NCBI GenBank assembly: GCA_016841905.1
Contig: JAENYF010000001.1
Coordinates: 1-64,000 of the forward strand
Origin: Desulfoscipio geothermicus
Lineage (GTDB): Bacteria; Bacillota; Desulfotomaculia; Desulfotomaculales; Desulfallaceae
Length of the DNA: 64,000 nt
Direction: 5' to 3'
This document shows, piece by piece, positions 1 through 64,000 of the stretch. The position numbers and the translations under genes were made by a program. Every line of letters begins with the position of its first letter. The stretch's first letter is position 1. The notes beneath the pieces were generated by a model. It had not been told where the DNA came from, ran no database searches, and saw only the letters and a program-made list of their open reading frames with translations.

Positions 1-293
1 TGCGGGTCAACCCGCGCCTGGTGCACCTGCTGGAGCAGCTGCGGGAACAGCTGGGTGATAAGCCGGTGGTGATTACCTCCGCTTACCGCTGCGCCGCGCA
101 CAACCGTGCAGTGGGTGGAGTCCTGCAAAGCCAGCACCTGCCGGGCAATGCGGCGGATATCGCGGTAACTGGTGCAGCCCCGCGTGAAGTGGCAGCAGCC
201 GCTGAAAAGACAGGCTTTGCCGGGGTGGGGAGGTATGCCAGTTTTACGCATGTTGATGTGCGGGCCGGGGGGAAGGCGCGTTGGGTGGAGTGA
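1..293 (+). CDS. Peptidase M15-type D-Ala-D-Ala carboxypeptidase-like protein (5' end outside window)
   Basis: The reading frame is open from the first base of the window, so the true start lies upstream. The visible part carries the M15A-type core: an ITSAYRC segment, then SQHLPGNAADI, which supplies the zinc-binding His and Asp of the SxHxxGxAxD pattern, and a late HVDVR that gives the third zinc ligand. Members of this family cleave peptidoglycan cross-link peptides and often serve as phage or spore-wall lytic enzymes. Any N-terminal wall-binding domain is outside the window. A hairpin follows the stop codon. Confidence 0.85.
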   Translation, partial: RVNPRLVHLLEQLREQLGDKPVVITSAYRCAAHNRAVGGVLQSQHLPGNAADIAVTGAAPREVAAAAEKTGFAGVGRYASFTHVDVRAGGKARWVE

Positions 294-312
294 TTTAGTA
301 CTGCTTTTGTGA

Positions 313-340
313 AAACCAGGTAAATACCTGGTTTCTGTTG
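313..340 (+). terminator. Hairpin after the M15 peptidase
   Basis: A 9-bp perfect inverted repeat (AAACCAGGT / ACCTGGTTT) with a 3-nt loop lies 20 bp after the peptidase stop and is followed by a T-rich stretch. It fits an intrinsic terminator. Confidence 0.6.
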
Positions 341-477
341 TTTGTGATAAACTGTTAGTACATTGAGGTCGTGGTGTTGAAGCAGCCCAGTAGCGTCTGT
401 CGCTCAAGACAATGGGTGCTCTGGTTTAACGGGGCCGGGAACAAACGATATAAGTACCAGCTTAATTTCCCTTACAG

Positions 478-556
478 CATGTACTGCCGGTGGATATGTT
501 CCCTCAGACGGGGCATGTGGAAGACAGCGGTATTGATGTCGAGAGTGGAGAAGTGA
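478..556 (+). pseudogene. 3'-end scar of an RlmD/RumA-type 23S rRNA uracil methyltransferase gene
   Basis: From 481 one frame reads VLPVDMFPQTGHVE, the hallmark C-terminal segment of RlmD/TrmA-family RNA (uracil-C5) methyltransferases. One base out of frame the expected end follows (TAVLMSRVEK, stop at 554-556). Upstream frames hold stops and no catalytic domain is visible, so only the last 25 or so codons survive, with a single-base insertion near 523. It is a remnant and cannot encode an enzyme. The 3' end of rumA/rlmD is a known integration site for some integrative elements, so this may mark an old insertion; that is inference. Confidence 0.6.
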
Positions 557-767
557 GTTGGTAAAAAGCCAAGTAAAAAAGGACTTTTCGAGGTTTGAAA
601 GTTAAAATCCGATGTGTTGAAATCGAAAAAATATCTGTTTGTTGGAATAATTCCAAAAGTATGATTTTAAACGCGACAGAGCGATGATAACGTCAATAGT
701 TTTTCGCAAATTCGATTTTTTTATTTCTATGACACATTGGTTTTTCTCCAAAATAATGCTACACGAT

Positions 768-827
768 AATAATAATCGCATCAATTGATGCATTATTATT
801 GACGTTTAACATATAATAAAGTATCAT
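768..827 (+). promoter_or_regulatory. Promoter with overlapping palindromic operator of the MqsR/Panacea-type toxin-antitoxin pair
   Basis: A long inverted repeat spans 768-800: the arms are AATAATAAT-c-GCATCAA and TTGATGC-ATTATTATT, 16 pairs with one bulged base. Its right edge overlaps a -35 box TTGACG (799-804), which is 17 bp from a -10 box TATCAT (822-827). The toxin frame begins at 850 behind a GGAGAGG ribosome-binding site. A palindrome on the -35 box is what antitoxin autoregulation would use; the link to the antitoxin is inference. Confidence 0.6.
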
Positions 828-849
828 TGTATCACAAAGGAGAGGTACA

Positions 850-1259
850 ATGAATCCGCATTATAATCAAAAATATAGCAGAAAACAAGTAGAAACCATT
901 CTGCAAACAATACAGGACTGCGTTAGACACGATCGATATATTATATCAAAAAATGAAAATCGCACTGAAAATATTGAGTTTATCCATAACTATAATTTAA
1001 CCTCTGCAAAGCAAAAAAATATTTTGCTTCGAATTAAACCGGATGACTTTTGCACTCACTGCAGAACACAAAAATTGGATTTGAGCATGAAACACTATAC
1101 GTTTTTTGTCCACAGATACTGCTGTTTAATTTCGATGGCGCAGAAGAATTGGTGGATATTTACATAAAGTTTAATATTATTGAGTATACCGCCGGCAAGC
1201 GAGTAGTAGCAATATCTTTTCATAAAAGAAACAAGCCAATGGAGTATCTATTCAGATAA
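850..1259 (+). pseudogene. MqsR-like toxin, frameshifted
   Basis: The first frame (850-1167) starts at ATG behind AGGAGAGG and reads sensibly to DDFC. The next frame, -1 from about 1053, continues with HSLQNTKIGFEHETLYVFCP and ends at 1259 with a FHKRNKP segment. Joined, they give a protein of about 136 residues resembling RelE-fold MqsR-type mRNA interferases, whose members have a C-terminal 'ISFK/FHK' strand. The break is one missing base within gactttttgcactc-like sequence; no canonical slippery heptamer with a downstream stem is obvious, so I read it as a loss-of-function mutation or assembly error. It lies 26 bp upstream of an MqsA-like antitoxin, the usual toxin-first order for mqsRA. 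Confidence 0.6.
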
Positions 1260-1285
1260 CCATGGGGTTAAAAGGAGGAATTGAG

Positions 1286-2284
1286 ATGCTTGAAAGAATG
1301 ACGTTCTGCGAGGAATGCAGAAGAGATGTTGCTTACACTGAAATAGAAGTAGCGATGCAAAATGAACTAAAGCGAGAAACTTTCGAATACACAGGCAAGC
1401 AAGCTGTATGTACTGAATGCGGTTCAGAAGTTTATGTTGCCGAAGTTGAGGATTATAATCTTAAAGCGCTCTACGATGCATACAGAAAAAAGAATTCAAT
1501 AATTGCACTCGAAAAAATATTGGAGATACCTGAAAAGTATGGGATAGGCAAACGGCCTCTTTCCTTGCTTTTAGGATGGGGTGAGATGACGTTTAGCAGA
1601 TACTGCGATGGCGATATGCCCTCAAAACAATATTCCCATATTCTAAAGCACATTTATGATGATCCAGCTTTTTACCGCTCCATATTGGAGAACAACAAAG
1701 ATAATTTAAAATCACCGACAACATATGAAAAAAGCAAACGCATTACCGATGCATTGTTGGGTACTGTAAACACACCACTTACTAAAATAGAGCAGGTAAT
1801 CGACTATCTGCTATGCAAATGCGAAGATATTACTCCACTGGCCTTGCAAAAAGCTTTGTATTATATCCAGGGCTTTTATTTCGCTTTTATTGAGGAGTAT
1901 GTTCTTGAAGATGATTGTGAAGCATGGGCACATGGTCCGGTTTATCCTAAGGTTTATCATAAGTATAGTTCCTATCGATTTGACCCGATCGAAGGTGGCG
2001 AAACGTGCGACGACTCGGTTTTAAGTAATTATGAGAAGGCAGTCATTGATAGCGTGATTAAAAACTTATGTTGTTACAGCGGTAAAATATTGGAGGGCTT
2101 TACACACGCAGAAGATCCCTGGTTAAAAACCAGAGGTGACCTACCGGTAACAGCAGCTTCCAGTAGAATAATTCATAAGAAGTTAATAGGCGATTATTTT
2201 AAGACGGTAAAGGAGCACTTTGCCATGATTAATCCTGCAGATATAGAAATATACTCAAAGAAGATGTTTGAGCGACTTAATTAA
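1286..2284 (+). CDS. Antitoxin with MqsA-like zinc ribbon, HTH and SocA/Panacea (DUF4065) domain
   Basis: The ATG at 1286 has a strong AAGGAGG site 8 bp upstream, so it is preferred over the ATG at 1262. The 332-residue product begins with two CxxC knuckles (CEEC near residue 8, CTEC near 45) as in MqsA. A helix-turn-helix-like stretch follows (about 90-130, including LLLGWGEMTFSRY), and the C-terminal half is a SocA/Panacea domain (about 165-330) with the family's LALQKALYYIQGF and WAHGPVYPKVY segments. Panacea domains neutralise many unrelated toxins directly. The product probably binds both the upstream toxin and the operator at 768-800. The antitoxin is intact although its toxin gene is broken. 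Confidence 0.85.
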   Translation: MLERMTFCEECRRDVAYTEIEVAMQNELKRETFEYTGKQAVCTECGSEVYVAEVEDYNLKALYDAYRKKNSIIALEKILEIPEKYGIGKRPLSLLLGWGEMTFSRYCDGDMPSKQYSHILKHIYDDPAFYRSILENNKDNLKSPTTYEKSKRITDALLGTVNTPLTKIEQVIDYLLCKCEDITPLALQKALYYIQGFYFAFIEEYVLEDDCEAWAHGPVYPKVYHKYSSYRFDPIEGGETCDDSVLSNYEKAVIDSVIKNLCCYSGKILEGFTHAEDPWLKTRGDLPVTAASSRIIHKKLIGDYFKTVKEHFAMINPADIEIYSKKMFERLN

Positions 2285-2353
2285 AATGACAATTTGCATA
2301 AAATGACGAAAACTATCTGCCGCAAGGGTAGTATAGAAAAATACTTAATAATG

Positions 2354-2384
2354 AAGCCTTCGCGGGAATGCGAAGGCTTTCTTG
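2354..2384 (+). terminator. Intrinsic terminator after the antitoxin
   Basis: A 10-bp perfect stem (AAGCCTTCGC / GCGAAGGCTT) with a 6-nt loop is followed by TTCTT, 70 bp after the antitoxin stop. Confidence 0.75.
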
Positions 2385-2807
2385 ATGCCCAATCAAAAGC
2401 CTTAAAATTAAAACTATTTTTGGTGAAATTGTGGTGGTTTGCATTTGCTTGGAGATGATAATTCCTTCTAGGCAGGGAATCGGTGACATATATGGGGGGA
2501 CGAACCACGCAGGTAGCATTCTTTTTTATGGGGGAGATGAACATATATTTTATTAAACTTGGCCTTATGAAGATTGTACATATTCCATCACTTTTTAAAG
2601 GAATTGTTTGTTTTTTAAAGTAGAATGCTGGTAAAAGTTCTTTGATGAGCTTAATTTTCTTGCGCCACGCCTACAGCCGGTAAAGTTGATAATATTGCGG
2701 CCTGGTCTATTTGATACGCTGAGCATTTTATTATAATTTTATCTGCAGGAAATTGCAGCCATTTGTTGAAACAAGACACATAATAATAAATATTTGTAGG
2801 TGAGCGT
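2385..2807. other. Intergenic stretch with no gene recognised
   Basis: A 420-bp A+T-rich stretch separates the terminator from the NERD gene. Short open frames occur on both strands, but none has a convincing ribosome-binding site or recognisable product. Confidence 0.5.
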
Positions 2808-3437
2808 ATGGTTGCGCGTATTGTTTGCCAGGACGAAGCCATCCGGGAAGATTTTCGCAAAAGAATACTGGCTAAAGTGCAGGCAGAGAAGGACTCCATG
2901 AAAAAGCGTATTGATGATAATGTCCCCTCTTTTATATCCTGGGCTGTTAAACCGCTGGCAAGCATGGCTTTCGACATACAAAGGAATAAAGATAACAACA
3001 AGGGCGAAGGCGGAGAGTTGAACGTGGGCATCCATCTTCGCCTTGTGCTTTCTAAAGAGTGGATTTTAATGAACGATGTGGTGGTGGAGCCCGAACCGGA
3101 GGTTTTTGCCAAGACAGATCATATAGCTATCGAGCCGCCCGGTATGTTTGTCATTGAGACAAAGGCTTGGGACGGTGCTTTTACAGGTTACAAGGACCGG
3201 TGGAAGCGTAAAGAGGGTAATAAATGGGTCTCCTGCCACAGCCCTACCAAACAAAATTTCAGGCATGTAAACCTGCTCAGAAAGTGGTTGGAGCAGACCG
3301 GCATGTTCAATTTATCTTTTCCTGCGGAGCAGTGGATAAAGCCCGTTGTGGTTTTTACCAGGGCGTCCTGGTTAAAAACCACTGATTGCTCCATGCCGGT
3401 GCTGGAAGGAGCGCTTGGCCTTGCTTTAAACATATAA
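2808..3437 (+). CDS. NERD (nuclease-related) domain protein
   Basis: The ATG at 2808 follows GTAGGTGAG. After a helical N-terminal 60 residues the 209-residue product has a NERD domain: the GEGGELNVGIHL start, NDVVVEP, then a DHIAIEPPGMFVIETKAW core resembling the D...ExK active-site pattern of restriction-like nucleases, and a GNKW segment. NERD domains occur alone or joined to helicases and are thought to process DNA. It sits alone between a terminator and a short frame, in a region with other defence-like remnants. The DNA target is unknown. Confidence 0.8.
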   Translation: MVARIVCQDEAIREDFRKRILAKVQAEKDSMKKRIDDNVPSFISWAVKPLASMAFDIQRNKDNNKGEGGELNVGIHLRLVLSKEWILMNDVVVEPEPEVFAKTDHIAIEPPGMFVIETKAWDGAFTGYKDRWKRKEGNKWVSCHSPTKQNFRHVNLLRKWLEQTGMFNLSFPAEQWIKPVVVFTRASWLKTTDCSMPVLEGALGLALNI

Positions 3438-3469
3438 TGTATTAGCAACTTATTAAGGAGACGATACCT

Positions 3470-3598
3470 TTGAGTAATGATAAGTTTACACGCGCGAAAA
3501 CTCCTGTATCAGGAGAAATCCCGCGACCACCCCAAAAATGCGACGGTCTTACACGGGCATTAAGCTGGACAGCTCCGTTTATTACGGGCAGCGGTTGA
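3470..3598 (+). CDS. Small ORF of unknown function after the NERD gene
   Basis: A TTG at 3470 sits 9 bp after AAGGAG and opens a 42-codon frame encoding a Pro/Thr-rich, basic peptide (it includes KTPVSGEIPRPPQKCDG). I recognise no family. The ribosome-binding site is the main evidence. It could be a genuine small protein read after the NERD gene, 32 bp upstream, or the start of a decayed gene. Confidence 0.3.
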   Translation: MSNDKFTRAKTPVSGEIPRPPQKCDGLTRALSWTAPFITGSG

Positions 3599-3742
3599 CC
3601 ATCCTCTGTCAAGAAACTTAGTGTAAGCACACGAAGATCACAAACAGGTTGGAAAATGTGACACCATAGCATTTGGCCAAGTCTTGGGGTACGAGAAAGC
3701 CTTTTTAATTCAAAACACCGGTGGCTGAAGGGGGGTGCTATT

Positions 3743-4078
3743 ATGACTTTAGGAAGGTATATCGCACAAAAAAGGCAGGCTAAAGGTTTAAGCCAACGCG
3801 AATTGGCAAGAGACATTCAGGTAAGTAATTCAACTATTTCCAGAATTGAAAAAGATGATGGTATCTACCCGGATAACGCTACTTTAAAAGCCATAGCCCA
3901 AAGGCTAAACCTGGATTATAATTACTTACTTGCCCTGAATAAAGCAATTGATGACGAACCGGAAATTCGCTTAATCCAAATAGCTGACAAAAAAATGAAC
4001 GATGCTCAGAAAAAGAAGATGTTAAACATTCTAAAAGCTTCATTTGATGATCTATTTAAAAAGGAGAATGTTGAATGA
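3743..4078 (+). CDS. XRE-family helix-turn-helix regulator
   Basis: The 111-residue protein opens with a canonical Cro/CI helix-turn-helix (about residues 3-60): LGRYIAQKRQAKGLSQREL, IQVSNSTISRIE, then DNATLKAIAQRL. A charged helical C-terminal tail may serve dimerisation. The ATG lies 8 bp after AAGGGGGGTG. Its last codons overlap the next frame by 4 bp (ATGA), so the two were translated together; XRE-ImmA pairs with this arrangement control mobile elements. Its partner is now a stub, so it may be a leftover of a lost element. Confidence 0.85.
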   Translation: MTLGRYIAQKRQAKGLSQRELARDIQVSNSTISRIEKDDGIYPDNATLKAIAQRLNLDYNYLLALNKAIDDEPEIRLIQIADKKMNDAQKKKMLNILKASFDDLFKKENVE

Positions 4079-4239
4079 TAGCAGATTACAATAAAGCCGT
4101 ATTTGAGAGTGTCAAGACACTACAACAATACGGTATTAACCAAGCGCCTATTAATTTGTTTATTGTTACTGCTAACACATATTGTCTAGAAATAGACGGC
4201 GTTAAATGTCCAAAATATGACTATATTATTGACCAATAA
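4075..4239 (+). pseudogene. Truncated partner of the XRE regulator, possibly ImmA/IrrE-like
   Basis: A 54-codon frame starts with an ATGA overlap on the XRE gene. The N-terminal part (AVFESVKTLQQYGINQAPIN) resembles the first helix of ImmA/IrrE metallopeptidases, but the HExxH region is missing and the frame ends early. Position and overlap support an anti-repressor partner cut down by a deletion. The family call rests mainly on context. Confidence 0.45.
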
Positions 4240-4326
4240 TAGTCCATCAATCAGTAAGTCCATACGATAGATTAGCAATAAAAAAGCCGGTAATCTTAAT
4301 AGCCACCGGTAAAAAATAATTCGCAT

Positions 4327-4836
4327 TTGGCCGACAAGGTCGTGGAGGCGGTCAAATCCGGCGCCATTAAAAAGTTCTTTGTCATGGCAGGCTGTGACGG
4401 CAGAATGAAGTCCAGGGAATACTATACCGAGTTCGCACAGAAACTTCCCCAGGACACCGTAGTCCTTACGGCAGGTTGTGCGAAATACCGTTACAACAAA
4501 CTTAATTTGGGAGACATCGGCGGCATTCCAAGAGTGCTTGACGCAGGACAGTGCAACGATTGCTATTCGCTGGTGCTGATTGCGCTAAAACTCAAAGAAG
4601 CATTTGGGCTGGATGATGTTAACCAGCTGCCGATTGCCTTCAATATTGCCTGGTATGAGCAAAAGGCGGTTATCGTTCTGCTGGCGCTATTACACTTAAA
4701 CGTCAAGAACATTCATCTTGGCCACACTCTGCCGGGATTCCTGTCCCCGAACGTTGCCAAGGTGCTGGTGGATACCTTTGGCATCGCAGGTATGGGTACG
4801 GTTGACGATGATATGAAGTTGTTCATGGGTGCATAA
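4327..4836 (+). pseudogene. hcp: Hybrid-cluster protein (hydroxylamine reductase-like), C-terminal fragment only
   Basis: The 169 codons match the last third of Hcp, a roughly 540-residue iron-sulfur-oxygen protein that handles NO or hydroxylamine. Visible Hcp segments are [30 protein letters not shown] and [18 protein letters not shown], which carry several cysteines and the glutamate binding the hybrid cluster. The N-terminal [4Fe-4S] domain and the other ligands are missing, and the frame begins abruptly in intergenic sequence with TTG and no ribosome-binding site. It is a 5'-truncated remnant and should be inactive. A strong terminator follows. Confidence 0.85.
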
Positions 4837-4849
4837 TTAAATAACCTTT

Positions 4850-4891
4850 AACCGGCAGGTGACAATCATGGTTGCCTGCCGGTTTTTTTTT
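4850..4891 (+). terminator. Intrinsic terminator after the hcp fragment
   Basis: A stem of AACCGGCAGG pairing with CCTGCCGGTT is followed by nine T residues. It is the original hcp terminator, kept with the gene's 3' end. Confidence 0.9.
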
Positions 4892-5278
4892 GCGGAACAC
4901 CGGGGTTGCCACGGTTGCCACGGGGACGGTTTTTAAAGGGTCCAATTGGCAGTTTTGCGGGAGAAAAAACGGCTCAATGTCAGGTAACCCCTGATTTTGA
5001 GCCTTAAACTTTGATTACGCACAATAACTGCCTCGCAGAATTTTCAATTGCCGGAGAAGAATGAAGTCGCGTTCAATCTTTTTCTTCTGGTTCTTAAGCT
5101 GTGAAAAAAAGAGTAATACTTGTGTTTAGTGTGTCTATTTAACGAGGGACGCCGCATACCACGTATTACATCAAAAGAAAAACCATCCCACTATAACGAA
5201 TAAGTGTATGATTTGTGATCTCCAAGGTTATGAGTACCATGTTAAGGCTGAAAATGCCTGGTACGACTATACGGAAAA
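4892..5278. other. Degenerate intergenic stretch
   Basis: About 390 bp without a credible gene. It contains a duplicated GGTTGCCACGG near 4904-4922 and short open frames broken by stops. Confidence 0.4.
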
Positions 5279-5399
5279 CTGGTGCGACAGACCGACATAG
5301 AAATTAAGCTGGAAGGTATTGAGCCATGACGAAACAGCAAGGCAAATATTCACTACCACAAATGCGTTCCTGGATGCGTATGTCCATTGGCAGGTTTAA
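5279..5399 (+). pseudogene. Decayed coding remnant of unknown origin
   Basis: One frame reads LVRQTDIEIKLEGIEP and stops. The -1 frame continues HDETARQIFTTTNAF to a TAA at 5397-5399. The protein-like sequence on both sides of one shift suggests the end of a frameshifted gene. I do not recognise the family. Confidence 0.35.
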
Positions 5400-5401
5400 C
5401 T

Positions 5402-5755
5402 TTACTTGCCGTCGTTATCTCGTGTGGCTAAAGTCCGTTTCTTTTTTCTCGCAGTTCCTCTTACGACGCGACTTTTTTTAATTAATTGGTATGCGTTTTT
5501 TCTTGGACCACAATAGACAACAGTAACTGACTCATCACTCATAATTTCATAAACAGCCCGGTAACTCTGGCCATTATATTCAATAATGAATTTATAGCAG
5601 CCCATCAAATCCCCACTCAAAGCAATGCCCGCCTCTATATCATAATAAATGGCGGACAATTTATCTTTAAATAAATCCTTTAATTCTGATGGACATTTCT
5701 TTAGAAATTTTTTTGCTTGGCTAACAAACTTAACGTTAATCACCGAAAACATCAT
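5402..5755 (-). CDS. RelE/ParE-family toxin
   Basis: The 117-residue basic protein has the ParE/RelE fold pattern: VKFVSQAKKFLKKCP at the start, a central LMGCYKFIIEYNGQSYRAVY strand pair, and VTVVYCGPRKNAYQ near the end. RelE members cut mRNA at the ribosome and ParE members poison gyrase; the sequence does not separate the two. The start overlaps the end of the upstream antitoxin gene by 20 bp, as expected for an antitoxin-first operon. The C-terminal 15 residues are very basic. The frame is intact. Confidence 0.8.
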   Translation of the reverse strand: MMFSVINVKFVSQAKKFLKKCPSELKDLFKDKLSAIYYDIEAGIALSGDLMGCYKFIIEYNGQSYRAVYEIMSDESVTVVYCGPRKNAYQLIKKSRVVRGTARKKKRTLATRDNDGK

Positions 5756-5903
5756 CCCATGAACATGTTTTCCCCATTCTTGCCTCTTTACGGCCTTGCC
5801 TTATCTTAGCCATGGCAAGCCTATCTCTTAATAGGGATGATGTGGCCTTAATATCCGGCTTTTTCTTTCCCTTTTGCTTTGTTAACGTTGCAGTGGTAGG
5901 CAT
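5736..5903 (-). CDS. Antitoxin of the RelE/ParE pair
   Basis: The 55-residue product starts at the ATG whose complement is 5901-5903, 7 bp after AAAAGGGG; an in-frame start further upstream lacks such a site. It is highly basic, with a C-terminal RKEARMGKTCSWDDVFGD tail of the kind that wraps the toxin. No classic DNA-binding domain is evident in the short N-terminus. It overlaps the toxin gene by 20 bp. The assignment rests on context. Confidence 0.65.
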   Translation of the reverse strand: MPTTATLTKQKGKKKPDIKATSSLLRDRLAMAKIRQGRKEARMGKTCSWDDVFGD

Positions 5904-6163
5904 ATTTGCACCCCTTTTCCTGCGGATCCTATACCTCACTCATACACCCCCTGGCATCTTGTCCATAAAAATATTTATGTACATTAGGCCAGTAAAATAA
6001 CCAATATATTCTATTAGAGGAAAAGATTCTATTTTTGAATATTGTAACATGTGGCATGTAACATGTCTATATGCAATATTACATAACGATAACAAAAACG
6101 AAGTGGTAATACTTTAAGTTTTTAAATTACACCATTGGCTACTTTTGGAGGGGAAGATTAAAA

Positions 6164-6870
6164 ATGCAAGAAATAGAAAACTTTTTATGGAACAGTGTAA
6201 GAAACCTGTTTAATCAAAAAGTCGATCTAGTGTTTTTCGATACCACCAGCACCTACTTCGAAGGCAATGGCCCCAGCAATATTGCTAAAAAAGGCTATTC
6301 CAAGGACAAGCGTCCCGATCGTAACCAGGTAATTGTCGGGGCATTAATGACCTCCGAAGGCATACCTATTGCCCATCAAGTGTTGCGCACCAATTGTGAT
6401 CTACCACCTGCGGAAGTAGCCCTTGCTTATAAGGGACTCTGGCAAGTGGAAAGAATCTTTCGGACGATGAAAAGCAGCCTGGATTTAAGGCCGATTTACC
6501 ACTGGAAAGAAGAACGTGTACGCGGACATATCTTCGTCTGCTTCTTGGCTTTTGTTCTACAGGTTATGCTGGCCAAACTACTTAAAGACAGCAAGCATGG
6601 GTTTAAAGATTTAATGCATGACCTAAGGAAATTACATGCTGTAAAATCTACTATCGGTCAGGAAGAGTTTATTTTGCGCACAGAGTTAAAGGGCAATATC
6701 TTTGATATTTTCAAAGCTGTGGGCTGCAGGCCGCCAAATAGGATATTGGGGTACAAATCTACCATATAAAGGAATTATCTAGTGGTACGTCTATTTGTTG
6801 TGCCAGCAAACCCTTGATTTTACTGGATTCCCTTGGGTAGCGGTGTCAAACTCGAGTTATACTGGAGGGT
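6164..6870 (+). mobile_element. IS1634-type insertion sequence relic with internally deleted transposase
   Basis: The open frame 6164-6769 encodes 201 residues of an IS1634 (IS4 group) transposase, normally about 550. It keeps the first DDE aspartate (LVFFDTTSTYFEG) and the C-terminal part with the catalytic glutamate region (GLWQVERIFRTMKSSLDLRPIYHW). It has lost the N-terminus and the block between IPIAHQVL and LRTNCDLPPAEVALAY. Downstream sequence to about 6870, including GTGTCAAACTCGAG near 6844-6857, looks like an element end. It cannot transpose by itself. Confidence 0.75.
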
Positions 6871-7022
6871 TTTAGACAGTTCAGGCGAAGTAATTGTTAA
6901 ACCTGGGCTCTATAAATAATAGTTCAAGATGACCTCACCGGTAAGGGATCATACAAGGAATAAAGATAACCACAAAGACAGAGGTAGAGTATTGAATGTG
7001 GAATGGAGGGGTGGTGTCCGGT

Positions 7023-7733
7023 ATGACAAAGATAGTAAATTATGGTTTAATAGTTTTGATATTTTTATTATCATCTGCAGGCATTTATTTATTCCAATTT
7101 TTATTTTTTCATGACCCTGAACATACTTTCTTTTTATTATTGCAGAATTTGGCTTTTTTACCAATACAGGCCCTGGTAGTTACTTTATTGCTAAATAAAT
7201 TTTTAAACATTGCCCAAAAACAGCAGAATTTAAAAAAGATTCATGTCGTTATAAGCGCTTTCTTTTCTGAATTAGGGACATCGATATTGTTCATGCTCTC
7301 CAAACTCAACGAAAATAATGATGAGTTGTGCCGGGCAATCGATATAACGGAATTAAATAGGAAAAATATGAACACTTTGAAAAAAAGCATTAAAGAGTTT
7401 AATTTTAAGATGGATATCACACCGGAACATTTAGCAAGCCTGGGACTGGTACTAATTGATAAAAAACCTTTTATGATCGGCATACTTCAAAATTCCAACC
7501 TGCTGGAACACGATTCTTTTACGGATATGCTGTGGGCTGTTTTTCATGTTGCGGACGAGCTTCAGAACAGAAACCTGCAGGGGTTATCCCAAAACGACCT
7601 GGATCATTTAACCTCTGATATTCTAAGGGCCTATAGATGTATAATTATCGAGTGGGTTAATTATATGAAATATCTACGTAGGGAATATCCTTACCTGTAT
7701 ATTTCGGCAGTTAGTAAAAGTCCTTTCCGCTAA
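7023..7733 (+). CDS. Membrane-anchored protein of unknown function
   Basis: The ATG at 7023 follows GGAGGGG; an ATG nine codons earlier has no site of its own. The 236-residue product has two hydrophobic segments at the start (about residues 5-25 and 37-57) and a soluble, mostly helical remainder. I recognise no domain. The soluble part contains short Asn/Leu/Lys-rich helices and ends with a basic tail. It stands alone, flanked by an IS relic and an inverted repeat. Confidence 0.6.
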   Translation: MTKIVNYGLIVLIFLLSSAGIYLFQFLFFHDPEHTFFLLLQNLAFLPIQALVVTLLLNKFLNIAQKQQNLKKIHVVISAFFSELGTSILFMLSKLNENNDELCRAIDITELNRKNMNTLKKSIKEFNFKMDITPEHLASLGLVLIDKKPFMIGILQNSNLLEHDSFTDMLWAVFHVADELQNRNLQGLSQNDLDHLTSDILRAYRCIIIEWVNYMKYLRREYPYLYISAVSKSPFR

Positions 7734-7752
7734 AGTAAGACGGACCGGGCTA

Positions 7753-7791
7753 CCGGCCTTTATTAAAGAAGCATTTATTCGTAAAGGCCGG
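7753..7791. repeat. 10-bp inverted repeat after the membrane-protein gene
   Basis: CCGGCCTTTA and TAAAGGCCGG are perfect arms around a 19-nt spacer, 20 bp after the stop. No T-run follows, so it may be a weak terminator or an element end. Confidence 0.5.
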
Positions 7792-7909
7792 CTATCGTTT
7801 GCCCAATCTTTCATGGCATGCGGAACTCGGTCAGAGTCTTTTCCTTTTTCAGTCAACTGGCATTCGGCAGTCTTAAACAAGTATATCAGTCCCCGAGAAG
7901 CCTTTTTTT

Positions 7910-8508
7910 GTGAATATTTTCTACATTAGGTCTGCCTTAGAGTATTTAAACCTTCCCGAGCAATGTGTTTCCAATATAGCTTTCTGGTGCTATAAGTACC
8001 ATAGAGAAAACATTGGCAAAGTGCCCTTGATTTATGAGGGCAAAAGGAAAACTACAGATTTTAATGCCATGCAGCAGGCTGTGTACAACATGTTAAAGCA
8101 GACTTGGCTCAACCCATATATGATTTTGTTTTAGTTGATGAGGGTCAGGATTTAGATGCAGATGCTTATGACTTTTTTAAAACTATAGCTAAGCATGTAA
8201 CTGTTTGTTTAGATAACAAACAGCAGCTGTATGAGAGGGGTTCAAAACCGAAATTAATGCCCTATCATAGTGCTAAAGGACTTACCTTTGATACGGTAGC
8301 TTTTCTTGATGCAGAGTCTAATACCAGCCTTAGTCAGTTAATTGTTATATTGGATCAAATTGGTTCTAGGGCAAAGAAAGTTGGAGAGGCCCAGCGTGCA
8401 TATTTTGAACTTGCATTTAGAGAGTTACTAAATCCAGATTCGGATTCATATCGTAATCTTTCAGCATGTTGGCTCAACGCTCAACAGAAGTACAATAGTC
8501 TTTATTGA
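7910..8508 (+). pseudogene. Decayed UvrD/PcrA-like superfamily 1 helicase gene
   Basis: The frame 7910-8134 (helical, with SALEYLNLPEQC and FNAMQQAVYNMLKQ) continues in another frame from about 8104. That part shows the SF1 Walker B/motif II FVLVDEGQDLD, then CLDNKQQLYERG (motif III region), and after an apparent internal deletion LMPYHSAKGLTFDTVAFLD (motif V region). Walker A is not found. At least one frameshift (near 8096) and deletions make it non-functional. NERD-helicase fusions contain this kind of helicase, so it may relate to the NERD gene at 2808. Confidence 0.65.
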
Positions 8509-8519
8509 GGAGAAAGGAA

Positions 8520-9620
8520 ATGGCTCTTTTAGACCTTCTTGGAATTGAAGGAAACTTAACAAATGATAACCAAGGAGTTATCCTTGAGACTGTTAATGGT
8601 AGTGCGATTCGGCTTAATTGCGGGGAGATTACTCTTGGAGAATATCGCCCCGAACAGTTTAAAATCTTAATAGTCAAGACACGTGATTATTTGGAAAAAC
8701 AAACCCGGAAACTTCAAGTTCGCCAGAATAGAATAGGTTGGATTTTTCCGATCAATGCACTTGTATCAAGAGATAATATTCCGGAGGATCGTTGGGCAGA
8801 AGTGTATTCCAATTTTGCGATTAATGGACTTATTTACAACGAAGAGTTGTATTCTTTAGCTGACTCACCATCTGAAATAGTTGGAGAATTATCTCTTAGC
8901 GATTTTTATTCAGATAAGATAGCGGTTGTGGTATTGGGTTGCGATGAGATAAATAAGCAGGAACTTTCAGTTGACGAAATCAAAGTTATGCTCACTCGAT
9001 TCGGCTACTTGCCAATCATTGCTCACAAAAATGCTGAAGCGGTGATTGAAATGGAGAATGAACATGTAGAAAATGGGGTTGTTAAGATTGCAAGACCATC
9101 AAAAGATTTGTTGGAATACCTTCAACATTTTGAATGGCTTATAAGTAGAGCCATGGAAGAAGTATTGTTGGCTAAAATTTTTGAGGTGTCCATACGGATT
9201 TATAGTGCGTCATAGAAAATCACGAATGACCCATGGAAATTAAGAGATTCACTATCGCAGATTGCCAATGAGGGATGGCTCCTTAAATGTCTTTTAAACC
9301 GTTTTGATGACCCCGCTATAGACACTGCGGTATTTGATAAAGCGAAAATTTCCATTAATCAATTTGTTGTAGCACATGGACTTGCCAAGGATGTACCGAA
9401 AAACCTAGCGGCAGGAATTTATACAGTGAGAAACGCCGTTATACATAGTCAAATTCATTTGTCTCCTCAAGCACATTCCGAATTATCGGAAGTGAACCGC
9501 TTGCTTCTTGATTTATGTTTTGAATTAATAAGTAAATTCAATATAGCTACTGGAGAAGCAAATTTAATACAATCAATAGAAAAAGTTGCAGGACACGAGG
9601 TTTTGAATCAGAATGATTAG
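8520..9620 (+). pseudogene. Gene of unknown function interrupted by an in-frame TAG
   Basis: The ATG at 8520 has GAGGAGAAAGG upstream. The frame runs 231 codons to a TAG at 9213-9215, then stays open in the same frame, with similar composition, to a TAG at 9618-9620. The whole product would be about 366 residues. The second part (KITNDPWKLRDSLSQIA... and AAGIYTVRNAVIHSQ) resembles the helical end of uncharacterised proteins in which RNxxxH-type motifs occur, reminiscent of HEPN-like RNxxxH; that likeness is tentative. No family is recognised for the first part. It may be a point nonsense mutation or two separate proteins. Confidence 0.5.
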
Positions 9621-9848
9621 CTTGTTTGATTTGAAACTAAGGGAGTTGGCTGCGACCGGCGGCGATAAGCTGGTCGTGAGTGTGTTGGGAGATCAAATGA
9701 GGTATGGGGCAATTTTCTATATTGATATTAAAGCCTACTTAAATAATACAAAATCTTATTTAAAAAAACAACGTTTTCTTTAATAAGAAAACGGTTATGC
9801 TATTGTTATTAAAATAACCCTTAATAAATATTTGAAAGGTAGAAGAAC
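9621..9848. other. A+T-rich leader upstream of the Fic gene
   Basis: A hairpin (AACGTTTTCTT / AAGAAAACG) lies near 9770-9793, followed by A+T-rich DNA with a GAAAGG site before the Fic start. No other gene is evident. Confidence 0.4.
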
Positions 9849-10979
9849 ATGGAAAACAGGGCAGGTATATATGTGGAACAATCTACTGAATATGCTGCAT
9901 TTTACCCGAAACCTCTGCCACCAGAACCGCGCATAATATTTGATGATGAACTGATTAAATTATTATCAGAATCAAACAGAGAATTGGGAAGGTTGGATGG
10001 CGCAGCGGAGGTACTGCCGGATCCCGACCTTTTCGTAGCGATGTATGTAAAAAAAGAGGCTGTTTTAAGCTCCCAGATAGAGGGTACCCAAGCTTCACTG
10101 GTTGATTTATTGGAATATAGAAACGAAGAGAAACAGAGCCAGATAAGTCATGATGTAGGGGAAGTCGTAAATTATGTGAAGGCAATGAATTATGGCCTTG
10201 AAAGGTTAAATACCTTACCTTTATCTTTACGATTAATTAGGGAGATCCATGCAGTATTATTGGAAGGCACTCGTGGTGGTGAAAGAAACCCGGGTGAGTT
10301 TAGGCGAACCCAAAACTGGATTGGCCCGCCAGGTTGTACGTTAAAAACAGCTTCATTTGTACCACCCCCAGTTGAGCAGATGAAACAAGCAATGTATGAC
10401 CTTGAAACCTTTATGCATAATAACTCGTCTCTGCCATTGCTTGTTAAGGTCGGGTTAGTACATGCTCAATTTGAAACAGTTCACCCATTCCTTGATGGTA
10501 ATGGAAGAATGGGTAGGTTGTTAATAACCTTTTTATTATGTCAGCAAAAAGCCTTAAACCGTCCCTTGTTATATTTAAGTTACTATTTCAAAAAGCATAG
10601 AATGGAATATTACGAATGGCTTATGAAGGTGCGTAATAAGGGCGATTGGGAAGGTTGGTTAAAATTTTACTTGCAAGGGATAATTGAAGTTTCTAAGCAA
10701 GGCATTAAAACCGCTCGAAAAATATTAGATTTACAATCTAACCATAGAAACCTAATTATGAATATAAAATCAACTAATGCAAATAAGTTATTAGATTATA
10801 TATATACACAGCCTATCTTAACAATTAACGATGTAGTACAAGAACTCGAAATTTCATATCCAACAGCGAATACATTGGTTTCTAAATTTTGTGAAATAGG
10901 TTTATTAAAAGAAAGAACCGGACAACAAAGAAACAAGGTTTTTTCCTATGTGGAATATCTAAATATTTTAGAGGATTAG
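9849..10979 (+). CDS. Fic-family AMP transferase with C-terminal winged helix
   Basis: The 376-residue protein has the usual layout of a self-inhibited Fic enzyme. The inhibitory helix motif S-x-x-x-E-G lies at residues 74-79 in the N-terminal part (class II arrangement). The Fic core carries the full catalytic motif HPFLDGNGRMGR (residues 212-223), with the base His212 and phosphate-binding loop intact. The end is a winged helix (about 315-376; INDVVQELEISYPTANTLV). Such enzymes usually transfer AMP from ATP to a hydroxyl side chain of a target protein. It is a single gene with its own leader and is one of the few unbroken genes here. The target is unknown. Confidence 0.92.
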   Translation: MENRAGIYVEQSTEYAAFYPKPLPPEPRIIFDDELIKLLSESNRELGRLDGAAEVLPDPDLFVAMYVKKEAVLSSQIEGTQASLVDLLEYRNEEKQSQISHDVGEVVNYVKAMNYGLERLNTLPLSLRLIREIHAVLLEGTRGGERNPGEFRRTQNWIGPPGCTLKTASFVPPPVEQMKQAMYDLETFMHNNSSLPLLVKVGLVHAQFETVHPFLDGNGRMGRLLITFLLCQQKALNRPLLYLSYYFKKHRMEYYEWLMKVRNKGDWEGWLKFYLQGIIEVSKQGIKTARKILDLQSNHRNLIMNIKSTNANKLLDYIYTQPILTINDVVQELEISYPTANTLVSKFCEIGLLKERTGQQRNKVFSYVEYLNILED

Positions 10980-11026
10980 CAAACACTCTGGCCAGCATAG
11001 ATGAACCCGTTCCCTTGCCATAACAA

Positions 11027-11085
11027 ATGGCAGGGTTCCCAATTCGGAAACCCTGCCATTATCGTATTTATATGGAGGGAAAACT
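11027..11085 (+). repeat. Hairpin-containing dispersed repeat, copy 1
   Basis: About 55 bp nearly identical to 12462-12520. The core is an 11-bp perfect stem (ATGGCAGGGTT / AACCCTGCCAT), followed in both copies by TATCGTATTTA and a GGAGGG(G)AAAA stretch. The copies differ by single-base indels. Confidence 0.75.
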
Positions 11086-11248
11086 GATTGTGATTGCCGC
11101 CTGTCTTTGCTGGGGCGTAGAGAACAATTGCACCCGGATGTTATCCTTAAAAGACCCCTTGCAGATTGTAGTGGTCAAAGGTTTCGGCTCTGGGATAGGT
11201 GCGCTCTTAATTTCCCTGGTCCTACAGGAATACAAAAGTAATCTTTGA
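11072..11248 (+). pseudogene. EamA/DMT-family transporter fragment
   Basis: The frame encodes about 58 residues of a ten-helix drug/metabolite transporter: IVIAACLCWGVENNCTR, then DPLQIVVVKGFGSG and a hydrophobic ALLISLVL. EamA proteins are about 300 residues, so only one helix pair remains. It begins right after the hairpin repeat and ends in unrelated sequence. Confidence 0.65.
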
Positions 11249-11334
11249 TTTCGGCCAGGGAGTTTGCCATCTTTCACAGTACCATTCAACTGGACGCACC
11301 AATTCACCCCGGGTTCATGAGGCCAGCCGGGAAT

Positions 11335-11388
11335 AACATAAGGGGAGCAAGGGGACGGTTTGGAGTGACCCCCTTGCTCCCTATGTTA
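11335..11388 (-). terminator. Strong hairpin at the end of the rhodanese gene
   Basis: The arms GGGGAGCAAGGGG and CCCCCTTGCTCCC pair with ACATA/TATGT extensions. It lies directly after, and slightly overlaps, the stop of the leftward rhodanese gene and could stop transcription from either side. Confidence 0.65.
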
Positions 11389-11802
11389 CCCACCTTGTGT
11401 TACAGTATCGTAAGGCCAGTTAATTATACCGCCGAAATCATATATCTTGGTATAGCCCATATCGAGTAGTTTTCTTGCTGCCTGCGCACTGCGATTCCCG
11501 GAGCGGCAGTAGATCAGTATATCCGCTTCAAGATCCGGGAGAAGTTCCGGCGGCGTGTCCAATATTGTTTCATTCGGTATGAGGATGGCGCCCTCAATGC
11601 GTTCAGTATTGTATTCCTCCAGTGTGCGGACGTCCAGGATGATGATATCGTCTCCGCTGTCTATACGTGCTTTTGCTTCCTCAGCTGTTATCTTATGGTA
11701 TGCCGCTTGCTCCGGGTCGGGTGCATCTGCTGGCCCGGATGCACATGCAGTCAGTAAAGCCAACACAAGTAAAACCGGTATAAGAACTAAATATTTTTTC
11801 AT
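11386..11802 (-). CDS. Rhodanese-domain lipoprotein
   Basis: The 138-residue protein has a lipoprotein signal (MKKYLVLIPVLLVLALLTAC; the Cys is lipidated) and a single rhodanese domain: ITAEEAKARIDSGD, IILDVRTLEEY, and the active-site loop CRSGNRS with the sulfur-carrying cysteine. It should sit on the outer face of the membrane and move sulfane sulfur or act on thiosulfate or polysulfide; the acceptor is unknown. The ATG at 11802 (minus strand) follows AGGAGG, and the GTG one codon earlier is less likely. Confidence 0.88.
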   Translation of the reverse strand: MKKYLVLIPVLLVLALLTACASGPADAPDPEQAAYHKITAEEAKARIDSGDDIIILDVRTLEEYNTERIEGAILIPNETILDTPPELLPDLEADILIYCRSGNRSAQAARKLLDMGYTKIYDFGGIINWPYDTVTQGG

Positions 11803-11915
11803 CACAAACCTCCTGGTTAACTTTAATAACGTGACTCATTCCCGCTTTGACGTACTCCATATCGTAATTATATAATTAAATCATGATAGGCGGTCATTAA
11901 AAGGAGGTTAAAACA

Positions 11916-12385
11916 ATGAGAAAAAAATTTATATTTTTTACATTAATTTTAACTTTGCTATGGGTTTTTACATCTTGTACGAGACCAGAGAATCAAACAG
12001 AAATTTATTCTTTTAGCGGAGAAAATGAGAATATAACAATAAACATGGTTTAATTATTGTAACTAATGATTCGGAAAAATTTATTGGAGGCGATTTATTA
12101 TTTAAAGGTGAAGAGCCATCAGATGTTAAAGAGTATTTTGAGAGGTTCTTTTTTTACAAAGATGGAAATGAAGAAACTATTATGAATAATTCCACTAGAG
12201 TTCAAGGTATTGCCAAAGGTCTAAACATATCCTCAGAACTTGGCTCAATAAGTTCTGAGGATTTATTCTTTGCCAATGATTTGGAACTAATTAAGGGTTC
12301 ATTGAATTTTTCGATAAGTGGGAATTTGGTAGATGGTGAGGATTTTGAATACGATTTATCTCTTGTTGTAAAAAAGGTTTATTAA
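11916..12385 (+). pseudogene. Small lipoprotein gene, frameshifted
   Basis: The ATG at 11916 follows AAAGGAGG. The first frame gives a lipoprotein signal (FTLILTLLWVFTSC) and stops at 12051-12053. The next frame continues without a gap (LIIVTNDSEKFIGGDLLF) to 12385. Joined across about 12048, the product is some 156 residues with no recognised domain. A one-base deletion explains the break. Confidence 0.6.
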
Positions 12386-12461
12386 ATTCTGATGACAAAT
12401 AGTGGTTTGAAGGGCAAATAAGGCACTTTGAACATTACATATAGTGGTTTTGGAGCAACTA

Positions 12462-12520
12462 ATGGCAGGGTTCCCCAATTCGGAAACCCTGCCATTATCG
12501 TATTTAATGGAGGGGAAAAT
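12462..12520 (+). repeat. Hairpin-containing dispersed repeat, copy 2
   Basis: A second copy of the repeat at 11027, same orientation, with the same ATGGCAGGGTT/AACCCTGCCAT stem. The two copies bracket the transporter fragment, the rhodanese gene and the broken lipoprotein. Confidence 0.75.
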
Positions 12521-12539
12521 GGTTTTTTGCTGGTCTGCG

Positions 12540-12812
12540 TTAGTCCCGTTTAAACTTGGCGGCTGCTTTGCTGGCGGCATTGGATAATTCGCTCCAGGCG
12601 TCCTTGACGCCGTGCTTAATATCGCTCCAGGCATCTGTGGAGTTTTCCTTCAATTCACGCATATTCTCCTGAGCTGCTTCAATTTTGTCGTCATACTCCA
12701 ATTGGGCTTCGGCCCGGACTTGCTGGACATTGGCCTTTAATTCGTCAACTTCTGCCTGCCGCTCGTTGAGCTCGCCTTCTAATTTGTCCATATAAGCTTT
12801 ATCAGGATCCAT
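12540..12812 (-). CDS. Small coiled-coil protein, sll1863-like stress family
   Basis: The 90-residue product is almost entirely one charged coiled coil (residues 5-60: KLEGELNERQAEVDELKANV, then AQLEYDDKIEAAQENM) followed by an amphipathic DAWSDIKHGVKDAWSELSNA stretch. This matches the small sll1863-type proteins linked to stress. The ATG follows GGGAGGAATTTTA. It has its own upstream region and runs opposite to the next operon. The biochemical role is unknown. Confidence 0.7.
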   Translation of the reverse strand: MDPDKAYMDKLEGELNERQAEVDELKANVQQVRAEAQLEYDDKIEAAQENMRELKENSTDAWSDIKHGVKDAWSELSNAASKAAAKFKRD

Positions 12813-13076
12813 AATTAAAATTCCTCCCTTTGGTTTTGGCCGGGCATTACTACTAGTTGGTTCCGCCGGCCAATAGAGCTATTAATCTTCCATCTCTAGT
12901 ATTTCCTGCCTGGCATGATCTTAGTCACTAGACAATGGGGAAGTTAGGATGTTTTGGCGGGCAGGTTTAAAGCTATGTTAAATTATTCTTTGGGGCAATC
13001 TATAAAGGTAAAGGATTTAACCCGGGCAAGGTTTAATAATTAATTTCATACTTCGCCAGATAAAGGAGCTTGTTCG

Positions 13077-14675
13077 ATGCTCAGGGTTACCGGGATCAAG
13101 TTATCCCTTGATGAAGATAAAGCGCTGATAAAAAACAAAGCAGCGAAAAAGCTGCGGGTTAGGGCCAATGAAATTATTAATTATCGTATCTTTCGGGAAT
13201 CCATCGACGCCCGAAAGAGTGACCGGATTTTTTTCGTCTATACCGTTGACGTTGAGCTGAACAACGAACCGGCGGTGCTGAAAAGGCTTAAGGGCGGTGA
13301 GGTAACCGTTACCCCATCCATGGATTACCGCCTGGTGCAGCCGGGCTCCCATAGGATACCCCACCGGCCTGTGGTGGTGGGCCTGGGACCGGCGGGTCTT
13401 TTTGCCGGACTGCTGCTGGCCCGGCTGGGCTACCGGCCGGTTATCCTGGAAAGGGGCGCCGATGTGGACACCCGCACCCGGGCGGTGCGCTCCTTTTGGC
13501 AGACCGGCCTTCTGGACAAAGACTGCAATGTCCAGTTCGGCGAGGGCGGCGCCGGGGCTTTTTCCGACGGCAAGTTAACCACTTTAATTAAGGACAAGCG
13601 ATGCCACCGGGTGCTGGAGGAAATGGTGCTGGCCGGGGCGCCCGGTGAGATTATGTATGCATATAAACCACACATCGGCACGGATCTGTTAAAGAACGTG
13701 GTGAAGAACATTCGCCGGCAAATCATTGAGCTGGGCGGCGAGGTGCGGTTTAATAATAAGGTAACGGATATTTTTATCGAGGGCAACCGGCTCACGGGCC
13801 TGGAAATCAACGGTGAGCCGGCTCTGGAGGCTGAGGTGGCGCTGCTGGCCATTGGGCACAGCGCCCGGGATACCTTTGCCCTGCTGCACAGCCGGGGGCT
13901 GCAGTTCTCACCTAAGTCCTTCTCTATCGGTGTCCGGGTGGAGCATCCCCAGGAACTGATCAACCGTGCCCAGCATAAAAGCTTTGCCGGGCATCCCAGG
14001 CTGGGGCCGGCGGAATACAAGCTGGCTTACCACTCGCCCTCCGGGCGCTCGGCATATACCTTCTGCATGTGCCCGGGAGGCATGGTAGTGGCGGCGGCCT
14101 CGGAGGAGGGCAGATTAGTCACCAACGGGATGAGCGAGCACGCCCGGGACCGGCAGAACGCCAACAGTGCGCTGCTGGTGGGGGTGCGCCCTGATGATTT
14201 CGGCAGCGATCATCCCCTGGCCGGGGTGGAGTTTCAGCGCCGTTGGGAAGGGCAGGCCTTCGGGCTGGGCGGGGGGAACTATGTTGCTCCCGCCCAGCTG
14301 GTAGAGGATTTTCTTAGCGGCAGGCCATCTACCGGGCCGGGCAGTGTTGAGCCCTCCTATCCCCGGGGGGTAACCTATACTGATTTAGCTGCTTGCCTGC
14401 CCGGCTATGTTACAGATACATTAAAAGAAGCGCTTCTGGATTTTGACCGCAAGCTAAAGGGGTTTGCCCTGCCGGAGGCAGTGCTGACCGGGGTGGAAAC
14501 CAGGAGCTCTTCACCGGTGCGCATCTACCGGGATGAGCAGGGCCAGTCCAATATCGCCGGTATCTACCCCGCCGGGGAGGGGCCCGGCTATGCAGGGGGT
14601 ATTATTTCCTCAGCTGTGGACGGCATGCGGGCAGCCGAGTTTATCGCGCTGCGGTACGTGCCGGGAACGGCATAA
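13077..14675 (+). CDS. FAD-dependent oxidoreductase, COG2509 family
   Basis: The 532-residue protein has an N-terminal domain of about 90 residues (IKLSLDEDKALIKNKAAKKL) and then an FAD Rossmann fold with VVVGLGPAGLFAGLLLARLG and a terminal ERG. The family's VQFGEGGAGAFSDGKL stretch follows near residue 145. The C-terminal part (IYPAGEGPGYAGGIISSAVDG) closes the flavin site. Members are 'uncharacterised FAD-dependent dehydrogenases' whose substrate is unknown. The ATG follows AAAGGAG. It lies 50 bp upstream of a second flavoprotein gene, and the two probably form one unit. Confidence 0.88.
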   Translation: MLRVTGIKLSLDEDKALIKNKAAKKLRVRANEIINYRIFRESIDARKSDRIFFVYTVDVELNNEPAVLKRLKGGEVTVTPSMDYRLVQPGSHRIPHRPVVVGLGPAGLFAGLLLARLGYRPVILERGADVDTRTRAVRSFWQTGLLDKDCNVQFGEGGAGAFSDGKLTTLIKDKRCHRVLEEMVLAGAPGEIMYAYKPHIGTDLLKNVVKNIRRQIIELGGEVRFNNKVTDIFIEGNRLTGLEINGEPALEAEVALLAIGHSARDTFALLHSRGLQFSPKSFSIGVRVEHPQELINRAQHKSFAGHPRLGPAEYKLAYHSPSGRSAYTFCMCPGGMVVAAASEEGRLVTNGMSEHARDRQNANSALLVGVRPDDFGSDHPLAGVEFQRRWEGQAFGLGGGNYVAPAQLVEDFLSGRPSTGPGSVEPSYPRGVTYTDLAACLPGYVTDTLKEALLDFDRKLKGFALPEAVLTGVETRSSSPVRIYRDEQGQSNIAGIYPAGEGPGYAGGIISSAVDGMRAAEFIALRYVPGTA

Positions 14676-14725
14676 TTTAATCAAGCGTTACGAAACACTT
14701 GTTGAAGGATGAATGGGGTTATCAT

Positions 14726-15976
14726 ATGAAGGATTACGGTGCAAGAAAAATTAGAGTAGCCGTTGTAGGGGGCGGAGCCGCCGGGCTGACCGCCGCTATC
14801 GCTGCACGGAATAACGGTGCTGACGTTACTGTGCTGGAGCGGATGGACCGGGTGGGCAAAAAAATACTGGCCACGGGCAACGGCCGGTGCAATTTAAGCA
14901 ACACCAATTTGGATATTGCCCATTATCATGGCTCGAACCCCAAATTTGCCTTTGGTGCCTTGAGCCGCTTTGATTTTCATCAAACTATGGAGTTATTTGA
15001 GCGGCTGGGCATAGCCTGGAAGGTGGAGGAGGGGGGCAAGGTGTTTCCGGTTTCCAACCAGGCTTCCAGCGTGCTGGACGTGCTGCGCCACGAGCTGGAA
15101 ACGCTGGGCGTGGAAACCCGGTGTGACGCCGATGTTAAGGAAATTGAGCCCCAAAACGGTGTTTTTATTATGTACCTGGGTGATGGCAGCCGGTTTAAAG
15201 CCGACCGGGTCATCCTGGCCACCGGGGGCAAGGCGGCCCCCCAGCTGGGCTCCAACGGCAGTGGCTACCTGCTCGCCCAAAAACTGGGCCACAGTATTGT
15301 GGAGCCTTTTCCCGCGCTGGTGCAGCTGAAGCTGGCTGCTGATTTTTTAAAACAGATTGCGGGTATTAAATTTATCTATCTAGCGGAAATACAAGTGGCG
15401 GCAAAACCCCTGGCCCGCGCCGAAGGCGAGATACTGTTCACCGATTACGGTATTTCCGGCCCCCCGATACTAGCCCTTAGCCGTTCTGCCGGTGAACACC
15501 TGCGCAGGGGAGAGCCGGTTACACTTAGGCTGAATCTGATAAATTACATGTCCCGGGATGAGCTGGAGTCGTTCATTATCCAACGTTTGCAGCAGCAGTC
15601 CCATAAAACGCTGGCGTTTAGTCTGGTTGGCTGGATTAATAAAAGGCTGATCCCTGTGCTGTTAAGAGAGGCCGGCATCGGGGATATCCATAAACTGGCC
15701 GGACAGGTTACTGTTGCCGAGAGAAATGCTATAATAGATATATTACAAAATTGGCGCTTTGAAGTTATCGGTTTTAATACCTGGCAGCAGGCCCAGGTTA
15801 CCGCCGGGGGGATTAATGTTCGGGAAGTTAATCAAAAAACCATGGCCTCCAAGCTGGTGCCGGGACTGTTTTTAGCCGGTGAAGTGCTGGATATAGATGG
15901 CGACTGCGGCGGCTACAACTTGCAGTGGGCCTGGTCTTCGGGTTTCGTGGCCGGAGTTGGCGCGGCCACACTATAA
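14726..15976 (+). CDS. HI0933/YhiN-family flavoprotein
   Basis: The 416-residue protein opens with an FAD-binding motif (VAVVGGGAAGLTAAIAARNN), then the family-specific GKKILATGNGRCNLSN. Later come LATGGKAAPQLGSNGSGY, TDYGISGPPIL and a C-terminal AGEVLDIDGDCGGYNLQWAW, all hallmarks of the YhiN/HI0933 group. Its substrate is not established. The ATG at 14726 is used; the TTG nine codons upstream lacks a better site. It probably belongs with the flavoprotein upstream and the small zinc-ribbon gene 17 bp downstream. Confidence 0.9.
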   Translation: MKDYGARKIRVAVVGGGAAGLTAAIAARNNGADVTVLERMDRVGKKILATGNGRCNLSNTNLDIAHYHGSNPKFAFGALSRFDFHQTMELFERLGIAWKVEEGGKVFPVSNQASSVLDVLRHELETLGVETRCDADVKEIEPQNGVFIMYLGDGSRFKADRVILATGGKAAPQLGSNGSGYLLAQKLGHSIVEPFPALVQLKLAADFLKQIAGIKFIYLAEIQVAAKPLARAEGEILFTDYGISGPPILALSRSAGEHLRRGEPVTLRLNLINYMSRDELESFIIQRLQQQSHKTLAFSLVGWINKRLIPVLLREAGIGDIHKLAGQVTVAERNAIIDILQNWRFEVIGFNTWQQAQVTAGGINVREVNQKTMASKLVPGLFLAGEVLDIDGDCGGYNLQWAWSSGFVAGVGAATL

Positions 15977-15992
15977 AATACTGGGGGGAGAG

Positions 15993-16202
15993 ATGGGCAT
16001 GTCGGAGTGCGGAAGCTGTGCCTCGTGTAGTATCAGTATTGGTGATAAAGCCAAGGAATATAGGAATAGTGACGGGAAACGGGCGGTTAAATGTACCCTG
16101 TGCGGCAAAGAAGTTACCTTTGATAAATTGCCTGGAAATCGCCGGGTAACCTGCCCGGAATGCGGGACGCGCATTGAAGTGATTCCCTTGCTTTTAAATT
16201 AG
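15993..16202 (+). CDS. Small zinc-ribbon protein
   Basis: A 69-residue protein starting at ATG 15993 behind GGGGGGAG. It has three Cys pairs (CGSCASC near residues 6-12, CTLCGK, CPECGT), consistent with one or two zinc knuckles. It lies 17 bp after the flavoprotein and is followed by a terminator, so it closes that operon. I recognise no specific function. Confidence 0.65.
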   Translation: MGMSECGSCASCSISIGDKAKEYRNSDGKRAVKCTLCGKEVTFDKLPGNRRVTCPECGTRIEVIPLLLN

Positions 16203-16277
16203 TTAATTAAAATGTTGGCGAGTTCAGGTAAGCGGGAGTTTTATAGATTTGGATTGACTGGCGAAACAGCTTTAAAT

Positions 16278-16301
16278 CACCCGGTAACGGGTGGTTTTTT
16301 T
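16278..16301 (+). terminator. Intrinsic terminator of the flavoprotein operon
   Basis: CACCCG-GTAA-CGGGTG followed by GTTTTTTT. Confidence 0.85.
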
Positions 16302-16329
16302 AACTATAATGCAAAGCGGGAGGGAGTCC

Positions 16330-16467
16330 GTGAACAATAAAATTGCACTTCAATTATTAGCACTTATTTTTAGTGCCGGAACAATAATTGCTGCTATTTA
16401 CAATCTGGTTACAAGAGGAAACTCAGGACTTTCAGTTATACTAATGGTCTTTGCCTTAAAGCATTAA
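16330..16467 (+). CDS. Small membrane peptide
   Basis: A GTG at 16330 follows GGGAGGGAG and opens 45 codons of mostly hydrophobic sequence (LQLLALIFSAGTIIAAIYNL and SVILMVFALKH), giving one or two membrane segments. No family is recognised. It stands between a terminator and the hydrogenase-like gene. The ribosome-binding site is convincing. Confidence 0.5.
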   Translation: MNNKIALQLLALIFSAGTIIAAIYNLVTRGNSGLSVILMVFALKH

Positions 16468-16550
16468 CCGGATTGCTACGGTTCCGGGCATGAGAAAAGC
16501 AATATATGGCCATATTAACCCTGGAATCAAACTAGTCAAAGGTGAGCCAA

Positions 16551-17834
16551 ATGAGTACAGAACGGTACGATCAAATTTTTAAAAAGCTGGTGAAAACTGC
16601 TTACCACGGTAATCTGCCGGAGGAGATTGAAAAGATCCGGGACGGCGACAGTGTTACAGACCAATACCTGCTTTATGCTTCGGGCGGCGGCGACCCTGAC
16701 AGGGTGGTGTTTAAGGTCAGGGGCGCTCAAGGTGTATGTGCTAAAAGCGATGATATGGGCGAGGCGGTATGTCTTTTTGGCGCCATCGTGCGTGACATGG
16801 AAGGTAACGTGGTTATTGCGCCCAAAAACTGCAACGGGTGCGGTGAGTGTGTAGACGTCTGTAAGCATTACTCCCTGGTGGATAAAAAGGAATTCGTGCC
16901 GCTGATTAAATTGCTGCAGGACCGCCAGGTGCCTGTTTTTGCCATTATAGCCCCTGCTTTTATCGGCCAGTTCGGCCCGGCAGTGACCCCCGGTAAAATG
17001 CGGGCGGCGCTGAAGCAGCTGGGTTTTTACGGTATGGTGGAGGTGGCACTTTTTGCCGATATTCTCACGCTGAAGGAAGCGCTGGAATTTGACCGGCATG
17101 TAACCGACGAAGATGATTTTATGCTCACCAGTATGTGCTGTCCCATCTGGGTATCAATGGTGAAAAAGGTTTACCGGGATTTAGTGCCCCACATTTCGCC
17201 TTCCGTTTCGCCGATGGTGGCCTGCGGCAGGGGCGTTAAACATTTGCATCCCGGCGCCAGGGTGGTATTTATCGGTCCCTGCATTGCCAAAAAGGCGGAA
17301 GCCAAGGAGCCCGATATTAGGGATGCCGTGGATGCAGTGCTGACCTTTCGGGAATTGGAGCAGATATTTGCAGCGGTGGGTATTAACCCGGCTGATCTGG
17401 AAGAAGACGAAAGCGAGCATTCTTCCGGTGCCGGGCGAATTTATGCGAGAACCGGCGGAGTAAGCCAGGCCATTGCGGCCACCTTAAACAGATTAAGGCC
17501 GGACAGGAAGATTAAAATTAGGGCTCTTCAGGCCGACGGAGTGCAGGACTGCCGCAGGATGCTCCAGGATGTTTTGGAGGGGCGCATTAACGGAAATTTT
17601 TTGGAAGGTATGGGCTGCAAGGGGGGCTGTGTGGGCGGGCCCAAGGTAATAATTGATCCGGCGAAGGGCCGCCGGGCCGTGGAGGCATATAGCAAAGAGG
17701 CCGGTTTAATGACGCCGGTGGATAACAGGTATGTTATGGAACTGCTGAGGCGGCTGGGGATTCAGAATACTGCCGATTTTTTGGACAGCTCCAAAGCGGC
17801 TATGTTTATCAGGGATTTTGAGCGGAGGAACTAG
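16551..17834 (+). CDS. [FeFe]-hydrogenase-like protein, group B-like
   Basis: The 427-residue protein has one [4Fe-4S] site (CNGCGECVDVC, residues about 94-104) followed by the H-cluster domain. The three motifs are present in variant form: L1 TSMCCPIW, L2 PCIAKKAE, and L3 EGMGCKGGCVGG. The TSMCCP form rather than TSCCP is typical of the group B enzymes described alongside Clostridium pasteurianum CpIII. All cysteines that hold the H-cluster are there, so catalysis is plausible, in H2 production, uptake or sensing. No maturase, flavin or quinone partner gene is adjacent. ATG 16551 is chosen over GTG 16542 for its spacing to AAAGGTG. Confidence 0.88.
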   Translation: MSTERYDQIFKKLVKTAYHGNLPEEIEKIRDGDSVTDQYLLYASGGGDPDRVVFKVRGAQGVCAKSDDMGEAVCLFGAIVRDMEGNVVIAPKNCNGCGECVDVCKHYSLVDKKEFVPLIKLLQDRQVPVFAIIAPAFIGQFGPAVTPGKMRAALKQLGFYGMVEVALFADILTLKEALEFDRHVTDEDDFMLTSMCCPIWVSMVKKVYRDLVPHISPSVSPMVACGRGVKHLHPGARVVFIGPCIAKKAEAKEPDIRDAVDAVLTFRELEQIFAAVGINPADLEEDESEHSSGAGRIYARTGGVSQAIAATLNRLRPDRKIKIRALQADGVQDCRRMLQDVLEGRINGNFLEGMGCKGGCVGGPKVIIDPAKGRRAVEAYSKEAGLMTPVDNRYVMELLRRLGIQNTADFLDSSKAAMFIRDFERRN

Positions 17835-18490
17835 CTGATCAATACCCAGGCATTGCCGGCGGAGTGTACTATAAATGAGGCCACTACACCGTGTCTCAAA
17901 TAGATTAGGCTGTAGGCCAAGCTGGGTAGGAAGTAAGCGGTGAACCCGGCGGGTTCGGGGTCGTGTAATAAGGCGAAAAGTGCCGAGATTATGATCGCCC
18001 AGGCGCCCAGGCACCAAGCTCTCCTGCCCGGCCTGGCCAATTGGCGCACCAGTCCCAGACCGATAAAACGAAACAGCATTTCTTCCAGTAAAGGTCCCAG
18101 TAAAATAATCGATGCTATGATCATAACAGTATCGATGGTAATAACTCCCGGGTTTGGCACATTAACCTGACCGGCACCTGGGGTAACTATTATACCATAT
18201 TGCCGGGCTATTTCCCTGTAAGCTTGCAAACTCCAGCCCAGTAATAAACCGGCCATTATAAATACAGGTGCTGTTTTAGTTGTTTTTTTGCAGTCCCCCA
18301 GCAGTTCGTTCAACCGGCTCAGGCTGATTAATAACAATACTCCTAAAAGCGCGGCCTGGCCGATGACCAGCTCAAAAGTTTCTTTTTTTACCTGCCCGGC
18401 TTTAAGCAATAACCCTAAAGCGGCAAGCAAAATAAAAAACCAGGCTGTGAATTTTATATATTTGATATCCCTCTCGGCGATTATTTTCAT
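17831..18490 (-). CDS. CPBP-family intramembrane metalloprotease
   Basis: The 219-residue protein is hydrophobic, with about six membrane segments. The CPBP (Abi/CaaX protease) motifs are visible: LLEEMLFRF (EExxxR) near residue 135, FALLH with the second His, and VASFIVHSAGN near the end. Such proteases act inside the membrane; the substrate here is unknown. Its stop overlaps the stop of the converging hydrogenase-like gene by 4 bp. The start has a weak ribosome-binding site. Confidence 0.82.
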   Translation of the reverse strand: MKIIAERDIKYIKFTAWFFILLAALGLLLKAGQVKKETFELVIGQAALLGVLLLISLSRLNELLGDCKKTTKTAPVFIMAGLLLGWSLQAYREIARQYGIIVTPGAGQVNVPNPGVITIDTVMIIASIILLGPLLEEMLFRFIGLGLVRQLARPGRRAWCLGAWAIIISALFALLHDPEPAGFTAYFLPSLAYSLIYLRHGVVASFIVHSAGNAWVLIS

Positions 18491-18545
18491 ATTGTATCAA
18501 CTCTGTATATTTTAATTTTTATTACAGAGGAGATGTATCCATCAT

Positions 18546-19805
18546 CTAACTCCTTTCCTTAAGGGTAGTATGCAATACCTGCCACATTTCATCGGAAATT
18601 ACCCCTAAACGCCAGAGTGCGATGCCGTCCAGGTTATATCGTTTGGCAATGCCAACTTTGGTTAATATGCTTTGCGGGGTTTCGTTGGGGGCTGAAATAC
18701 CGAGTACCAGTTTTTCTGCCGGGACCACCGCTATAGCTGTCTCCACGGCTTGGATGACCTGGTTAACCGGTTCCGGTTTGGCACCATAATCGTAGGCCAT
18801 AATGATTATTTTATTGGAAACCTGGCCTAATGCCTGGTAGTCATAACCCCGGTAAACACTGTTAGGGGCATGCAGGGTAAGAGTCAGGGATTTGCCTGCG
18901 GTCTGTAGTTGCTCGGACAATATACTAACAAAATTGGTAAAGCTGTTTTGCACAGCATGCAATTGTTCTCCGGTATCCCGGTAACCCAAACCTTCAAGAT
19001 TAAGGTTAACGCCTCCATAAGAATTGACTTCCGTCAATATACCGGCGGTTGCCTTATGCATGGCAGTCTCGTTAGTTAGTAAGTTAGTGATGGTGCCATC
19101 TTCGTCGGTCACGTGAATAACCATTTCGGTGCCCAGGTTATATGAACTGGCTGCGTCAAGCATATCTTCCCAGCCATCAGGGCGCTGCCAGCCGGTCCTG
19201 CTTTGCGTTAACAGGTTGCCCTGCCCGTCAAGGCTGTACCAGCCTAAAGCTAGTTCAGATACCAGGCCGGTGTTTCCGGTCGCTGTTCTAGGGTAAGGCA
19301 CACCAAACAGATTGGTCCAGCTGCTGGTTTGGGCGTCACCCAGGGCATAGAAACCCACTACAGCCATCTGCTGTGGGGGAGAAGTAATTATCACGGTGCC
19401 GGCAGCATTATCCCAAACGACCTGGCAATCAAAAGCTTCACTGAAAAACCGCAGTGGGATCAGCGTTCTCCCATCCAGATTTAACGGCGGCACATCCAGG
19501 GGGATGGAGGTTTGGTTGCGGTAACCGGTTAAGCTGCCCATTTGCAGCCGCACGTTATTGTTTGCATCGGTGGCGTTTACTGTTTGCGTAGTACTCTCCC
19601 AGGTGACTTGTACATTTAATGCTTCCGCGATAGCCCTAAACGGCACCAGCGTCCTGCCGCTTTGGAGGACTGGCTGTACGTCAAAGTTAACCGGTAAACC
19701 GTCAATGAATACCGGGATGTGCTTGTTTTCTTGCGCCGAAGCCGTAGGAACAAGAACGCCGCCTAGCAAAGCTACCAGGGCCAGCATTAAGAAGATACGT
19801 TTCAT
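18546..19805 (-). CDS. Secreted GH18-like protein with copper-amine-oxidase stalk domain
   Basis: ATG 19805 (minus strand) follows AGGAGGGG. The 419-residue product has a signal peptide ending at ASAQ, a 'copper amine oxidase N-terminal' stalk domain (about 25-140; FRAIAEALNVQVTWE and LRFFSEAFDCQVVWD), then a GH18-type barrel (about 148-419). GH18 needs a DxxDxDxE strand; here it reads GGVNLNLEGL, keeping the acid at Glu271 but with Asn in place of the key Asp residues. SleL/YdhD-like spore-wall enzymes share this layout. It may bind or weakly cut wall glycans. It lies between two other exported proteins. Confidence 0.8.
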   Translation of the reverse strand: MKRIFLMLALVALLGGVLVPTASAQENKHIPVFIDGLPVNFDVQPVLQSGRTLVPFRAIAEALNVQVTWESTTQTVNATDANNNVRLQMGSLTGYRNQTSIPLDVPPLNLDGRTLIPLRFFSEAFDCQVVWDNAAGTVIITSPPQQMAVVGFYALGDAQTSSWTNLFGVPYPRTATGNTGLVSELALGWYSLDGQGNLLTQSRTGWQRPDGWEDMLDAASSYNLGTEMVIHVTDEDGTITNLLTNETAMHKATAGILTEVNSYGGVNLNLEGLGYRDTGEQLHAVQNSFTNFVSILSEQLQTAGKSLTLTLHAPNSVYRGYDYQALGQVSNKIIIMAYDYGAKPEPVNQVIQAVETAIAVVPAEKLVLGISAPNETPQSILTKVGIAKRYNLDGIALWRLGVISDEMWQVLHTTLKERS

Positions 19806-20000
19806 GGCGAATTTCCCCTCCTGTATTAAGTTATTTGCTGCTTTGTCAGGATACTCCATACAGGCATTATAACACGGTGATGACAGAAAAACGATAACCC
19901 CAAAAAGTCCCGTTTTTAAGGAACCCTTTGGGGTTAGGTATATATCAACAGCTCATCTTCATCTTCCTAGCTTTAAGCGTTCAACTGTCGATAATAGTGC

Positions 20001-20687
20001 TCAGTCGTCGTTGGGTACGGCGGGGGTGGAGTCTTCTTTGTCCTCCGGCGTCGTTTGGTCTTCAGCAGGTTCTTGGGCCGGACTGGTTTCCCGGGTCGGC
20101 GCGGGCCGCTCGATTTGCTGAATCGGCTCGTCCCGTCTGCCCCGTTCTTTGTCGGTTATGGGCACCTGAGTGACCGGTTGCCGGGTTGTTTGTGGTGCTA
20201 CATTAGCTGCATTTGACTCTTCCTGTGACTCTTCGTCAGACTCTTCCTTGATCTCAAAGCCGACACCATTAATCGCTTTATCAGTCTGTTCAAGCTTTAC
20301 TGCGACCAGTTTGCTGTTTCCCTTCAACTCCTTGGCCAGGTTGCCATCTGTGTAATCTAGTTGCACATCCAGCCAGAGGAAATCCTGGACGGGGACCATC
20401 TGGATTACTTTGCTTACCTTAAAGTTTTCCTTGTCCCGGCCGGTATTAATTAAGATATAGCTATTATTATTTTCGTTCGCCCAGGTAACCATAGCTCTGT
20501 CTTCCATGGCAGTCGCTACTTTTTGGATGGCTGCGGGCAGATCATCAACATCCACCTGGCTGAACCCGATGGTAGATTCTTTGGGAATCAGAGTTTGTTC
20601 CGGGGTAACCGGCTTTTGCTGGGCCTGGTTGCAGCCAAAGACGAGCAGTGTTGACAGCAAGATAACCAAAACGGTTAGTTTTTTCAT
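20001..20687 (-). CDS. Lipoprotein of unknown function with acidic, disordered tail
   Basis: The signal MKKLTVLVILLSTLLVFGC gives a lipidated Cys19. Residues about 40-145 look folded (QVDVDDLPAAIQKVATAMED...), and the remaining 80 residues are Glu/Pro/Thr/Gln-rich and likely unstructured. I recognise no domain. The ATG follows AGGAGG. It runs leftward beside the two wall-enzyme genes, so an envelope role is likely but unproven. Confidence 0.7.
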   Translation of the reverse strand: MKKLTVLVILLSTLLVFGCNQAQQKPVTPEQTLIPKESTIGFSQVDVDDLPAAIQKVATAMEDRAMVTWANENNNSYILINTGRDKENFKVSKVIQMVPVQDFLWLDVQLDYTDGNLAKELKGNSKLVAVKLEQTDKAINGVGFEIKEESDEESQEESNAANVAPQTTRQPVTQVPITDKERGRRDEPIQQIERPAPTRETSPAQEPAEDQTTPEDKEDSTPAVPNDD

Positions 20688-21013
20688 GCTTGTACATACC
20701 TCCTGATTTTTATTTTAGCTTGTGCCTAAAACAGCAGCCTTATACCCCTAAAGTGGTGTATGCGTTGAGATTACCGGTATCAAAAAAATCAACAATCTGG
20801 TAAACACAGGAACTAAATAAGCTGAAGGAGCGTCTGGATAATTATAGAGAAGCCCTTGTGTGGTAAGATGATGAGAGGGGTGGTGTTGTTTGCCTGGTGA
20901 AAAGGTGCATCTAATAGGCTTGGTTTTAAGCTTGTGCTGATTTTATCGTCTTGCTGCTGTATAATTGGCTTGGCAAATTTAATAAACAATGAGAGGAAAG
21001 GAACGGTAGACAG

Positions 21014-22576
21014 ATGCGAAAAATATTGATGCTCCTGGTGGCAGTGGCGGTGTTGCTGCTGTCCGGGAACGCGGCTCTGGCCGCAGCGGCTGATTTCAAA
21101 CTGGGCAATGAGTTGCTTATGACCAAGTATCACCACTTAATTGACGGTAAAAAGGTAGGCCTGGTGACCAACCAGAGCGGCGTGAACAGCCAGGGCCAAA
21201 GCACCATTGATGTGCTGGCGGCAGACTCCTCCATACAGTTAACGGCCTTGTATGGACCCGAGCACGGTATTGATGGCAAGGCGCAAGCCGGTGCCTATGT
21301 GCAGTCCTACACCCACCCGGAACTGGGTATACCCGTGTACAGCCTTTACGGGGCTACCCGGGAGCCCAGCGCCGAAATGCTGCAAAATGTGGATGTGCTG
21401 GTTTTTGATATACAGGATATCGGAGCCAGGTCGTACACCTATATGTCAACCCTTAATTACTGCATGAAAGCGGCGCAAAAAAATAATAAAACCGTAGTGG
21501 TGCTGGACCGTCCCAACCCTGTGGGGGGCGAGATAGTAGATGGGCCAATGATGGAAGACCCTTATATCACCTTTGTCGGTGTGGATAACTTACCCATGGC
21601 TCATGGCATGACGGCCGGGGAGCTGGCCAGGTTCTTTAACCGTAAAATCGGCGCCAAGCTTGAAGTGGTGCCGATGGAGGGCTATACGCGCTCAATGATA
21701 TACCATGATACCGGCTTGGAATGGATGCAAACTTCCCCTAATATACCTGATCTGGATTCTGTATTTGGTTATATGGCCACCGGCCTGGGGGAAGGAACGG
21801 GTATCGGCCAGGCGGATAAATTTAAATGGATTGGCGGCAAGGACCTGGATGCACAGAAATTCGCCGATCTGTTAAACAATGCGGGGCTGCCCGGGGTCAG
21901 TTTTGTGGCTGAAACCATCAACGATAGAGGTGGGGTGCGGTTAAATATTACCGATTATCACACCTTTAACCCGGCTAAAACTGGTATCTACGCTTTAACC
22001 TACGCTTACTCGTTAACTAACTTTACCGTGCCCAAAAGCGGGGCTACCGTGGTGATGTTCGATAAAATCATGGGTACCAACAAGATCGGCCAGTACCTGG
22101 AGCAGGGTATATCGCCTCAGGAAATCGAAGCTAAATACGCCGGGGCACTGAACAAGTTTAAGGCAGAGCGGAAGCAATATTTGATGTATGAAAATGGGGA
22201 AGGCCAGGATACCGGGTCGGAAGACCAGGAGCCCATTAGCGTGATTGTTGAAGGCAAGGCCATTGATTTTGATGCGGCTCCCTTTGTGGATGCCAATAAC
22301 CGGTTGATGGTGCCGCTCCGGGCCATTGTCCAGGCACTTGGTGCAACCGTGGACTTTGATGAGGCCACCAAGGAAATCACCATCGTGAAAAAAGACCAGA
22401 CCAATGTATTTATGCTCAACAGTAATATGGTGCTGGTGGGTCAAGAACTGAAGAGTATGGATACGATGCCTGTGGTTAAAAATAACCGTACCATGGTACC
22501 GGTGCGTTATGTGGGTGAATATTTTGGCGCTCAGGTCAACTGGGATGCCGCAGCTCGTAAGGTCACGGTTAACTAA
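21014..22576 (+). CDS. namZ: NamZ-like exo-beta-N-acetylmuramidase (DUF1343) with C-terminal stalk domain
   Basis: The 520-residue protein has a signal peptide (to ALAAA), then a DUF1343/GH171 domain (about 30-390) with VGLVTNQSGV, LYGPEHGIDG, VFDIQDIGARSYTYMSTL and DRPNPVGG. Bacillus NamZ removes N-acetylmuramic acid from the end of muropeptides. The last 110 residues form a copper-amine-oxidase-type stalk domain (VPLRAIVQALGATVDFD, VPVRYVGEYFGAQVNWD) that NamZ of Bacillus does not have; it probably tethers the enzyme to the wall. An AGGAAAGG site precedes the ATG. A TATAAT-like -10 lies near 20960. Confidence 0.9.
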   Translation: MRKILMLLVAVAVLLLSGNAALAAAADFKLGNELLMTKYHHLIDGKKVGLVTNQSGVNSQGQSTIDVLAADSSIQLTALYGPEHGIDGKAQAGAYVQSYTHPELGIPVYSLYGATREPSAEMLQNVDVLVFDIQDIGARSYTYMSTLNYCMKAAQKNNKTVVVLDRPNPVGGEIVDGPMMEDPYITFVGVDNLPMAHGMTAGELARFFNRKIGAKLEVVPMEGYTRSMIYHDTGLEWMQTSPNIPDLDSVFGYMATGLGEGTGIGQADKFKWIGGKDLDAQKFADLLNNAGLPGVSFVAETINDRGGVRLNITDYHTFNPAKTGIYALTYAYSLTNFTVPKSGATVVMFDKIMGTNKIGQYLEQGISPQEIEAKYAGALNKFKAERKQYLMYENGEGQDTGSEDQEPISVIVEGKAIDFDAAPFVDANNRLMVPLRAIVQALGATVDFDEATKEITIVKKDQTNVFMLNSNMVLVGQELKSMDTMPVVKNNRTMVPVRYVGEYFGAQVNWDAAARKVTVN

Positions 22577-22757
22577 CTGTTTGCTTGTCAAGAATGCTCG
22601 TTGAAATATCCTTCTAACTTGACATTTAGATGGCTTTCTTGGCTTGTTAAAATACCTGATTATGGAATATTATAGTTGATTAGGCAAAAAATTAATGTAA
22701 TTTATGCCTCAAAACTGGTCATACTATATTTAGATTAAGAAACAGGAGGAAAGTATA

Positions 22758-22955
22758 TTGCAAGGAACAGTAAAATGGTTTAATGACAGCAAAGGTTTTG
22801 GCTTTATTGAAAGTGAAAACGGCAGAGATGTTTTTGTTCATTTCTCAGCCATCCAAAGCAACGGTTTTAAATCCTTAAGCGAAGGACAGCGTGTAGAGTT
22901 TGAAGTTACTGACGGCCCCCGGGGCCAGCAGGCCTCTAACGTAGAAGTGCTGTAG
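22758..22955 (+). CDS. Cold-shock protein, CspA family
   Basis: The 65-residue single-stranded nucleic-acid-binding protein has both RNA-binding motifs: KGFGFI (RNP1) and DVFVHF (RNP2). It starts at TTG (22758) behind AGGAGGAAAG. A leader of about 180 bp without a gene precedes it, as is common where these mRNAs carry a temperature-responsive 5' region. A hairpin terminator follows. Confidence 0.95.
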
Positions 22956-22971
22956 TCAAAAAAGATCCCAT

Positions 22972-23011
22972 AAACCCCATGTGACCTGAGTCGCACGGGG
23001 TTTAATATTTT
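22972..23011 (+). terminator. Terminator of the cold-shock gene
   Basis: AAACCCC and GGGGTTT arms with additional ATGTGAC/GTCGCAC-like pairing, followed by a T-rich run. Confidence 0.75.
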
Positions 23012-23051
23012 CAGACGTGATTGGTTAAATCCAGCTCGGTGAAGGGGTTTT

Positions 23052-24452
23052 TTAATGTTTCTGGGGCAGAGTGCCGGTATTGACATTGCCTCTGGCCAAC
23101 GATGAGAAAATGCCTGCCAGACAGGTGACGCCAAAAACAATAAAAGCGGTTCTAATGCTTTGGGTTAGCTGGCCAACGTCGGCTTGGTTAAATTCCACGT
23201 TGCCTATAAACATGGCGATGATTAAAGTAGCAATGGTCATGCTCACAGCCTGGCCGACCAGCCTCATGGTGCCTAGTGTGGAGGAGGCGACCCCGTAATT
23301 CCGCTTGTCTACCGAGCCCATCACCGCGTTGCTGTTGGGGGAAGAAAACAGAGCAAAGCCGGTGCCCAGCAGTGCCAGGTTAAACAGCACGAACCAGATG
23401 GGGGTTTGCTCAGATAAAAAGGCAAAAATAAACAAGCCTAAGGTGGACAGAGCCATTCCCCAGGAAGCAATTACCCGGGGCTGTGCCCGGTCGGAGAGCC
23501 TGCCGGCATAGGGTGATAACACGGCCATGAGCACCGGTTGGGCCAGCAAAATTAAGCCGGCCTGCTGGGAATTATAGCCCAGCACTATCTGGAGATACAG
23601 GGAGAGCAAAAAAGTAACTGCAAAGGTAGCGCTGTAATTAATCAGTGCCGCCAGATTGGAAAAGGCGAAAGTAACATTACCGCTGAATAATTTTAAATTC
23701 AATACTGGAAAAGCGGTTTTCATTTCATGCCGGATGAATACCGCCAGGATGACCAGACCGGCGGCTAGGAAATACACGGACCAGGGTGAAGTGGTGATAC
23801 TGGATACGCCGTACATAAAGGCCACCAGGCCAACGGAGTAGAGGACCGCTCCGGTGAGATCATAGCTTTCCCCCTGGGCTCCGGCCCATTCGCTTTTTAA
23901 GCAGGTAAGGCTCATGATGACCACAGCTAAACTAATCAGCACACATAAATAAAAAATCGACGGCCAGCCCAGGTTATGGTTCATAGCACCGCCAAGCACG
24001 GGCCCCAGGGATAGACCGGTATAGACCGTGGCTACATTGATGCCCAGTACTTTACCCCTTTCCTGGGGGGGAAACACCGAGGTCAGAATGGCCATCGCGG
24101 TGCCGAAGATCATAGCGCTGCCGATACCCTGCAGTACCCGGAAGAGAATCAGCATTTCCACCGAGGGAGCCAGGCCGCACAGCAGAGAAAACAGGGAAAA
24201 GGAGGCAACACCGGTAATAAAAACTTTCTTGCGCCCCACAATATCCGCAAACCTGCCGAAAGGCACCAGGAAGGCTGCCGAAGCTAGAATATAGCTGGTC
24301 AGCACCCAGCTTAATTGCAGGGCGCTGGCATTATACTGAGCTCCAATCGCGGGTATGGCTAAATTCATGGCGCTGCCCATGAAGGGGGTTAAAAACGAGG
24401 CCATGGTAATTGTTATTAAGGTCTGCCTTTTGAATTGCGCATCCCCGTTCAA
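23052..24452 (-). CDS. MFS drug exporter, DHA2 (14-helix) type
   Basis: The 466-residue protein has 14 hydrophobic segments. It carries the MFS motif A (GRFADIVGRKKVF near residue 66) and the motif C-like GPVLGGAMNHNLGW near residue 155. These are marks of proton-driven multidrug exporters of the EmrB/QacA group. The start is TTG behind GGAGGTG. A perfect 20-bp palindrome lies about 145 bp upstream and could be the site of a repressor, although no regulator gene is adjacent. Confidence 0.9.
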   Translation of the reverse strand: MNGDAQFKRQTLITITMASFLTPFMGSAMNLAIPAIGAQYNASALQLSWVLTSYILASAAFLVPFGRFADIVGRKKVFITGVASFSLFSLLCGLAPSVEMLILFRVLQGIGSAMIFGTAMAILTSVFPPQERGKVLGINVATVYTGLSLGPVLGGAMNHNLGWPSIFYLCVLISLAVVIMSLTCLKSEWAGAQGESYDLTGAVLYSVGLVAFMYGVSSITTSPWSVYFLAAGLVILAVFIRHEMKTAFPVLNLKLFSGNVTFAFSNLAALINYSATFAVTFLLSLYLQIVLGYNSQQAGLILLAQPVLMAVLSPYAGRLSDRAQPRVIASWGMALSTLGLFIFAFLSEQTPIWFVLFNLALLGTGFALFSSPNSNAVMGSVDKRNYGVASSTLGTMRLVGQAVSMTIATLIIAMFIGNVEFNQADVGQLTQSIRTAFIVFGVTCLAGIFSSLARGNVNTGTLPQKH

Positions 24453-24596
24453 AATTCAACACCTCCACTTGAAGTTAACCGGGTTAATTAATTAATTTAC
24501 TACTACTTTATTATTAATGGCGGGCCTTGTAAAGCAATTGTTGTGCTTACGGAGCCATTAATATTAACAAGCTTAGGCGTTTATGCATGAATATAC

Positions 24597-24616
24597 ATTA
24601 CCAATTAATTGGTAAT
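24597..24616. promoter_or_regulatory. Perfect 20-bp palindrome between the MFS gene and the Tyr-rich gene
   Basis: ATTACCAATTAATTGGTAAT is fully self-complementary. It lies in the divergent region between the leftward exporter and the rightward Tyr-rich protein, with a further TTAATTAATTAA at about 24484-24495. This is consistent with a MarR- or TetR-type operator. Confidence 0.5.
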
Positions 24617-24690
24617 TAGCTTGTCTTACCCGTAGCTTTGTTTTACAATTAGTCCTGGACATCTGGTAGTGACAGAAAGGAGCTGATATA

Positions 24691-25125
24691 ATGCGTAAAT
24701 ATTTGGTGCTGTTAGTGACATTTTTGTTTTCACTGACGATGGTTTCGGTTGCCTTTGCCGGTTCCAGCGGGTATGTAACCTATGGTAAACATGGCAGCAG
24801 CGGTTGGGTGAGCGATGGTCAGCATGGCCATTACTGGTCTGGGTTTGACGGGCCGGTGCTGGTTAAGGGCAAATATGCCGACAACCGCTATTATAACCGC
24901 GACTGTGATTATCGCTATTCCCGCAGCGGCAGCATGTACAGCTATAAAGACAACAAGGGAAAGCTGCATTATTACTACGATCGAGATAATGATGGAGCAT
25001 GGTACTACTATATAGATGATAACGGCAAAAAACGTTATATGTATGTAGATCCCGATCGTGATGGTAAATGGCATCATTATTACGATAAAAATGGTCATGT
25101 GCAGTACTACTATGATGTCAGATAA
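24691..25125 (+). CDS. Secreted Tyr/Asp-rich repeat protein
   Basis: The 144-residue protein has a signal peptide (to AFAGSS). From residue 75 it is built of about five units of 11-13 residues with an acidic loop and an aromatic strand: DNKGKLHYYY, DRDNDGAWYYY, DDNGKKRYMY, DPDRDGKWHHYY, DKNGHVQYYY. Two loops fit DxDxDG, the form used for calcium. No family is recognised. The ATG has AAAGGAG upstream and a terminator follows. A surface or spore-associated role is possible. Confidence 0.65.
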   Translation: MRKYLVLLVTFLFSLTMVSVAFAGSSGYVTYGKHGSSGWVSDGQHGHYWSGFDGPVLVKGKYADNRYYNRDCDYRYSRSGSMYSYKDNKGKLHYYYDRDNDGAWYYYIDDNGKKRYMYVDPDRDGKWHHYYDKNGHVQYYYDVR

Positions 25126-25222
25126 TTGATTGACCTGTTAACTAAAAAAATGTATATAAGCTAGTCAACGGGCGACTATAAAACTCCTTTTACTTTTAAC
25201 GAATAATGTGCTATTTTATTAG

Positions 25223-25260
25223 AAAACCATGTGAAGCTTTGTCACATGGTTTTTGTTTTT
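25223..25260 (+). terminator. Intrinsic terminator after the Tyr-rich gene
   Basis: AAAACCATGTGA pairs with TCACATGGTTTT around a short loop, followed by TTGTTTTT. Confidence 0.88.
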
Positions 25261-25357
25261 ATTTGCCCCAGATAGTGCAGCAGGACCCTGTAATAGCAGT
25301 AAGGGGCTCGTGGAGATATATTGTTATTGTTGATATTAGTGGACCGAGGCAGATAAC

Positions 25358-25792
25358 ATGCTGAAAAATAAATTGTTTCGCATTGCTGTCATTGATGGCC
25401 AGGGGGGCGGTATTGGTGCGCAAATCGTAGAGAAATTAGCCCTGGCGCTGCCGGCAGGTAAGGTGGAGATTATCGCGCTGGGTACCAATGCTTTGGCATC
25501 CAGCCGCATGCTGAAGAGCGGGGCAAACGAAGCGGCCAGCGGCGAGAATGCCATTATTTTCAATGCGCGGCAGGTGGATTTGTTTGCCGGAACGGTGGGT
25601 ATGCTGGTGCCCTTTGGCTTCGGTGGCGAAATGACCACCGCGGGCGCGGAAGCGGTGGCCCTGTCCCCGGCGCCAAAATATGTGTTGCATTTAAACCGGG
25701 CCGGTATAGAAATGATCGGTTGCGTGAAGGAGCCGCTGCCCCACCTGGTGGATATGCTGGTGGTTAGGGTACGCAAGTATTTAGCGCTATAA
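25358..25792 (+). CDS. DUF3842 family protein
   Basis: The 144-residue protein begins IAVIDGQGGGIGAQIV, a glycine-rich nucleotide-binding-like turn, then TNALASSRMLKSGA and a TVGMLVPFGFGGEMT segment, matching the uncharacterised DUF3842 family of anaerobic Firmicutes. It is probably cytoplasmic. No function is known. Its gene stands alone, upstream of deoC in the same direction. Confidence 0.75.
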   Translation: MLKNKLFRIAVIDGQGGGIGAQIVEKLALALPAGKVEIIALGTNALASSRMLKSGANEAASGENAIIFNARQVDLFAGTVGMLVPFGFGGEMTTAGAEAVALSPAPKYVLHLNRAGIEMIGCVKEPLPHLVDMLVVRVRKYLAL

Positions 25793-25918
25793 CTAGATGG
25801 AAATTAAAACATACCTGTAAAAACTCTAATGTGAGTCATTCTCAATATCGTACTCATCCTTATCATACTTTGCATCCTAGCCGGCTAACGGCTTACAGGG
25901 GAAAAGGAGTAATGCAAT

Positions 25919-26593
25919 ATGAAGATTACTAAAACAAAACTGGCCGGCCTGATTGACCATACCTTGCTTAATCCTACGGCTACTCGCGAGGAGATTATTG
26001 CCCTCTGCGGCGAGGCTCGGGAATATGGTTTTGCTGCCGTATGCATTAACCCTTTTTGGGTGCCCGTGGCTGCCGAACAGCTGTCGGGTTCTGCTGTGGC
26101 GGTGTGCACCGTGATTGGCTTTCCCCTTGGTGCCACCGCCACTGCCGCCAAGGCCTGCGAGGCCGGGCAGGCTGTGCAAAGCGGTGCCCTGGAGGTGGAT
26201 ATGGTGCTCAATATCGGCGCCCTGCTGGATGGAGATACCGACATGGTGGTGAAGGATATCCGGGCGGTAGTGGAGGCCTCCCGGGTGCATAACCCTGCAG
26301 CTATTACCAAGGTAATTATTGAAACCTGTTATCTCAACCGGGAACAGAAAATATTGGCCTGCCGGCTGGCTTCCCGGGCCGGAGCCGGGTTTGTCAAAAC
26401 CAGCACCGGTTTTGGGCCGGAAGGCGCTGCCGTAGAAGATGTGGCACTGCTGCGCGCCACGGTGGGGCCGGTCATGGGCGTCAAGGCCTCTGGGGGTATC
26501 AAAACAGCCGGGCATGCCCTGGCTATGCTTCAAGCAGGGGCCAGCCGGATCGGGGCCAGCGCCGGGGTGCAGATCTTAAAGGAAATGGGCTAA
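25919..26593 (+). CDS. deoC: Deoxyribose-phosphate aldolase
   Basis: The 224-residue protein matches DeoC throughout: [36 protein letters not shown], the KVIIETCYL region, the FVKTSTGF strand with the Schiff-base lysine, and VKASGGIKT. It splits 2-deoxyribose 5-phosphate into glyceraldehyde 3-phosphate and acetaldehyde in deoxynucleoside salvage. The ATG follows AAAAGGAG. No deoD, pdp or deoB partner is nearby. Confidence 0.95.
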
Positions 26594-26647
26594 GGCAGGA
26601 ATCCGCCGGCTCTGGAGCGAAACGGTGGTTGATAAATGTGACGAAGG

Positions 26648-27049
26648 ATGTGGATTAAATTGCTGCAGGGGGCACTGTTTGACTTGGATGGTACCCTCCT
26701 GGAGGTGCGTGACGAACATTTTATGCAGGAATATTTTCAGGCGATCGCCCGTGCCGTGGCTCCGGTAATGGACGTGGACCGGTTTACTAAGGCGCTGATG
26801 GACAGTGTTGTTGTTATGTTAATGAATCGCGATCCGTCCTCGACCAACGCCGATGTGTTTTGGCATGAATTTAGCTCACGGATGGGTAACAGCCGCGAGG
26901 CCTTGGAACCGCTGTTAATTACCTCCATGCAGCGGTTCGACGTGATTTACCCGGCTGCCGGCAGCGCTCATTTCGCACTGCCCATAACTTTTGCCAAACT
27001 GCAAGCAATTGGGTACCTGGAATTTATTTTGCAATTACAGGTACCCTAA
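26648..27049 (+). pseudogene. HAD-family hydrolase, truncated
   Basis: The N-terminus has the HAD nucleophile motif (ALFDLDGTLLEV) and a helical cap start, but the frame leaves HAD-like sequence near residue 110, before the other catalytic motifs, and runs into an inverted repeat. Complete relatives are roughly 230-260 residues. The lost C-terminal half suggests a deletion at the join with the copper ATPase upstream region. Confidence 0.65.
27011..27046. repeat. Inverted repeat at the HAD-gene break
   Basis: GGGTACCTG and CAGGTACCC are perfect 9-bp arms around an 18-nt spacer, 80 bp ahead of the copper ATPase start. No T-run follows. It may be a regulator site for the ATPase or the end of a deleted or inserted element. 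Confidence 0.55.
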
Positions 27050-27125
27050 GGATAGTTCTGTTGTAGAATGTGAATTAAAGCAATATTCTGCCTATATGGC
27101 ATTTAGCGAAGGGGGGCAGGCGCAG

Positions 27126-29390
27126 ATGAGCGACAAAAAGATAACCATGAAAATCAGCGGCATGTCCTGCGCGGCCTGCTCTGCCCGGGTGGAAAGGGCG
27201 CTTAGCGGTCTGGACGGGGTGCTCAAGGCTAATGTGAACCTGGCCATGGAAAGGGGTACCGTGGAATATAACCCGGCCCAACTCAGCCTGGCGGAGATTA
27301 AAAGGACCGTGGCTGATGCGGGGTACCGTGCGGAGGAAGTGGTCGGCGGTTTAGTCGGGGACCGGGAAAAACTGGAGCGGGAACGGGAAACCCGGCGCCA
27401 GATGATCCTGCTGGTAATGTCCGCGGTGTTATCGCTGCCCATGCTCACCATGATGTTCGGGGAATGGTTTAATATCGCCCTGCCCCATATCCTGCATGAC
27501 AAAGTGTTTCAATTTGCCCTGGCCACCCCGGTGCAGTTTATCGCGGGTTACCAGTTTTACCTGGGGGCTTACAAAGCTTTAAGGCACGGCAGTGCCAACA
27601 TGGATGTGCTGGTGGCCATGGGAACCTCCGCTGCTTATTTTTACAGCGTGGGCACCACCTTCTTTTTTTCGGGCGATGTGTATTATGAAACCAGCGCTAT
27701 TATTATCACCTTGATCTTGCTGGGCCGGCTGCTGGAGTCAGCGGCAAAAGGGCGTACTTCGGAAGCCATTAAAAAGCTGATGGGTCTGGCAGCCCGGACG
27801 GCCCGGGTGGTGCGGGACGGGCAGGAAATCGATATCCCGGTGGAGGATGTGCAGGTGGGCGATGTGGTGCTGGTGCGTCCCGGGGAAAAGCTACCTGTGG
27901 ACGGGGTTATCCTGGAAGGCACATCGTCTGTCGATGAGTCTATGCTAACCGGTGAGAGTATCCCGGTGGACAAGCATGCCGGGAATGAGGTGATCGGCGG
28001 CACCATCAATAAGCACGGCTTGTTAAAGTTTACCGCTACCAGGGTAGGTTCGGACACCGCCCTAGCCCAAATCATTAAGATTGTGGAGGAGGCCCAGGGC
28101 TCCAAAGCCCCCATCCAGCGGATGGCCGATGTTATTTCAGCTTATTTTGTGCCTGTAGTAGTGGGTATTGCCACAGCCACCTTTTTAATCTGGTATTTTA
28201 TTATAGATCCCGGCAACCTGGCCCGGGCTTTGGTTAGCTTTACCGCGGTGCTGGTGATTGCCTGTCCCTGCGCTTTGGGTTTGGCCACCCCCACCTCCAT
28301 TATGGTGGGTACCGGGCGGGGCGCTGAACACGGCATTTTAATCAAGGGCGGCGAGTACCTGGAAAAAGCCCACGCCATTAACACGGTAGTGCTGGATAAA
28401 ACCGGCACTATTACCCGGGGCGAGCCCTCCCTCACCGATGTGATGGCGGTCCCCGGTGTGGTTGATCAACATGAATTGCTGCAGCTGGTGGCCTCGGCGG
28501 AGCGGGCCTCCGAACACCCCCTGGGTGCAGCGGTGGTTCAGGGAGCAAAGGAGCGGGACCTGGCGCTTTTGGAAGCAACGAGTTTTACGGCCATTCCTGG
28601 CTATGGCATTACCGCTGAGGTAAACGGGCGGGCGCTGCTCATCGGCACCCGCAGGCTGATGACAGAGCATAACGTAGCTACCGGTGCTCTGGATAAAACA
28701 GTGGGCGAGCTTGAAATGAGCGGCAAAACAGCTATGCTGGTGGCCGTGGATGGACAGGCTGCCGGGGTGGTTGCGGTAGCCGATACCGTCAAAGAAGGTT
28801 CTGCCGAGGCTATCCAAGTGTTGCAGGCGATGGGTGTAGAAACTATGATGATCACCGGTGACAACCGCCGCACTGCCGAAGCCATTGCCCGCCAGGTAGG
28901 CATTGCCCCGGACCATGTGCTGGCCGAGGTATTGCCCGGCGATAAGGCCAGGGAGGTCGGTAAACTTATCGAGCAGGGACGGGTAGTGGGCATGGTTGGT
29001 GATGGGATCAATGACGCTCCGGCTCTGGCCACCGCCGATGTGGGCTTTGCCATCGGCACCGGTACCGACGTGGCCATGGAGGCGGCGGACATCACCTTGA
29101 TGCGGGGTGACCTGCGAGGCGTGGCCGCCAGTATCAAACTGAGCCGAGGCACGATGCGCAACATCAAACAAAACCTGTTCTGGGCGATGGTCTACAACTC
29201 GCTGGGCATCCCGGTAGCTGCCGCCGGTTTTCTTTCGCCGGTGCTGGCCGGGGCCGCCATGGCCTTTAGCTCGGTGTCGGTGGTGACCAATGCGCTGCGT
29301 TTAAAACGTTTTGACCCCTACCTGGTATTCCGGGCCGGTGAAAAAAGCCGGCGGAGCTTGCTTCCGGAAGCTGCCCGGCGATATAAGTAA
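27126..29390 (+). CDS. copA: Copper-exporting P1B-type ATPase
   Basis: The 754-residue protein has one heavy-metal-binding domain (GMSCAAC, Cys15 and Cys18), eight membrane segments, the actuator TGES loop, the metal-transport CPC triad ([11 protein letters not shown]), the phosphorylation site DKTGT, the HP motif (ASEHPLG) and [11 protein letters not shown] plus this layout indicates Cu(I) export (CopA type). ATG 27126 has AAGGGGGGCAGG upstream; the frame is open further up but without a start site. No copZ or csoR is adjacent. Confidence 0.93.
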
Positions 29391-29557
29391 GGTATGGCAA
29401 GCGCGTTTATAATACGTCAACGCTTGATTCAATTCCCGGCATGACCCTGCTCACCTGCGGGTGGTCCAGGGCCTGCCGGAGTGGTTGTCCAGTTTGTGAG
29501 ATGGTGCTATGAAGTTTCGGATTTTCGCAGGGGCATCAGCAATGCAATTTTTAGTAA

Positions 29558-30922
29558 TTACCGTTCTTCAATATCCACATATTCATTAAGGGTAACAATG
29601 CTCTTATAGGCCGGTCTGATTATTTTATCGGCATTCATTAGCTCCTCCAAACGGTGTGCACTCCATCCTACGATTCTGGCCGTGGCAAACATAGGTGTGT
29701 ATAGCTGCATAGGTATACCGAGCATGTTGTAGACAAAACCGCTGTAAAAATCGATATTAACACAGACTCCCTTATAAATGCGTCGTTTAGCACCGATCAC
29801 TTCGGGTGCTAGTCGCTCAATCAGTGAGTAAAGAGCAAAGTCAGCTTGCCTGCCTTTAGCCTCAGCCAGCTTTTCAACAAATCCTTTAAATATTAATGCC
29901 CTGGGATCAGAAAGGGTATATACAGCATGTCCCATGCCATAAATCAATCCTCTCCGGTCAAAAGCTTGCTTATCCAAGATTTTCGTCAAATAGCGTTTTA
30001 CTTCTTCTTCATCCGTGATGTCGGTAACATGATCTTTAATATTTTGCATCATATCAGGTACCTTATTACTGGCTCCTCCATGTTTAGGCCCTTTTAGAGA
30101 TAATATGGCTGCAGCTATGGCAGAATAAGTATCGGAACCTGCGGATGTTATAACTCTGGTGGTAAATGTTGAGTTATTGCCGCCGCCATGTTCCATATGG
30201 AGCACTAAAGCAGCGTCCAGTATCCTCGCCTCAAGCTCCGTATATTCCGTATCGGGCCTTAACATGCGCAGTATATTTTCAGCCACGGACAGACTTTTAT
30301 CAGGTCTATGGATATATAAACTATTATCAAGGTCATAATGGTTATGGGCATGATAAGCATAAACGGCCAGCCTTGGGAAAGTGCTAATCAGGTTAAGGCA
30401 TTGTCCCAATACATTATCTGATGTCAGAGCATCTATTCTTTCATCATAGGATGCCAGTGTAAGAACACTCTTGGTCATGGAATTCATAATATCTTTACTG
30501 GGAGCTTTCATAATGACATCTCTGACAAAATTTTTGGGTAGATCCCAACTGGCGGCCAAGATTTCTTTGAATTCTGCCAGTTGCTCTTTAGTGGGCAGTG
30601 CACTAAAAAGCAGCAAATAGGTTATCTCTTCACAGCCAAGTCGGTTGTGACTGGTGAATCCATTAACCAAATCGTTGATATCGTAGCCACGGTAATACAG
30701 TTTCCCCTCACAGGGTATCCTTTGATCACCTTGCTCTTCAAAGCCTTTGATCTGAGAGACCTTGGTAATACCCGCCAGAACGCCTTTGCCGTTGATATCT
30801 CTTAGGCCTCGCTTTACCCCATACAGGTCAAATAGGTTTTTGTCGATTAAACCATTAGCTTCGCAGAGCTTGCTGTACTTTTCAGTATAATTATCAATCA
30901 TTTCTTTATCTGTATCTTGCAT
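29558..30922 (-). CDS. Citrate synthase (GltA type)
   Basis: The 454-residue protein is a long-form citrate/2-methylcitrate synthase. It has the substrate-binding His motifs (MEHGGGNNSTF, GPKHGGASNKV, YGMGHAVY) and the catalytic Asp region (VNIDFYSGFVYNMLGI). It condenses acetyl-CoA (or propionyl-CoA) with oxaloacetate; the sequence does not decide between them. An N-terminal extension of about 40 residues is typical of clostridial forms. The ATG follows GGAGGG. It is a lone leftward gene with no TCA-cycle neighbours. Confidence 0.92.
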   Translation of the reverse strand: MQDTDKEMIDNYTEKYSKLCEANGLIDKNLFDLYGVKRGLRDINGKGVLAGITKVSQIKGFEEQGDQRIPCEGKLYYRGYDINDLVNGFTSHNRLGCEEITYLLLFSALPTKEQLAEFKEILAASWDLPKNFVRDVIMKAPSKDIMNSMTKSVLTLASYDERIDALTSDNVLGQCLNLISTFPRLAVYAYHAHNHYDLDNSLYIHRPDKSLSVAENILRMLRPDTEYTELEARILDAALVLHMEHGGGNNSTFTTRVITSAGSDTYSAIAAAILSLKGPKHGGASNKVPDMMQNIKDHVTDITDEEEVKRYLTKILDKQAFDRRGLIYGMGHAVYTLSDPRALIFKGFVEKLAEAKGRQADFALYSLIERLAPEVIGAKRRIYKGVCVNIDFYSGFVYNMLGIPMQLYTPMFATARIVGWSAHRLEELMNADKIIRPAYKSIVTLNEYVDIEER

Positions 30923-31219
30923 ATATACCCTCCAATTTGTAGTAGTAAAATGATATAACAGGAAACCTTTTGGCCAGTTTCTATTGAGATGCCTGAAAAG
31001 CTTGTGTACTGAAGTATTATGTTTTTGGGGTCACCCTTTATGGATTGTTGGCGATGGCAAATAATCCTTTCAAAAATGGTATTACCAACCCATTTTAAGG
31101 TTACCAAAGCAATAAGTCTAGGTCAATGTTATTTATTAACATAGTATTTTTAAGTGACAAAGTCAATAATAGCAAATTGCACAACCTTTAATTTACCATG
31201 CCACACCAGTACCGGAAGA
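30923..31219. other. Intergenic region between ade-like and citrate synthase genes
   Basis: About 300 bp, A+T-rich. It holds the citrate synthase leader (GGAGGG site) and no convincing gene or strong hairpin. Confidence 0.4.
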
Positions 31220-32974
31220 TTAAGAGCCAATTTTTCTGGTGGGAATGAGCACTCTTTTATCCTTCACAGAAAAAAGTCCCCGGGGCGATAACCGGATGGC
31301 CGGTAAATGTGTGGCTGAGAAAAAGTGAATCATATATAACAGGTCGTAATGGATATGGCCTTTTTTAGCCAGCAGCTCATAAAGCTCTTCGGATTTGGGG
31401 ATTAATTCGTCTAGAGACCGGTCGCTCATCATGCCGCCCAGGGGCAGAGGCAGCTCATAGATGATTTGACCGGCCTCCGCCACTACCACGCCGCCACCCA
31501 GCTCATACATCCGTCTGGTAGCGCGCAGTATCTCCTCCGGGTTTCTCCCCATGGCTAAAAAGTCACCCGAATAAGTATTGGAACAGGCCATGCCTTCCAG
31601 GTCTTCGGCAAAGCCACCCACAATGCCGTTGCATACCCATTCCCCCAGGTGGTCCACCAGTGTACAGTAGATTAGGCCGGGCTCCCCGGAAATATCGATT
31701 TTGCCGTCCCGCGCCGGCAGCTTAGCCTCCCGAATTTTAGTAATAGCCGGACTAATAAAATGCATGATAGGAAATAAGCCATCATACGCCGGGGGGATAA
31801 TGTCGCTTTCCTGAAGCCTGCAACTAATAATCGGGTTGATGTTATAAGCGTGCCAGTTAGGTTGTATAAATTCCACCAGCGGGCTGCCGTTTTCTGCGGT
31901 CAAAGCTCCTTCGGTGATTACTTTTACCGGTGTCGGGTTATCCATTGCCTCCAGGAAGAGAATATCTGCCAGCCTGCCCGGGGCGATGCCGCCCAGTTCA
32001 CCGTCTAACCCGTAGTAAGTCGCCGGGTTGAGGGTGGCCATGCGGTAAGCCTCCATCGGGGCTAAGCCGCACTCCATAGCGATGCGCAGGATATAATCAA
32101 TGAAGCCGTTACGCATGATGGGCGGGGTGGTGCCGTCGGTGGTAATCATGGTGCGGCGCAAATCCACCTTGGCCTCAATTAAGTATGGCAGTATTTGACG
32201 CATGTCCGGCCGCAGTGAACTATGGCGCAGCGTGGCATACATGCCCAGGCGTAAGCGCTGCAGCGCTTCCTCACCCTTGATGCTTTCATGACAATCGGTA
32301 ACTCCGCCGGCGGCAAGTACGTTTAAGGTTTGTAGCGAGGCACCGGGTAAATGTCCTTCCACCCGTTTACCCAAACGGCCGGCGGTGAGTATGTTTTCCA
32401 GCATCTGGTCCCGGCCGGCCACCAGCGATGGCCAGTCGGTGAGTTCGCCGGCCTGCCGGGCGACCGCCTGGTCTAGCAAAAACTCAATTTTAGCCGGAAA
32501 GAATTCTTCTGAGCGCTCATCGGAAAAGGTCTGGGGATCCAGGCGCACCCACCAAAGTATTTTTACCGGCAGTTCGGCTAACTCCTGCCATAGCTCGGTC
32601 AGCTTGCTTGCGTCCATGTGATTGAAAAAAAACAGGTTGTCACAGATGATGGTAGTGGTGCCCGTAGTCATGATTTTTTCCGCCAGAGTTACCGGGTTAT
32701 AGGTTTGGAAAGGGTGGACATGGGGGTCAATATACCCGGGGCAGAGGTAGAAGCCGGCCGCATCCAGAACCTCGGTGGACTTGCCTACCATGTGCTCGGC
32801 CTCGCCGACATAAGCGATGTGCCGACCTTTAACTGCGACGTTGGCTTTAACCAGCTCGCCGGTATAAACATTGATCACGGTGCCGTTTTTAATGTATAGA
32901 TCGGCCATGAGATCACCCTTGGCGGTGCTGATTAAGTTATATAAATACTGCTTGTTAATAGGACGAACTTTCAT
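31220..32974 (-). CDS. Adenine deaminase-like amidohydrolase (YerA/Ade family)
   Basis: The 584-residue protein has the amidohydrolase composite domain with the metal site GYIDPHVHPFQTYNP, GHLPG near residue 220, and MITTDGTTPP, plus an Ade-type C-terminal domain (GGGVVVAEAGQ, LPLPLGGMMSD). Adenine deaminases turn adenine into hypoxanthine and ammonia for purine salvage; B. subtilis YerA, a close length match, is less well characterised. The ATG at 32974 (minus strand) follows GCGGAGGC. It runs divergently from the tungstate locus. Confidence 0.85.
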   Translation of the reverse strand: MKVRPINKQYLYNLISTAKGDLMADLYIKNGTVINVYTGELVKANVAVKGRHIAYVGEAEHMVGKSTEVLDAAGFYLCPGYIDPHVHPFQTYNPVTLAEKIMTTGTTTIICDNLFFFNHMDASKLTELWQELAELPVKILWWVRLDPQTFSDERSEEFFPAKIEFLLDQAVARQAGELTDWPSLVAGRDQMLENILTAGRLGKRVEGHLPGASLQTLNVLAAGGVTDCHESIKGEEALQRLRLGMYATLRHSSLRPDMRQILPYLIEAKVDLRRTMITTDGTTPPIMRNGFIDYILRIAMECGLAPMEAYRMATLNPATYYGLDGELGGIAPGRLADILFLEAMDNPTPVKVITEGALTAENGSPLVEFIQPNWHAYNINPIISCRLQESDIIPPAYDGLFPIMHFISPAITKIREAKLPARDGKIDISGEPGLIYCTLVDHLGEWVCNGIVGGFAEDLEGMACSNTYSGDFLAMGRNPEEILRATRRMYELGGGVVVAEAGQIIYELPLPLGGMMSDRSLDELIPKSEELYELLAKKGHIHYDLLYMIHFFSATHLPAIRLSPRGLFSVKDKRVLIPTRKIGS

Positions 32975-33187
32975 CAATGCCTCCGCAATTGTAGTAAATT
33001 ATTTTTTTCATTATAACATCCTAAGTGATATTACAAAATATTAAAAATATTTCACTGCACCGGAGTCAGAGTCTACAGCTATGGTCAGGCAAGTAACCAC
33101 AAAGACCGCACATTCTAATAGAGTATTTTAAATTAATATTGCATATCTATTCCTCTTCCGGTAATATTAATATATGTAATTTAATAG

Positions 33188-33290
33188 AACTTCGAGTCGG
33201 ACATGCCTCAGACACTATTGTTATGGCTGTACGACCCTTAGGGTTTGCCGGGAAACCGGCTTGCCTCCCATTGTGGAAAGAAGAGAAACT
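33188..33290 (+). ncRNA. Moco/Tuco-type riboswitch upstream of tupA
   Basis: The 3' half carries the molybdenum-cofactor RNA motif signature: a CC..TTAGGG strand, a GNRA-capped hairpin (GCCGG-GAAA-CCGGC), then TTGCCTCCCATTGTGGAAAG. This matches the E. coli moaA leader (CCACCAGGG...GCCTCCCG...TGGAAAGG) as I recall it. The same block recurs at 34622-34720. The compact size fits the short subtype proposed to sense tungsten cofactor, and the downstream gene encodes tungstate uptake. A terminator follows, so control is probably transcriptional. Confidence 0.85.
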
Positions 33291-33305
33291 TTTTGGGCTT
33301 GATAG

Positions 33306-33352
33306 TCCTGTAGTGCTCTTATGGGGGCAATACAGGTCTTTATTTTTTTCCA
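33306..33352 (+). terminator. Terminator of the first Moco/Tuco riboswitch
   Basis: CCTGTA-G-TGC pairs with GGCA-A-TACAGG, followed by TCTTTATTTTTTT. It stands between the aptamer and tupA and serves as the likely expression platform. Confidence 0.78.
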
Positions 33353-33478
33353 GTGTGGGCTGTTATGGTAAGAGGTATGATTTTACTTATTAGCTAAGAA
33401 AGGATGTGACTCTTAAGCAGAAATCTTGGTTGAAGGAAATAATTAACAGTTCATTTAAAGAAGTGGAGGAATATGTTA

Positions 33479-34360
33479 ATGAGAAAGAAAAGCGCACTAA
33501 TTTTCATGCTGTTGATGCTTGCTTTGGTTTTAACACTGGTCGGCTGCGGCCAGGATACCACTAATGAAGAACCACAGCAAAATCAACAAGAACAACAAGC
33601 CGACCAACCTGAGAATAAACAAATTATCCTGGCTACCACCACTAGTACCCAGGATAGCGGACTGCTGGATGAACTGCTGCCCACTTTCCAGGAAGAAACC
33701 GGCTACATAGTAAAAACAGTAGCTGTTGGCACCGGGCAGGCCCTGGAAATGGGTCAAATGGGCAATGCTGACGTGCTGTTAGTGCATGCCCCGGCTTCTG
33801 AAAAGCCGCTGGTAGAAGACAAGACAGTGATTAATTACGAGCTGGTAATGCATAATGACTTTATTTTGCTGGGACCGGCTGCGGATCCCGCCAAGGTAAA
33901 AGAAACCACCGGCATAGTTGATGCTCTCAAAAAAATAGCTGATAGTGGCGCGATTTTTGTCTCCCGCGGTGATGATTCGGGAACAGACAAAGCTGAGAAA
34001 AAGTTATGGAAAGAAACAGGCATTGATCCTAATGGACAAAGCTGGTATCAGGAAACTGGACAGGGCATGGGGGCTAGCATTACTATAGCCAACGAAAAAC
34101 AGGCCTACATATTAAGCGACCGCGGCACCTACCTGGCCCATTCTGAAAAAATTGACCTGGAAATTGTTTCTGAGGGCGATGAAGCGCTGAAGAACATTTA
34201 TCACGTGATGCAGGTCAACCCGGAAAAATTTGATCGGATTAATGCTGAAGGCGGCGAGGCGTTCGTCGAGTTTATGATCGACGAAGAGACCCAGCAAACA
34301 ATCGAAGAATTTGGCAAAGACAAGTTTGGCCAATCGCTGTTCTTCCCTGACAGGCTGTAA
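33479..34360 (+). CDS. tupA: Tungstate ABC transporter substrate-binding lipoprotein
   Basis: The product of about 293 residues has a lipoprotein signal with LVGC, a Gln/Glu/Asn-rich linker, then a TupA domain: ILATTTSTQDSGLLDELLP binds the oxyanion, followed by GTGQALEMGQMGNADVLLVH and SRGDDSGTDKAEKKLW. TupA binds tungstate with very high affinity outside the cell. ATG 33479 suits the GGAGG spacing better than ATG 33473. No tupB permease or tupC ATPase gene follows; the gene ends at a hairpin. It is controlled by the riboswitch upstream. Confidence 0.92.
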   Translation: MRKKSALIFMLLMLALVLTLVGCGQDTTNEEPQQNQQEQQADQPENKQIILATTTSTQDSGLLDELLPTFQEETGYIVKTVAVGTGQALEMGQMGNADVLLVHAPASEKPLVEDKTVINYELVMHNDFILLGPAADPAKVKETTGIVDALKKIADSGAIFVSRGDDSGTDKAEKKLWKETGIDPNGQSWYQETGQGMGASITIANEKQAYILSDRGTYLAHSEKIDLEIVSEGDEALKNIYHVMQVNPEKFDRINAEGGEAFVEFMIDEETQQTIEEFGKDKFGQSLFFPDRL

Positions 34361-34454
34361 AGGCCAAAACTGCAACTGGCGGTTGATGCAGCTCAGGCTG
34401 TTAAGGCTGAACACTGGAAATAGTGACAGAAGACTTAAGGATGCGAGTGCCTCA

Positions 34455-34500
34455 GGTTATGAAAGCTAGTTTCTCTCCAGAGCTAGCTTTTATAACCTTT
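34455..34500 (+). terminator. Terminator after tupA
   Basis: GGTTATGAAAGCTAG pairs with CTAGCTTTTATAACC around a short loop, followed by TTTCC. Confidence 0.7.
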
Positions 34501-34621
34501 CCCCTTAATAGAAATTAACTGTATTAAAGCGTGAGGAATTTACATTTAAGCTTATAGCAGGTAAACCTGTGCGGTTTGCTAAAAGATGATTTATCTTATT
34601 AAAACGGATGTTCATTAATCA

Positions 34622-34720
34622 ATCTCTGAGCTTGGTAACCTTAGCCTAAGGTATGGTTGCCCGGCCTTTAGGGTGCATGGGGAAACTAGTGTGCCTCCCA
34701 TTGTGGAAAGGAGAATTGAG
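34622..34720 (+). ncRNA. Second Moco/Tuco-type riboswitch
   Basis: The core CCTTTAGGG...GGGGAAAC...GTGCCTCCCATTGTGGAAAGG nearly duplicates the riboswitch upstream of tupA, with an ACCTTA/TAAGGT hairpin in its 5' half. The outer TCTCT (34623) and GGAGA (34710) can pair to close it. It is followed by a terminator and then by an uncharacterised gene instead of a recognised Mo/W gene. Confidence 0.85.
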
Positions 34721-34736
34721 CTTTATTTGTGCTGTA

Positions 34737-34772
34737 AAGCTTTGTCCTTTGCACTGGGACAAAGCTTTTTAT
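34737..34772 (+). terminator. Terminator of the second Moco/Tuco riboswitch
   Basis: AAGCTTTGTCC and GGACAAAGCTT are perfect 11-bp arms with a 9-nt loop, then TTTATATT. It lies between the aptamer and the gene at 34832. Confidence 0.88.
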
Positions 34773-34831
34773 ATTGTTCCGGGATGAGCAACAAAAGGTT
34801 ATTCCGAATAATTTTTACGGGGGGTGACAAG

Positions 34832-35257
34832 GTGAAGGAGAAGTTTAAGTTTGGTGACTTTCTTGTTTCCTTTAGGCGTGGCGAGGTAGTCGGAGTGCAT
34901 AATGAAAAAGAAGTGGAGCTAATTGAGATCTGCAACCGGTTAGGGAGGCCGGGCTGCAAAGTTTTCGACCCTTTCGTGGCTTATTCCCAGTTGGCTGAAC
35001 GCAATTTGTTAGAAAAAGTGAAAATTAAAAACCTGGACGGTTCCTGGACCGTATTTTTCTTCTATCCCATTGATTTAAAGCAAAGCGAAATTAGAAGACA
35101 AATCATTAATTGTATCCTGTACGAGGCAAGCAAAGACAGCCGGTTATTTTTAAACCGAATGTCTGTGGTGATTAGCAACGATGGTTGTCTAAAACTGGTA
35201 TGTATTAAGCAAAGCCACAAAAATTCCCTCAAAAGAAAAAGAAATTGTCTGTATTAA
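34832..35257 (+). CDS. Uncharacterised protein under a Moco/Tuco riboswitch
   Basis: GTG 34832 has GGGGGGTGAC just upstream; the frame is open further up but that part lies in the riboswitch terminator. The 141-residue product has no signal peptide or membrane segment. It reads as mixed alpha/beta (FKFGDFLVSFRRGEVVGVHN, then LDGSWTVFFFYPIDL) with a very basic C-terminus (KQSHKNSLKRKRN). I recognise no family. Its riboswitch implies a role linked to molybdenum or tungsten cofactor supply, storage or use. It is a single-gene unit. Confidence 0.7.
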   Translation: MKEKFKFGDFLVSFRRGEVVGVHNEKEVELIEICNRLGRPGCKVFDPFVAYSQLAERNLLEKVKIKNLDGSWTVFFFYPIDLKQSEIRRQIINCILYEASKDSRLFLNRMSVVISNDGCLKLVCIKQSHKNSLKRKRNCLY

Positions 35258-35348
35258 GGTTAATACCGGGCAACGTATGTTTTATGATAAGATAAGGAGA
35301 GCACAAGTATCGCTTACTTTCCATTTGTTAATTTGAAGAGGGGATACC

Positions 35349-38045
35349 ATGCATAAGCTGCTGGACCAGCGAGGGATAAAATCGGTACATGTAATACCGC
35401 CGAAGGAGGCACAGTACGCGCCCTTTCCGCCGGGGATAGCCAAGGCCTTGGTGAACTCGCTGGCCGGGCAGGGTATCAGACAACTGTATGCACATCAAGC
35501 CCAGGCCATTGCCCAGGTGCTGGCAAGTCACCATGTGATCATCACCACCGGCACCTCCAGCGGTAAGTCACTGGTGTACACAGTCCCCATATGCAGTTCA
35601 TTAATCAATCAACCGCAATCCAGAGCCCTTTATATTACTCCTACCAAGGCGTTAGGCCAGAACCAGCTGAAAGCAATGCAGGAGCTGGCCGCAGCCATCG
35701 ACTGGCCACGGGGAAGGCCGGTTATCGCTACTTGTGACGGTGATACTCCGGTCAACCAGCGCCGGGAGACCATTAACGGTGCCCGTGTGCTGCTCACTAC
35801 GCCGGATTTTATGCATGCCTGCCTGCTGCCCCGGCATTTTGACTGGCCTGACCTTTGGACCGGTCTGCAATACATAGTCATTGATGAAGCCCATGTTTTA
35901 AAGGGTGTGATGGGCTGTCACTGCCTGCAGGTTATTCGCCGGCTCAGGCGGATTTGTAATTTCTACGGAGCCAGCCCGGTGTTTATCCTCTGCACGGCTA
36001 CCATTGCCAATCCCGGAGAATTTGCCGCCAGCCTGGTGGGCTTAGACTTTGCTGTAGTGACGGCGGAAACAGCAGCGGCCGGTGAAAAATCAGTGGTTTT
36101 TTACGAGCCGCCCACCTATCAAACCAATGATGGACAAACCAAACGCCGGCTAACACACTTCGAAGCTGCCCGGGCTGTTGGGCGCTACGTTGAAGCCGGG
36201 AGGCGCACCATTATGTTCGGCCGCTCCCGGCGGATCGTGGAATCAGCTTACCGGGTTATTCGGGAAAATTTCCCCGGCGTGGCCGGGGCGATCACCCCTT
36301 ACAAGGGTACCTATGTGCCGCAGATGCGCCGGGAAATTGAACACAAACTGTTTACCGGTAGCTTGAAGGGCGTTATTACCACCAATGCTTTGGAGTTGGG
36401 CATCAATGTGGGGGAACTGGACACCTGCATACTGGCGGGCTTTGCGGGCAGCATTTCTTCTACCTGGCAGCAGGCAGGGCGGGTGGGGCGAAAAGGACAG
36501 CAGTCCTTAATTGTACTCATGGCTAATGAAGACCCGCTGGATCTATATATTGTGCGCCACCCCCAATATTTTTTCGGACAGCCCTTCGAAAAAGCGGTAG
36601 TCAGCGAAAAGATGCAGTTTTTGGTAGATCACCTGCCACTGGCCGCAAAAGAGCTGCCTCTCAGCAAAGAAGATACCGCTTACTGGGACCGGGACACTTA
36701 TTACACAGCAGTTAAATTGTTGTTAAAACACGGGCGTCTCAGGCCCTTGACCGACCGGCCCAGGACTTACGGCTCGGCGGGGCAGCCGGAGTTTTTAAGT
36801 TTGCGGGGTGAAAGTGATACTTATCATACCATTAGCCCCCAGGGGCACCTGCTGGAGGAGTATAATTACGATGACGTAATCAGGGATGCTTATCCGGGAG
36901 CCATACTGCCTGTCTTTAACCGGGTGTACCTGGTTGAGAACATTAATTACAACACCAAGTCTATTCAACTGCGGGATTTACCGGATGACTATAAGAATTT
37001 TATTACCCGGCCTAATATTGATTCTCAAATTAGCGTGGAAAAGGTTGAACGCACCTTCCGCGCAGGTAATATGGTAGTGTATAGCGGGGTGCTCAACATC
37101 CATAAAAGCCTGGTTAGCTATAACCTCATCCATGTGGGAGATACACATAAAGAGAACCAAAAGCCCGTTGAGCTTGAGCAAAAGCTAAAACCCATTAACT
37201 TTCCCACGGTGGGGCTCTGGCTCGAACTTGATTTGCAAAATCTTGATCAGGAAGTTAAGTACGGTGCGGCTCATGCTTTAAAGCACCTGCTGCACATCAT
37301 CATTCCTTTACAAGTGATGTGTGAGCGCAACGACTTGGGGTCCAGCCTGCAGGTGCACGGTGACCAGGCGCAAATATATATTTATGATAACTACGCGGGC
37401 GGTGTTGGCTTGGCCGAATCGGTAGTTGAAGATGTTAAAACAGTGCTGGAGAGGTGTTATGAACTGGTAACGGGCTGTAAGTGCCTTAATGGGTGCCCAT
37501 CCTGTATTATTATCCCTCAGTGTTTACAGGCTAATGAAAAATTAGATAAAGATGGTGCAACCGAGCTGCTGGCTAGATTGTTGGGCAAGGAAATTACCCG
37601 GAAAAAAAGTGGCCTGAGCATCATCAAAGACAAGTTATTTATAAAATCCTCCAGCCAGGCGGATATAAGAATGGAAGCCCGGGCACTGGAAACCGAGCTC
37701 AAAGAGTACGAAAAGGTGTTTGTTTTTGTTAGTGCCAACTGGCCTGCTGTGGCTGACTGGATCAAACATAACTACCCGGCGCGGTTAATTAAGTACGAAA
37801 TCACTATTTTATCTGTACATTATTTAATGCATGCCCGAACTGGCCGACCGGTGCCGGAGCGTTTATTAAAACAGGCGATAAACCGGTTCTGCGGGTGGTC
37901 TGAAATGTACCGGCTGTCCTTGCAGGGTCTAAAAGAAAAGAGTTATTTAATTTGCTCATCGGAGCGGTTAACGTTATTCCCAGATGTGCAAAATAGACTT
38001 GATAAGGCTATGTCAAAGCTGCAATTGAGTCAGAATAAAAATTAA
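35349..38045 (+). CDS. MrfA/YprA-like DEAH-box helicase with DUF1998 domain
   Basis: The 898-residue SF2 helicase has Walker A (TTGTSSGKSLVY), DEAH (IVIDEAHVL), motif III (CTATIANP) and motif VI (QQAGRVGRKGQ) in the first 400 residues. A C-terminal DUF1998 region holds a four-cysteine zinc site (GCKCLNGCPSCIIIPQC, near residue 700). B. subtilis MrfA has this layout and repairs mitomycin-type DNA damage with the MrfB exonuclease. No mrfB follows here; the last 150 residues are poorly conserved. The ATG follows GAAGAGGGG. Confidence 0.88.
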   Translation: MHKLLDQRGIKSVHVIPPKEAQYAPFPPGIAKALVNSLAGQGIRQLYAHQAQAIAQVLASHHVIITTGTSSGKSLVYTVPICSSLINQPQSRALYITPTKALGQNQLKAMQELAAAIDWPRGRPVIATCDGDTPVNQRRETINGARVLLTTPDFMHACLLPRHFDWPDLWTGLQYIVIDEAHVLKGVMGCHCLQVIRRLRRICNFYGASPVFILCTATIANPGEFAASLVGLDFAVVTAETAAAGEKSVVFYEPPTYQTNDGQTKRRLTHFEAARAVGRYVEAGRRTIMFGRSRRIVESAYRVIRENFPGVAGAITPYKGTYVPQMRREIEHKLFTGSLKGVITTNALELGINVGELDTCILAGFAGSISSTWQQAGRVGRKGQQSLIVLMANEDPLDLYIVRHPQYFFGQPFEKAVVSEKMQFLVDHLPLAAKELPLSKEDTAYWDRDTYYTAVKLLLKHGRLRPLTDRPRTYGSAGQPEFLSLRGESDTYHTISPQGHLLEEYNYDDVIRDAYPGAILPVFNRVYLVENINYNTKSIQLRDLPDDYKNFITRPNIDSQISVEKVERTFRAGNMVVYSGVLNIHKSLVSYNLIHVGDTHKENQKPVELEQKLKPINFPTVGLWLELDLQNLDQEVKYGAAHALKHLLHIIIPLQVMCERNDLGSSLQVHGDQAQIYIYDNYAGGVGLAESVVEDVKTVLERCYELVTGCKCLNGCPSCIIIPQCLQANEKLDKDGATELLARLLGKEITRKKSGLSIIKDKLFIKSSSQADIRMEARALETELKEYEKVFVFVSANWPAVADWIKHNYPARLIKYEITILSVHYLMHARTGRPVPERLLKQAINRFCGWSEMYRLSLQGLKEKSYLICSSERLTLFPDVQNRLDKAMSKLQLSQNKN

Positions 38046-38066
38046 TGATGATATTGAGGTGATATT

Positions 38067-38408
38067 GTGGAAGTACAATGCTTAAAAGTCAGGTTAAAAC
38101 CAGGCACAACTGAGTACGTGACTGATTGGGTAAAAACACTATCCAGCAGAATGGATTTAGTGTATGACGCTCTGATAAGTGAAACTATGGTAGTCGAATC
38201 AATGTTTCTGGAACGTGGGGAAGAAGCAGATTATTTAATATTCTATACCAGAGCGGAAAGCCTGCAAAAAGCCAATGAGATGATGCTTAAATCCAATAAC
38301 CCTGTTGATAAAGAAGCGATTGAAATGATGCAAGAAACATGGGAATCTATTCAGCTCCTTGATGTACTGTTTGACGTGGATAGAGTAGAAAAAGTAAAAA
38401 GTGATTGA
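38067..38408 (+). CDS. DUF6176-like small protein
   Basis: A GTG start at 38067 follows TTGAGGTG, 21 bp after the helicase stop, so the two may be co-transcribed. The 113-residue protein has the stretch VKTLSSRMDLVYDALISETM and EADYLIFYTRAESLQKANEMM, like the DUF6176 monooxygenase-fold family. The function is not known. Confidence 0.6.
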   Translation: MEVQCLKVRLKPGTTEYVTDWVKTLSSRMDLVYDALISETMVVESMFLERGEEADYLIFYTRAESLQKANEMMLKSNNPVDKEAIEMMQETWESIQLLDVLFDVDRVEKVKSD

Positions 38409-38467
38409 GATAGTTGACTAGGAGAAGTTAGGCAGATATAATTTAAGTTAAAATTTACATAATAAGT

Positions 38468-38555
38468 TTGGGGAGCTCATATTATGGGCTGAGAAAGGGC
38501 TTTGGAGTACCTGACCCATGAACCTGATCGGGGTAATGCCCGCGTAGGGAAGGTA
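38468..38555 (+). ncRNA. TPP riboswitch (THI element)
   Basis: The conserved thiamine-pyrophosphate aptamer is complete: GGGGAGC, GGGCTGAGAAAG, ACCTGACCCATGAACCTGATC, GGGTAATGCCCGCGTAGGGAAG. A terminator follows 9 nt later and thiC lies 160 bp further on. High TPP should end transcription early. Confidence 0.97.
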
Positions 38556-38563
38556 TTGAAAAA

Positions 38564-38594
38564 AACGCACCTGACTTACGAGGTGCGTTTTTGT
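38564..38594 (+). terminator. Terminator of the TPP riboswitch
   Basis: AACGCACCT and AGGTGCGTT arms with an 8-nt loop, followed by TTT. Confidence 0.85.
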
Positions 38595-38754
38595 ACTTGA
38601 AGCAAAGGTAACCGGCAGCTAGACTGCCTGAGCCAAGCTGTCAAGTACTTGAAATGCGCGCTGGGGGGATAGCCTGTGGTGCGTTTTTTTATTGTCCAGG
38701 TTGTTAAACGACAGGAATTGATTCACAAATGAACATGAAACAAGGAGGAGAGAG

Positions 38755-40032
38755 ATGAGTTATACTACCCAAATGGAGGCTGCCCGCCAGGGCATCGTAA
38801 CCAGGCAGATGGAGGCGGTAGCCAATAAGGAAAATATAGCTGTGACCAGGCTTATGGAACTGGTGGCCAGAGGTCGAGTGGTTATCCCGGCCAATAAGAA
38901 CCACTCTTCCCTGGACCCCTGCGGGATTGGTGAAGGCCTGAAAACAAAAATTAATGTTAACCTCGGTGTCTCCCAGGATTGCTGCAGTATAGAGTCCGAA
39001 TTAGAAAAAGTGCGTTATGCCCTGCAGCTGCAGGCAGATGCCATCATGGATTTAAGCTGTTATGGCAAAACCGAAGAGTTCAGGCGCCGCCTGCTTGACA
39101 TGTCCAGCGCGGCTATTGGCACTGTTCCGGTTTACGATGCGGTGGGCTTGTACGATAAAGAGCTGGAAACCATTACTGTAGACGAATTACTGGGCGTGGT
39201 GGAAAAGCATGCCCAGGACGGTGTGGATTTCATGACTATCCATGCGGGGATCAACCGGGATATTGCGGCTACCTTCAAAAAAAATAAACGCCTGACCAAT
39301 ATTGTTTCCCGGGGCGGAGCCCTATTGTATACCTGGATGGAACTGAATGACCGGGAAAATCCCTTTTATGAATATTACGATGATCTGCTGGATATCTGCA
39401 GCCGCCATGATGTAACCCTCAGCCTAGGCGATGCCTGCCGTCCGGGCAGCCTTAAAGATGCTACTGATTCGGTGCAGGTGCACGAACTAATTGTCCTGGG
39501 TGAATTAACCCGCAGAGCCTGGGAGAGAGGAGTGCAGGTGATGATCGAAGGCCCCGGACATATGCCTATAAATGAAATTGCCGCCAATATGATTTTGGAA
39601 AAGAAACTCTGTCATGGCGCCCCCTTTTACGTGCTTGGCCCGTTGGTTACGGATATCGCGCCCGGTTACGACCACATTACCAGCGCCATTGGCGGGGCTA
39701 TTGCTGCGGCCGGCGGCGCGGATTTCCTTTGTTATGTTACGCCTGCCGAACACCTCCGCCTTCCTACGCTGGAAGACATGAAGGAAGGGATTATCGCCTC
39801 CCGGATTGCTGCTCACGCCGGCGATATAGCTAAAGGTATTGCCGGCGCCCGGCAGTGGGATGATGAGATGAGCGAGGCCAGGCGCTGCCTGGATTGGCCC
39901 CGGATGTTTGAGTTGGCTATTGACCCGGAAAAGGCCAGGCAATACCGGGCCGAATCGCGGCCGGAAAATGAGGACACCTGTACCATGTGCGGTAAAATGT
40001 GCGCTGTACGCAATATGAACAAGGTACTTTAG
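38755..40032 (+). CDS. thiC: Phosphomethylpyrimidine synthase
   Basis: The 425-residue radical-SAM enzyme makes the pyrimidine part of thiamine (HMP-P) from aminoimidazole ribotide. It shows family segments [36 protein letters not shown] and, near the end, the CxxCxxxxC cluster motif as CTMCGKMC. The ATG follows AAGGAGGAGAG and the gene is under the TPP riboswitch. No other thi gene is adjacent. Confidence 0.97.
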
Positions 40033-40093
40033 GGATAAGGCTCATTTAGCTAAAAATTTCAATAATTTGCCACTTATAATTATTCGTTATTGA

Positions 40094-40490
40094 GTCATAA
40101 TAGCTAACGTAAGGTTCGTAATGGCCGAGCCAAGATTGTTGCAAGGTCGCAAGGCTTTGTAACAGTCGGTCAAAGGTTGGTATCGGGTCAAACGGCTCGG
40201 TATTAGCCGGCGGGCAGATCGGTAAGTGTTCCGGCAGGCTGTATGGCAGTCATAAAGATTGTCATATGGTCGTAAGGGATGTTTATCGGTCGAGCTAAGA
40301 TTATTATGGGTGCCGAAACATTTTTGCTTAATTTTGTTTGGGTTTGTATCAGTCGAGAGATTGGTGCAGGCTCATCAGGTATCCATAATTGTCGAGCAAA
40401 GATCATTGCGGGTGTCGTAATGGTTCATGGCAGTCGAAAGATTGTCATGAGCTGCGTAGATACGCGTAATGGTTGTAGCGCAGGTCATTG
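40094..40490 (+). repeat. Degenerate tandem repeats, about 40-bp period
   Basis: At least six imperfect units follow a pattern like GTCGAGCAAAGATTGTCATGG-GTCGTAATGG. Clear units start near 40124, 40246, 40286, 40349, 40388 and 40430, with weaker ones between 40162 and 40240. Spacing is mostly 38-42 bp. The tract is neither CRISPR-like, since the units are too divergent, nor a protein-coding frame without stops. It ends just before a UUCG-capped terminator, so it may be transcribed as the tail of the thiC mRNA or as a separate RNA. Confidence 0.55.
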
Positions 40491-40505
40491 CGAGCTTATA
40501 ACATA

Positions 40506-40536
40506 GAGTCCTCTTCCTTCGGGAGGAGGGCTTTTT
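40506..40536 (+). terminator. UUCG-capped terminator after the repeat tract
   Basis: AGTCCTCTTCC-TTCG-GGAGGAGGGCT forms an 11-bp stem with a UUCG tetraloop, followed by TTTTT. Confidence 0.92.
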
Positions 40537-40543
40537 ATGTTAT

Positions 40544-41350
40544 ATGAAAAGAGGAATTTACCGCTCCTTTGCTGAATTCGCAGGGAAAGATAACCGTTTT
40601 TTCGAGGAGGTGGCGATACTGTCTTTTCTAAAAAAAATTACTATCCGCTGGGACCGGGTTAAAAAGACAGACACGTTTCCCTTTAACATACCGGCTATAA
40701 AAAGCTTGCAGGTTCTGGATACTGATTTTAACGTCGTTTTTTTCGTTGGCGAAAACGGAACGGGAAAATCAACTTTACTTGAAGCAATAGGGTCTAAATG
40801 TGGCTTTGGTACGCTGGGCGGGAACAAGAATTATGTTTTTGAGGATTCAGATAGTCTTTCCCTTGAGAAGTTTTTAACTTTAGCCTGGTTGCCCAAGGTA
40901 ACCAATGGTTTCTTTCTGCGGGCAGAAACCTTTTACGATTTCGCCTGTCGGTTAGACCAAATGGCCAGGGAAGATGGTGGGGTAGTATATGCACCATACG
41001 GAGGCAACTCCCTTAACGAACAGTCCCATGGTGAGGCATTTCTGGCCTTATTCAATAACCATTTTAACCGTCAGGGACTATATATTCTCGATGAACCTGA
41101 AGCAGCCCTTTCGCCGCAACGTCAATTTGCCTTCCTGCGCATAATTAACCAGCTTGAACAAAGAGGAAAAGCCCAATTTATTATAGCCACCCATTCGCCA
41201 ATCATTATGGCTTATCCCGGTGCAGTTATATATAGTTTTGATGGGACAAGGGTGAGCCGGATAAACTATGAAGAAACAGAACACTACCAGCTGACGAAGG
41301 CCTTTTTAAACGACAGAGAGCGTTTTCTCATGCATTTGTTTGCCGATTAG
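40544..41350 (+). CDS. AAA-family ATPase (AAA_21/ABC-like)
   Basis: The 268-residue protein has Walker A (VGENGTGKST), an ABC-type signature region (SLNEQSHGEAFLAL), Walker B (LYILDEPEAALS) and a THSPIIM switch His. It is a small stand-alone ATPase, widespread in bacteria, with no known partner here. The ATG at 40544 lies very close to the terminator; GTG 40610, behind TTCGAGG, could be the true start, making 246 residues. Confidence 0.8.
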   Translation: MKRGIYRSFAEFAGKDNRFFEEVAILSFLKKITIRWDRVKKTDTFPFNIPAIKSLQVLDTDFNVVFFVGENGTGKSTLLEAIGSKCGFGTLGGNKNYVFEDSDSLSLEKFLTLAWLPKVTNGFFLRAETFYDFACRLDQMAREDGGVVYAPYGGNSLNEQSHGEAFLALFNNHFNRQGLYILDEPEAALSPQRQFAFLRIINQLEQRGKAQFIIATHSPIIMAYPGAVIYSFDGTRVSRINYEETEHYQLTKAFLNDRERFLMHLFAD

Positions 41351-41443
41351 CCGGGTGGGCAGGATAGCCCTGTGAAAAGCATTTACTTTGTCAGAGAAGT
41401 CGAGGGGTCAATTGAATTTCAATAAGTGGAGGTTTGATGATTA

Positions 41444-42082
41444 ATGAGTGCAGTCGTGATAATTGAGCACCCAGTGGCCGGTAACTGCCTGCGCATTTTA
41501 AGGGATAGGCAAACGGCAACCGAGGCATTTCGCCAGGAAATGAAGCGGCTTGGCCTGCTGTTGGCTGTCGAAGCTACCAGGGATATCGCCTGTGTGCTGG
41601 AGCCGGTGGTTACGCCGCTGGACCAGGAGATAAACTGTCCCCGGCTGCGGGACGGCAGAATACTGCTGGTGCCTATTTTGCGGGCCGGTCTGGGTTTGGT
41701 GGACAGCTTTTTGGCCATCTTGCCTGCCGCCAAGGTGGCCCACATCGGTGTTGCCCGGGATCACGAAACTTTGCAGGCCCTGGCATACCTGGATACCGTG
41801 CCGGAGCGCTGTGGGGATTTCGACCGCGTATTTGTAGTGGACCCCATGTTGGCTACAGGCAACAGCAGTGTCAAAACGCTGGAGATGATCACCGCCAAGG
41901 GCTACCCACCCGAGCAAATCACGCTGGTGTGTGCTCTGGCTGTTGAGCAGGGTATTGCCCAGGTACATAAAAGTTTTCCGGAGATTAAAATTGTCACGGC
42001 GGTGATTGACCCGGGCTTGGACGAGCACGCCTATATAGTACCCGGGCTGGGGGATGCCGGAGATAGACTAAACTTAATCTAA
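41444..42082 (+). CDS. upp: Uracil phosphoribosyltransferase
   Basis: The 212-residue enzyme joins uracil and PRPP to UMP. Matching segments are FRQEMKRLGLLLAVEATRD, VPILRAGLGLVDS, the PRPP loop VVDPMLATGNSSV, and the uracil-binding end DPGLDEHAYIVPGLGDAGDR. The loop has N-S in place of the usual G-S. The ATG follows GTGGAGG. It may be co-transcribed with the M48 protease 90 bp downstream. Confidence 0.95.
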   Translation: MSAVVIIEHPVAGNCLRILRDRQTATEAFRQEMKRLGLLLAVEATRDIACVLEPVVTPLDQEINCPRLRDGRILLVPILRAGLGLVDSFLAILPAAKVAHIGVARDHETLQALAYLDTVPERCGDFDRVFVVDPMLATGNSSVKTLEMITAKGYPPEQITLVCALAVEQGIAQVHKSFPEIKIVTAVIDPGLDEHAYIVPGLGDAGDRLNLI

Positions 42083-42173
42083 CCTGCCGGCAGGTGATAC
42101 AGGGCATAATGCTATGCACTTGCACATAACTTGAATACAGCTTGGATTTTCAATTAACAGGGGAGGGATGCAT

Positions 42174-43400
42174 TTGCAGCTCAAAATAAACGGCATCTGG
42201 TTAATGCTGATTATGTTGACCGGCGTATTCAGCCTGCTATTTCTGTGGTTTACCCTCTTTCCCGGCCGGGTCAACCCGGAACTTGGCCAATATTTTACTG
42301 ACCGGCAAATAAGCCAGGGACGCGATTACGTGCGGGGCATGCGGCTGGTGTTCATCGGCGGGTTTATCGCGCAAATAGTATTTTTGCTGTGGCTGGTGTT
42401 TGGGGGCCGGGCGGCGGCCCTATCTCGGGGTATTCAGCATTTTACCGGGGGCGGGCTGGCGAGCTATGTTGCTTTCTTTTTTGTGCTGTGGCTGCTGCTG
42501 CGACTGGTTAATCTGCCCTTTGACATGTTTGGCAGCTACTACTGGCAGCACCGCTGGGGGTTTTCCACTCAATCGTTGGGCAACTGGTGGCTGGATTATT
42601 TTAAAGCCGCCGGTTTGGAGGTGGTGCTGTCCGCCATCGGGGTGGCCCTGCTGTTCTGGGTGATGGGCCGCTGGACCGGAACTTGGTGGCTAATGGGGGC
42701 GACCTTCTTATCAGTGTGGCTGGTGATGCAAAGCTTCCTCTGGCCGGTACTGGTTTCTCCTCTGTTTAACCGCTTTGAGCCCACAAAGGACCCTGTGGTT
42801 TTAGCGATGGTGGATGAGCTATCCCTCAAAGCGCAGCTGCCGGTGGACCGGGTGCTGGTGATGGACGCCAGCCAGCGCACCACCAAGGCCAACGCTTATT
42901 TTACCGGCCTGGGCAGCACCAGGCGCATTGTCTTGTATGATAACCTGCTGGCCGATTATCGTGCCGATGAGGTTAAAGCAGTGGTGGCCCATGAAATGGC
43001 CCACTGGCGTCAGGGGCATATTGTGCAGGGCCTGGGGCTGGGGTTGCTGGCTAATTTCCTGATCTGGGGCTTATTGTTTATCACACTAAAGACCACGATA
43101 CCAATATCATCTTACGGAAATTACCCGCCTTACACCTGGGCGGTCATCGTTTTATTTATGGCGCTGGTTTCGTTTGCCGCCAGCCCGGTGATGAACGGCT
43201 TCTCGAGGAACATGGAGTTCGAGGCGGATCGTGTGGCGGTGCAGATAACAGGCGACGCCCCGGCTGCGGAACGGCTGCAGGTGAACCTAGCCGGCAAGAA
43301 CTTGTCCGATGTGGCGCCCCCTGCTTTTATCGAGTGGTTCAGCTACAGCCACCCACCGGCACTGGCCAGAATCAAGGCTATCCAGCAAGCCGCTGAATAA
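42174..43400 (+). CDS. M48-family membrane metalloprotease (Ste24-like)
   Basis: The protein of about 408 residues has seven hydrophobic segments and the zinc site HEMAHWRQGH (HExxH near residue 275) with the third ligand in NMEFEADRVAVQ. These are marks of CAAX-protease-like (Ste24/HtpX) enzymes in membrane protein turnover. TTG 42174 has better spacing to GGGGAGGG than ATG 42168, but the difference is only two residues. No partner is evident. Confidence 0.88.
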   Translation: MQLKINGIWLMLIMLTGVFSLLFLWFTLFPGRVNPELGQYFTDRQISQGRDYVRGMRLVFIGGFIAQIVFLLWLVFGGRAAALSRGIQHFTGGGLASYVAFFFVLWLLLRLVNLPFDMFGSYYWQHRWGFSTQSLGNWWLDYFKAAGLEVVLSAIGVALLFWVMGRWTGTWWLMGATFLSVWLVMQSFLWPVLVSPLFNRFEPTKDPVVLAMVDELSLKAQLPVDRVLVMDASQRTTKANAYFTGLGSTRRIVLYDNLLADYRADEVKAVVAHEMAHWRQGHIVQGLGLGLLANFLIWGLLFITLKTTIPISSYGNYPPYTWAVIVLFMALVSFAASPVMNGFSRNMEFEADRVAVQITGDAPAAERLQVNLAGKNLSDVAPPAFIEWFSYSHPPALARIKAIQQAAE

Positions 43401-43461
43401 GGGCCTACTCCGCTGTCATTAAATATAAAGGTTGCAATTAAATACCAGCATAATGCATGGT

Positions 43462-43476
43462 TGACAATCATTGTCA
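43462..43476. promoter_or_regulatory. 7-1-7 palindrome resembling a Fur-family box
   Basis: TGACAAT-C-ATTGTCA is a perfect 7-1-7 palindrome. It is like the Fur box TGATAATNATTATCA with one symmetrical change per arm. It lies 108 bp before the GreA-like gene. Confidence 0.45.
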
Positions 43477-43496
43477 TTAATGGTAAGCTTCTGGTG

Positions 43497-43527
43497 AGGC
43501 ATCTCGTTTTTTGAAACGAGGTGCCTT
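43497..43527 (+). terminator. Hairpin between the M48 gene and the GreA-like gene
   Basis: AGGCATCTCGTTT pairs with AAACGAGGTGCCT (13 bp, one G-U). No T-run follows directly. It may end M48 transcription or form a leader structure for the downstream gene. Confidence 0.5.
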
Positions 43528-43583
43528 CAGCTGTATTCTTGATTATTTTACCATTTAATGTTACAAGGAGGAGGTAGGCAATA

Positions 43584-44030
43584 ATGCCGGAGCGAGTAGA
43601 ATTAACCAAGCAAACCTATGAAAATTTAATCGCGGGGCTCGTCCAAGTTGAAGAAGTTAAAGAAAATTTGCTGAAGGATTTTTTCCCAGATGAAATAAAG
43701 GAAAGAAATGAGATGATGCAAACTATCGAGAACTATATTTCACGTGTTAGTCAACTAGCCCAAAAAATTAAAGTTTCCGAAGCAGCAGATAATAAGCTAC
43801 CCATGGTGTTAATTGGCAGCGAAGTGGCTCTGCAGGACCTGGATTATAATGAAACGACTAAATTAAGAATAATGCTGCCCGGGGAAGATATGGACATTGA
43901 TGATGCCTCATGTTTATCACCGATAGGTACTTCTTTATTGCTGAAAAAGGTGGGCGAGGAAATAGCTGTTCAAACACCAGGTGGTGTTTGCCGGTACCGG
44001 GTTAATGCTATTTCTTTACCTTTTTACTAG
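43584..44030 (+). CDS. GreA/GreB-like elongation factor
   Basis: The 148-residue protein has an N-terminal coiled-coil arm (about 15-70) and a C-terminal GreA/GreB FKBP-like domain with VLIGSEVALQDLDYNE, DDASCLSPIGTSLLLKKVGEE and VQTPGGVCRYRV. Gre factors rescue backtracked RNA polymerase. The arm is shorter than in true GreA (about 158 residues), and the acidic tip is not clear, so it may be a paralogue such as Rnk. The ATG follows AAGGAGGAGG. Confidence 0.8.
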   Translation: MPERVELTKQTYENLIAGLVQVEEVKENLLKDFFPDEIKERNEMMQTIENYISRVSQLAQKIKVSEAADNKLPMVLIGSEVALQDLDYNETTKLRIMLPGEDMDIDDASCLSPIGTSLLLKKVGEEIAVQTPGGVCRYRVNAISLPFY

Positions 44031-44069
44031 CTGTGCCGTCTGGTGCGTGGGTTGCTGCCCATAAGAAAA

Positions 44070-44100
44070 AACCTGCCTTATATTTAGGGCAGGTTTTTTT
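44070..44100 (+). terminator. Terminator of the GreA-like gene
   Basis: AACCTGCC and GGCAGGTT arms followed by TTTTTT. Confidence 0.92.
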
Positions 44101-44278
44101 GGGCAAAAATATCGGCCTACCCTGTATTGGTTACCTCTACCCAGGTTAAAAGTTTTTGGTAATATTAACAAATTAATATTTTACCCTCCAAAAAATAATC
44201 AAACTGCGAATAATTATTAAGAGAGGCAGAAAATTTCAAACAACTTACTGTCTTGATAAAAAATGTAGGAGGTCAACA

Positions 44279-45001
44279 ATGATTAAGTCTAGTCAGAAGT
44301 TTATCGCTTTTTGCGTCGGTATGTTAATGTGCGTGGGCCTGATGGTGATGCTGGACGCTCCGGCACCGGCCGATGCGGCCACTAGATTGACCATCAGCGT
44401 GTCAGGTAATGTGAGCCAGGCTACCCTGGACAATTATGTACAGCAGGTTATTAAAAGGTATAATATAGATCCGGATGAGATTTATATAAAATACCCTAAT
44501 GGCACTATTGTTAAATATAAACCAGGTAACCCGACCACACCGAAACCGACGCCTGCGCCAACACCGACTCCGACACCAGCACCGCAGCCGAGCCCTGCAC
44601 CGGCCCCATCTCCGGTGTCCATGAGCGCGGATGAACAGAAAATGTTAAATTTAGTGAATCAGGAAAGGGCTAAGGTGGGTTTACCCGCGCTCAAGGCTAA
44701 TGGCGAGCTGCTGAAACTGGCGCGGCTTAAAGCCCAGGATATGATCAATAAGGGTTACTTCAGCCATACGTCACCCACCTATGGCTCGCCCTTTGATATG
44801 ATGAAAGCCGCCGGGGTTAGTTATCGCTATGCCGGTGAAAACCTGGCGGGCGCCTACAGTGTTGATACCGCCCATACCAACTTAATGAATTCCTCCGGCC
44901 ACCGGGCGAATATCTTAAATACCAACTTTAAGAAAGTAGGTATTGGCATAGTAAACGGCGGGCCATATGGTAAAATGTATGTGCAAATGTTTATTGGTTA
45001 G
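44279..45001 (+). CDS. Secreted CAP-domain protein (YkwD-like)
   Basis: The 240-residue protein has a signal peptide (cleaved near ADAAT), a segment of about 50 residues, a Pro/Thr linker (about 82-112) and a CAP domain (about 118-240) with MLNLVNQERAKVGLPAL, GYFSHTSPTYGSPFDMMKAAGVSY, GENLAGA and SSGHRANILN. CAP proteins of this type occur in clostridial spore coats and secretomes, with uncertain activity. The ATG follows TAGGAGG. An AATATTAA/TTAATATT palindrome is at 44161-44180. Confidence 0.9.
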   Translation: MIKSSQKFIAFCVGMLMCVGLMVMLDAPAPADAATRLTISVSGNVSQATLDNYVQQVIKRYNIDPDEIYIKYPNGTIVKYKPGNPTTPKPTPAPTPTPTPAPQPSPAPAPSPVSMSADEQKMLNLVNQERAKVGLPALKANGELLKLARLKAQDMINKGYFSHTSPTYGSPFDMMKAAGVSYRYAGENLAGAYSVDTAHTNLMNSSGHRANILNTNFKKVGIGIVNGGPYGKMYVQMFIG

Positions 45002-45036
45002 TTAATTAAGTTGTTCACTACCTCCATTTCATACTT

Positions 45037-45072
45037 AAGGGGTTGCAGCAAATGCCGCAGCCCCTTCTTTTT
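45037..45072 (+). terminator. Terminator of the CAP gene
   Basis: AAGGGGTTGC pairs with GCAGCCCCTT around a short spacer, followed by CTTTTT. Confidence 0.82.
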
Positions 45073-45186
45073 GCCCTGGTGCGGCATATTTTTGCTCAAA
45101 CCAGAAACAATAAAGGCAAGGAAAATGTAACCAGGAAGTAGAATTATTAACAGTACAACCTAAACGAGAAGGGAGTAGAGAAGACC

Positions 45187-45528
45187 ATGATGCAGGACCT
45201 GAGTAAACCCCTGACGCCGCTGGGGGAAGTAATTAACCTGGCGAACTTTATCGACTACCAGCAGGGGGCGGTGGTCAGCAAAACATTGGTAGACCAGAAG
45301 ACCGGCACGGTGACTTTATTTGCCTTTGGTAAAGGGCAGGGGCTGAGCGAGCATACCGCACCCTTCGACGCGATGGTGCAGGTGCTGGACGGTGAGGTTG
45401 AGGTGGCCATTGCAGGTAACCCGCTGTCTTTGCACGCGGGGCAAATGGTTATAATGCCCGCCAATAAACCCCACGCCCTGCGGGCAGTGGAAAACTTTAA
45501 AATGCTGTTAACCATGATTCGTGCATAA
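45187..45528 (+). CDS. Cupin-domain protein
   Basis: The 113-residue single-domain cupin has motif 1 (GLSEHTAPFDAMVQVLDGEVEV) and motif 2 (LHAGQMVIMPANKPHAL), including the usual His/Glu-type metal ligands. The substrate is unknown. It stands alone behind GAGAAGGGAG. Confidence 0.85.
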   Translation: MMQDLSKPLTPLGEVINLANFIDYQQGAVVSKTLVDQKTGTVTLFAFGKGQGLSEHTAPFDAMVQVLDGEVEVAIAGNPLSLHAGQMVIMPANKPHALRAVENFKMLLTMIRA

Positions 45529-45613
45529 GCACGGTTAATTCAATGTAATATAGGGCTAAAACTTTTTAAGGGGCATTGGCTGGAATAGTCGATGTCCCGT
45601 TGCAATATAATCG

Positions 45614-46132
45614 TTATTGAGCCTGCTTCTGGTTGATGTACTTTTCTTCTGTTGTTGGCTCAGTTGGGGAAAGATAGTTATTCATAGGTTTGCTATCAAA
45701 CAATGAAGGATCGCCAAGCGTTGTTACTACAGCAGCTGTAACAACGCCATACACAGCATGAGCCAGCATATAGGATAAGTTACTCGCGGCATCTTTAGGT
45801 TTTACTTTATTTTGGGGAAAGGCGCTAAGAAGTACGGTAACGGTAGAGCCTACCGTGATACCGGATATTATTCCCTTGGTCAAAACATAGTCTCTACCCG
45901 TTTTTGAAAATAATTTCACTATGCCGATACCGCCTAAAGATGCTAGGCCAAAATCTAATAGCCCTCCAAGCAATTGTCCTTTATAATTCGTTGCCTCACT
46001 TCTTTTGTTTACCCAAATACCGGCTGCTGTCTCACGGAAAGTTCTTTGCGATATTTTCTTTCTATGAGAAACTTCATCTATTAGTGTTTTTGCAAGATTA
46101 CCCGTTAAACCCGATACAACACCTAATAACAC
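45614..46132 (-). CDS. Membrane protein of unknown function
   Basis: The 172-residue protein has three or four hydrophobic stretches (about 1-15, 50-72, 85-108, 118-142) separated by basic loops such as SHRKKISQRTFRE. No family is recognised. The GTG start at 46132 (minus strand) has no strong site; an upstream non-standard start behind GGGGGC remains possible. Confidence 0.5.
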   Translation of the reverse strand: MLLGVVSGLTGNLAKTLIDEVSHRKKISQRTFRETAAGIWVNKRSEATNYKGQLLGGLLDFGLASLGGIGIVKLFSKTGRDYVLTKGIISGITVGSTVTVLLSAFPQNKVKPKDAASNLSYMLAHAVYGVVTAAVVTTLGDPSLFDSKPMNNYLSPTEPTTEEKYINQKQAQ

Positions 46133-46347
46133 TCGATCTTTTATTTTAAATATTAAAAACGCCCCCTAGATAAAAAAATTTTAAAGTTAGTATTTCTTTA
46201 GTCTTAAATGAAAATACAACAGTAAGAAAAACGCCTCCTATTTTCAGTTACTCCTGTTTTGGTTATTATTATCTGGCGTTACGGGAAATATCAGCAGGTA
46301 ATATAAAAAATATTGTTATTAATTAGAAGCAGTGTTATTATATTGCC

Positions 46348-46379
46348 AGGTAAACTAAAACAGTTTATTTGGTTTACCT
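46348..46379. promoter_or_regulatory. Nested inverted-repeat operator upstream of the ABC export operon
   Basis: AGGTAAAC...GTTTACCT are perfect 8-bp arms 16 bp apart; inside the left part TAAACT...AGTTTA forms a second pairing. It lies 75 bp before the HlyD gene and is a good candidate for the TetR-family repressor at the operon end. Confidence 0.55.
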
Positions 46380-46454
46380 ATTTTATCAAATATAATGACC
46401 GAGAGCTTAATGTTTAACTAATCAATTTATCTCTTAAAAAAGGAAGTGGTGGTT

Positions 46455-47453
46455 ATGGTTATCTTGAAAAAGGCTGCAGCCGTGCTGTTAATACTACTGC
46501 TGGCGGCGGGCGCTTACTGGGCTTATACACATTATTATCAACCGGAAGCTGATCTTATCCAGGCCACCGGCACCATTGAAGCCACTACGGTGGAGTTAAA
46601 CGTAAAAACGGCGGGCACCATTGCCAGGCTGGCCGCAGACACCGGTGACAGCGTTACTGCCGGTCAGCTGGTGGCCGAGCTTTCCCGCAGTGACCTTGTG
46701 GCCCAGCGAGAGCGGGATGCCCTGGGCGTGTTAAAGGCTGAGGCTCAGCTGGCGGATCTGCAGTCTGGAGCCCGGGAGCAGGAGAAAAACGAGGCTGCAA
46801 CGGGGGTAAGCCTGGCGCAGGTTAGTTTGGAGAAGACCACCACCGATCTGGCCAGAGTGGAGTACTTGTTCCAAAATGGGGCTGCTCCACAGGCTGACTA
46901 CGATCAAGCTAAGACCAGCGCAGAGCTGGCTAAAAACCAGCTGGCGGCCGCCGAGGCTAGGCTGAAGGTGGTGGAGGCGGGCAGCCGTCCGGAGCAGATC
47001 AAGGCCGCCCGGGCGGAGGTGGAGCGCAACCGGGCTGTGCTCAAGGCCAGTGACGCCCTGCTGGCTGACCTGCAGGTTTATGCCCCCATCGACGGGGTAG
47101 TGCTGTCTAGTAATTATGAAGTCGGGGAATACGTGCAAATGGGATCTTCCCTGGCCACCGTAGCCGACTTAAAGGATCTCTGGATTAAGGTGTATATACC
47201 TACTGATGACCTGCCTCAAATTAAACTTGGCCAGCAGGTGCAGTTTTCTGTCAGCGGTTTGGAGCAGCAGTTTAAAGGAGCGGTGGAGGAGATTGCCACC
47301 CGGGGCGAATTTACCCCCAAGACAATTCAAACTCAGCAGGAGCGGGCCAACGTCGTGTTTGCTGTAAAAATAAAAATTGGCGATACCGGGGGTGTTTTAA
47401 AACCGGGCATGCCCGCGGACGTCACCTTTGGGTCGAGGCCAGCCGATGATTAA
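46455..47453 (+). CDS. HlyD/membrane-fusion (YbhG-like) subunit
   Basis: The protein of about 332 residues has an N-terminal anchor segment (about 4-24), a biotinyl-lipoyl-like region ([20 protein letters not shown]), a coiled-coil hairpin (about 75-185) and a second lipoyl half ([19 protein letters not shown]) with a beta-barrel end. It links an ABC exporter to the outside, as YbhG does. The start is ATG 46455 after AAAGGAAG. The end overlaps the next ATG by 8 bp. It is the first gene of an efflux operon. Confidence 0.88.
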
Positions 47454-48360
47454 AACTGAAAATCTAGGCAAAAGTTTTGGCTCGGTGGTTGCCGTAGACG
47501 AGGTGAGTATACATGTGCCCGAGGGAGCAATTTACGGCTTGGTGGGCCCGGACGGGGCCGGCAAAACCACCTTGATGCGCATGATCTGCGGGCTGATCGT
47601 GCCTGACCGGGGGCGGGTGCTGCTGACTGCTCCCACTGCCGGGCTGGAGCAGCGGCCCGTCGGCTCTGTGATGGGCTACATGCCCCAACGTTTCGGTTTA
47701 TACGGTGACCTGACAGTAATGGAAAATATTAATTTTTTTGGCGCCCTGTATAAAATCAAGCGCTCAACGATCAAAGAACGGGCAGAAGAAATTCTGGACA
47801 TGACCGGGCTGCTGCCCTTTAAGAACCGGCTGGCAGATAACCTGTCCGGCGGCATGAAGCAAAAACTGGCGCTGACTTGCGCCCTGGTCACCCGGCCCGG
47901 ACTGCTGGTGCTGGACGAGCCTACTTACGGGGTGGACCCCGGGTCTCGCAAGGACTTCTGGAGAATTCTCTACCGGTTGAACAAGGAGGGGATGACCATT
48001 ATGATTTCCACACCCTACATGGACGAAGCCGAGCTGTGCTCAAAGGTGGCTTTTATGGATAAGGGCAGGGTGGTGGCAGCCGATTCACCGGCCAATTTGA
48101 AAAGCAGTTTTCCGTACCGGGTGCTGGAAGTGCGGGTGGATACCCGCCGGCCCGGGCTGTTTAACGATTTGCCCCAGGTGGTGGATGCAGCCTTTTACGG
48201 GGATAAATTCCGGGTGGTGGTGGAGGATGTGCCGGCCGCCCGGCTGGCCATGGAACAGCGACTGGCAGCCAGCGGCCTGGCAGGCGAACTGCGCTGCTCG
48301 GAGGTCAGCCCTACCATGGAGGATGTGTTTATTGCTTTGGCTGAAAAAGAGGTGGTTTAG
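47446..48360 (+). CDS. ABC transporter ATPase, first of two
   Basis: The 304-residue ATPase has Walker A (GPDGAGKTT), the Q-loop region ([19 protein letters not shown]), the signature LSGGMKQK and Walker B ([12 protein letters not shown]), followed by a C-terminal domain of about 80 residues. The start overlaps the HlyD stop, and its stop overlaps the next gene's GTG by one base. In E. coli YbhF both halves are one chain; here they are two genes. Confidence 0.9.
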
Positions 48361-49262
48361 TGGAATATGCTGTAACTACCGACCGTCTGACCAGGGTCTT
48401 CGGCAATTTCACTGCTGTGGATCAACTTACCTTGCAGATTAAACCGGGGGAAATATACGGTTTTTTGGGGCCCAACGGGTCGGGTAAAACCACGGCCATC
48501 CGAATGCTCTGCGGCATTCTGGAGCCTACCTCGGGCACTGCCACGGTACTGGGCTATGATCTATCACGGGAAACCGAACAAATCAAGCGGCGTATAGGTT
48601 ATATGTCTCAGAAATTTAGCCTGTACGACGACTTAACGGCCGCGGAAAACCTGGGTTTTTATGCCGGGCTGTATAATACTCCAAGCCGGGAAAGGAAAAG
48701 CCGGGTGCAGGAAATGCTGGACATGGCCGGGCTAATAGGCCGGGAGGATGAGCTGGTGGCCAATTTAAGCGGCGGCTGGAAGCAAAGACTAGCTCTGGGC
48801 TGTGCTATTATTTCCCGGCCTGCCATTGTTTTCCTGGATGAACCCACCAGCGGAGTGAGCCCCACCAGCCGGCGTCGTTTTTTTAACATTATCAGCCGCC
48901 TGGCCAGTGAGGGCACTACGGTGATGGTGACCACTCACTTTATGGACGAAGCCGAGTACTGCAACAAAATTGCCTTTATCTCGTCCGGCCGGCTGATGGC
49001 CGTGGATACCCCGGACAATTTAAAGCAAAACGTTTTGGCGGGCTGCCTGGTGGAATTGGATTTGCCCAATGTGATGGACCAAATGGAAAGCATTGAGCAG
49101 CTCCCCTATGTAAAAGAATGCTCAGTGCATGGTTTGCTGCTGCATGTGCTGCTGGAGGACGAGTCCAGCTTGGGGGCACTGGAAGATTACACAGGCGTGC
49201 CGGCCAAACCTATCATTCCCTCGCTGGAAGACGTTTTTATAGCTCTGGCCAACAAGAATTAA
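48360..49262 (+). CDS. ABC transporter ATPase, second of two
   Basis: The 300-residue ATPase has Walker A (GPNGSGKTT), GYMSQKFSLYDDLT, signature LSGGWKQRL, and Walker B (IVFLDEPTSGV). It starts with GTG overlapping the previous TAG by one base, which couples their translation. It should dimerise with the first ATPase. Confidence 0.9.
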   Translation: MEYAVTTDRLTRVFGNFTAVDQLTLQIKPGEIYGFLGPNGSGKTTAIRMLCGILEPTSGTATVLGYDLSRETEQIKRRIGYMSQKFSLYDDLTAAENLGFYAGLYNTPSRERKSRVQEMLDMAGLIGREDELVANLSGGWKQRLALGCAIISRPAIVFLDEPTSGVSPTSRRRFFNIISRLASEGTTVMVTTHFMDEAEYCNKIAFISSGRLMAVDTPDNLKQNVLAGCLVELDLPNVMDQMESIEQLPYVKECSVHGLLLHVLLEDESSLGALEDYTGVPAKPIIPSLEDVFIALANKN

Positions 49263-49330
49263 CGGCCACCCGGCGCTAGCTTAGCCACTTATGTTGTTTG
49301 CTAAAGCTCACTAAACGATCTGGTTAACCA

Positions 49331-49364
49331 ACTAAACACCAACCACCAACCACTAACCACCAAA
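49331..49364 (+). repeat. CCACCAA-type short tandem tract
   Basis: Several near-copies of ACCAACC/CCACCAA run together between the second ATPase and the permease gene, with almost no G on this strand. Confidence 0.5.
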
Positions 49365-49377
49365 AAGAGGTGCCCGG

Positions 49378-50487
49378 ATGAGCAGGATTATCGCGGTTTT
49401 ACATAAGGAAATTTTACAGATGCGCAGGGATCGGATGACACTCGGCTTAATCTTTATGCTGCCGCTGGTGCAGCTGCTGCTGTTCGGCTACGCCATCCAG
49501 ACCGAAGTTAAGCACATACCCACCGTGGTGTTTGACCAGTCTCTCTCGGTGGAGAGCCGGGACTTGCTGGACGCTTTCGGGGCTTCCGGGTATTTTGATG
49601 CGGCCTATGCAGCCAACAGCTATACCGAAGTTAATCAAATGATTGACAGAGGCGCGGCCAAAGTGGGCATAATTTTCCCGCCGGACTTTGCTCGCGCAAT
49701 CCAGCGTGGTGAATCCGGGCAAGTGCAGGTAATAGTGGACGCCAGCGACAATATGGTGGCCAACCAGGCGATGGCCGTGGCTAATTCCATCGGGCTGCTC
49801 CAGTCGCAAAAGGTGCTGCTGCAAAGCAAGCAGTTTAAGGGCCCCCCCTATGATATCCGGGTGCGTCCCTGGTACAATCCCGACGGAATCACTGCTTTTT
49901 ATATGGTACCTGCCATTTTGGGCATCATTGTCACCATGACGATGGTGATCATGACCTCCATGGGGATTGTGCGGGAGCGGGAGCGGGGAACCCTGGAACA
50001 GCTCATTGTCACCCCTATCAAATCCTACGAGCTGATGATCGGCAAAATCGTGCCCTATATCGCGCTGGGTTACCTGCAAATTACCGTGGCCCTGCTGGTG
50101 GGGGTGCTTATATTTCACGTGCCCATCAGGGGCAGCTTGCTGGAACTATACCTGCTGACCCTTTTCTTTATCACCGCTTCACTTGGCCTGGGCATTTTGA
50201 TATCTAATATTGCCAAATCCCAGATGCAGGCCTTCCAGATGTCCTTTTTTGTCATGCTGCCCAGTATATTGCTGTCCGGGTTCATGTTTCCCCGGGAGGC
50301 CATGCCTAAATTTATATATTACCTGAGCACGATCATTCCGCTCACTTATTATCTGGATATTATCAGGGGGATAGTATTAAAGGGCATCGGTTTCCCTTAC
50401 CTAATGGGGCAGGTTGTTTCGCTGCTGGTTTTTTCGGTGGTGCTTTTGACGCTCAGCATATTAAAGTTTAAGAAAAAAATTGCCTAG
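49378..50487 (+). CDS. ABC-2-type permease (YbhS/YbhR-like)
   Basis: The 369-residue protein has one N-terminal membrane helix (about 20-42), a large external domain, and five C-terminal helices with the ABC-2 pattern (MGIVRERERGTLEQLIVTPIKSYELMIGK and a later FMFPREAMPKFIYYLSTIIPLTYYLD). It exports an unknown substrate with the two ATPases and the HlyD subunit. Only one permease is present, so it should act as a homodimer. The ATG follows AAAGAGGTG. Confidence 0.9.
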   Translation: MSRIIAVLHKEILQMRRDRMTLGLIFMLPLVQLLLFGYAIQTEVKHIPTVVFDQSLSVESRDLLDAFGASGYFDAAYAANSYTEVNQMIDRGAAKVGIIFPPDFARAIQRGESGQVQVIVDASDNMVANQAMAVANSIGLLQSQKVLLQSKQFKGPPYDIRVRPWYNPDGITAFYMVPAILGIIVTMTMVIMTSMGIVRERERGTLEQLIVTPIKSYELMIGKIVPYIALGYLQITVALLVGVLIFHVPIRGSLLELYLLTLFFITASLGLGILISNIAKSQMQAFQMSFFVMLPSILLSGFMFPREAMPKFIYYLSTIIPLTYYLDIIRGIVLKGIGFPYLMGQVVSLLVFSVVLLTLSILKFKKKIA

Positions 50488-50558
50488 CAGCCGCACATCT
50501 GAAAAACATCTTTACGTAGTTTACTAAATCCACCTGATTTAAGGAGTGCAGGGTTACC

Positions 50559-51122
50559 ATGAGAGAACGTATTATAGCTGCTTTAACCGAGTTATCCTAC
50601 ACCCGGGGTTTTTATAATTGCACCATGGATGAACTGGCCGGCCAGGCGGGCATGAGCAAAAGGACGGTATACCGGTATTTTTCCAGCAAGGAAGAAATCA
50701 TTGAGGCTGTACTGGACCAGTTTATGAGCAAAGTAGCCTGTGGTATGGAGCGCATTGTTAATGAAGGGGAAAATCCTGCGGAGATGTTTGCCGAACTGGT
50801 TAAACATCTTACCCAAACCGGAGGGCGGTTAATTAACCCGCTGGTACTGCAGGATCTACGGGTGCATTACCCGCACTTTTGGGCTAAAATAGAGTATTTC
50901 CGGAGGGAAAAAATTCAACATTTCCTTAAACTGGTTATGGCTAAAAAAGAATATGCCCGGGATATTCAGCCCCAAGTTTTTATGACCGCATTTTTAGCTT
51001 CCATCCAGGCAGTACTTAACCCTGACTTTATTCTGGACAACGGACTGACCTTTGATAGGGCTGCCGGCCAGCTGGTGGAAATTTTCACGTATGGTTTATT
51101 AGGCCGAAGTGGTACCGGTTAA
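50559..51122 (+). CDS. TetR/AcrR-family repressor
   Basis: The 187-residue protein has the TetR helix-turn-helix (about 5-55; ELAGQAGMSKRTVYRYFSSKEEI) and a variable ligand-binding domain. The ATG follows AAGGAG. It closes the efflux operon and probably binds the inverted repeats at 46348-46379; the effector is unknown. A hairpin terminator follows. Confidence 0.92.
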   Translation: MRERIIAALTELSYTRGFYNCTMDELAGQAGMSKRTVYRYFSSKEEIIEAVLDQFMSKVACGMERIVNEGENPAEMFAELVKHLTQTGGRLINPLVLQDLRVHYPHFWAKIEYFRREKIQHFLKLVMAKKEYARDIQPQVFMTAFLASIQAVLNPDFILDNGLTFDRAAGQLVEIFTYGLLGRSGTG

Positions 51123-51136
51123 CAGGACTTGCTCAT

Positions 51137-51170
51137 GACAAGAGGCTGTTGTTAGACAACCTCTTGTCTT
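51137..51170 (+). terminator. Terminator after the TetR gene
   Basis: GACAAGAGG and CCTCTTGTC arms with a 14-nt loop, then TTAG. Little T follows, so it is a moderate terminator. Confidence 0.65.
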
Positions 51171-51213
51171 AGTTATAGTCTGTTAAGTTTAAAAGTATTG
51201 AGAGCATCTCCTG

Positions 51214-51654
51214 CTAAAGAAGCGGCTTCTGCCCGTACATGGGGTAAGGGAACTGGGTGCTATACTGACTGAATTGCTGGTACGTTTGCGCTATCTTTTG
51301 CGGCTGCTCGGATTCCAGGGTATACCAGCCTTTTCTAAACATAAGATCAAAAAATTCACGGGTCATGGCGTGTGTTTCATTGAAAATACGCATCACATCA
51401 TTGTGCAGCTGCCTGTGGCTGGCTTCACGAACAAATACATTTAAATTGTCCGTGATAAATTTTTCCTGGGACAGTGCCAAATTCAAAGTATCCCGGTCAT
51501 TAATGCGGGAACTCTTGACCTCAGGCGTCAGATTGGACTGGGGATTTTTAATCATATTTTGCTGCTGCTGGTTCTGCATGCCCTGCTGGCCCGGTATGTA
51601 TTGGCTGCTCTGCATACCTTGCATGCCCGTCATGCTCTGCTGTTGATTAAACAT
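51214..51654 (-). CDS. Spore coat protein, CotF-like
   Basis: The 146-residue protein has a Gln/Met-rich N-terminus, then a CotF domain (about 60-120; LNLALSQEKFITDNLNVFVREA and HNDVMRIFNETHAMTREFFDLM). CotF-type proteins form part of the spore coat. The ATG follows GGGAGG. It is the second gene after 51679-51936 and runs leftward with it. It supports a spore-forming host. Confidence 0.85.
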   Translation of the reverse strand: MFNQQQSMTGMQGMQSSQYIPGQQGMQNQQQQNMIKNPQSNLTPEVKSSRINDRDTLNLALSQEKFITDNLNVFVREASHRQLHNDVMRIFNETHAMTREFFDLMFRKGWYTLESEQPQKIAQTYQQFSQYSTQFPYPMYGQKPLL

Positions 51655-51678
51655 CAATAAAACCTCCCTTTATCGACC

Positions 51679-51936
51679 TTAGTGATTAGCTGTATTAGCG
51701 GGGTTTAAGTGGCTCAACAGAATTTGGTAATGCATCTGGTGCATCTGGCCGGCCCGGTCCATGTAATCCCGGATTTCCGGATCCATGCAGTTCCTGGCGC
51801 CGTGGTGGAGCATTTTCATAGCGGTGAGCTCCCAGGACAGGGCGTCTTTCAAATAAAGATGGTCCTTGGTGCTATTGACATTGGGCGGCTCCGGCATAAT
51901 TTGCCCCGGCTGCTGCTGGTAATATGGTGAATTCAT
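51679..51936 (-). CDS. Small spore-coat-associated protein
   Basis: ATG 51936 (minus strand) follows AAGGGAGATG; the frame is open further up but without a site. The 85-residue protein starts NSPYYQQQPGQIMPEPP and contains LYLKDALSWELTAMKMLHHGARN and an MHQMHYQILLSHL tail, matching the short CotF-like proteins that accompany cotF. It lies 25 bp upstream of the CotF gene. Confidence 0.75.
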   Translation of the reverse strand: MNSPYYQQQPGQIMPEPPNVNSTKDHLYLKDALSWELTAMKMLHHGARNCMDPEIRDYMDRAGQMHQMHYQILLSHLNPANTANH

Positions 51937-52035
51937 GGATAAATCATCTCCCTTAACGAAAGTTATGATTATTTTGCCTAATAACGGCAATAGTATGCGA
52001 GGGAGTTTGGTATTTGGGGTTAATTTACGTCGACT

Positions 52036-52072
52036 GGCTCACTCCTATATAATAAAAGAGAAGGGGTGAGCC
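52036..52072. promoter_or_regulatory. Inverted repeat around the lpdB promoter and start
   Basis: GGCTCACTCC and GGGGTGAGCC are 10-bp arms with one T-G mismatch position. Between them lies a -10-like TATAAT (52048-52053), with a weak TTTACG -35 at 52024-52029. The right arm contains the AAGGGGTGAG ribosome-binding site, one base before ATG 52074. It could be an operator; if transcription starts upstream of the left arm it could also sequester the ribosome-binding site. Confidence 0.5.
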
Positions 52073-52073
52073 A

Positions 52074-52670
52074 ATGAAAGTAATTGTGGGAATTACGGGT
52101 GCAACGGGAGCAATATTTGGAATCCGCATTTTAGAAATCTTAAAAAATGTCAAAGAAGTGGAAACACATGCCATTTTGTCGGAATGGGGAAGAAAAACAT
52201 TAGAATTGGAAACAAATTATTCGGTGGAAAAATTTGAACAACTTGCAGACTTTACATATAGAATAACAGATCTTGGAGCAAGAATCTCAAGTGGGTCATT
52301 CCGAGTAGATGCCATGATTATTGCACCTTGCAGTATGAAGACGCTTGCATCTATTCGCATGGGTTTTGCGGACAACCTCATATCACGTGCCGCGGATGTT
52401 ATCCTGAAGGAACGAAAAAAACTAATTCTTTTAACAAGAGAGACACCGTTAAACACCATTCATTTAGAAAATATGCTGGCGTTATCTCACATGGGAACCG
52501 TGATTTTACCGCCAATGCCGGCCTTTTATAACCATCCCCAAACAGTCGGTGACATAATTGAGCATATTGCATGTAAAACAATTGATCAACTTGGAATCAT
52601 TCTGCCGGAATTAAAACGTTGGGGTGGTCTGCAAGAAATTTATCATAAAGGAGGGAACACACCTGAATGA
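52074..52670 (+). CDS. lpdB: UbiX/LpdB-like flavin prenyltransferase
   Basis: The 198-residue protein shows the UbiX fold: VGITGATGAIFGIRILEIL at the FMN site, SGSFRVDAMIIAPCSMKTLASI, and LTRETPLNTIHLENMLALS. It joins a dimethylallyl group to FMN to make prenyl-FMN for a UbiD-type decarboxylase. It is the first gene of the lpd-like operon and overlaps the next frame by 8 bp. Confidence 0.93.
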   Translation: MKVIVGITGATGAIFGIRILEILKNVKEVETHAILSEWGRKTLELETNYSVEKFEQLADFTYRITDLGARISSGSFRVDAMIIAPCSMKTLASIRMGFADNLISRAADVILKERKKLILLTRETPLNTIHLENMLALSHMGTVILPPMPAFYNHPQTVGDIIEHIACKTIDQLGIILPELKRWGGLQEIYHKGGNTPE

Positions 52671-53046
52671 GTTTTTTCTTAAAGTCAGGGAAGGCAAGTA
52701 TAAAATCTATCTTCATGCACTGATTTGCGGCAAAGATGTTTCCGTATGTATTTGGGGAGGAGATATGCCTCACATTGGTGCAGTTGCCGTTGCTGTTCCC
52801 AGAAAAAGCTTGATGGGAGACGGCAGTAATTCGGCAAGCGCCAGTGTTATATGTATTACAGGTCATAAAGAAGATGAAATGGCCCGTCAAATAGCACTGC
52901 GGCTGAGCTCTGAATGGCAGTGCGTTGTCACAGTATCAGCCGGGGTCCACATTGATGGTGCAAAGAAGGATGACATAGCCGTACTATGTGCAAAAATGCA
53001 TGAACTTTCAGAAAACCTTATAAGCAAAGTCAGATTCAACCAATAA
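52663..53046 (+). CDS. lpdD: LpdD-like prenyl-FMN-associated small protein
   Basis: The product of about 127 residues has WGGDMPHIGAVAVAVPRKSL, VICITGHKEDEMARQIALRL and VTVSAGVHIDGA, the pattern of the LpdD family linked to gallate decarboxylase assembly. AAAGGAGGG lies 8 bp before CTG 52663, which would then be a rare CTG start overlapping the lpdB end; the open frame before it has no site. It sits between lpdB and the decarboxylase gene, the order here being B-D-C. Confidence 0.75.
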   Translation: MNEFFLKVREGKYKIYLHALICGKDVSVCIWGGDMPHIGAVAVAVPRKSLMGDGSNSASASVICITGHKEDEMARQIALRLSSEWQCVVTVSAGVHIDGAKKDDIAVLCAKMHELSENLISKVRFNQ

Positions 53047-53113
53047 AATTAAAACAGGTAAGATAAGGTAAGGTAATATTATGAATTAATCAATACGAAC
53101 GGAGGCATAAAAC

Positions 53114-54586
53114 ATGGCGGAAAATAAGAAATATAATTTGCGTTCCGTATTGGCTTGTCTGAAAGAACTGGACGGACAATACATTGAGACTGATGAAGAA
53201 GTAAAACCGGAAGCCGAGATTTCTGGAGTTTACCGTTATGTGGGAGCCGGCGGTACGGTAAAACGTCCGACCAAGGAAGGGCCGGCAATGATGTTTAATA
53301 ACGTAAAAGGATTTGCCGGAACACGTGTATTGATCGGACTTTTGGCGAGCCGCAAGCGTGTGGCGGCCATGCTGGAAACGAAACCGGAAGATCTCGGTAA
53401 GATGCTGAATGAAGCTGTTTGTACTCCAATAATGCCGGTGACGGTATCCAGAGAACAAGCCCCGGCACAGGAAGTGGTACATCTGGCGACAGACCCGGGA
53501 TTTGACGTGCGTAAACTCGTTCCTGCGCCAACAAATACACCGGAGGATGCCGGTCCATATATTACTATTGGAATGGTGTATGGAAATGATCCCGAAACAG
53601 GTGAAAGCGACGTGACTATCCACCGCCTGTGCTTGCAATCCATGGATGAGATTTCTATGTATATTGTACCTGGAGCACGGCATTTAGGTGCATTTTATCA
53701 AAAATATGAAGCAATGGACAAACCAATGCCGGTGACCGTCAGTATCGGAGTGGACCCGGCTATTGAGATAGGAGCTTGCTTCGAGCCGCCGACGACGCCG
53801 CTTGGTTATGATGAGCTTGGAGTGGCGGGTTCTATTCGCAAACAACCTGTGGAATTGGTACAAGCCTTAACGGTAAATCAAAAAGGAATTGCCAATGCAG
53901 AATGGATTATCGAAGGAGAACTGCTGCCAAAATATAGGGTTGTTGAAGACCAAAATACAAATTCCGGAAAAGCAATGCCGGAATTTCCCGGATATACGGG
54001 CAGCGCGCAAAGTGCTGTTCCTGTGATCAAGGTAAAAGCTGTGACACATCGCAAGGATAATCCAATTATGCAAACTGTCATCGGACCATCTGAAGAACAT
54101 GTCAGCATGGCAGGCATCCCTACAGAAGCTTCGATTATGCAATTGGTAGAGCGCGCGATGCCTGGCAAGGTGCTCAATGTCTATGCGCATTCTTCCGGCG
54201 GCGGTAAATATATTGCTATCATTCAATTTAAAAAATCAGTGCCATCTGATGAAGGAAAACAACGTCAAGCAGCACTTCTGGCTTTTTCTGCATTCAGCGA
54301 ATTGAAACACATTATCTTGGTGGATGAAGATGTGGATATTTTTGACACCAATGATGTGTTTTGGGCAATGACAACACGCTTTGAAGCAGACAAAGATATC
54401 GTCACCATTCCGGCGACACGCTGTCATCCGCTTGATCCCTCGCAAAAACGGGAATATACGGGTTACCATGACAGTGGGTTGGCTTGTAAAACGATCTTTG
54501 ACTGTACAGTGCCTTTCGAGCTGAAGACTGTATTCCAACGTTCCGCTTTCCTTGAAGTGAAAGACTGGGAACGATTCGTAAAATAG
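53114..54586 (+). CDS. lpdC: UbiD-family decarboxylase, LpdC/gallate-decarboxylase-like
   Basis: The 490-residue protein is a UbiD-type prenyl-FMN decarboxylase. Segments matching the gallate/4-hydroxybenzoate group include FNNVKGFAGTRVLIGLLASR, DVTIHRLCLQSMDE (prenyl-FMN site), ISMYIVPGARHLG, EWIIEGELLP and EDVDIFDTNDVFWAMTTRF. It removes the carboxyl group from phenolic acids such as gallate or protocatechuate; the exact substrate cannot be read. The ATG follows ACGGAGG. The operon is A+T-richer than its neighbours, which hints at transfer. Confidence 0.9.
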   Translation: MAENKKYNLRSVLACLKELDGQYIETDEEVKPEAEISGVYRYVGAGGTVKRPTKEGPAMMFNNVKGFAGTRVLIGLLASRKRVAAMLETKPEDLGKMLNEAVCTPIMPVTVSREQAPAQEVVHLATDPGFDVRKLVPAPTNTPEDAGPYITIGMVYGNDPETGESDVTIHRLCLQSMDEISMYIVPGARHLGAFYQKYEAMDKPMPVTVSIGVDPAIEIGACFEPPTTPLGYDELGVAGSIRKQPVELVQALTVNQKGIANAEWIIEGELLPKYRVVEDQNTNSGKAMPEFPGYTGSAQSAVPVIKVKAVTHRKDNPIMQTVIGPSEEHVSMAGIPTEASIMQLVERAMPGKVLNVYAHSSGGGKYIAIIQFKKSVPSDEGKQRQAALLAFSAFSELKHIILVDEDVDIFDTNDVFWAMTTRFEADKDIVTIPATRCHPLDPSQKREYTGYHDSGLACKTIFDCTVPFELKTVFQRSAFLEVKDWERFVK

Positions 54587-54614
54587 TCCGGTCTGTTAAG
54601 AAAGCAGACCGGAC
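54586..54614 (+). terminator. Hairpin after lpdC
   Basis: GTCCGGTCTG and CAGACCGGAC are perfect 10-bp arms starting at the stop codon. No T-run follows closely. Confidence 0.6.
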
Positions 54615-54758
54615 AGCAAGGAAGTTTTAAACAAACAAGTATTTCGCTAAGGCGCTGTGCTAATTGATATTCATTCATTAAAATAAGCATTAGTATTTTT
54701 CTAACAACGAATAGAAAAACGTTCATAATTTAGTATAATGGGCCAAAGGGGTGATACT

Positions 54759-55646
54759 ATGATTAATATTTTTCAACGCCACTGGCATTCATCAACGCGC
54801 CGGAGCTCACCCAAGCCAGGTAATGCAGCCACAGATAGTGCTGCTGTAATAGACCCAGGACAGCAGTCAAAAGGGCAGATTATCGCGGAAACGATTTATT
54901 GCGATACCGATTGTGAAGTTGGCGCCCGGTTGCGGGTTGACCCAATCAGCTTTGAAATTATAGAAGCCACCTGGGAAACTTATTCGCTGCCTGTGACAAT
55001 TACCGACGTTTCCGGCTTGCGCGGCGTAGTGGCTTATTTTAATAGCGGGCGGGCCATTAGTGAGGCAGTGGCTCCTCTCGGTCCTATTGCGCACACACTA
55101 TTTAACGAAACAGTAGGCTGTGTTATTCTGTCGGAACCTTTTATGATTAAAGAACGGGGTTTTGCTTCAGTCGCTGATTACCGCGAATACTGGGATGTAA
55201 TATACCTCAATGCCTGCCGTTATTACAGCAACCTGGACACGGCTAGTGAACAGTGGGATTACTTTAGCTACGCGCGCACCAGTATTTTGTTCAACAAGTT
55301 TGCCTCGCAATCTGTTTTTGCGTTGCCGGGTGGAGGTTTCCGCGTAGCCGCCACATATAGCGATTCTTTTCACGAAATCAGCGTTGAGTTTGACATGGAA
55401 AGTAACCTGGTAATCACCAGGGGTGCCGGTGGATTACTGCGCGCACCGCATGCTATTTGCCTGGAAGTCAATGCTTTTCTGCCGTATCTGCAGCAGCTGG
55501 CGGGATATGACGCTAAAAATCCGGTTAAAAAACAACTTGCCTTAGTTTTAGGCCAGGGAGACGGCTGTGTGCACCTGATTGATACGGTGTATGACGCGCT
55601 GATAGCTGCTAATATGGCTGCCAACCGTGGTCTGGCCACCATTTAG
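54759..55646 (+). CDS. Uncharacterised protein, DUF2889-like
   Basis: ATG 54759 follows AAAGGGGTG; an ATG seven codons earlier has no site. The 295-residue product has ETIYCDTDCEVGARLRVDP, a mid region rich in Tyr (WDVIYLNACRYYSNLD) and an end LVLGQGDGCVHLIDTVYDAL. The last part resembles the DUF2889 ending, in which a Gly-Cys-x-His motif is common. No function is assigned. It stands alone. Confidence 0.5.
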   Translation: MINIFQRHWHSSTRRSSPKPGNAATDSAAVIDPGQQSKGQIIAETIYCDTDCEVGARLRVDPISFEIIEATWETYSLPVTITDVSGLRGVVAYFNSGRAISEAVAPLGPIAHTLFNETVGCVILSEPFMIKERGFASVADYREYWDVIYLNACRYYSNLDTASEQWDYFSYARTSILFNKFASQSVFALPGGGFRVAATYSDSFHEISVEFDMESNLVITRGAGGLLRAPHAICLEVNAFLPYLQQLAGYDAKNPVKKQLALVLGQGDGCVHLIDTVYDALIAANMAANRGLATI

Positions 55647-55915
55647 CAGAACTCGCCATTTGCTTCGCCCTCTTTCAGGTTGCTCTGCCATGCCCGCAAA
55701 TTCGCTGAGGCCCCGGATCCCCCAAATCTCACGGATTTTCGTAAGTATGGAAGATATTGACGATTTCAGTATTATCGAGGATGATGGCAGACAGCCGGGG
55801 CAACGCTGGGGCAAAAATCCAGAGGCATTTAAAAACCATTAGATCTTGAAATATCTCGTAACAGGGACGTGCTCCTTTTCTGTATGTTGATAGGGTATAG
55901 AATGAGGCGAAAAAA

Positions 55916-56194
55916 ATGACATTTTCACGCTACGAAAATCTTGAGTTATTGAACCTGCCCGATTGTGACGGGCTGCTCGAAAACGGCCAATGCAGCTGTC
56001 TGGATGTTCCAGCTTGCCTTGGATACGAGTGTTCGTTTTATCATAAAACAGGCAGCCTGGAAAAAGTATTCGCACGCTTGCGAGCGTTGGCTGAAGAAAA
56101 ACAGGAGCATATCTCCCAAAAATATTACCAGGGTGCACGTCCTTGGGCGAAATCCGCAGCCAAACCACGGAGGAAACCCCTATGTACAAGATAA
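55916..56194 (+). CDS. Small Cys-rich protein upstream of carD
   Basis: The 92-residue protein has CDGLLENGQCSCLDVPACLG and YECSFYH, six cysteines that may bind a metal, then KYYQGARPW near the end. Similar short proteins occur in other Clostridia without a known role. It starts at ATG 55916 after GAGGCG and overlaps the next gene by 13 bp, so it is co-translated with the CarD-type gene. Confidence 0.6.
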   Translation: MTFSRYENLELLNLPDCDGLLENGQCSCLDVPACLGYECSFYHKTGSLEKVFARLRALAEEKQEHISQKYYQGARPWAKSAAKPRRKPLCTR

Positions 56195-56709
56195 ACGATC
56201 TGATTGTATATGGAAAAACCGGCGTTTGTAAAATCACGGATATCACGGTTCCTGAAAATATCAGTCTTGACCGAAACCAGCTTTATTACGTCCTGCAACC
56301 GCTGTATCAGGACTATCTAATTTATACACCGGTAAATACCAAGGTGTTCATGCGCCCCATCATTTCCGCGGAGGATGCTGAGCGTTTGATTGAAATGATC
56401 CCCACCACGCAAGCCGAGGCGTATTATAACGGTCATATCCAGGCGTTATCGCAGCACTACGCAGCCATTATCGAAGCTTATAATTGCGAAGATTTGATCG
56501 AGCTCACCATGTCTATCTATGCAAAAGAGCAGGTCTTCAAGCAACAAAAGCGCAAATTGGGGCAGATCGACCAAAGGTATATGAAGCAGGCGGAGGAACT
56601 GCTCTTCGGCGAAATTGCCGTCGCGCTGGATATGCCCATAGACGAAGTACAGAAGTATATCGCCTCCAGAGTTGCATTCGGCAATAAAGAGCAGGTGCAG
56701 CAGAGATGA
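56182..56709 (+). CDS. CarD-family RNA-polymerase-binding regulator
   Basis: ATG 56182 has ACGGAGG 8 bp upstream. The 175-residue protein has the CarD/CdnL N-terminal RNA-polymerase-interacting domain (about 1-60: YKINDLIVYGKTGVCKITDI, YYVLQPLYQD, VNTKVFMRPII) followed by a helical C-terminus (EAYNCEDLIELTM). These proteins stabilise open promoter complexes. It overlaps the Cys-rich gene and is followed by a terminator. Confidence 0.9.
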   Translation: MYKINDLIVYGKTGVCKITDITVPENISLDRNQLYYVLQPLYQDYLIYTPVNTKVFMRPIISAEDAERLIEMIPTTQAEAYYNGHIQALSQHYAAIIEAYNCEDLIELTMSIYAKEQVFKQQKRKLGQIDQRYMKQAEELLFGEIAVALDMPIDEVQKYIASRVAFGNKEQVQQR

Positions 56710-56764
56710 ATCTGGTGCCAAGACAGGCTGGGCAGTATCACCGGACAAGCTTCGAGACATTAAT

Positions 56765-56814
56765 AAAACCATCAGGCAGAGCACTTATGCTGCATCGCTG
56801 CCTGGTGGTTTTTT
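56765..56814 (+). terminator. Terminator of the CarD unit
   Basis: AAAACCATCAGGCAG pairs with CTGCCTGGTGGTTTT around an 18-nt loop, followed by TTT. It separates the CarD unit from the cas operon. Confidence 0.85.
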
Positions 56815-56989
56815 ATGTCTGGGATTTAGGTGGAGCAGTTCATTGCACAATAATTCTCGGACACATAACGAAGGGGAACAGGGTGCGACCTTCTCAGACG
56901 ATAGAACGTACTGCATCTCCGAAAATCGCACATTTATCTAAAAATATTAAATTTTTTTTAAAAGATGTCAAGATGATGTCCAATACTTT

Positions 56990-56998
56990 TGATATAAT
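56990..56998 (+). promoter_or_regulatory. Extended -10 promoter of the cas operon
   Basis: TGATATAAT is a TGn-TATAAT extended -10, 86 bp before the cas3 start. The -35 region is weak. The upstream 170 bp are A+T-rich. Confidence 0.55.
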
Positions 56999-57083
56999 TT
57001 TTGTAAAGATTTAAATTTTGGAAAAAGTGCTAAAAAATTATTATATTACAACAATAAAAATTCAATGAGAAAGGCAGTTGAAG

Positions 57084-59336
57084 ATGAACGAGGACTTTAT
57101 TGCACATGTGCGTAAGAATGAAGACGGAACGTGGGCTTCTCCACATAAACTGTCAGAACATATTGAAGGGACAGCAAGAATGGCCGAAACATTTGCTGCT
57201 GAATTTCATTCCGGAGCATGGGGGAAAGCAGAAGGTTTAGCTCATGATGCCGGTAAAGGCAGATTGCTTTGGCAAAGTTATCTACGATTAAAAAGCGGGT
57301 ATTATGATGAAGAGGCACATTTAGAAGGCAAAAGAGGAAAAACTCCGCATGCTATACATGGCGCTGAATTAGTTGAACATTTATTTGGCAAGGGCATAGG
57401 ACGGATTCTGGCTTATTGTATTGCCGGGCATCATGCCGGGCTACCGGATTGGTCCGGCGCAGAAGGAGCAGGACAAGCCTCGCTGCAATTCCAAAAAACT
57501 CAAGTTAAGGACCTGGGTGATATCGAACCGAGCATTATTGATAAACTCCGAACCGCAAAACCAGGGCTTCCGCCGTGGAAGTTCGCCCAGGGCGGCCTGG
57601 ATTTAGCCTTATGGATAAGAATGTTATATTCCTGTCTGGTGGATGCTGATTTTCTGGATACTGAACGCTACATGGAGCTTAACCAGGCTCTCACCAGGGG
57701 TAGTTATTGCTCCATAACTGAACTTCTCGACCGGTTTAACTTGTTTATCAAACAACTTGATGAGAATGCTGAAGATACAAAAGTGAATGAGCTCAGGAGA
57801 AAAATACGTGCAAAATGTGTACAGATCGCTCAAGAAGAACAGGGAATTTTTTCACTCTCCGTGCCGACAGGAGGAGGGAAAACATTATCCAGCCTTGCTT
57901 TTGCCCTCGAACACGCCAAAGTACATCAGCTTAAGCGCATTATTTATGTTATACCTTATACCAGTATAATCGAACAAAATGCCGATGTTATCCGTTCAGC
58001 TATTGGAGAAGACCAGGTGATTGAACACCATTCAAGTGTAGATGAGGATGAAACTGCACTAAAATTACGGTTGGCTGCAGAAAATTGGGACGCTCCGGTG
58101 ATTGTCACCACTTCCGTGCAGTTTTTTGAATCACTGTTTGCCGCCAAATCCAGCCGGTGCCGCAAGCTGCATAATATAGTTGACTCGGTAATTATATTGG
58201 ATGAAGCCCAGCTGGTCCCGGTGGAATTCCTAGCTCCGATTCTTGAAACCATGCAGCTGCTAGTCGCTCATTACCGGGTGACTTTTGTCATCTCAACCGC
58301 CACCCAACCCGCCTTTAAAGAGCGTATGATGAGTGATGGACAGCTATTTAAAGGGTTAAAACGCATTCAAGAGATGATGGGTGACGAGAAAGACGTGAAC
58401 TTGCTCTATCAATCGTTAATCCGAAATCAGGTTCAATTCCCCGCTGATCTCAGTGCTGTTTCGAGCTGGGAAGAGATTGCCGAAGCGTTAAGAACTTATG
58501 AACAGGTTCTTTGCATCGTTTCAGACCGCAAAAGCTGCCGGGAGTTATATAAGCTGATGCCCGACGGGACCTATCATTTGTCGGCATTGATGTGCGGGCA
58601 GCACCGCAGTGCAATCATCAAGGAGATCAAGGAGAAACTAAAGGCTTACGAACCAGTCCGGGTCATCAGCACTCAGCTGGTCGAAGCCGGGGTGGATTTG
58701 GATTTCCCGGTGGTGTACCGAGCTCTTGCCGGACTGGACTCCATTGCGCAGGCGGCGGGCCGCTGCAACAGAGAAGGAAAATTACCCGAGCCAGGCCTGG
58801 TCATTGTATTTAATCCACCTAGAAAAGCCCCCCAGGGGCTACTCAGAAAAGCAGCAGATACTACCCGCAGCGTTGTTTTGGGCATTGAAGGGGACCCTTT
58901 AGCCTACGGCATGTTTGAAAAATACTTTGCAGAACTGTATTGGAAAGCAAATTCACTGGATCAAGCAGGAATACAGGATTTACTCGATCCATACCACAAT
59001 GACTTACAGGAATGCAGCATTTACTTTCGCACTGCTGCCAGGAAATTCAAAATTATAGATGACACTATGCAAAAAACAATTTTTGTACGTTACGGTGAAG
59101 GAGAAAAACTCATCGATTTGCTAAAGGCAAAGGGGCCGGAGCGCTGGTTAATGAGGAAGTTGCAAAGATACGCTGTTAACATCTACAATTATGATTTTGA
59201 TGGATTAATGCGGCGAGGTGCCATTGAAGAAGTGTACCCGCAGATCTTTGCCCTGTCATCGAATCTGGATTATTCAAAGGATATCGGCCTGCTGGTTGAT
59301 GAGACCGCTTACGACCCGGAGGATTTCATTTGTTAG
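57084..59336 (+). CDS. cas3: Cas3 nuclease-helicase (type I-C)
   Basis: The 750-residue protein has an HD nuclease domain (about 15-230; HKLSEHIEGT, GLAHDAGKG, HHAGLPD) and an SF2 helicase: Walker A SVPTGGGKTLSS, motif II LDEAQLVP, motif III STATQP, and motif VI AAGRCNREGK. It degrades DNA that Cascade has marked. ATG 57084 (spacing from AAAGGCAG) is chosen over TTG 57078. It opens the cas operon and runs into cas5c 16 bp later. Confidence 0.96.
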   Translation: MNEDFIAHVRKNEDGTWASPHKLSEHIEGTARMAETFAAEFHSGAWGKAEGLAHDAGKGRLLWQSYLRLKSGYYDEEAHLEGKRGKTPHAIHGAELVEHLFGKGIGRILAYCIAGHHAGLPDWSGAEGAGQASLQFQKTQVKDLGDIEPSIIDKLRTAKPGLPPWKFAQGGLDLALWIRMLYSCLVDADFLDTERYMELNQALTRGSYCSITELLDRFNLFIKQLDENAEDTKVNELRRKIRAKCVQIAQEEQGIFSLSVPTGGGKTLSSLAFALEHAKVHQLKRIIYVIPYTSIIEQNADVIRSAIGEDQVIEHHSSVDEDETALKLRLAAENWDAPVIVTTSVQFFESLFAAKSSRCRKLHNIVDSVIILDEAQLVPVEFLAPILETMQLLVAHYRVTFVISTATQPAFKERMMSDGQLFKGLKRIQEMMGDEKDVNLLYQSLIRNQVQFPADLSAVSSWEEIAEALRTYEQVLCIVSDRKSCRELYKLMPDGTYHLSALMCGQHRSAIIKEIKEKLKAYEPVRVISTQLVEAGVDLDFPVVYRALAGLDSIAQAAGRCNREGKLPEPGLVIVFNPPRKAPQGLLRKAADTTRSVVLGIEGDPLAYGMFEKYFAELYWKANSLDQAGIQDLLDPYHNDLQECSIYFRTAARKFKIIDDTMQKTIFVRYGEGEKLIDLLKAKGPERWLMRKLQRYAVNIYNYDFDGLMRRGAIEEVYPQIFALSSNLDYSKDIGLLVDETAYDPEDFIC

Positions 59337-59352
59337 AAAGGAGTTGCTGCAG

Positions 59353-60093
59353 TTGCGCGATTGGTGTTTGGAGGTGTGGGGAGACTATGCCTGTTTTACC
59401 CGACCGGAGATGAAAGTTGAACGAGTAAGCTATGATGTAATGACCCCGTCAGCAGCCAGGGCCATTTTCGAAGCGATTTTATGGAAGCCTGCTATACGTT
59501 GGAATGTAACAAAAATTGAGGTGCTTAACCTGATTAAATGGATTTCCGTCCGCCGCAACGAGGTGGGCAAGCCTATGTCTGTCCCAACAGAAAAACAGAT
59601 AACGGGCGCGCTCGGAGCTCCGATGGGCATTTTTATTGAAGATGAGAATGTAAGACAGCAACGTGCCGGGCTTTTTTTAAAAGATGTAAGATATCGTCTT
59701 CATGGTTATTTTGATTATCTTACCCCTCAGCAGAGAAAGTATAACTTTCCGCACCAATTAGAAGTTTGGGCGAACGAACATGAACGAAGCGAAGTGGCTA
59801 GGCTGGACGAAACTGAGGCCAAGTATGCGGCCATGTTTGAACGGCGGGCTAAAAAAGGGCAATGCTTCCACAGGCCTTATCTGGGTTGCCGGGAATTCGC
59901 TTGTGATTTCCGACTCATCCAAAGCCCAGCTGAGGAACCTGTGCAACCAATAAACGAGACTAAAGATTTAGGTTACATGCTGTATGATATGGATTTTGAC
60001 CGTAGCCAGAAGCCAGCTGCACTGTTTTTCCGGGCGCAGCTTAATAAAGGGGTTGTTAATACTGATCGCAGGGTAGTGGAGGTGAGAGGATGA
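59353..60093 (+). CDS. cas5c: Cas5c (Cas5d), crRNA-processing subunit
   Basis: TTG 59353 follows AAAGGAG; the frame is open earlier inside cas3. The 246-residue product has the Cas5 start (CLEVWGDYACFTRPEMKVER), TPSAARAIFEAILWKPAIRW and LGCREFACDFRLI. In type I-C, Cas5c replaces Cas6 and cuts the repeat RNA. It overlaps cas8c by 4 bp (ATGA). Confidence 0.93.
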   Translation: MRDWCLEVWGDYACFTRPEMKVERVSYDVMTPSAARAIFEAILWKPAIRWNVTKIEVLNLIKWISVRRNEVGKPMSVPTEKQITGALGAPMGIFIEDENVRQQRAGLFLKDVRYRLHGYFDYLTPQQRKYNFPHQLEVWANEHERSEVARLDETEAKYAAMFERRAKKGQCFHRPYLGCREFACDFRLIQSPAEEPVQPINETKDLGYMLYDMDFDRSQKPAALFFRAQLNKGVVNTDRRVVEVRG

Positions 60094-61847
60094 TCTTGCT
60101 TGCCTTGAAGGAGTACTATGAACGGAAGGCTACCGACCCTGAAAGTGATATCACTCCGGAGGGATGGGAAAAGAAAGAAATTCCTTTTATTGTGGTTATA
60201 GATAAAGAGGGTAATTTAATTAAAATTGAGAATACAAGGGAAATCGTAGGAAAGCAAAGAAAGGGAAAAATTTTTATCGTACCTAGAGCTGTAAATAGGT
60301 CAAATAATATCAAAGCCAATTTACTTTGGGATAAAGCCGAATATGTTTTCGAACATATCATTGTTGATAAAGACATTGATAAACTAGCAAAACAAAGAGC
60401 AACATTTATTAGTAAAATTGACAACAAAATTGGTGAAATAGAAGCAATAAAAATTTTAATAAAATTTCTTAAAACAATAACTAGCGAAAGATTATCGAAA
60501 GAAGAGTGCTGGACAGATATAAAAAAATCCAACCCTAATATATCATTTCGATTTAAAGATGAATTAAATCTTATCTGTAATCGTGAAGATATAGCTGCAA
60601 AAATTAATGAAAATATTAAGTATGAAACTAAAACAGCGGATCATGACGCTATAGGTATCTGTTTGGTATCTGGAGAAACGGGAGTAATAGTAAAAACGCA
60701 TAATAAAACGCCAATAAATAGAAAAAATAATAGTTTAATAAGTTTTCAAAAGAAAAGTGGCTATGACTCATACAACAAAGAGCAAGGCTATAATGCCCCA
60801 GTCTCTAGTACATCCGAATTTGCTTATGTTACTGCACTAAACACCCTGCTAAGAACTAAGCGTCAGAGATTTACAGTAGGTGATGGTGTATACGTTTGTT
60901 GGTCGGAAAAGGAGACAAGTTTTGAGAGCCAGTTTTTAATGTTTTTTGATGATCCTGAAACAAGAGATAACCCTGATTTATTTTCTGAAAATGTTAAAAA
61001 TCTTTTTGAATCAATTAGTTCGGGTGCATTTATTCAATATGAGGGGAAACATAAATTTTATCTTTTAGGTCTTTCACCTGGGGGAGGAACAAGAATATCT
61101 GTACGCTTTTGGGATTCAAAAACTATCTCTGAGTATGCAGTAAATATTAGAAAATATTTTGACGATTTAGCTATCGATAAGCAAGAACATTATCCTCCGT
61201 ATTTCAGTATTGGACGGTTATTAGATAGCGTAGCACAACAAGGTAACAGTAAAAATACCCCACCACAGTTAGCAGGTGAATTGATGCGTGCGATTGTTGG
61301 CGGATTGCCTTTCCCTGCTATATTATTACAAGCAGCGTTACGAAGGACACACGCTGGTATAAAGACAAGATCTAAAAGTGGTGTTAAAACTATAGAACGG
61401 GTAACACCTGAAATTGCTGCAATAATTAAGGCATATCTTAATAGATTCTCCCGAATAAATAAAAATCAAAGCTATAAGGAGGTCAAAATGAGCTTAGATA
61501 TTACCCAACCTTCTAAAGGTTATCAACTGGGTCGATTATTTGCTGTTTTAGAAAAGATTCAAAAGGAGGCCAACCCTCGGATCAATGCCACGATCCGTGA
61601 ACAGTTTTATGGGGCGGCCTGTGCGACACCGGTAACAGTCTTTGTGAATTTACTTCGTCTTAAGAATCATCACCTGGCCAAAATGGAAAACAGAGGACGG
61701 GTGGTAAATTTTGAACGGTTACTGGGTGAGATTATGGATAATTTAACGGATTTTCCTGCTTATCTTAACTTGCATGAACAAGGCTTTTTTGCCATTGGTT
61801 ATTATCATCAGCGACAAGACCTGTTCACTAAAAAAACTAATAGCTAG
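60090..61847 (+). CDS. cas8c: Cas8c (Csd1), Cascade large subunit
   Basis: The 585-residue protein has the Csd1 start (LLALKEYYERKATDPESDI), DKAEYVFEH, CLVSGETGVI, YNAPVSSTSEFAYVTALN and LLGLSPGGGTRISVRFW. It should recognise the PAM and bind target DNA. The C-terminal 119 residues are preceded by an internal ribosome-binding site and ATG (61488; see cas11c). Residues about 25-460 are encoded by A+T-rich DNA unlike the ends. A 48-bp gap separates it from cas7c. Confidence 0.95.
   Translation: MILLALKEYYERKATDPESDITPEGWEKKEIPFIVVIDKEGNLIKIENTREIVGKQRKGKIFIVPRAVNRSNNIKANLLWDKAEYVFEHIIVDKDIDKLAKQRATFISKIDNKIGEIEAIKILIKFLKTITSERLSKEECWTDIKKSNPNISFRFKDELNLICNREDIAAKINENIKYETKTADHDAIGICLVSGETGVIVKTHNKTPINRKNNSLISFQKKSGYDSYNKEQGYNAPVSSTSEFAYVTALNTLLRTKRQRFTVGDGVYVCWSEKETSFESQFLMFFDDPETRDNPDLFSENVKNLFESISSGAFIQYEGKHKFYLLGLSPGGGTRISVRFWDSKTISEYAVNIRKYFDDLAIDKQEHYPPYFSIGRLLDSVAQQGNSKNTPPQLAGELMRAIVGGLPFPAILLQAALRRTHAGIKTRSKSGVKTIERVTPEIAAIIKAYLNRFSRINKNQSYKEVKMSLDITQPSKGYQLGRLFAVLEKIQKEANPRINATIREQFYGAACATPVTVFVNLLRLKNHHLAKMENRGRVVNFERLLGEIMDNLTDFPAYLNLHEQGFFAIGYYHQRQDLFTKKTNS
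61488..61847 (+). CDS. cas11c: Cas11c, small subunit from an internal start within cas8c
   Basis: ATAAGGAGGTCAAA directly precedes ATG 61488, in frame with cas8c. This is a better ribosome-binding site than that of cas8c itself. The 119-residue product (SLDITQPSKGYQLGRLFAVL ... ENRGRVVNFERLLGEIMDN) is the helical Csd1 C-terminus. In characterised I-C systems this part is made separately by internal translation and forms the Cas11 belly of Cascade; the sequence here fits. Confidence 0.85.
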   Translation: MSLDITQPSKGYQLGRLFAVLEKIQKEANPRINATIREQFYGAACATPVTVFVNLLRLKNHHLAKMENRGRVVNFERLLGEIMDNLTDFPAYLNLHEQGFFAIGYYHQRQDLFTKKTNS

Positions 61848-61895
61848 TTTTATCTTTTGTTTTTAAAAATATAGCTAAGAAAGGAAGTTTGGTTA

Positions 61896-62984
61896 ATGAG
61901 TCAAGATATCCAAAACCGTTATGATTTTGTTTTGTTTTTTGATGTAAAAGACGGCAATCCGAATGGAGATCCGGATGCCGGCAATCTACCTCGGATCGAT
62001 GCTGAGACCGGACATGGTTTGGTAACGGATGTTTGTATAAAAAGGAAAATAAGAAATTATGTAAGTCTGAAACATGAGTTTAAATGCCCCTATGATATCT
62101 ACGTAAAAGAGAAAGCAGTCTTGGGGCGAGCTCATTTTGATGCTTTTAATAAACTTGGGATTAAATTGGGAGAAGAAACAAAAGTTATAATGCCTGAAAA
62201 TATTCTTCCCGATATACAAGATAGCGAATTACCCGAAGGAGTCTCTCTAGAAGAAAATGAACAAGAAGCATTCCTAGTAATAGCAGCAGATGCTGATGTT
62301 AAGGTAATAAAGGCAGAACTTAAAGACATTAATTTATCAAGTAATGTAAAAAAATTCATACAAGATAACCTTAAAAATATTAAAGCTAGGAGGCCAAAAT
62401 CTGAAGAGGTTGATAAAGGTAGAGAATGGATGTGTAAACATTTTTATGATATTAGAACATTTGGTGCTGTAATGTCCTTAAAATCTGCCCCAAATTGTGG
62501 TCAGGTGCGTGGCCCGGTGCAATTTACCTTTGCCCGTTCAGTGGACCCTATTGTTGCACTAGAACACAGCATTACACGCATGGCTGTGGCGACAGAAGCT
62601 GAGGCTGAAAAACAGGGTGGAGATAACCGTACGATGGGACGCAAATTTACGGTTCCATATGGGCTTTATCGCGCGCATGGTTTTGTTTCAGCGCCACTGG
62701 CTAATCAAACCGGTTTTTCTAATGAGGATCTAGAACTACTCTGGGATACACTTGTGAACATGTTTGAACATGACCGTTCTGCCGCACGTGGGCTCATGGG
62801 AACAAGAAAACTGATAATTTTCGAGCATTCGTCAAAGATGGGGGACGTATCGGTGCAAAAACTTTTTGATGCGGTTAAAGTGACCAGGATCGATGAAAAC
62901 AAACCGGCCAGGGATTTCAGTGACTACATTATTTCTATCGACGAAGATGCTATCCCCTCAAGCGTAAAGCTTATTAAAAAATAA
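61896..62984 (+). CDS. cas7c: Cas7c (Csd2), Cascade backbone
   Basis: The 362-residue protein has the Csd2 hallmarks FDVKDGNPNGDPDAGNLPR near the start, HFYDIRTFGAVM, GQVRGPVQFTFARSVDPI and GRKFTVPYGLYRAHGFVSA. Several copies coat the crRNA guide. It starts at ATG 61896 after AAGGAAG and ends one base before cas4. Codons about 45-195 are A+T-richer than the rest. Confidence 0.96.
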   Translation: MSQDIQNRYDFVLFFDVKDGNPNGDPDAGNLPRIDAETGHGLVTDVCIKRKIRNYVSLKHEFKCPYDIYVKEKAVLGRAHFDAFNKLGIKLGEETKVIMPENILPDIQDSELPEGVSLEENEQEAFLVIAADADVKVIKAELKDINLSSNVKKFIQDNLKNIKARRPKSEEVDKGREWMCKHFYDIRTFGAVMSLKSAPNCGQVRGPVQFTFARSVDPIVALEHSITRMAVATEAEAEKQGGDNRTMGRKFTVPYGLYRAHGFVSAPLANQTGFSNEDLELLWDTLVNMFEHDRSAARGLMGTRKLIIFEHSSKMGDVSVQKLFDAVKVTRIDENKPARDFSDYIISIDEDAIPSSVKLIKK

Positions 62985-62985
62985 T

Positions 62986-63681
62986 ATGGAGAGCATTTGC
63001 AATGAGGAAGACTACCTGTTGCTTTCCGGAATCCAGCATATGGCCTTCTGTGAACGCCAGTGGGCATTTATCCATATTGAGCAGGCCTGGGCGGAAAACG
63101 TTCGTACATTGGAGGGGAAATTCCTGCATGAACGCGCTGATGATATTTATGATGATGAAACACGCAAAGATATAAGAGTGGTCCGGGCGATGCCGGTTGT
63201 AAGCCACAGGCTCGGACTGCGCGGCGTCGCCGACGTGGTCGAATTTTACAGGATGAGTAAAGCAGCAGAAGAAGTAACCGTACGTCTAAAAAACCGAACA
63301 GGCTGGTGGCGTCCCTACCCCGTAGAATATAAACGTGGCCGTCCCAAGCGTGACGACCGGGATGCAGTGCAGCTTTGCGCACAGGCGCTAGCCCTGGAAG
63401 AAATGTTGAATGTTACAATTGATGCGGGATATCTTTATTACCATCAGATAAGGCATCGTGAACATATCGATCTCGATAAAACGCTGCGTGATCGTGTAGA
63501 GGAACTGACAAAGAATATGCATGAATTAATGGCGGAGGGAAAGACACCGAAAGCAATAAGGGGAAAGCACTGTTCCTTGTGTTCTTTGAAAGAAATTTGC
63601 CAGCCTGACCTAACAGCTCGACATCGCTCGGTTAAAGAGTATTTGATACGCATGGCTGATTTAGAGGTGAAAGATTATTGA
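62986..63681 (+). CDS. cas4: Cas4 exonuclease
   Basis: The 231-residue RecB-like nuclease has the cluster cysteines (CERQWAFIH near residue 22; CSLCSLKEIC near 200), GVADVVEF and YPVEYKRGRPK with the catalytic Glu-Lys pair. It trims prespacers and selects PAMs during adaptation. The start lies one base after the cas7c stop and the end overlaps cas1 by 4 bp. Confidence 0.95.
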   Translation: MESICNEEDYLLLSGIQHMAFCERQWAFIHIEQAWAENVRTLEGKFLHERADDIYDDETRKDIRVVRAMPVVSHRLGLRGVADVVEFYRMSKAAEEVTVRLKNRTGWWRPYPVEYKRGRPKRDDRDAVQLCAQALALEEMLNVTIDAGYLYYHQIRHREHIDLDKTLRDRVEELTKNMHELMAEGKTPKAIRGKHCSLCSLKEICQPDLTARHRSVKEYLIRMADLEVKDY

Positions 63682-64000
63682 GGAGACTACTTAATACTCT
63701 TTATGTAACAATGCCTGAAGCATATTTGGCCCGTGATGGAGAAAACGTGCTGATCAAAGCTGAGAATGAGATTAAATTACGTGTCCCGGTTCATAATTTA
63801 GAAGGGATTGTATGTTATGGTTTTGCCGGAGCAAGCCCCGGTTTGATGCATTTGTGCTGCGAAAGAGGCATTGCGCTTTCCTTCCTAACGGAACACGGGA
63901 AATTTATGGGGCGTGTTACCGGTAGAGTGTCCGGCAATATTCTTCTGAGAAGAAACCAGTATCGCTGGACTGAAAACGCTACCGTATCTTTGAGGCTTGC
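63678..64000 (+). CDS. cas1: Cas1 integrase, N-terminal part (runs past window)
   Basis: TTG 63678 overlaps the cas4 stop (TTGA). The 107 visible residues show the Cas1 N-domain: LLNTLYVTMPEAYLARDGEN, VPVHNLEGIVCYGFAGASPG, CERGIALSFLTEHGKF and GRVSGNILLRRNQY. Cas1 with Cas2 inserts new spacers. The C-terminal catalytic part, cas2 and any CRISPR array are beyond the window. Confidence 0.95.
   Translation, partial: MRRLLNTLYVTMPEAYLARDGENVLIKAENEIKLRVPVHNLEGIVCYGFAGASPGLMHLCCERGIALSFLTEHGKFMGRVTGRVSGNILLRRNQYRWTENATVSLRL

Follow-up and report, generated by a model that had tools for sequence, protein, structure and literature searches.

To our knowledge, few tungsten-specific genes are known in bacteria. 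The closest described system to the locus studied here is the Moco RNA motif, or Moco/Tuco riboswitch (RF01055; PMC2408646). According to the main text of its report, the usual targets of this class are genes for transport, biosynthesis and enzymes, and the members that lack P3 track the use of the tungsten cofactor (Tuco), a relation argued there from correlation and not from demonstrated binding (Regulski et al. 2008, PMC2408646). That main text does not name the protein family described below and speaks of "other genes of unknown function". Two further systems are close enough to be compared: ModE (TIGR00637), the molybdate-responsive regulator, and the DVU_1551-DVU_1555/XdhC aldehyde-oxidoreductase maturation cassette (NF045664, NF045665, NF045666, NF045669 and NF045646).

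In the window (the whole stretch of 64,000 nucleotides of DNA that was analysed), a P3-lacking RF01055 riboswitch precedes a gene for a protein of 141 residues. A protein family tied to Tuco-type riboswitches offers a new and concrete element of tungsten homeostasis, open to experiment, in anaerobes that rely on tungsten enzymes for aldehydes and formate.

The riboswitch and its expression platform

The aptamer was located on the forward strand at 34612-34729, where cmscan gave a full-length match to RF01055 (model positions 1-135) with 66.4 bits against a gathering cut-off of 36, and an E-value of 9e-14 over the window. A preliminary description, made from the letters of the DNA, had placed a Moco/Tuco-type riboswitch upstream of the gene, and the covariance model bears this out. 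A second RF01055 riboswitch, with 63.4 bits, was found at 33178-33299 (+), 5' of a tupA-like gene. The P3 positions are deleted in the cmscan alignment of both aptamers, which are thus of the P3-lacking (Tuco-type) form. The first had been said nearly to duplicate the second; they do belong to the same family and share an identical conserved core, but with 80 identical positions (about 65%) between sequences of 122 and 118 nt they are siblings, not near duplicates.

The RNA at 34612-34729 is a standard RF01055 member. It has in common with the class the full-length model match, the P3-lacking architecture and a terminator-type expression platform, and no difference was found in the RNA itself; the difference lies in the protein family that it controls. 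Since both aptamers lack P3, the form that the main text of PMC2408646 correlates with Tuco, this cofactor is the presumed ligand, and the aptamer type favours it over Moco. Tuco-related genes in the window genome comprise TupA-like genes and six AFOR_C matches.

The aptamer is followed by an intrinsic terminator at 34736-34768 (+). The preliminary description had given it as a perfect stem of 11 bp; the terminator is present, with a stem of 12 perfect pairs (13 in all), a 7-nt loop and a T-rich tail. The minimum free energy (MFE) fold of the leader (34612-34772) contains a predicted antiterminator at 34696-34759 (+), in which the 3' portion of the aptamer sequesters the terminator's 5' arm and loop by base-pairing. 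In the computed folds, this antiterminated form (-55.2 kcal/mol, the MFE) and the terminated form with P1 intact (-53.0 kcal/mol) are mutually exclusive, and their energies lie within 2.2 kcal/mol. When the transcript was lengthened stepwise in the folding, P1 was kept to about 34745 and the antiterminator prevailed from about 34750.

Judged from these folds, the arrangement of aptamer, terminator and antiterminator has the probable layout of an OFF switch. A ligand holding P1 would favour termination, so that the gene would be expected to be off when Tuco is abundant; repression has been seen for the E. coli moaA element, which agrees with this direction. We propose that 34612-34832 could act as a Tuco-type (P3-lacking) riboswitch and transcriptional OFF switch. 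Plentiful tungsten cofactor would stabilise P1 of the aptamer, the terminator at 34736-34768 would form, and the gene would be silent. At scarce cofactor, the 3' part of the aptamer would pair with the 5' arm of the terminator, as in the antiterminator, and the 141-residue gene would be transcribed as its own unit.

The gene can be regarded as its own unit in the window since the next gene downstream encodes an unrelated DEAH-box helicase. Upstream, the gene for a TupA-like tungstate-binding lipoprotein (33473-34360, +) is a separate transcription unit. It matches PF12849 with an E-value of 4e-44 and NF041772 with 234.9 bits, a score under the curated TupA equivalog cut-off of 400, and neither tupB nor tupC adjoins it in the window.

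The 141-residue protein, its homologues and their neighbourhoods

The gene itself lies at 34832-35257 (+), with a GTG start, and is preceded by a Shine-Dalgarno-like stretch, GGGGGGTGA, read from the sequence at 34819-34827 (+). No family was found for its protein in Pfam at E ≤ 10, and no credible match was obtained in Pfam or NCBIfam for the 14 family members (the protein and 13 homologues). Likewise, the PDB sequence search with family members gave no match, no paralogue was found in its own genome even at E 10, and a literature search of open-licence papers returned none on this protein family. The earlier statement that this is a single gene of no known family is in keeping with these searches. 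The lone NCBIfam match, to the AhpC peroxiredoxin, was rejected as spurious, with 15.1 bits against a cut-off of 272 and an E-value of 0.015 over a 22-residue WTVFFFYP stretch only; two matches outside the order (L043 and L044) were AhpC genes with this common stretch and not family members.

Within the genus, dN/dS values of 0.13-0.38 indicate purifying selection, and the gene can therefore be regarded as real and constrained. The protein is small, basic and apparently cytosolic. Most relatives are also basic (pI 7.7-9.9), and the very basic C-terminus noted in the preliminary description is real in the window protein, but the KR-rich tail is found in the window's genus only. In the family alignment, invariance is seen mostly at hydrophobic positions and also at G21, E27 and R88, and no conserved Cys/His cluster or Cys/His metal ligands were found. 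AlphaFold, run with two nearly identical sequences as input, gave unreliable models with mean pLDDT of 36 and 40. Taken together with the alignment, these weak models suggest the order strand(s), helix, helix, strand, strand, helix, strand, strand.

Among 60 relatives searched, the window's own copy and 13 homologues were recovered, and a profile search of the order detected the gene in 17 of 113 genomes, a count that includes the window genome. When the search was extended to about 400 genomes of the phylum, no family member came up outside the order, and none was found in a viral-contig scan. The protein of a named relative, Sporotomaculum syntrophicum, is 89% identical, and identity between the two subfamilies falls to about 30%. 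The family thus appears to be order-restricted, confined to Desulfotomaculum-like bacteria, with the window protein as the first member described. Some of the 17 carriers are apparently cultured sulfate reducers or syntrophs.

Five carriers in the window's genus have 16-27 Moco RNAs, and two non-carriers have four each. In another group, family f8, genomes have up to 26 Moco RNAs and the gene is absent; because genomes so rich in Moco RNAs can be without it, the gene is dispensable. AFOR enzymes were found in 97 of the 113 genomes of the order, most of these without the gene, and AFOR presence therefore does not explain its distribution.

At 16 of the 17 loci, in eight genera, the homologue is immediately preceded by an RF01055 riboswitch in the same orientation, and six of the loci have tandem copies. 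The exception is the homologue of G026, which starts about 957 bases from a contig end of poor sequence. All of the upstream aptamers examined are P3-lacking, judged by aptamer length and short linker. In the window's genus and several others, a terminator comes after the aptamer; at some homologues, as in G043, only a short distance separates the end of the aptamer from the start codon, a spacing that suggests translational control there. The carriers have about 181 Moco RNAs in total among the matches listed, so that the estimated chance of a random gene lying behind one is well under 1%, and the pairing of riboswitch and gene in eight genera is not chance. Like the described RF01055 system, these loci are associated with tupA and other Mo/W genes and show tandem copies at some homologues.

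TupA-like genes adjoin the family gene in six genomes (the window genome, G000, and G002, G003, G004, G051 and G074). A modA gene or modABC is close to it in G005, G010 and G048, the homologue heading modABC in G005. The aldehyde-oxidoreductase maturation cassette introduced above was found, whole or in part, 5' of the homologue in five genomes of genus g17, and includes a DVU_1551-family NTP transferase, an XdhC-family AOR maturation factor, TrsS, DVU_1553 and DVU_1555; the present protein, in contrast, matches none of the described families of this cassette and also occurs without it. The Moco-enzyme maturation genes among the neighbours are MocA-like and XdhC-like. In G033 the homologue is followed by a MoeA-like gene and by a xanthine-dehydrogenase-like fusion gene, the latter named from its sequence.

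In 16 of 17 genomes the homologue follows a Moco/Tuco riboswitch, and the homologues mostly lie beside tupA, modABC, MocA-like, XdhC-like or MoeA-like genes. These findings are good support for regarding the gene as a new member of the Tuco/Moco regulon that is restricted to its lineage. The preliminary description had proposed a role in Mo/W cofactor homeostasis and had looked to the recurrence of homologues near Mo/W or pterin genes; at the level of the pathway this proposal holds. That the gene belongs to the W/Mo regulon is, in our assessment, highly probable, and the protein is very likely an unrecognised part of tungsten management in these bacteria. The joint claim of regulon membership and OFF-switch control by Tuco, leaving the molecular role aside, is considered probable.

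Candidate roles of the protein

The protein would act in response to tungsten or molybdenum shortage. As the preferred role we put forward, tentatively, that of a small, winged-helix-like protein that would bind nucleic acid and regulate tungsten genes. The evidence for it is the basic composition and the helix-helix-strand-strand core of the two weak models, whose central region gives the impression of the helix-helix-wing order of winged-helix proteins. No sequence search (Pfam, NCBIfam or PDB) links the family to those proteins. If it is a regulator, the protein would resemble ModE in being a small basic protein in Mo/W regulation, but the two have no profile similarity. Homology was rejected on an hhalign probability of 0.4% with the ModE N-terminal domain profile, no better than unrelated controls. 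Every one of the 17 carriers also has a distinct short ModE-like gene. The protein therefore does not stand in for ModE, in agreement with the profile comparison.

About equally likely as the regulator is an accessory factor that carries tungsten or cofactor, acts as an insertase, or helps to mature aldehyde oxidoreductase, formate dehydrogenase or enzymes of the xanthine-dehydrogenase type; the remaining probability falls to other roles, including tungsten sparing. An accessory role is in line with the range of genes usually controlled by this riboswitch class in the main text of PMC2408646, and with the neighbourhoods, namely the MocA-like/XdhC-like maturation cassette beside the homologues of five genomes, the adjoining MoeA-like and xanthine-dehydrogenase-like genes in G033 and the modABC genes headed in G005. 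However, the family has no conserved Cys/His metal ligands and is unrelated to the known maturation families in Pfam and NCBIfam, and the gene is not tied to a single enzyme type, most AFOR genomes being without it. Taking both roles together, the chances are about even that this family, which almost always stands behind Tuco-type riboswitches, has no known Mo/W counterpart and is dedicated either to regulation under tungsten limitation or to handling of the tungsten cofactor.

A different ligand would change the reading of the locus: the aptamer could bind Moco instead of Tuco, and the gene would then answer to molybdenum. The modA/modABC and XdhC/MocA-like genes, beside which some homologues are found, are usually molybdenum genes. 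Nevertheless, every upstream aptamer examined has the Tuco-correlated form, tupA is found beside the gene at least as often as modA, and the window genome has six AFOR-type matches, which makes a Moco ligand unlikely.

With Tuco kept as the presumed ligand, the gene could also serve to spare tungsten, if it and a downstream NAD-dependent aldehyde dehydrogenase replaced the tungsten aldehyde oxidoreductases when Tuco runs out. A glutamate-semialdehyde-type dehydrogenase gene follows the family gene in six genomes. In G043 (L055:132-1899) the dehydrogenase, of the L-glutamate gamma-semialdehyde type, has an RF01055 riboswitch of its own at 1779-1899 (78.5 bits), an arrangement hinting at a tungsten-independent aldehyde dehydrogenase that is switched on at low Tuco. 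Such sparing is nonetheless improbable as the function of the family, given that the dehydrogenase is not beside the gene in the window's genus or in G010, G015, G025 and G033, and that the proposal says nothing on the small protein's own activity. Finally, the notion that the riboswitch is left over from lost tup genes, with the present gene behind it by accident, to which the missing tupB and tupC next to the window tupA and the unrelated downstream helicase could lend some colour, is contradicted because the pairing recurs across eight genera with varied flanking genes, and also by the purifying selection on the gene, and hardly deserves any credence.

Other riboswitches in the genome of the window

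In the 3.08 Mb of the window genome, 30 RF01055 riboswitches score over the cut-off, far more than the 15 that the main text of the 2008 report gives as the highest number of Moco RNAs (PMC2408646). The copies whose length was read are all of 114-124 nt and apparently P3-lacking. Their targets include a FecCD permease, a MoxR ATPase, Fe-S CCG-domain oxidoreductases, a CBS-sigma54 activator, a ModD-like QRPTase, ApbE and a WtpA-like binding protein. Two more proteins without a Pfam family (L074:557-1330 and L071:2323-3180) lie behind tandem RF01055 riboswitches.

On contigs C8, C47 and C74 (L067, L069, L077 and L083), large secreted surface proteins are encoded behind Moco/Tuco-type riboswitches. 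These proteins carry SLH, cohesin and fn3 domains (L077:700-3762), repeated cohesins (L067:2-2467), cohesin with dockerin (L067:7683-9227), SLH (L083) and Shr-like, PKD and NosD regions (L069). A tungsten-regulated cell-surface assembly, if true, would be unexpected.

A TPP riboswitch at 38459 in the window (70.3 bits) precedes a ThiC-like gene at 38755-40032; it is ordinary, and is found near the same place in relatives.
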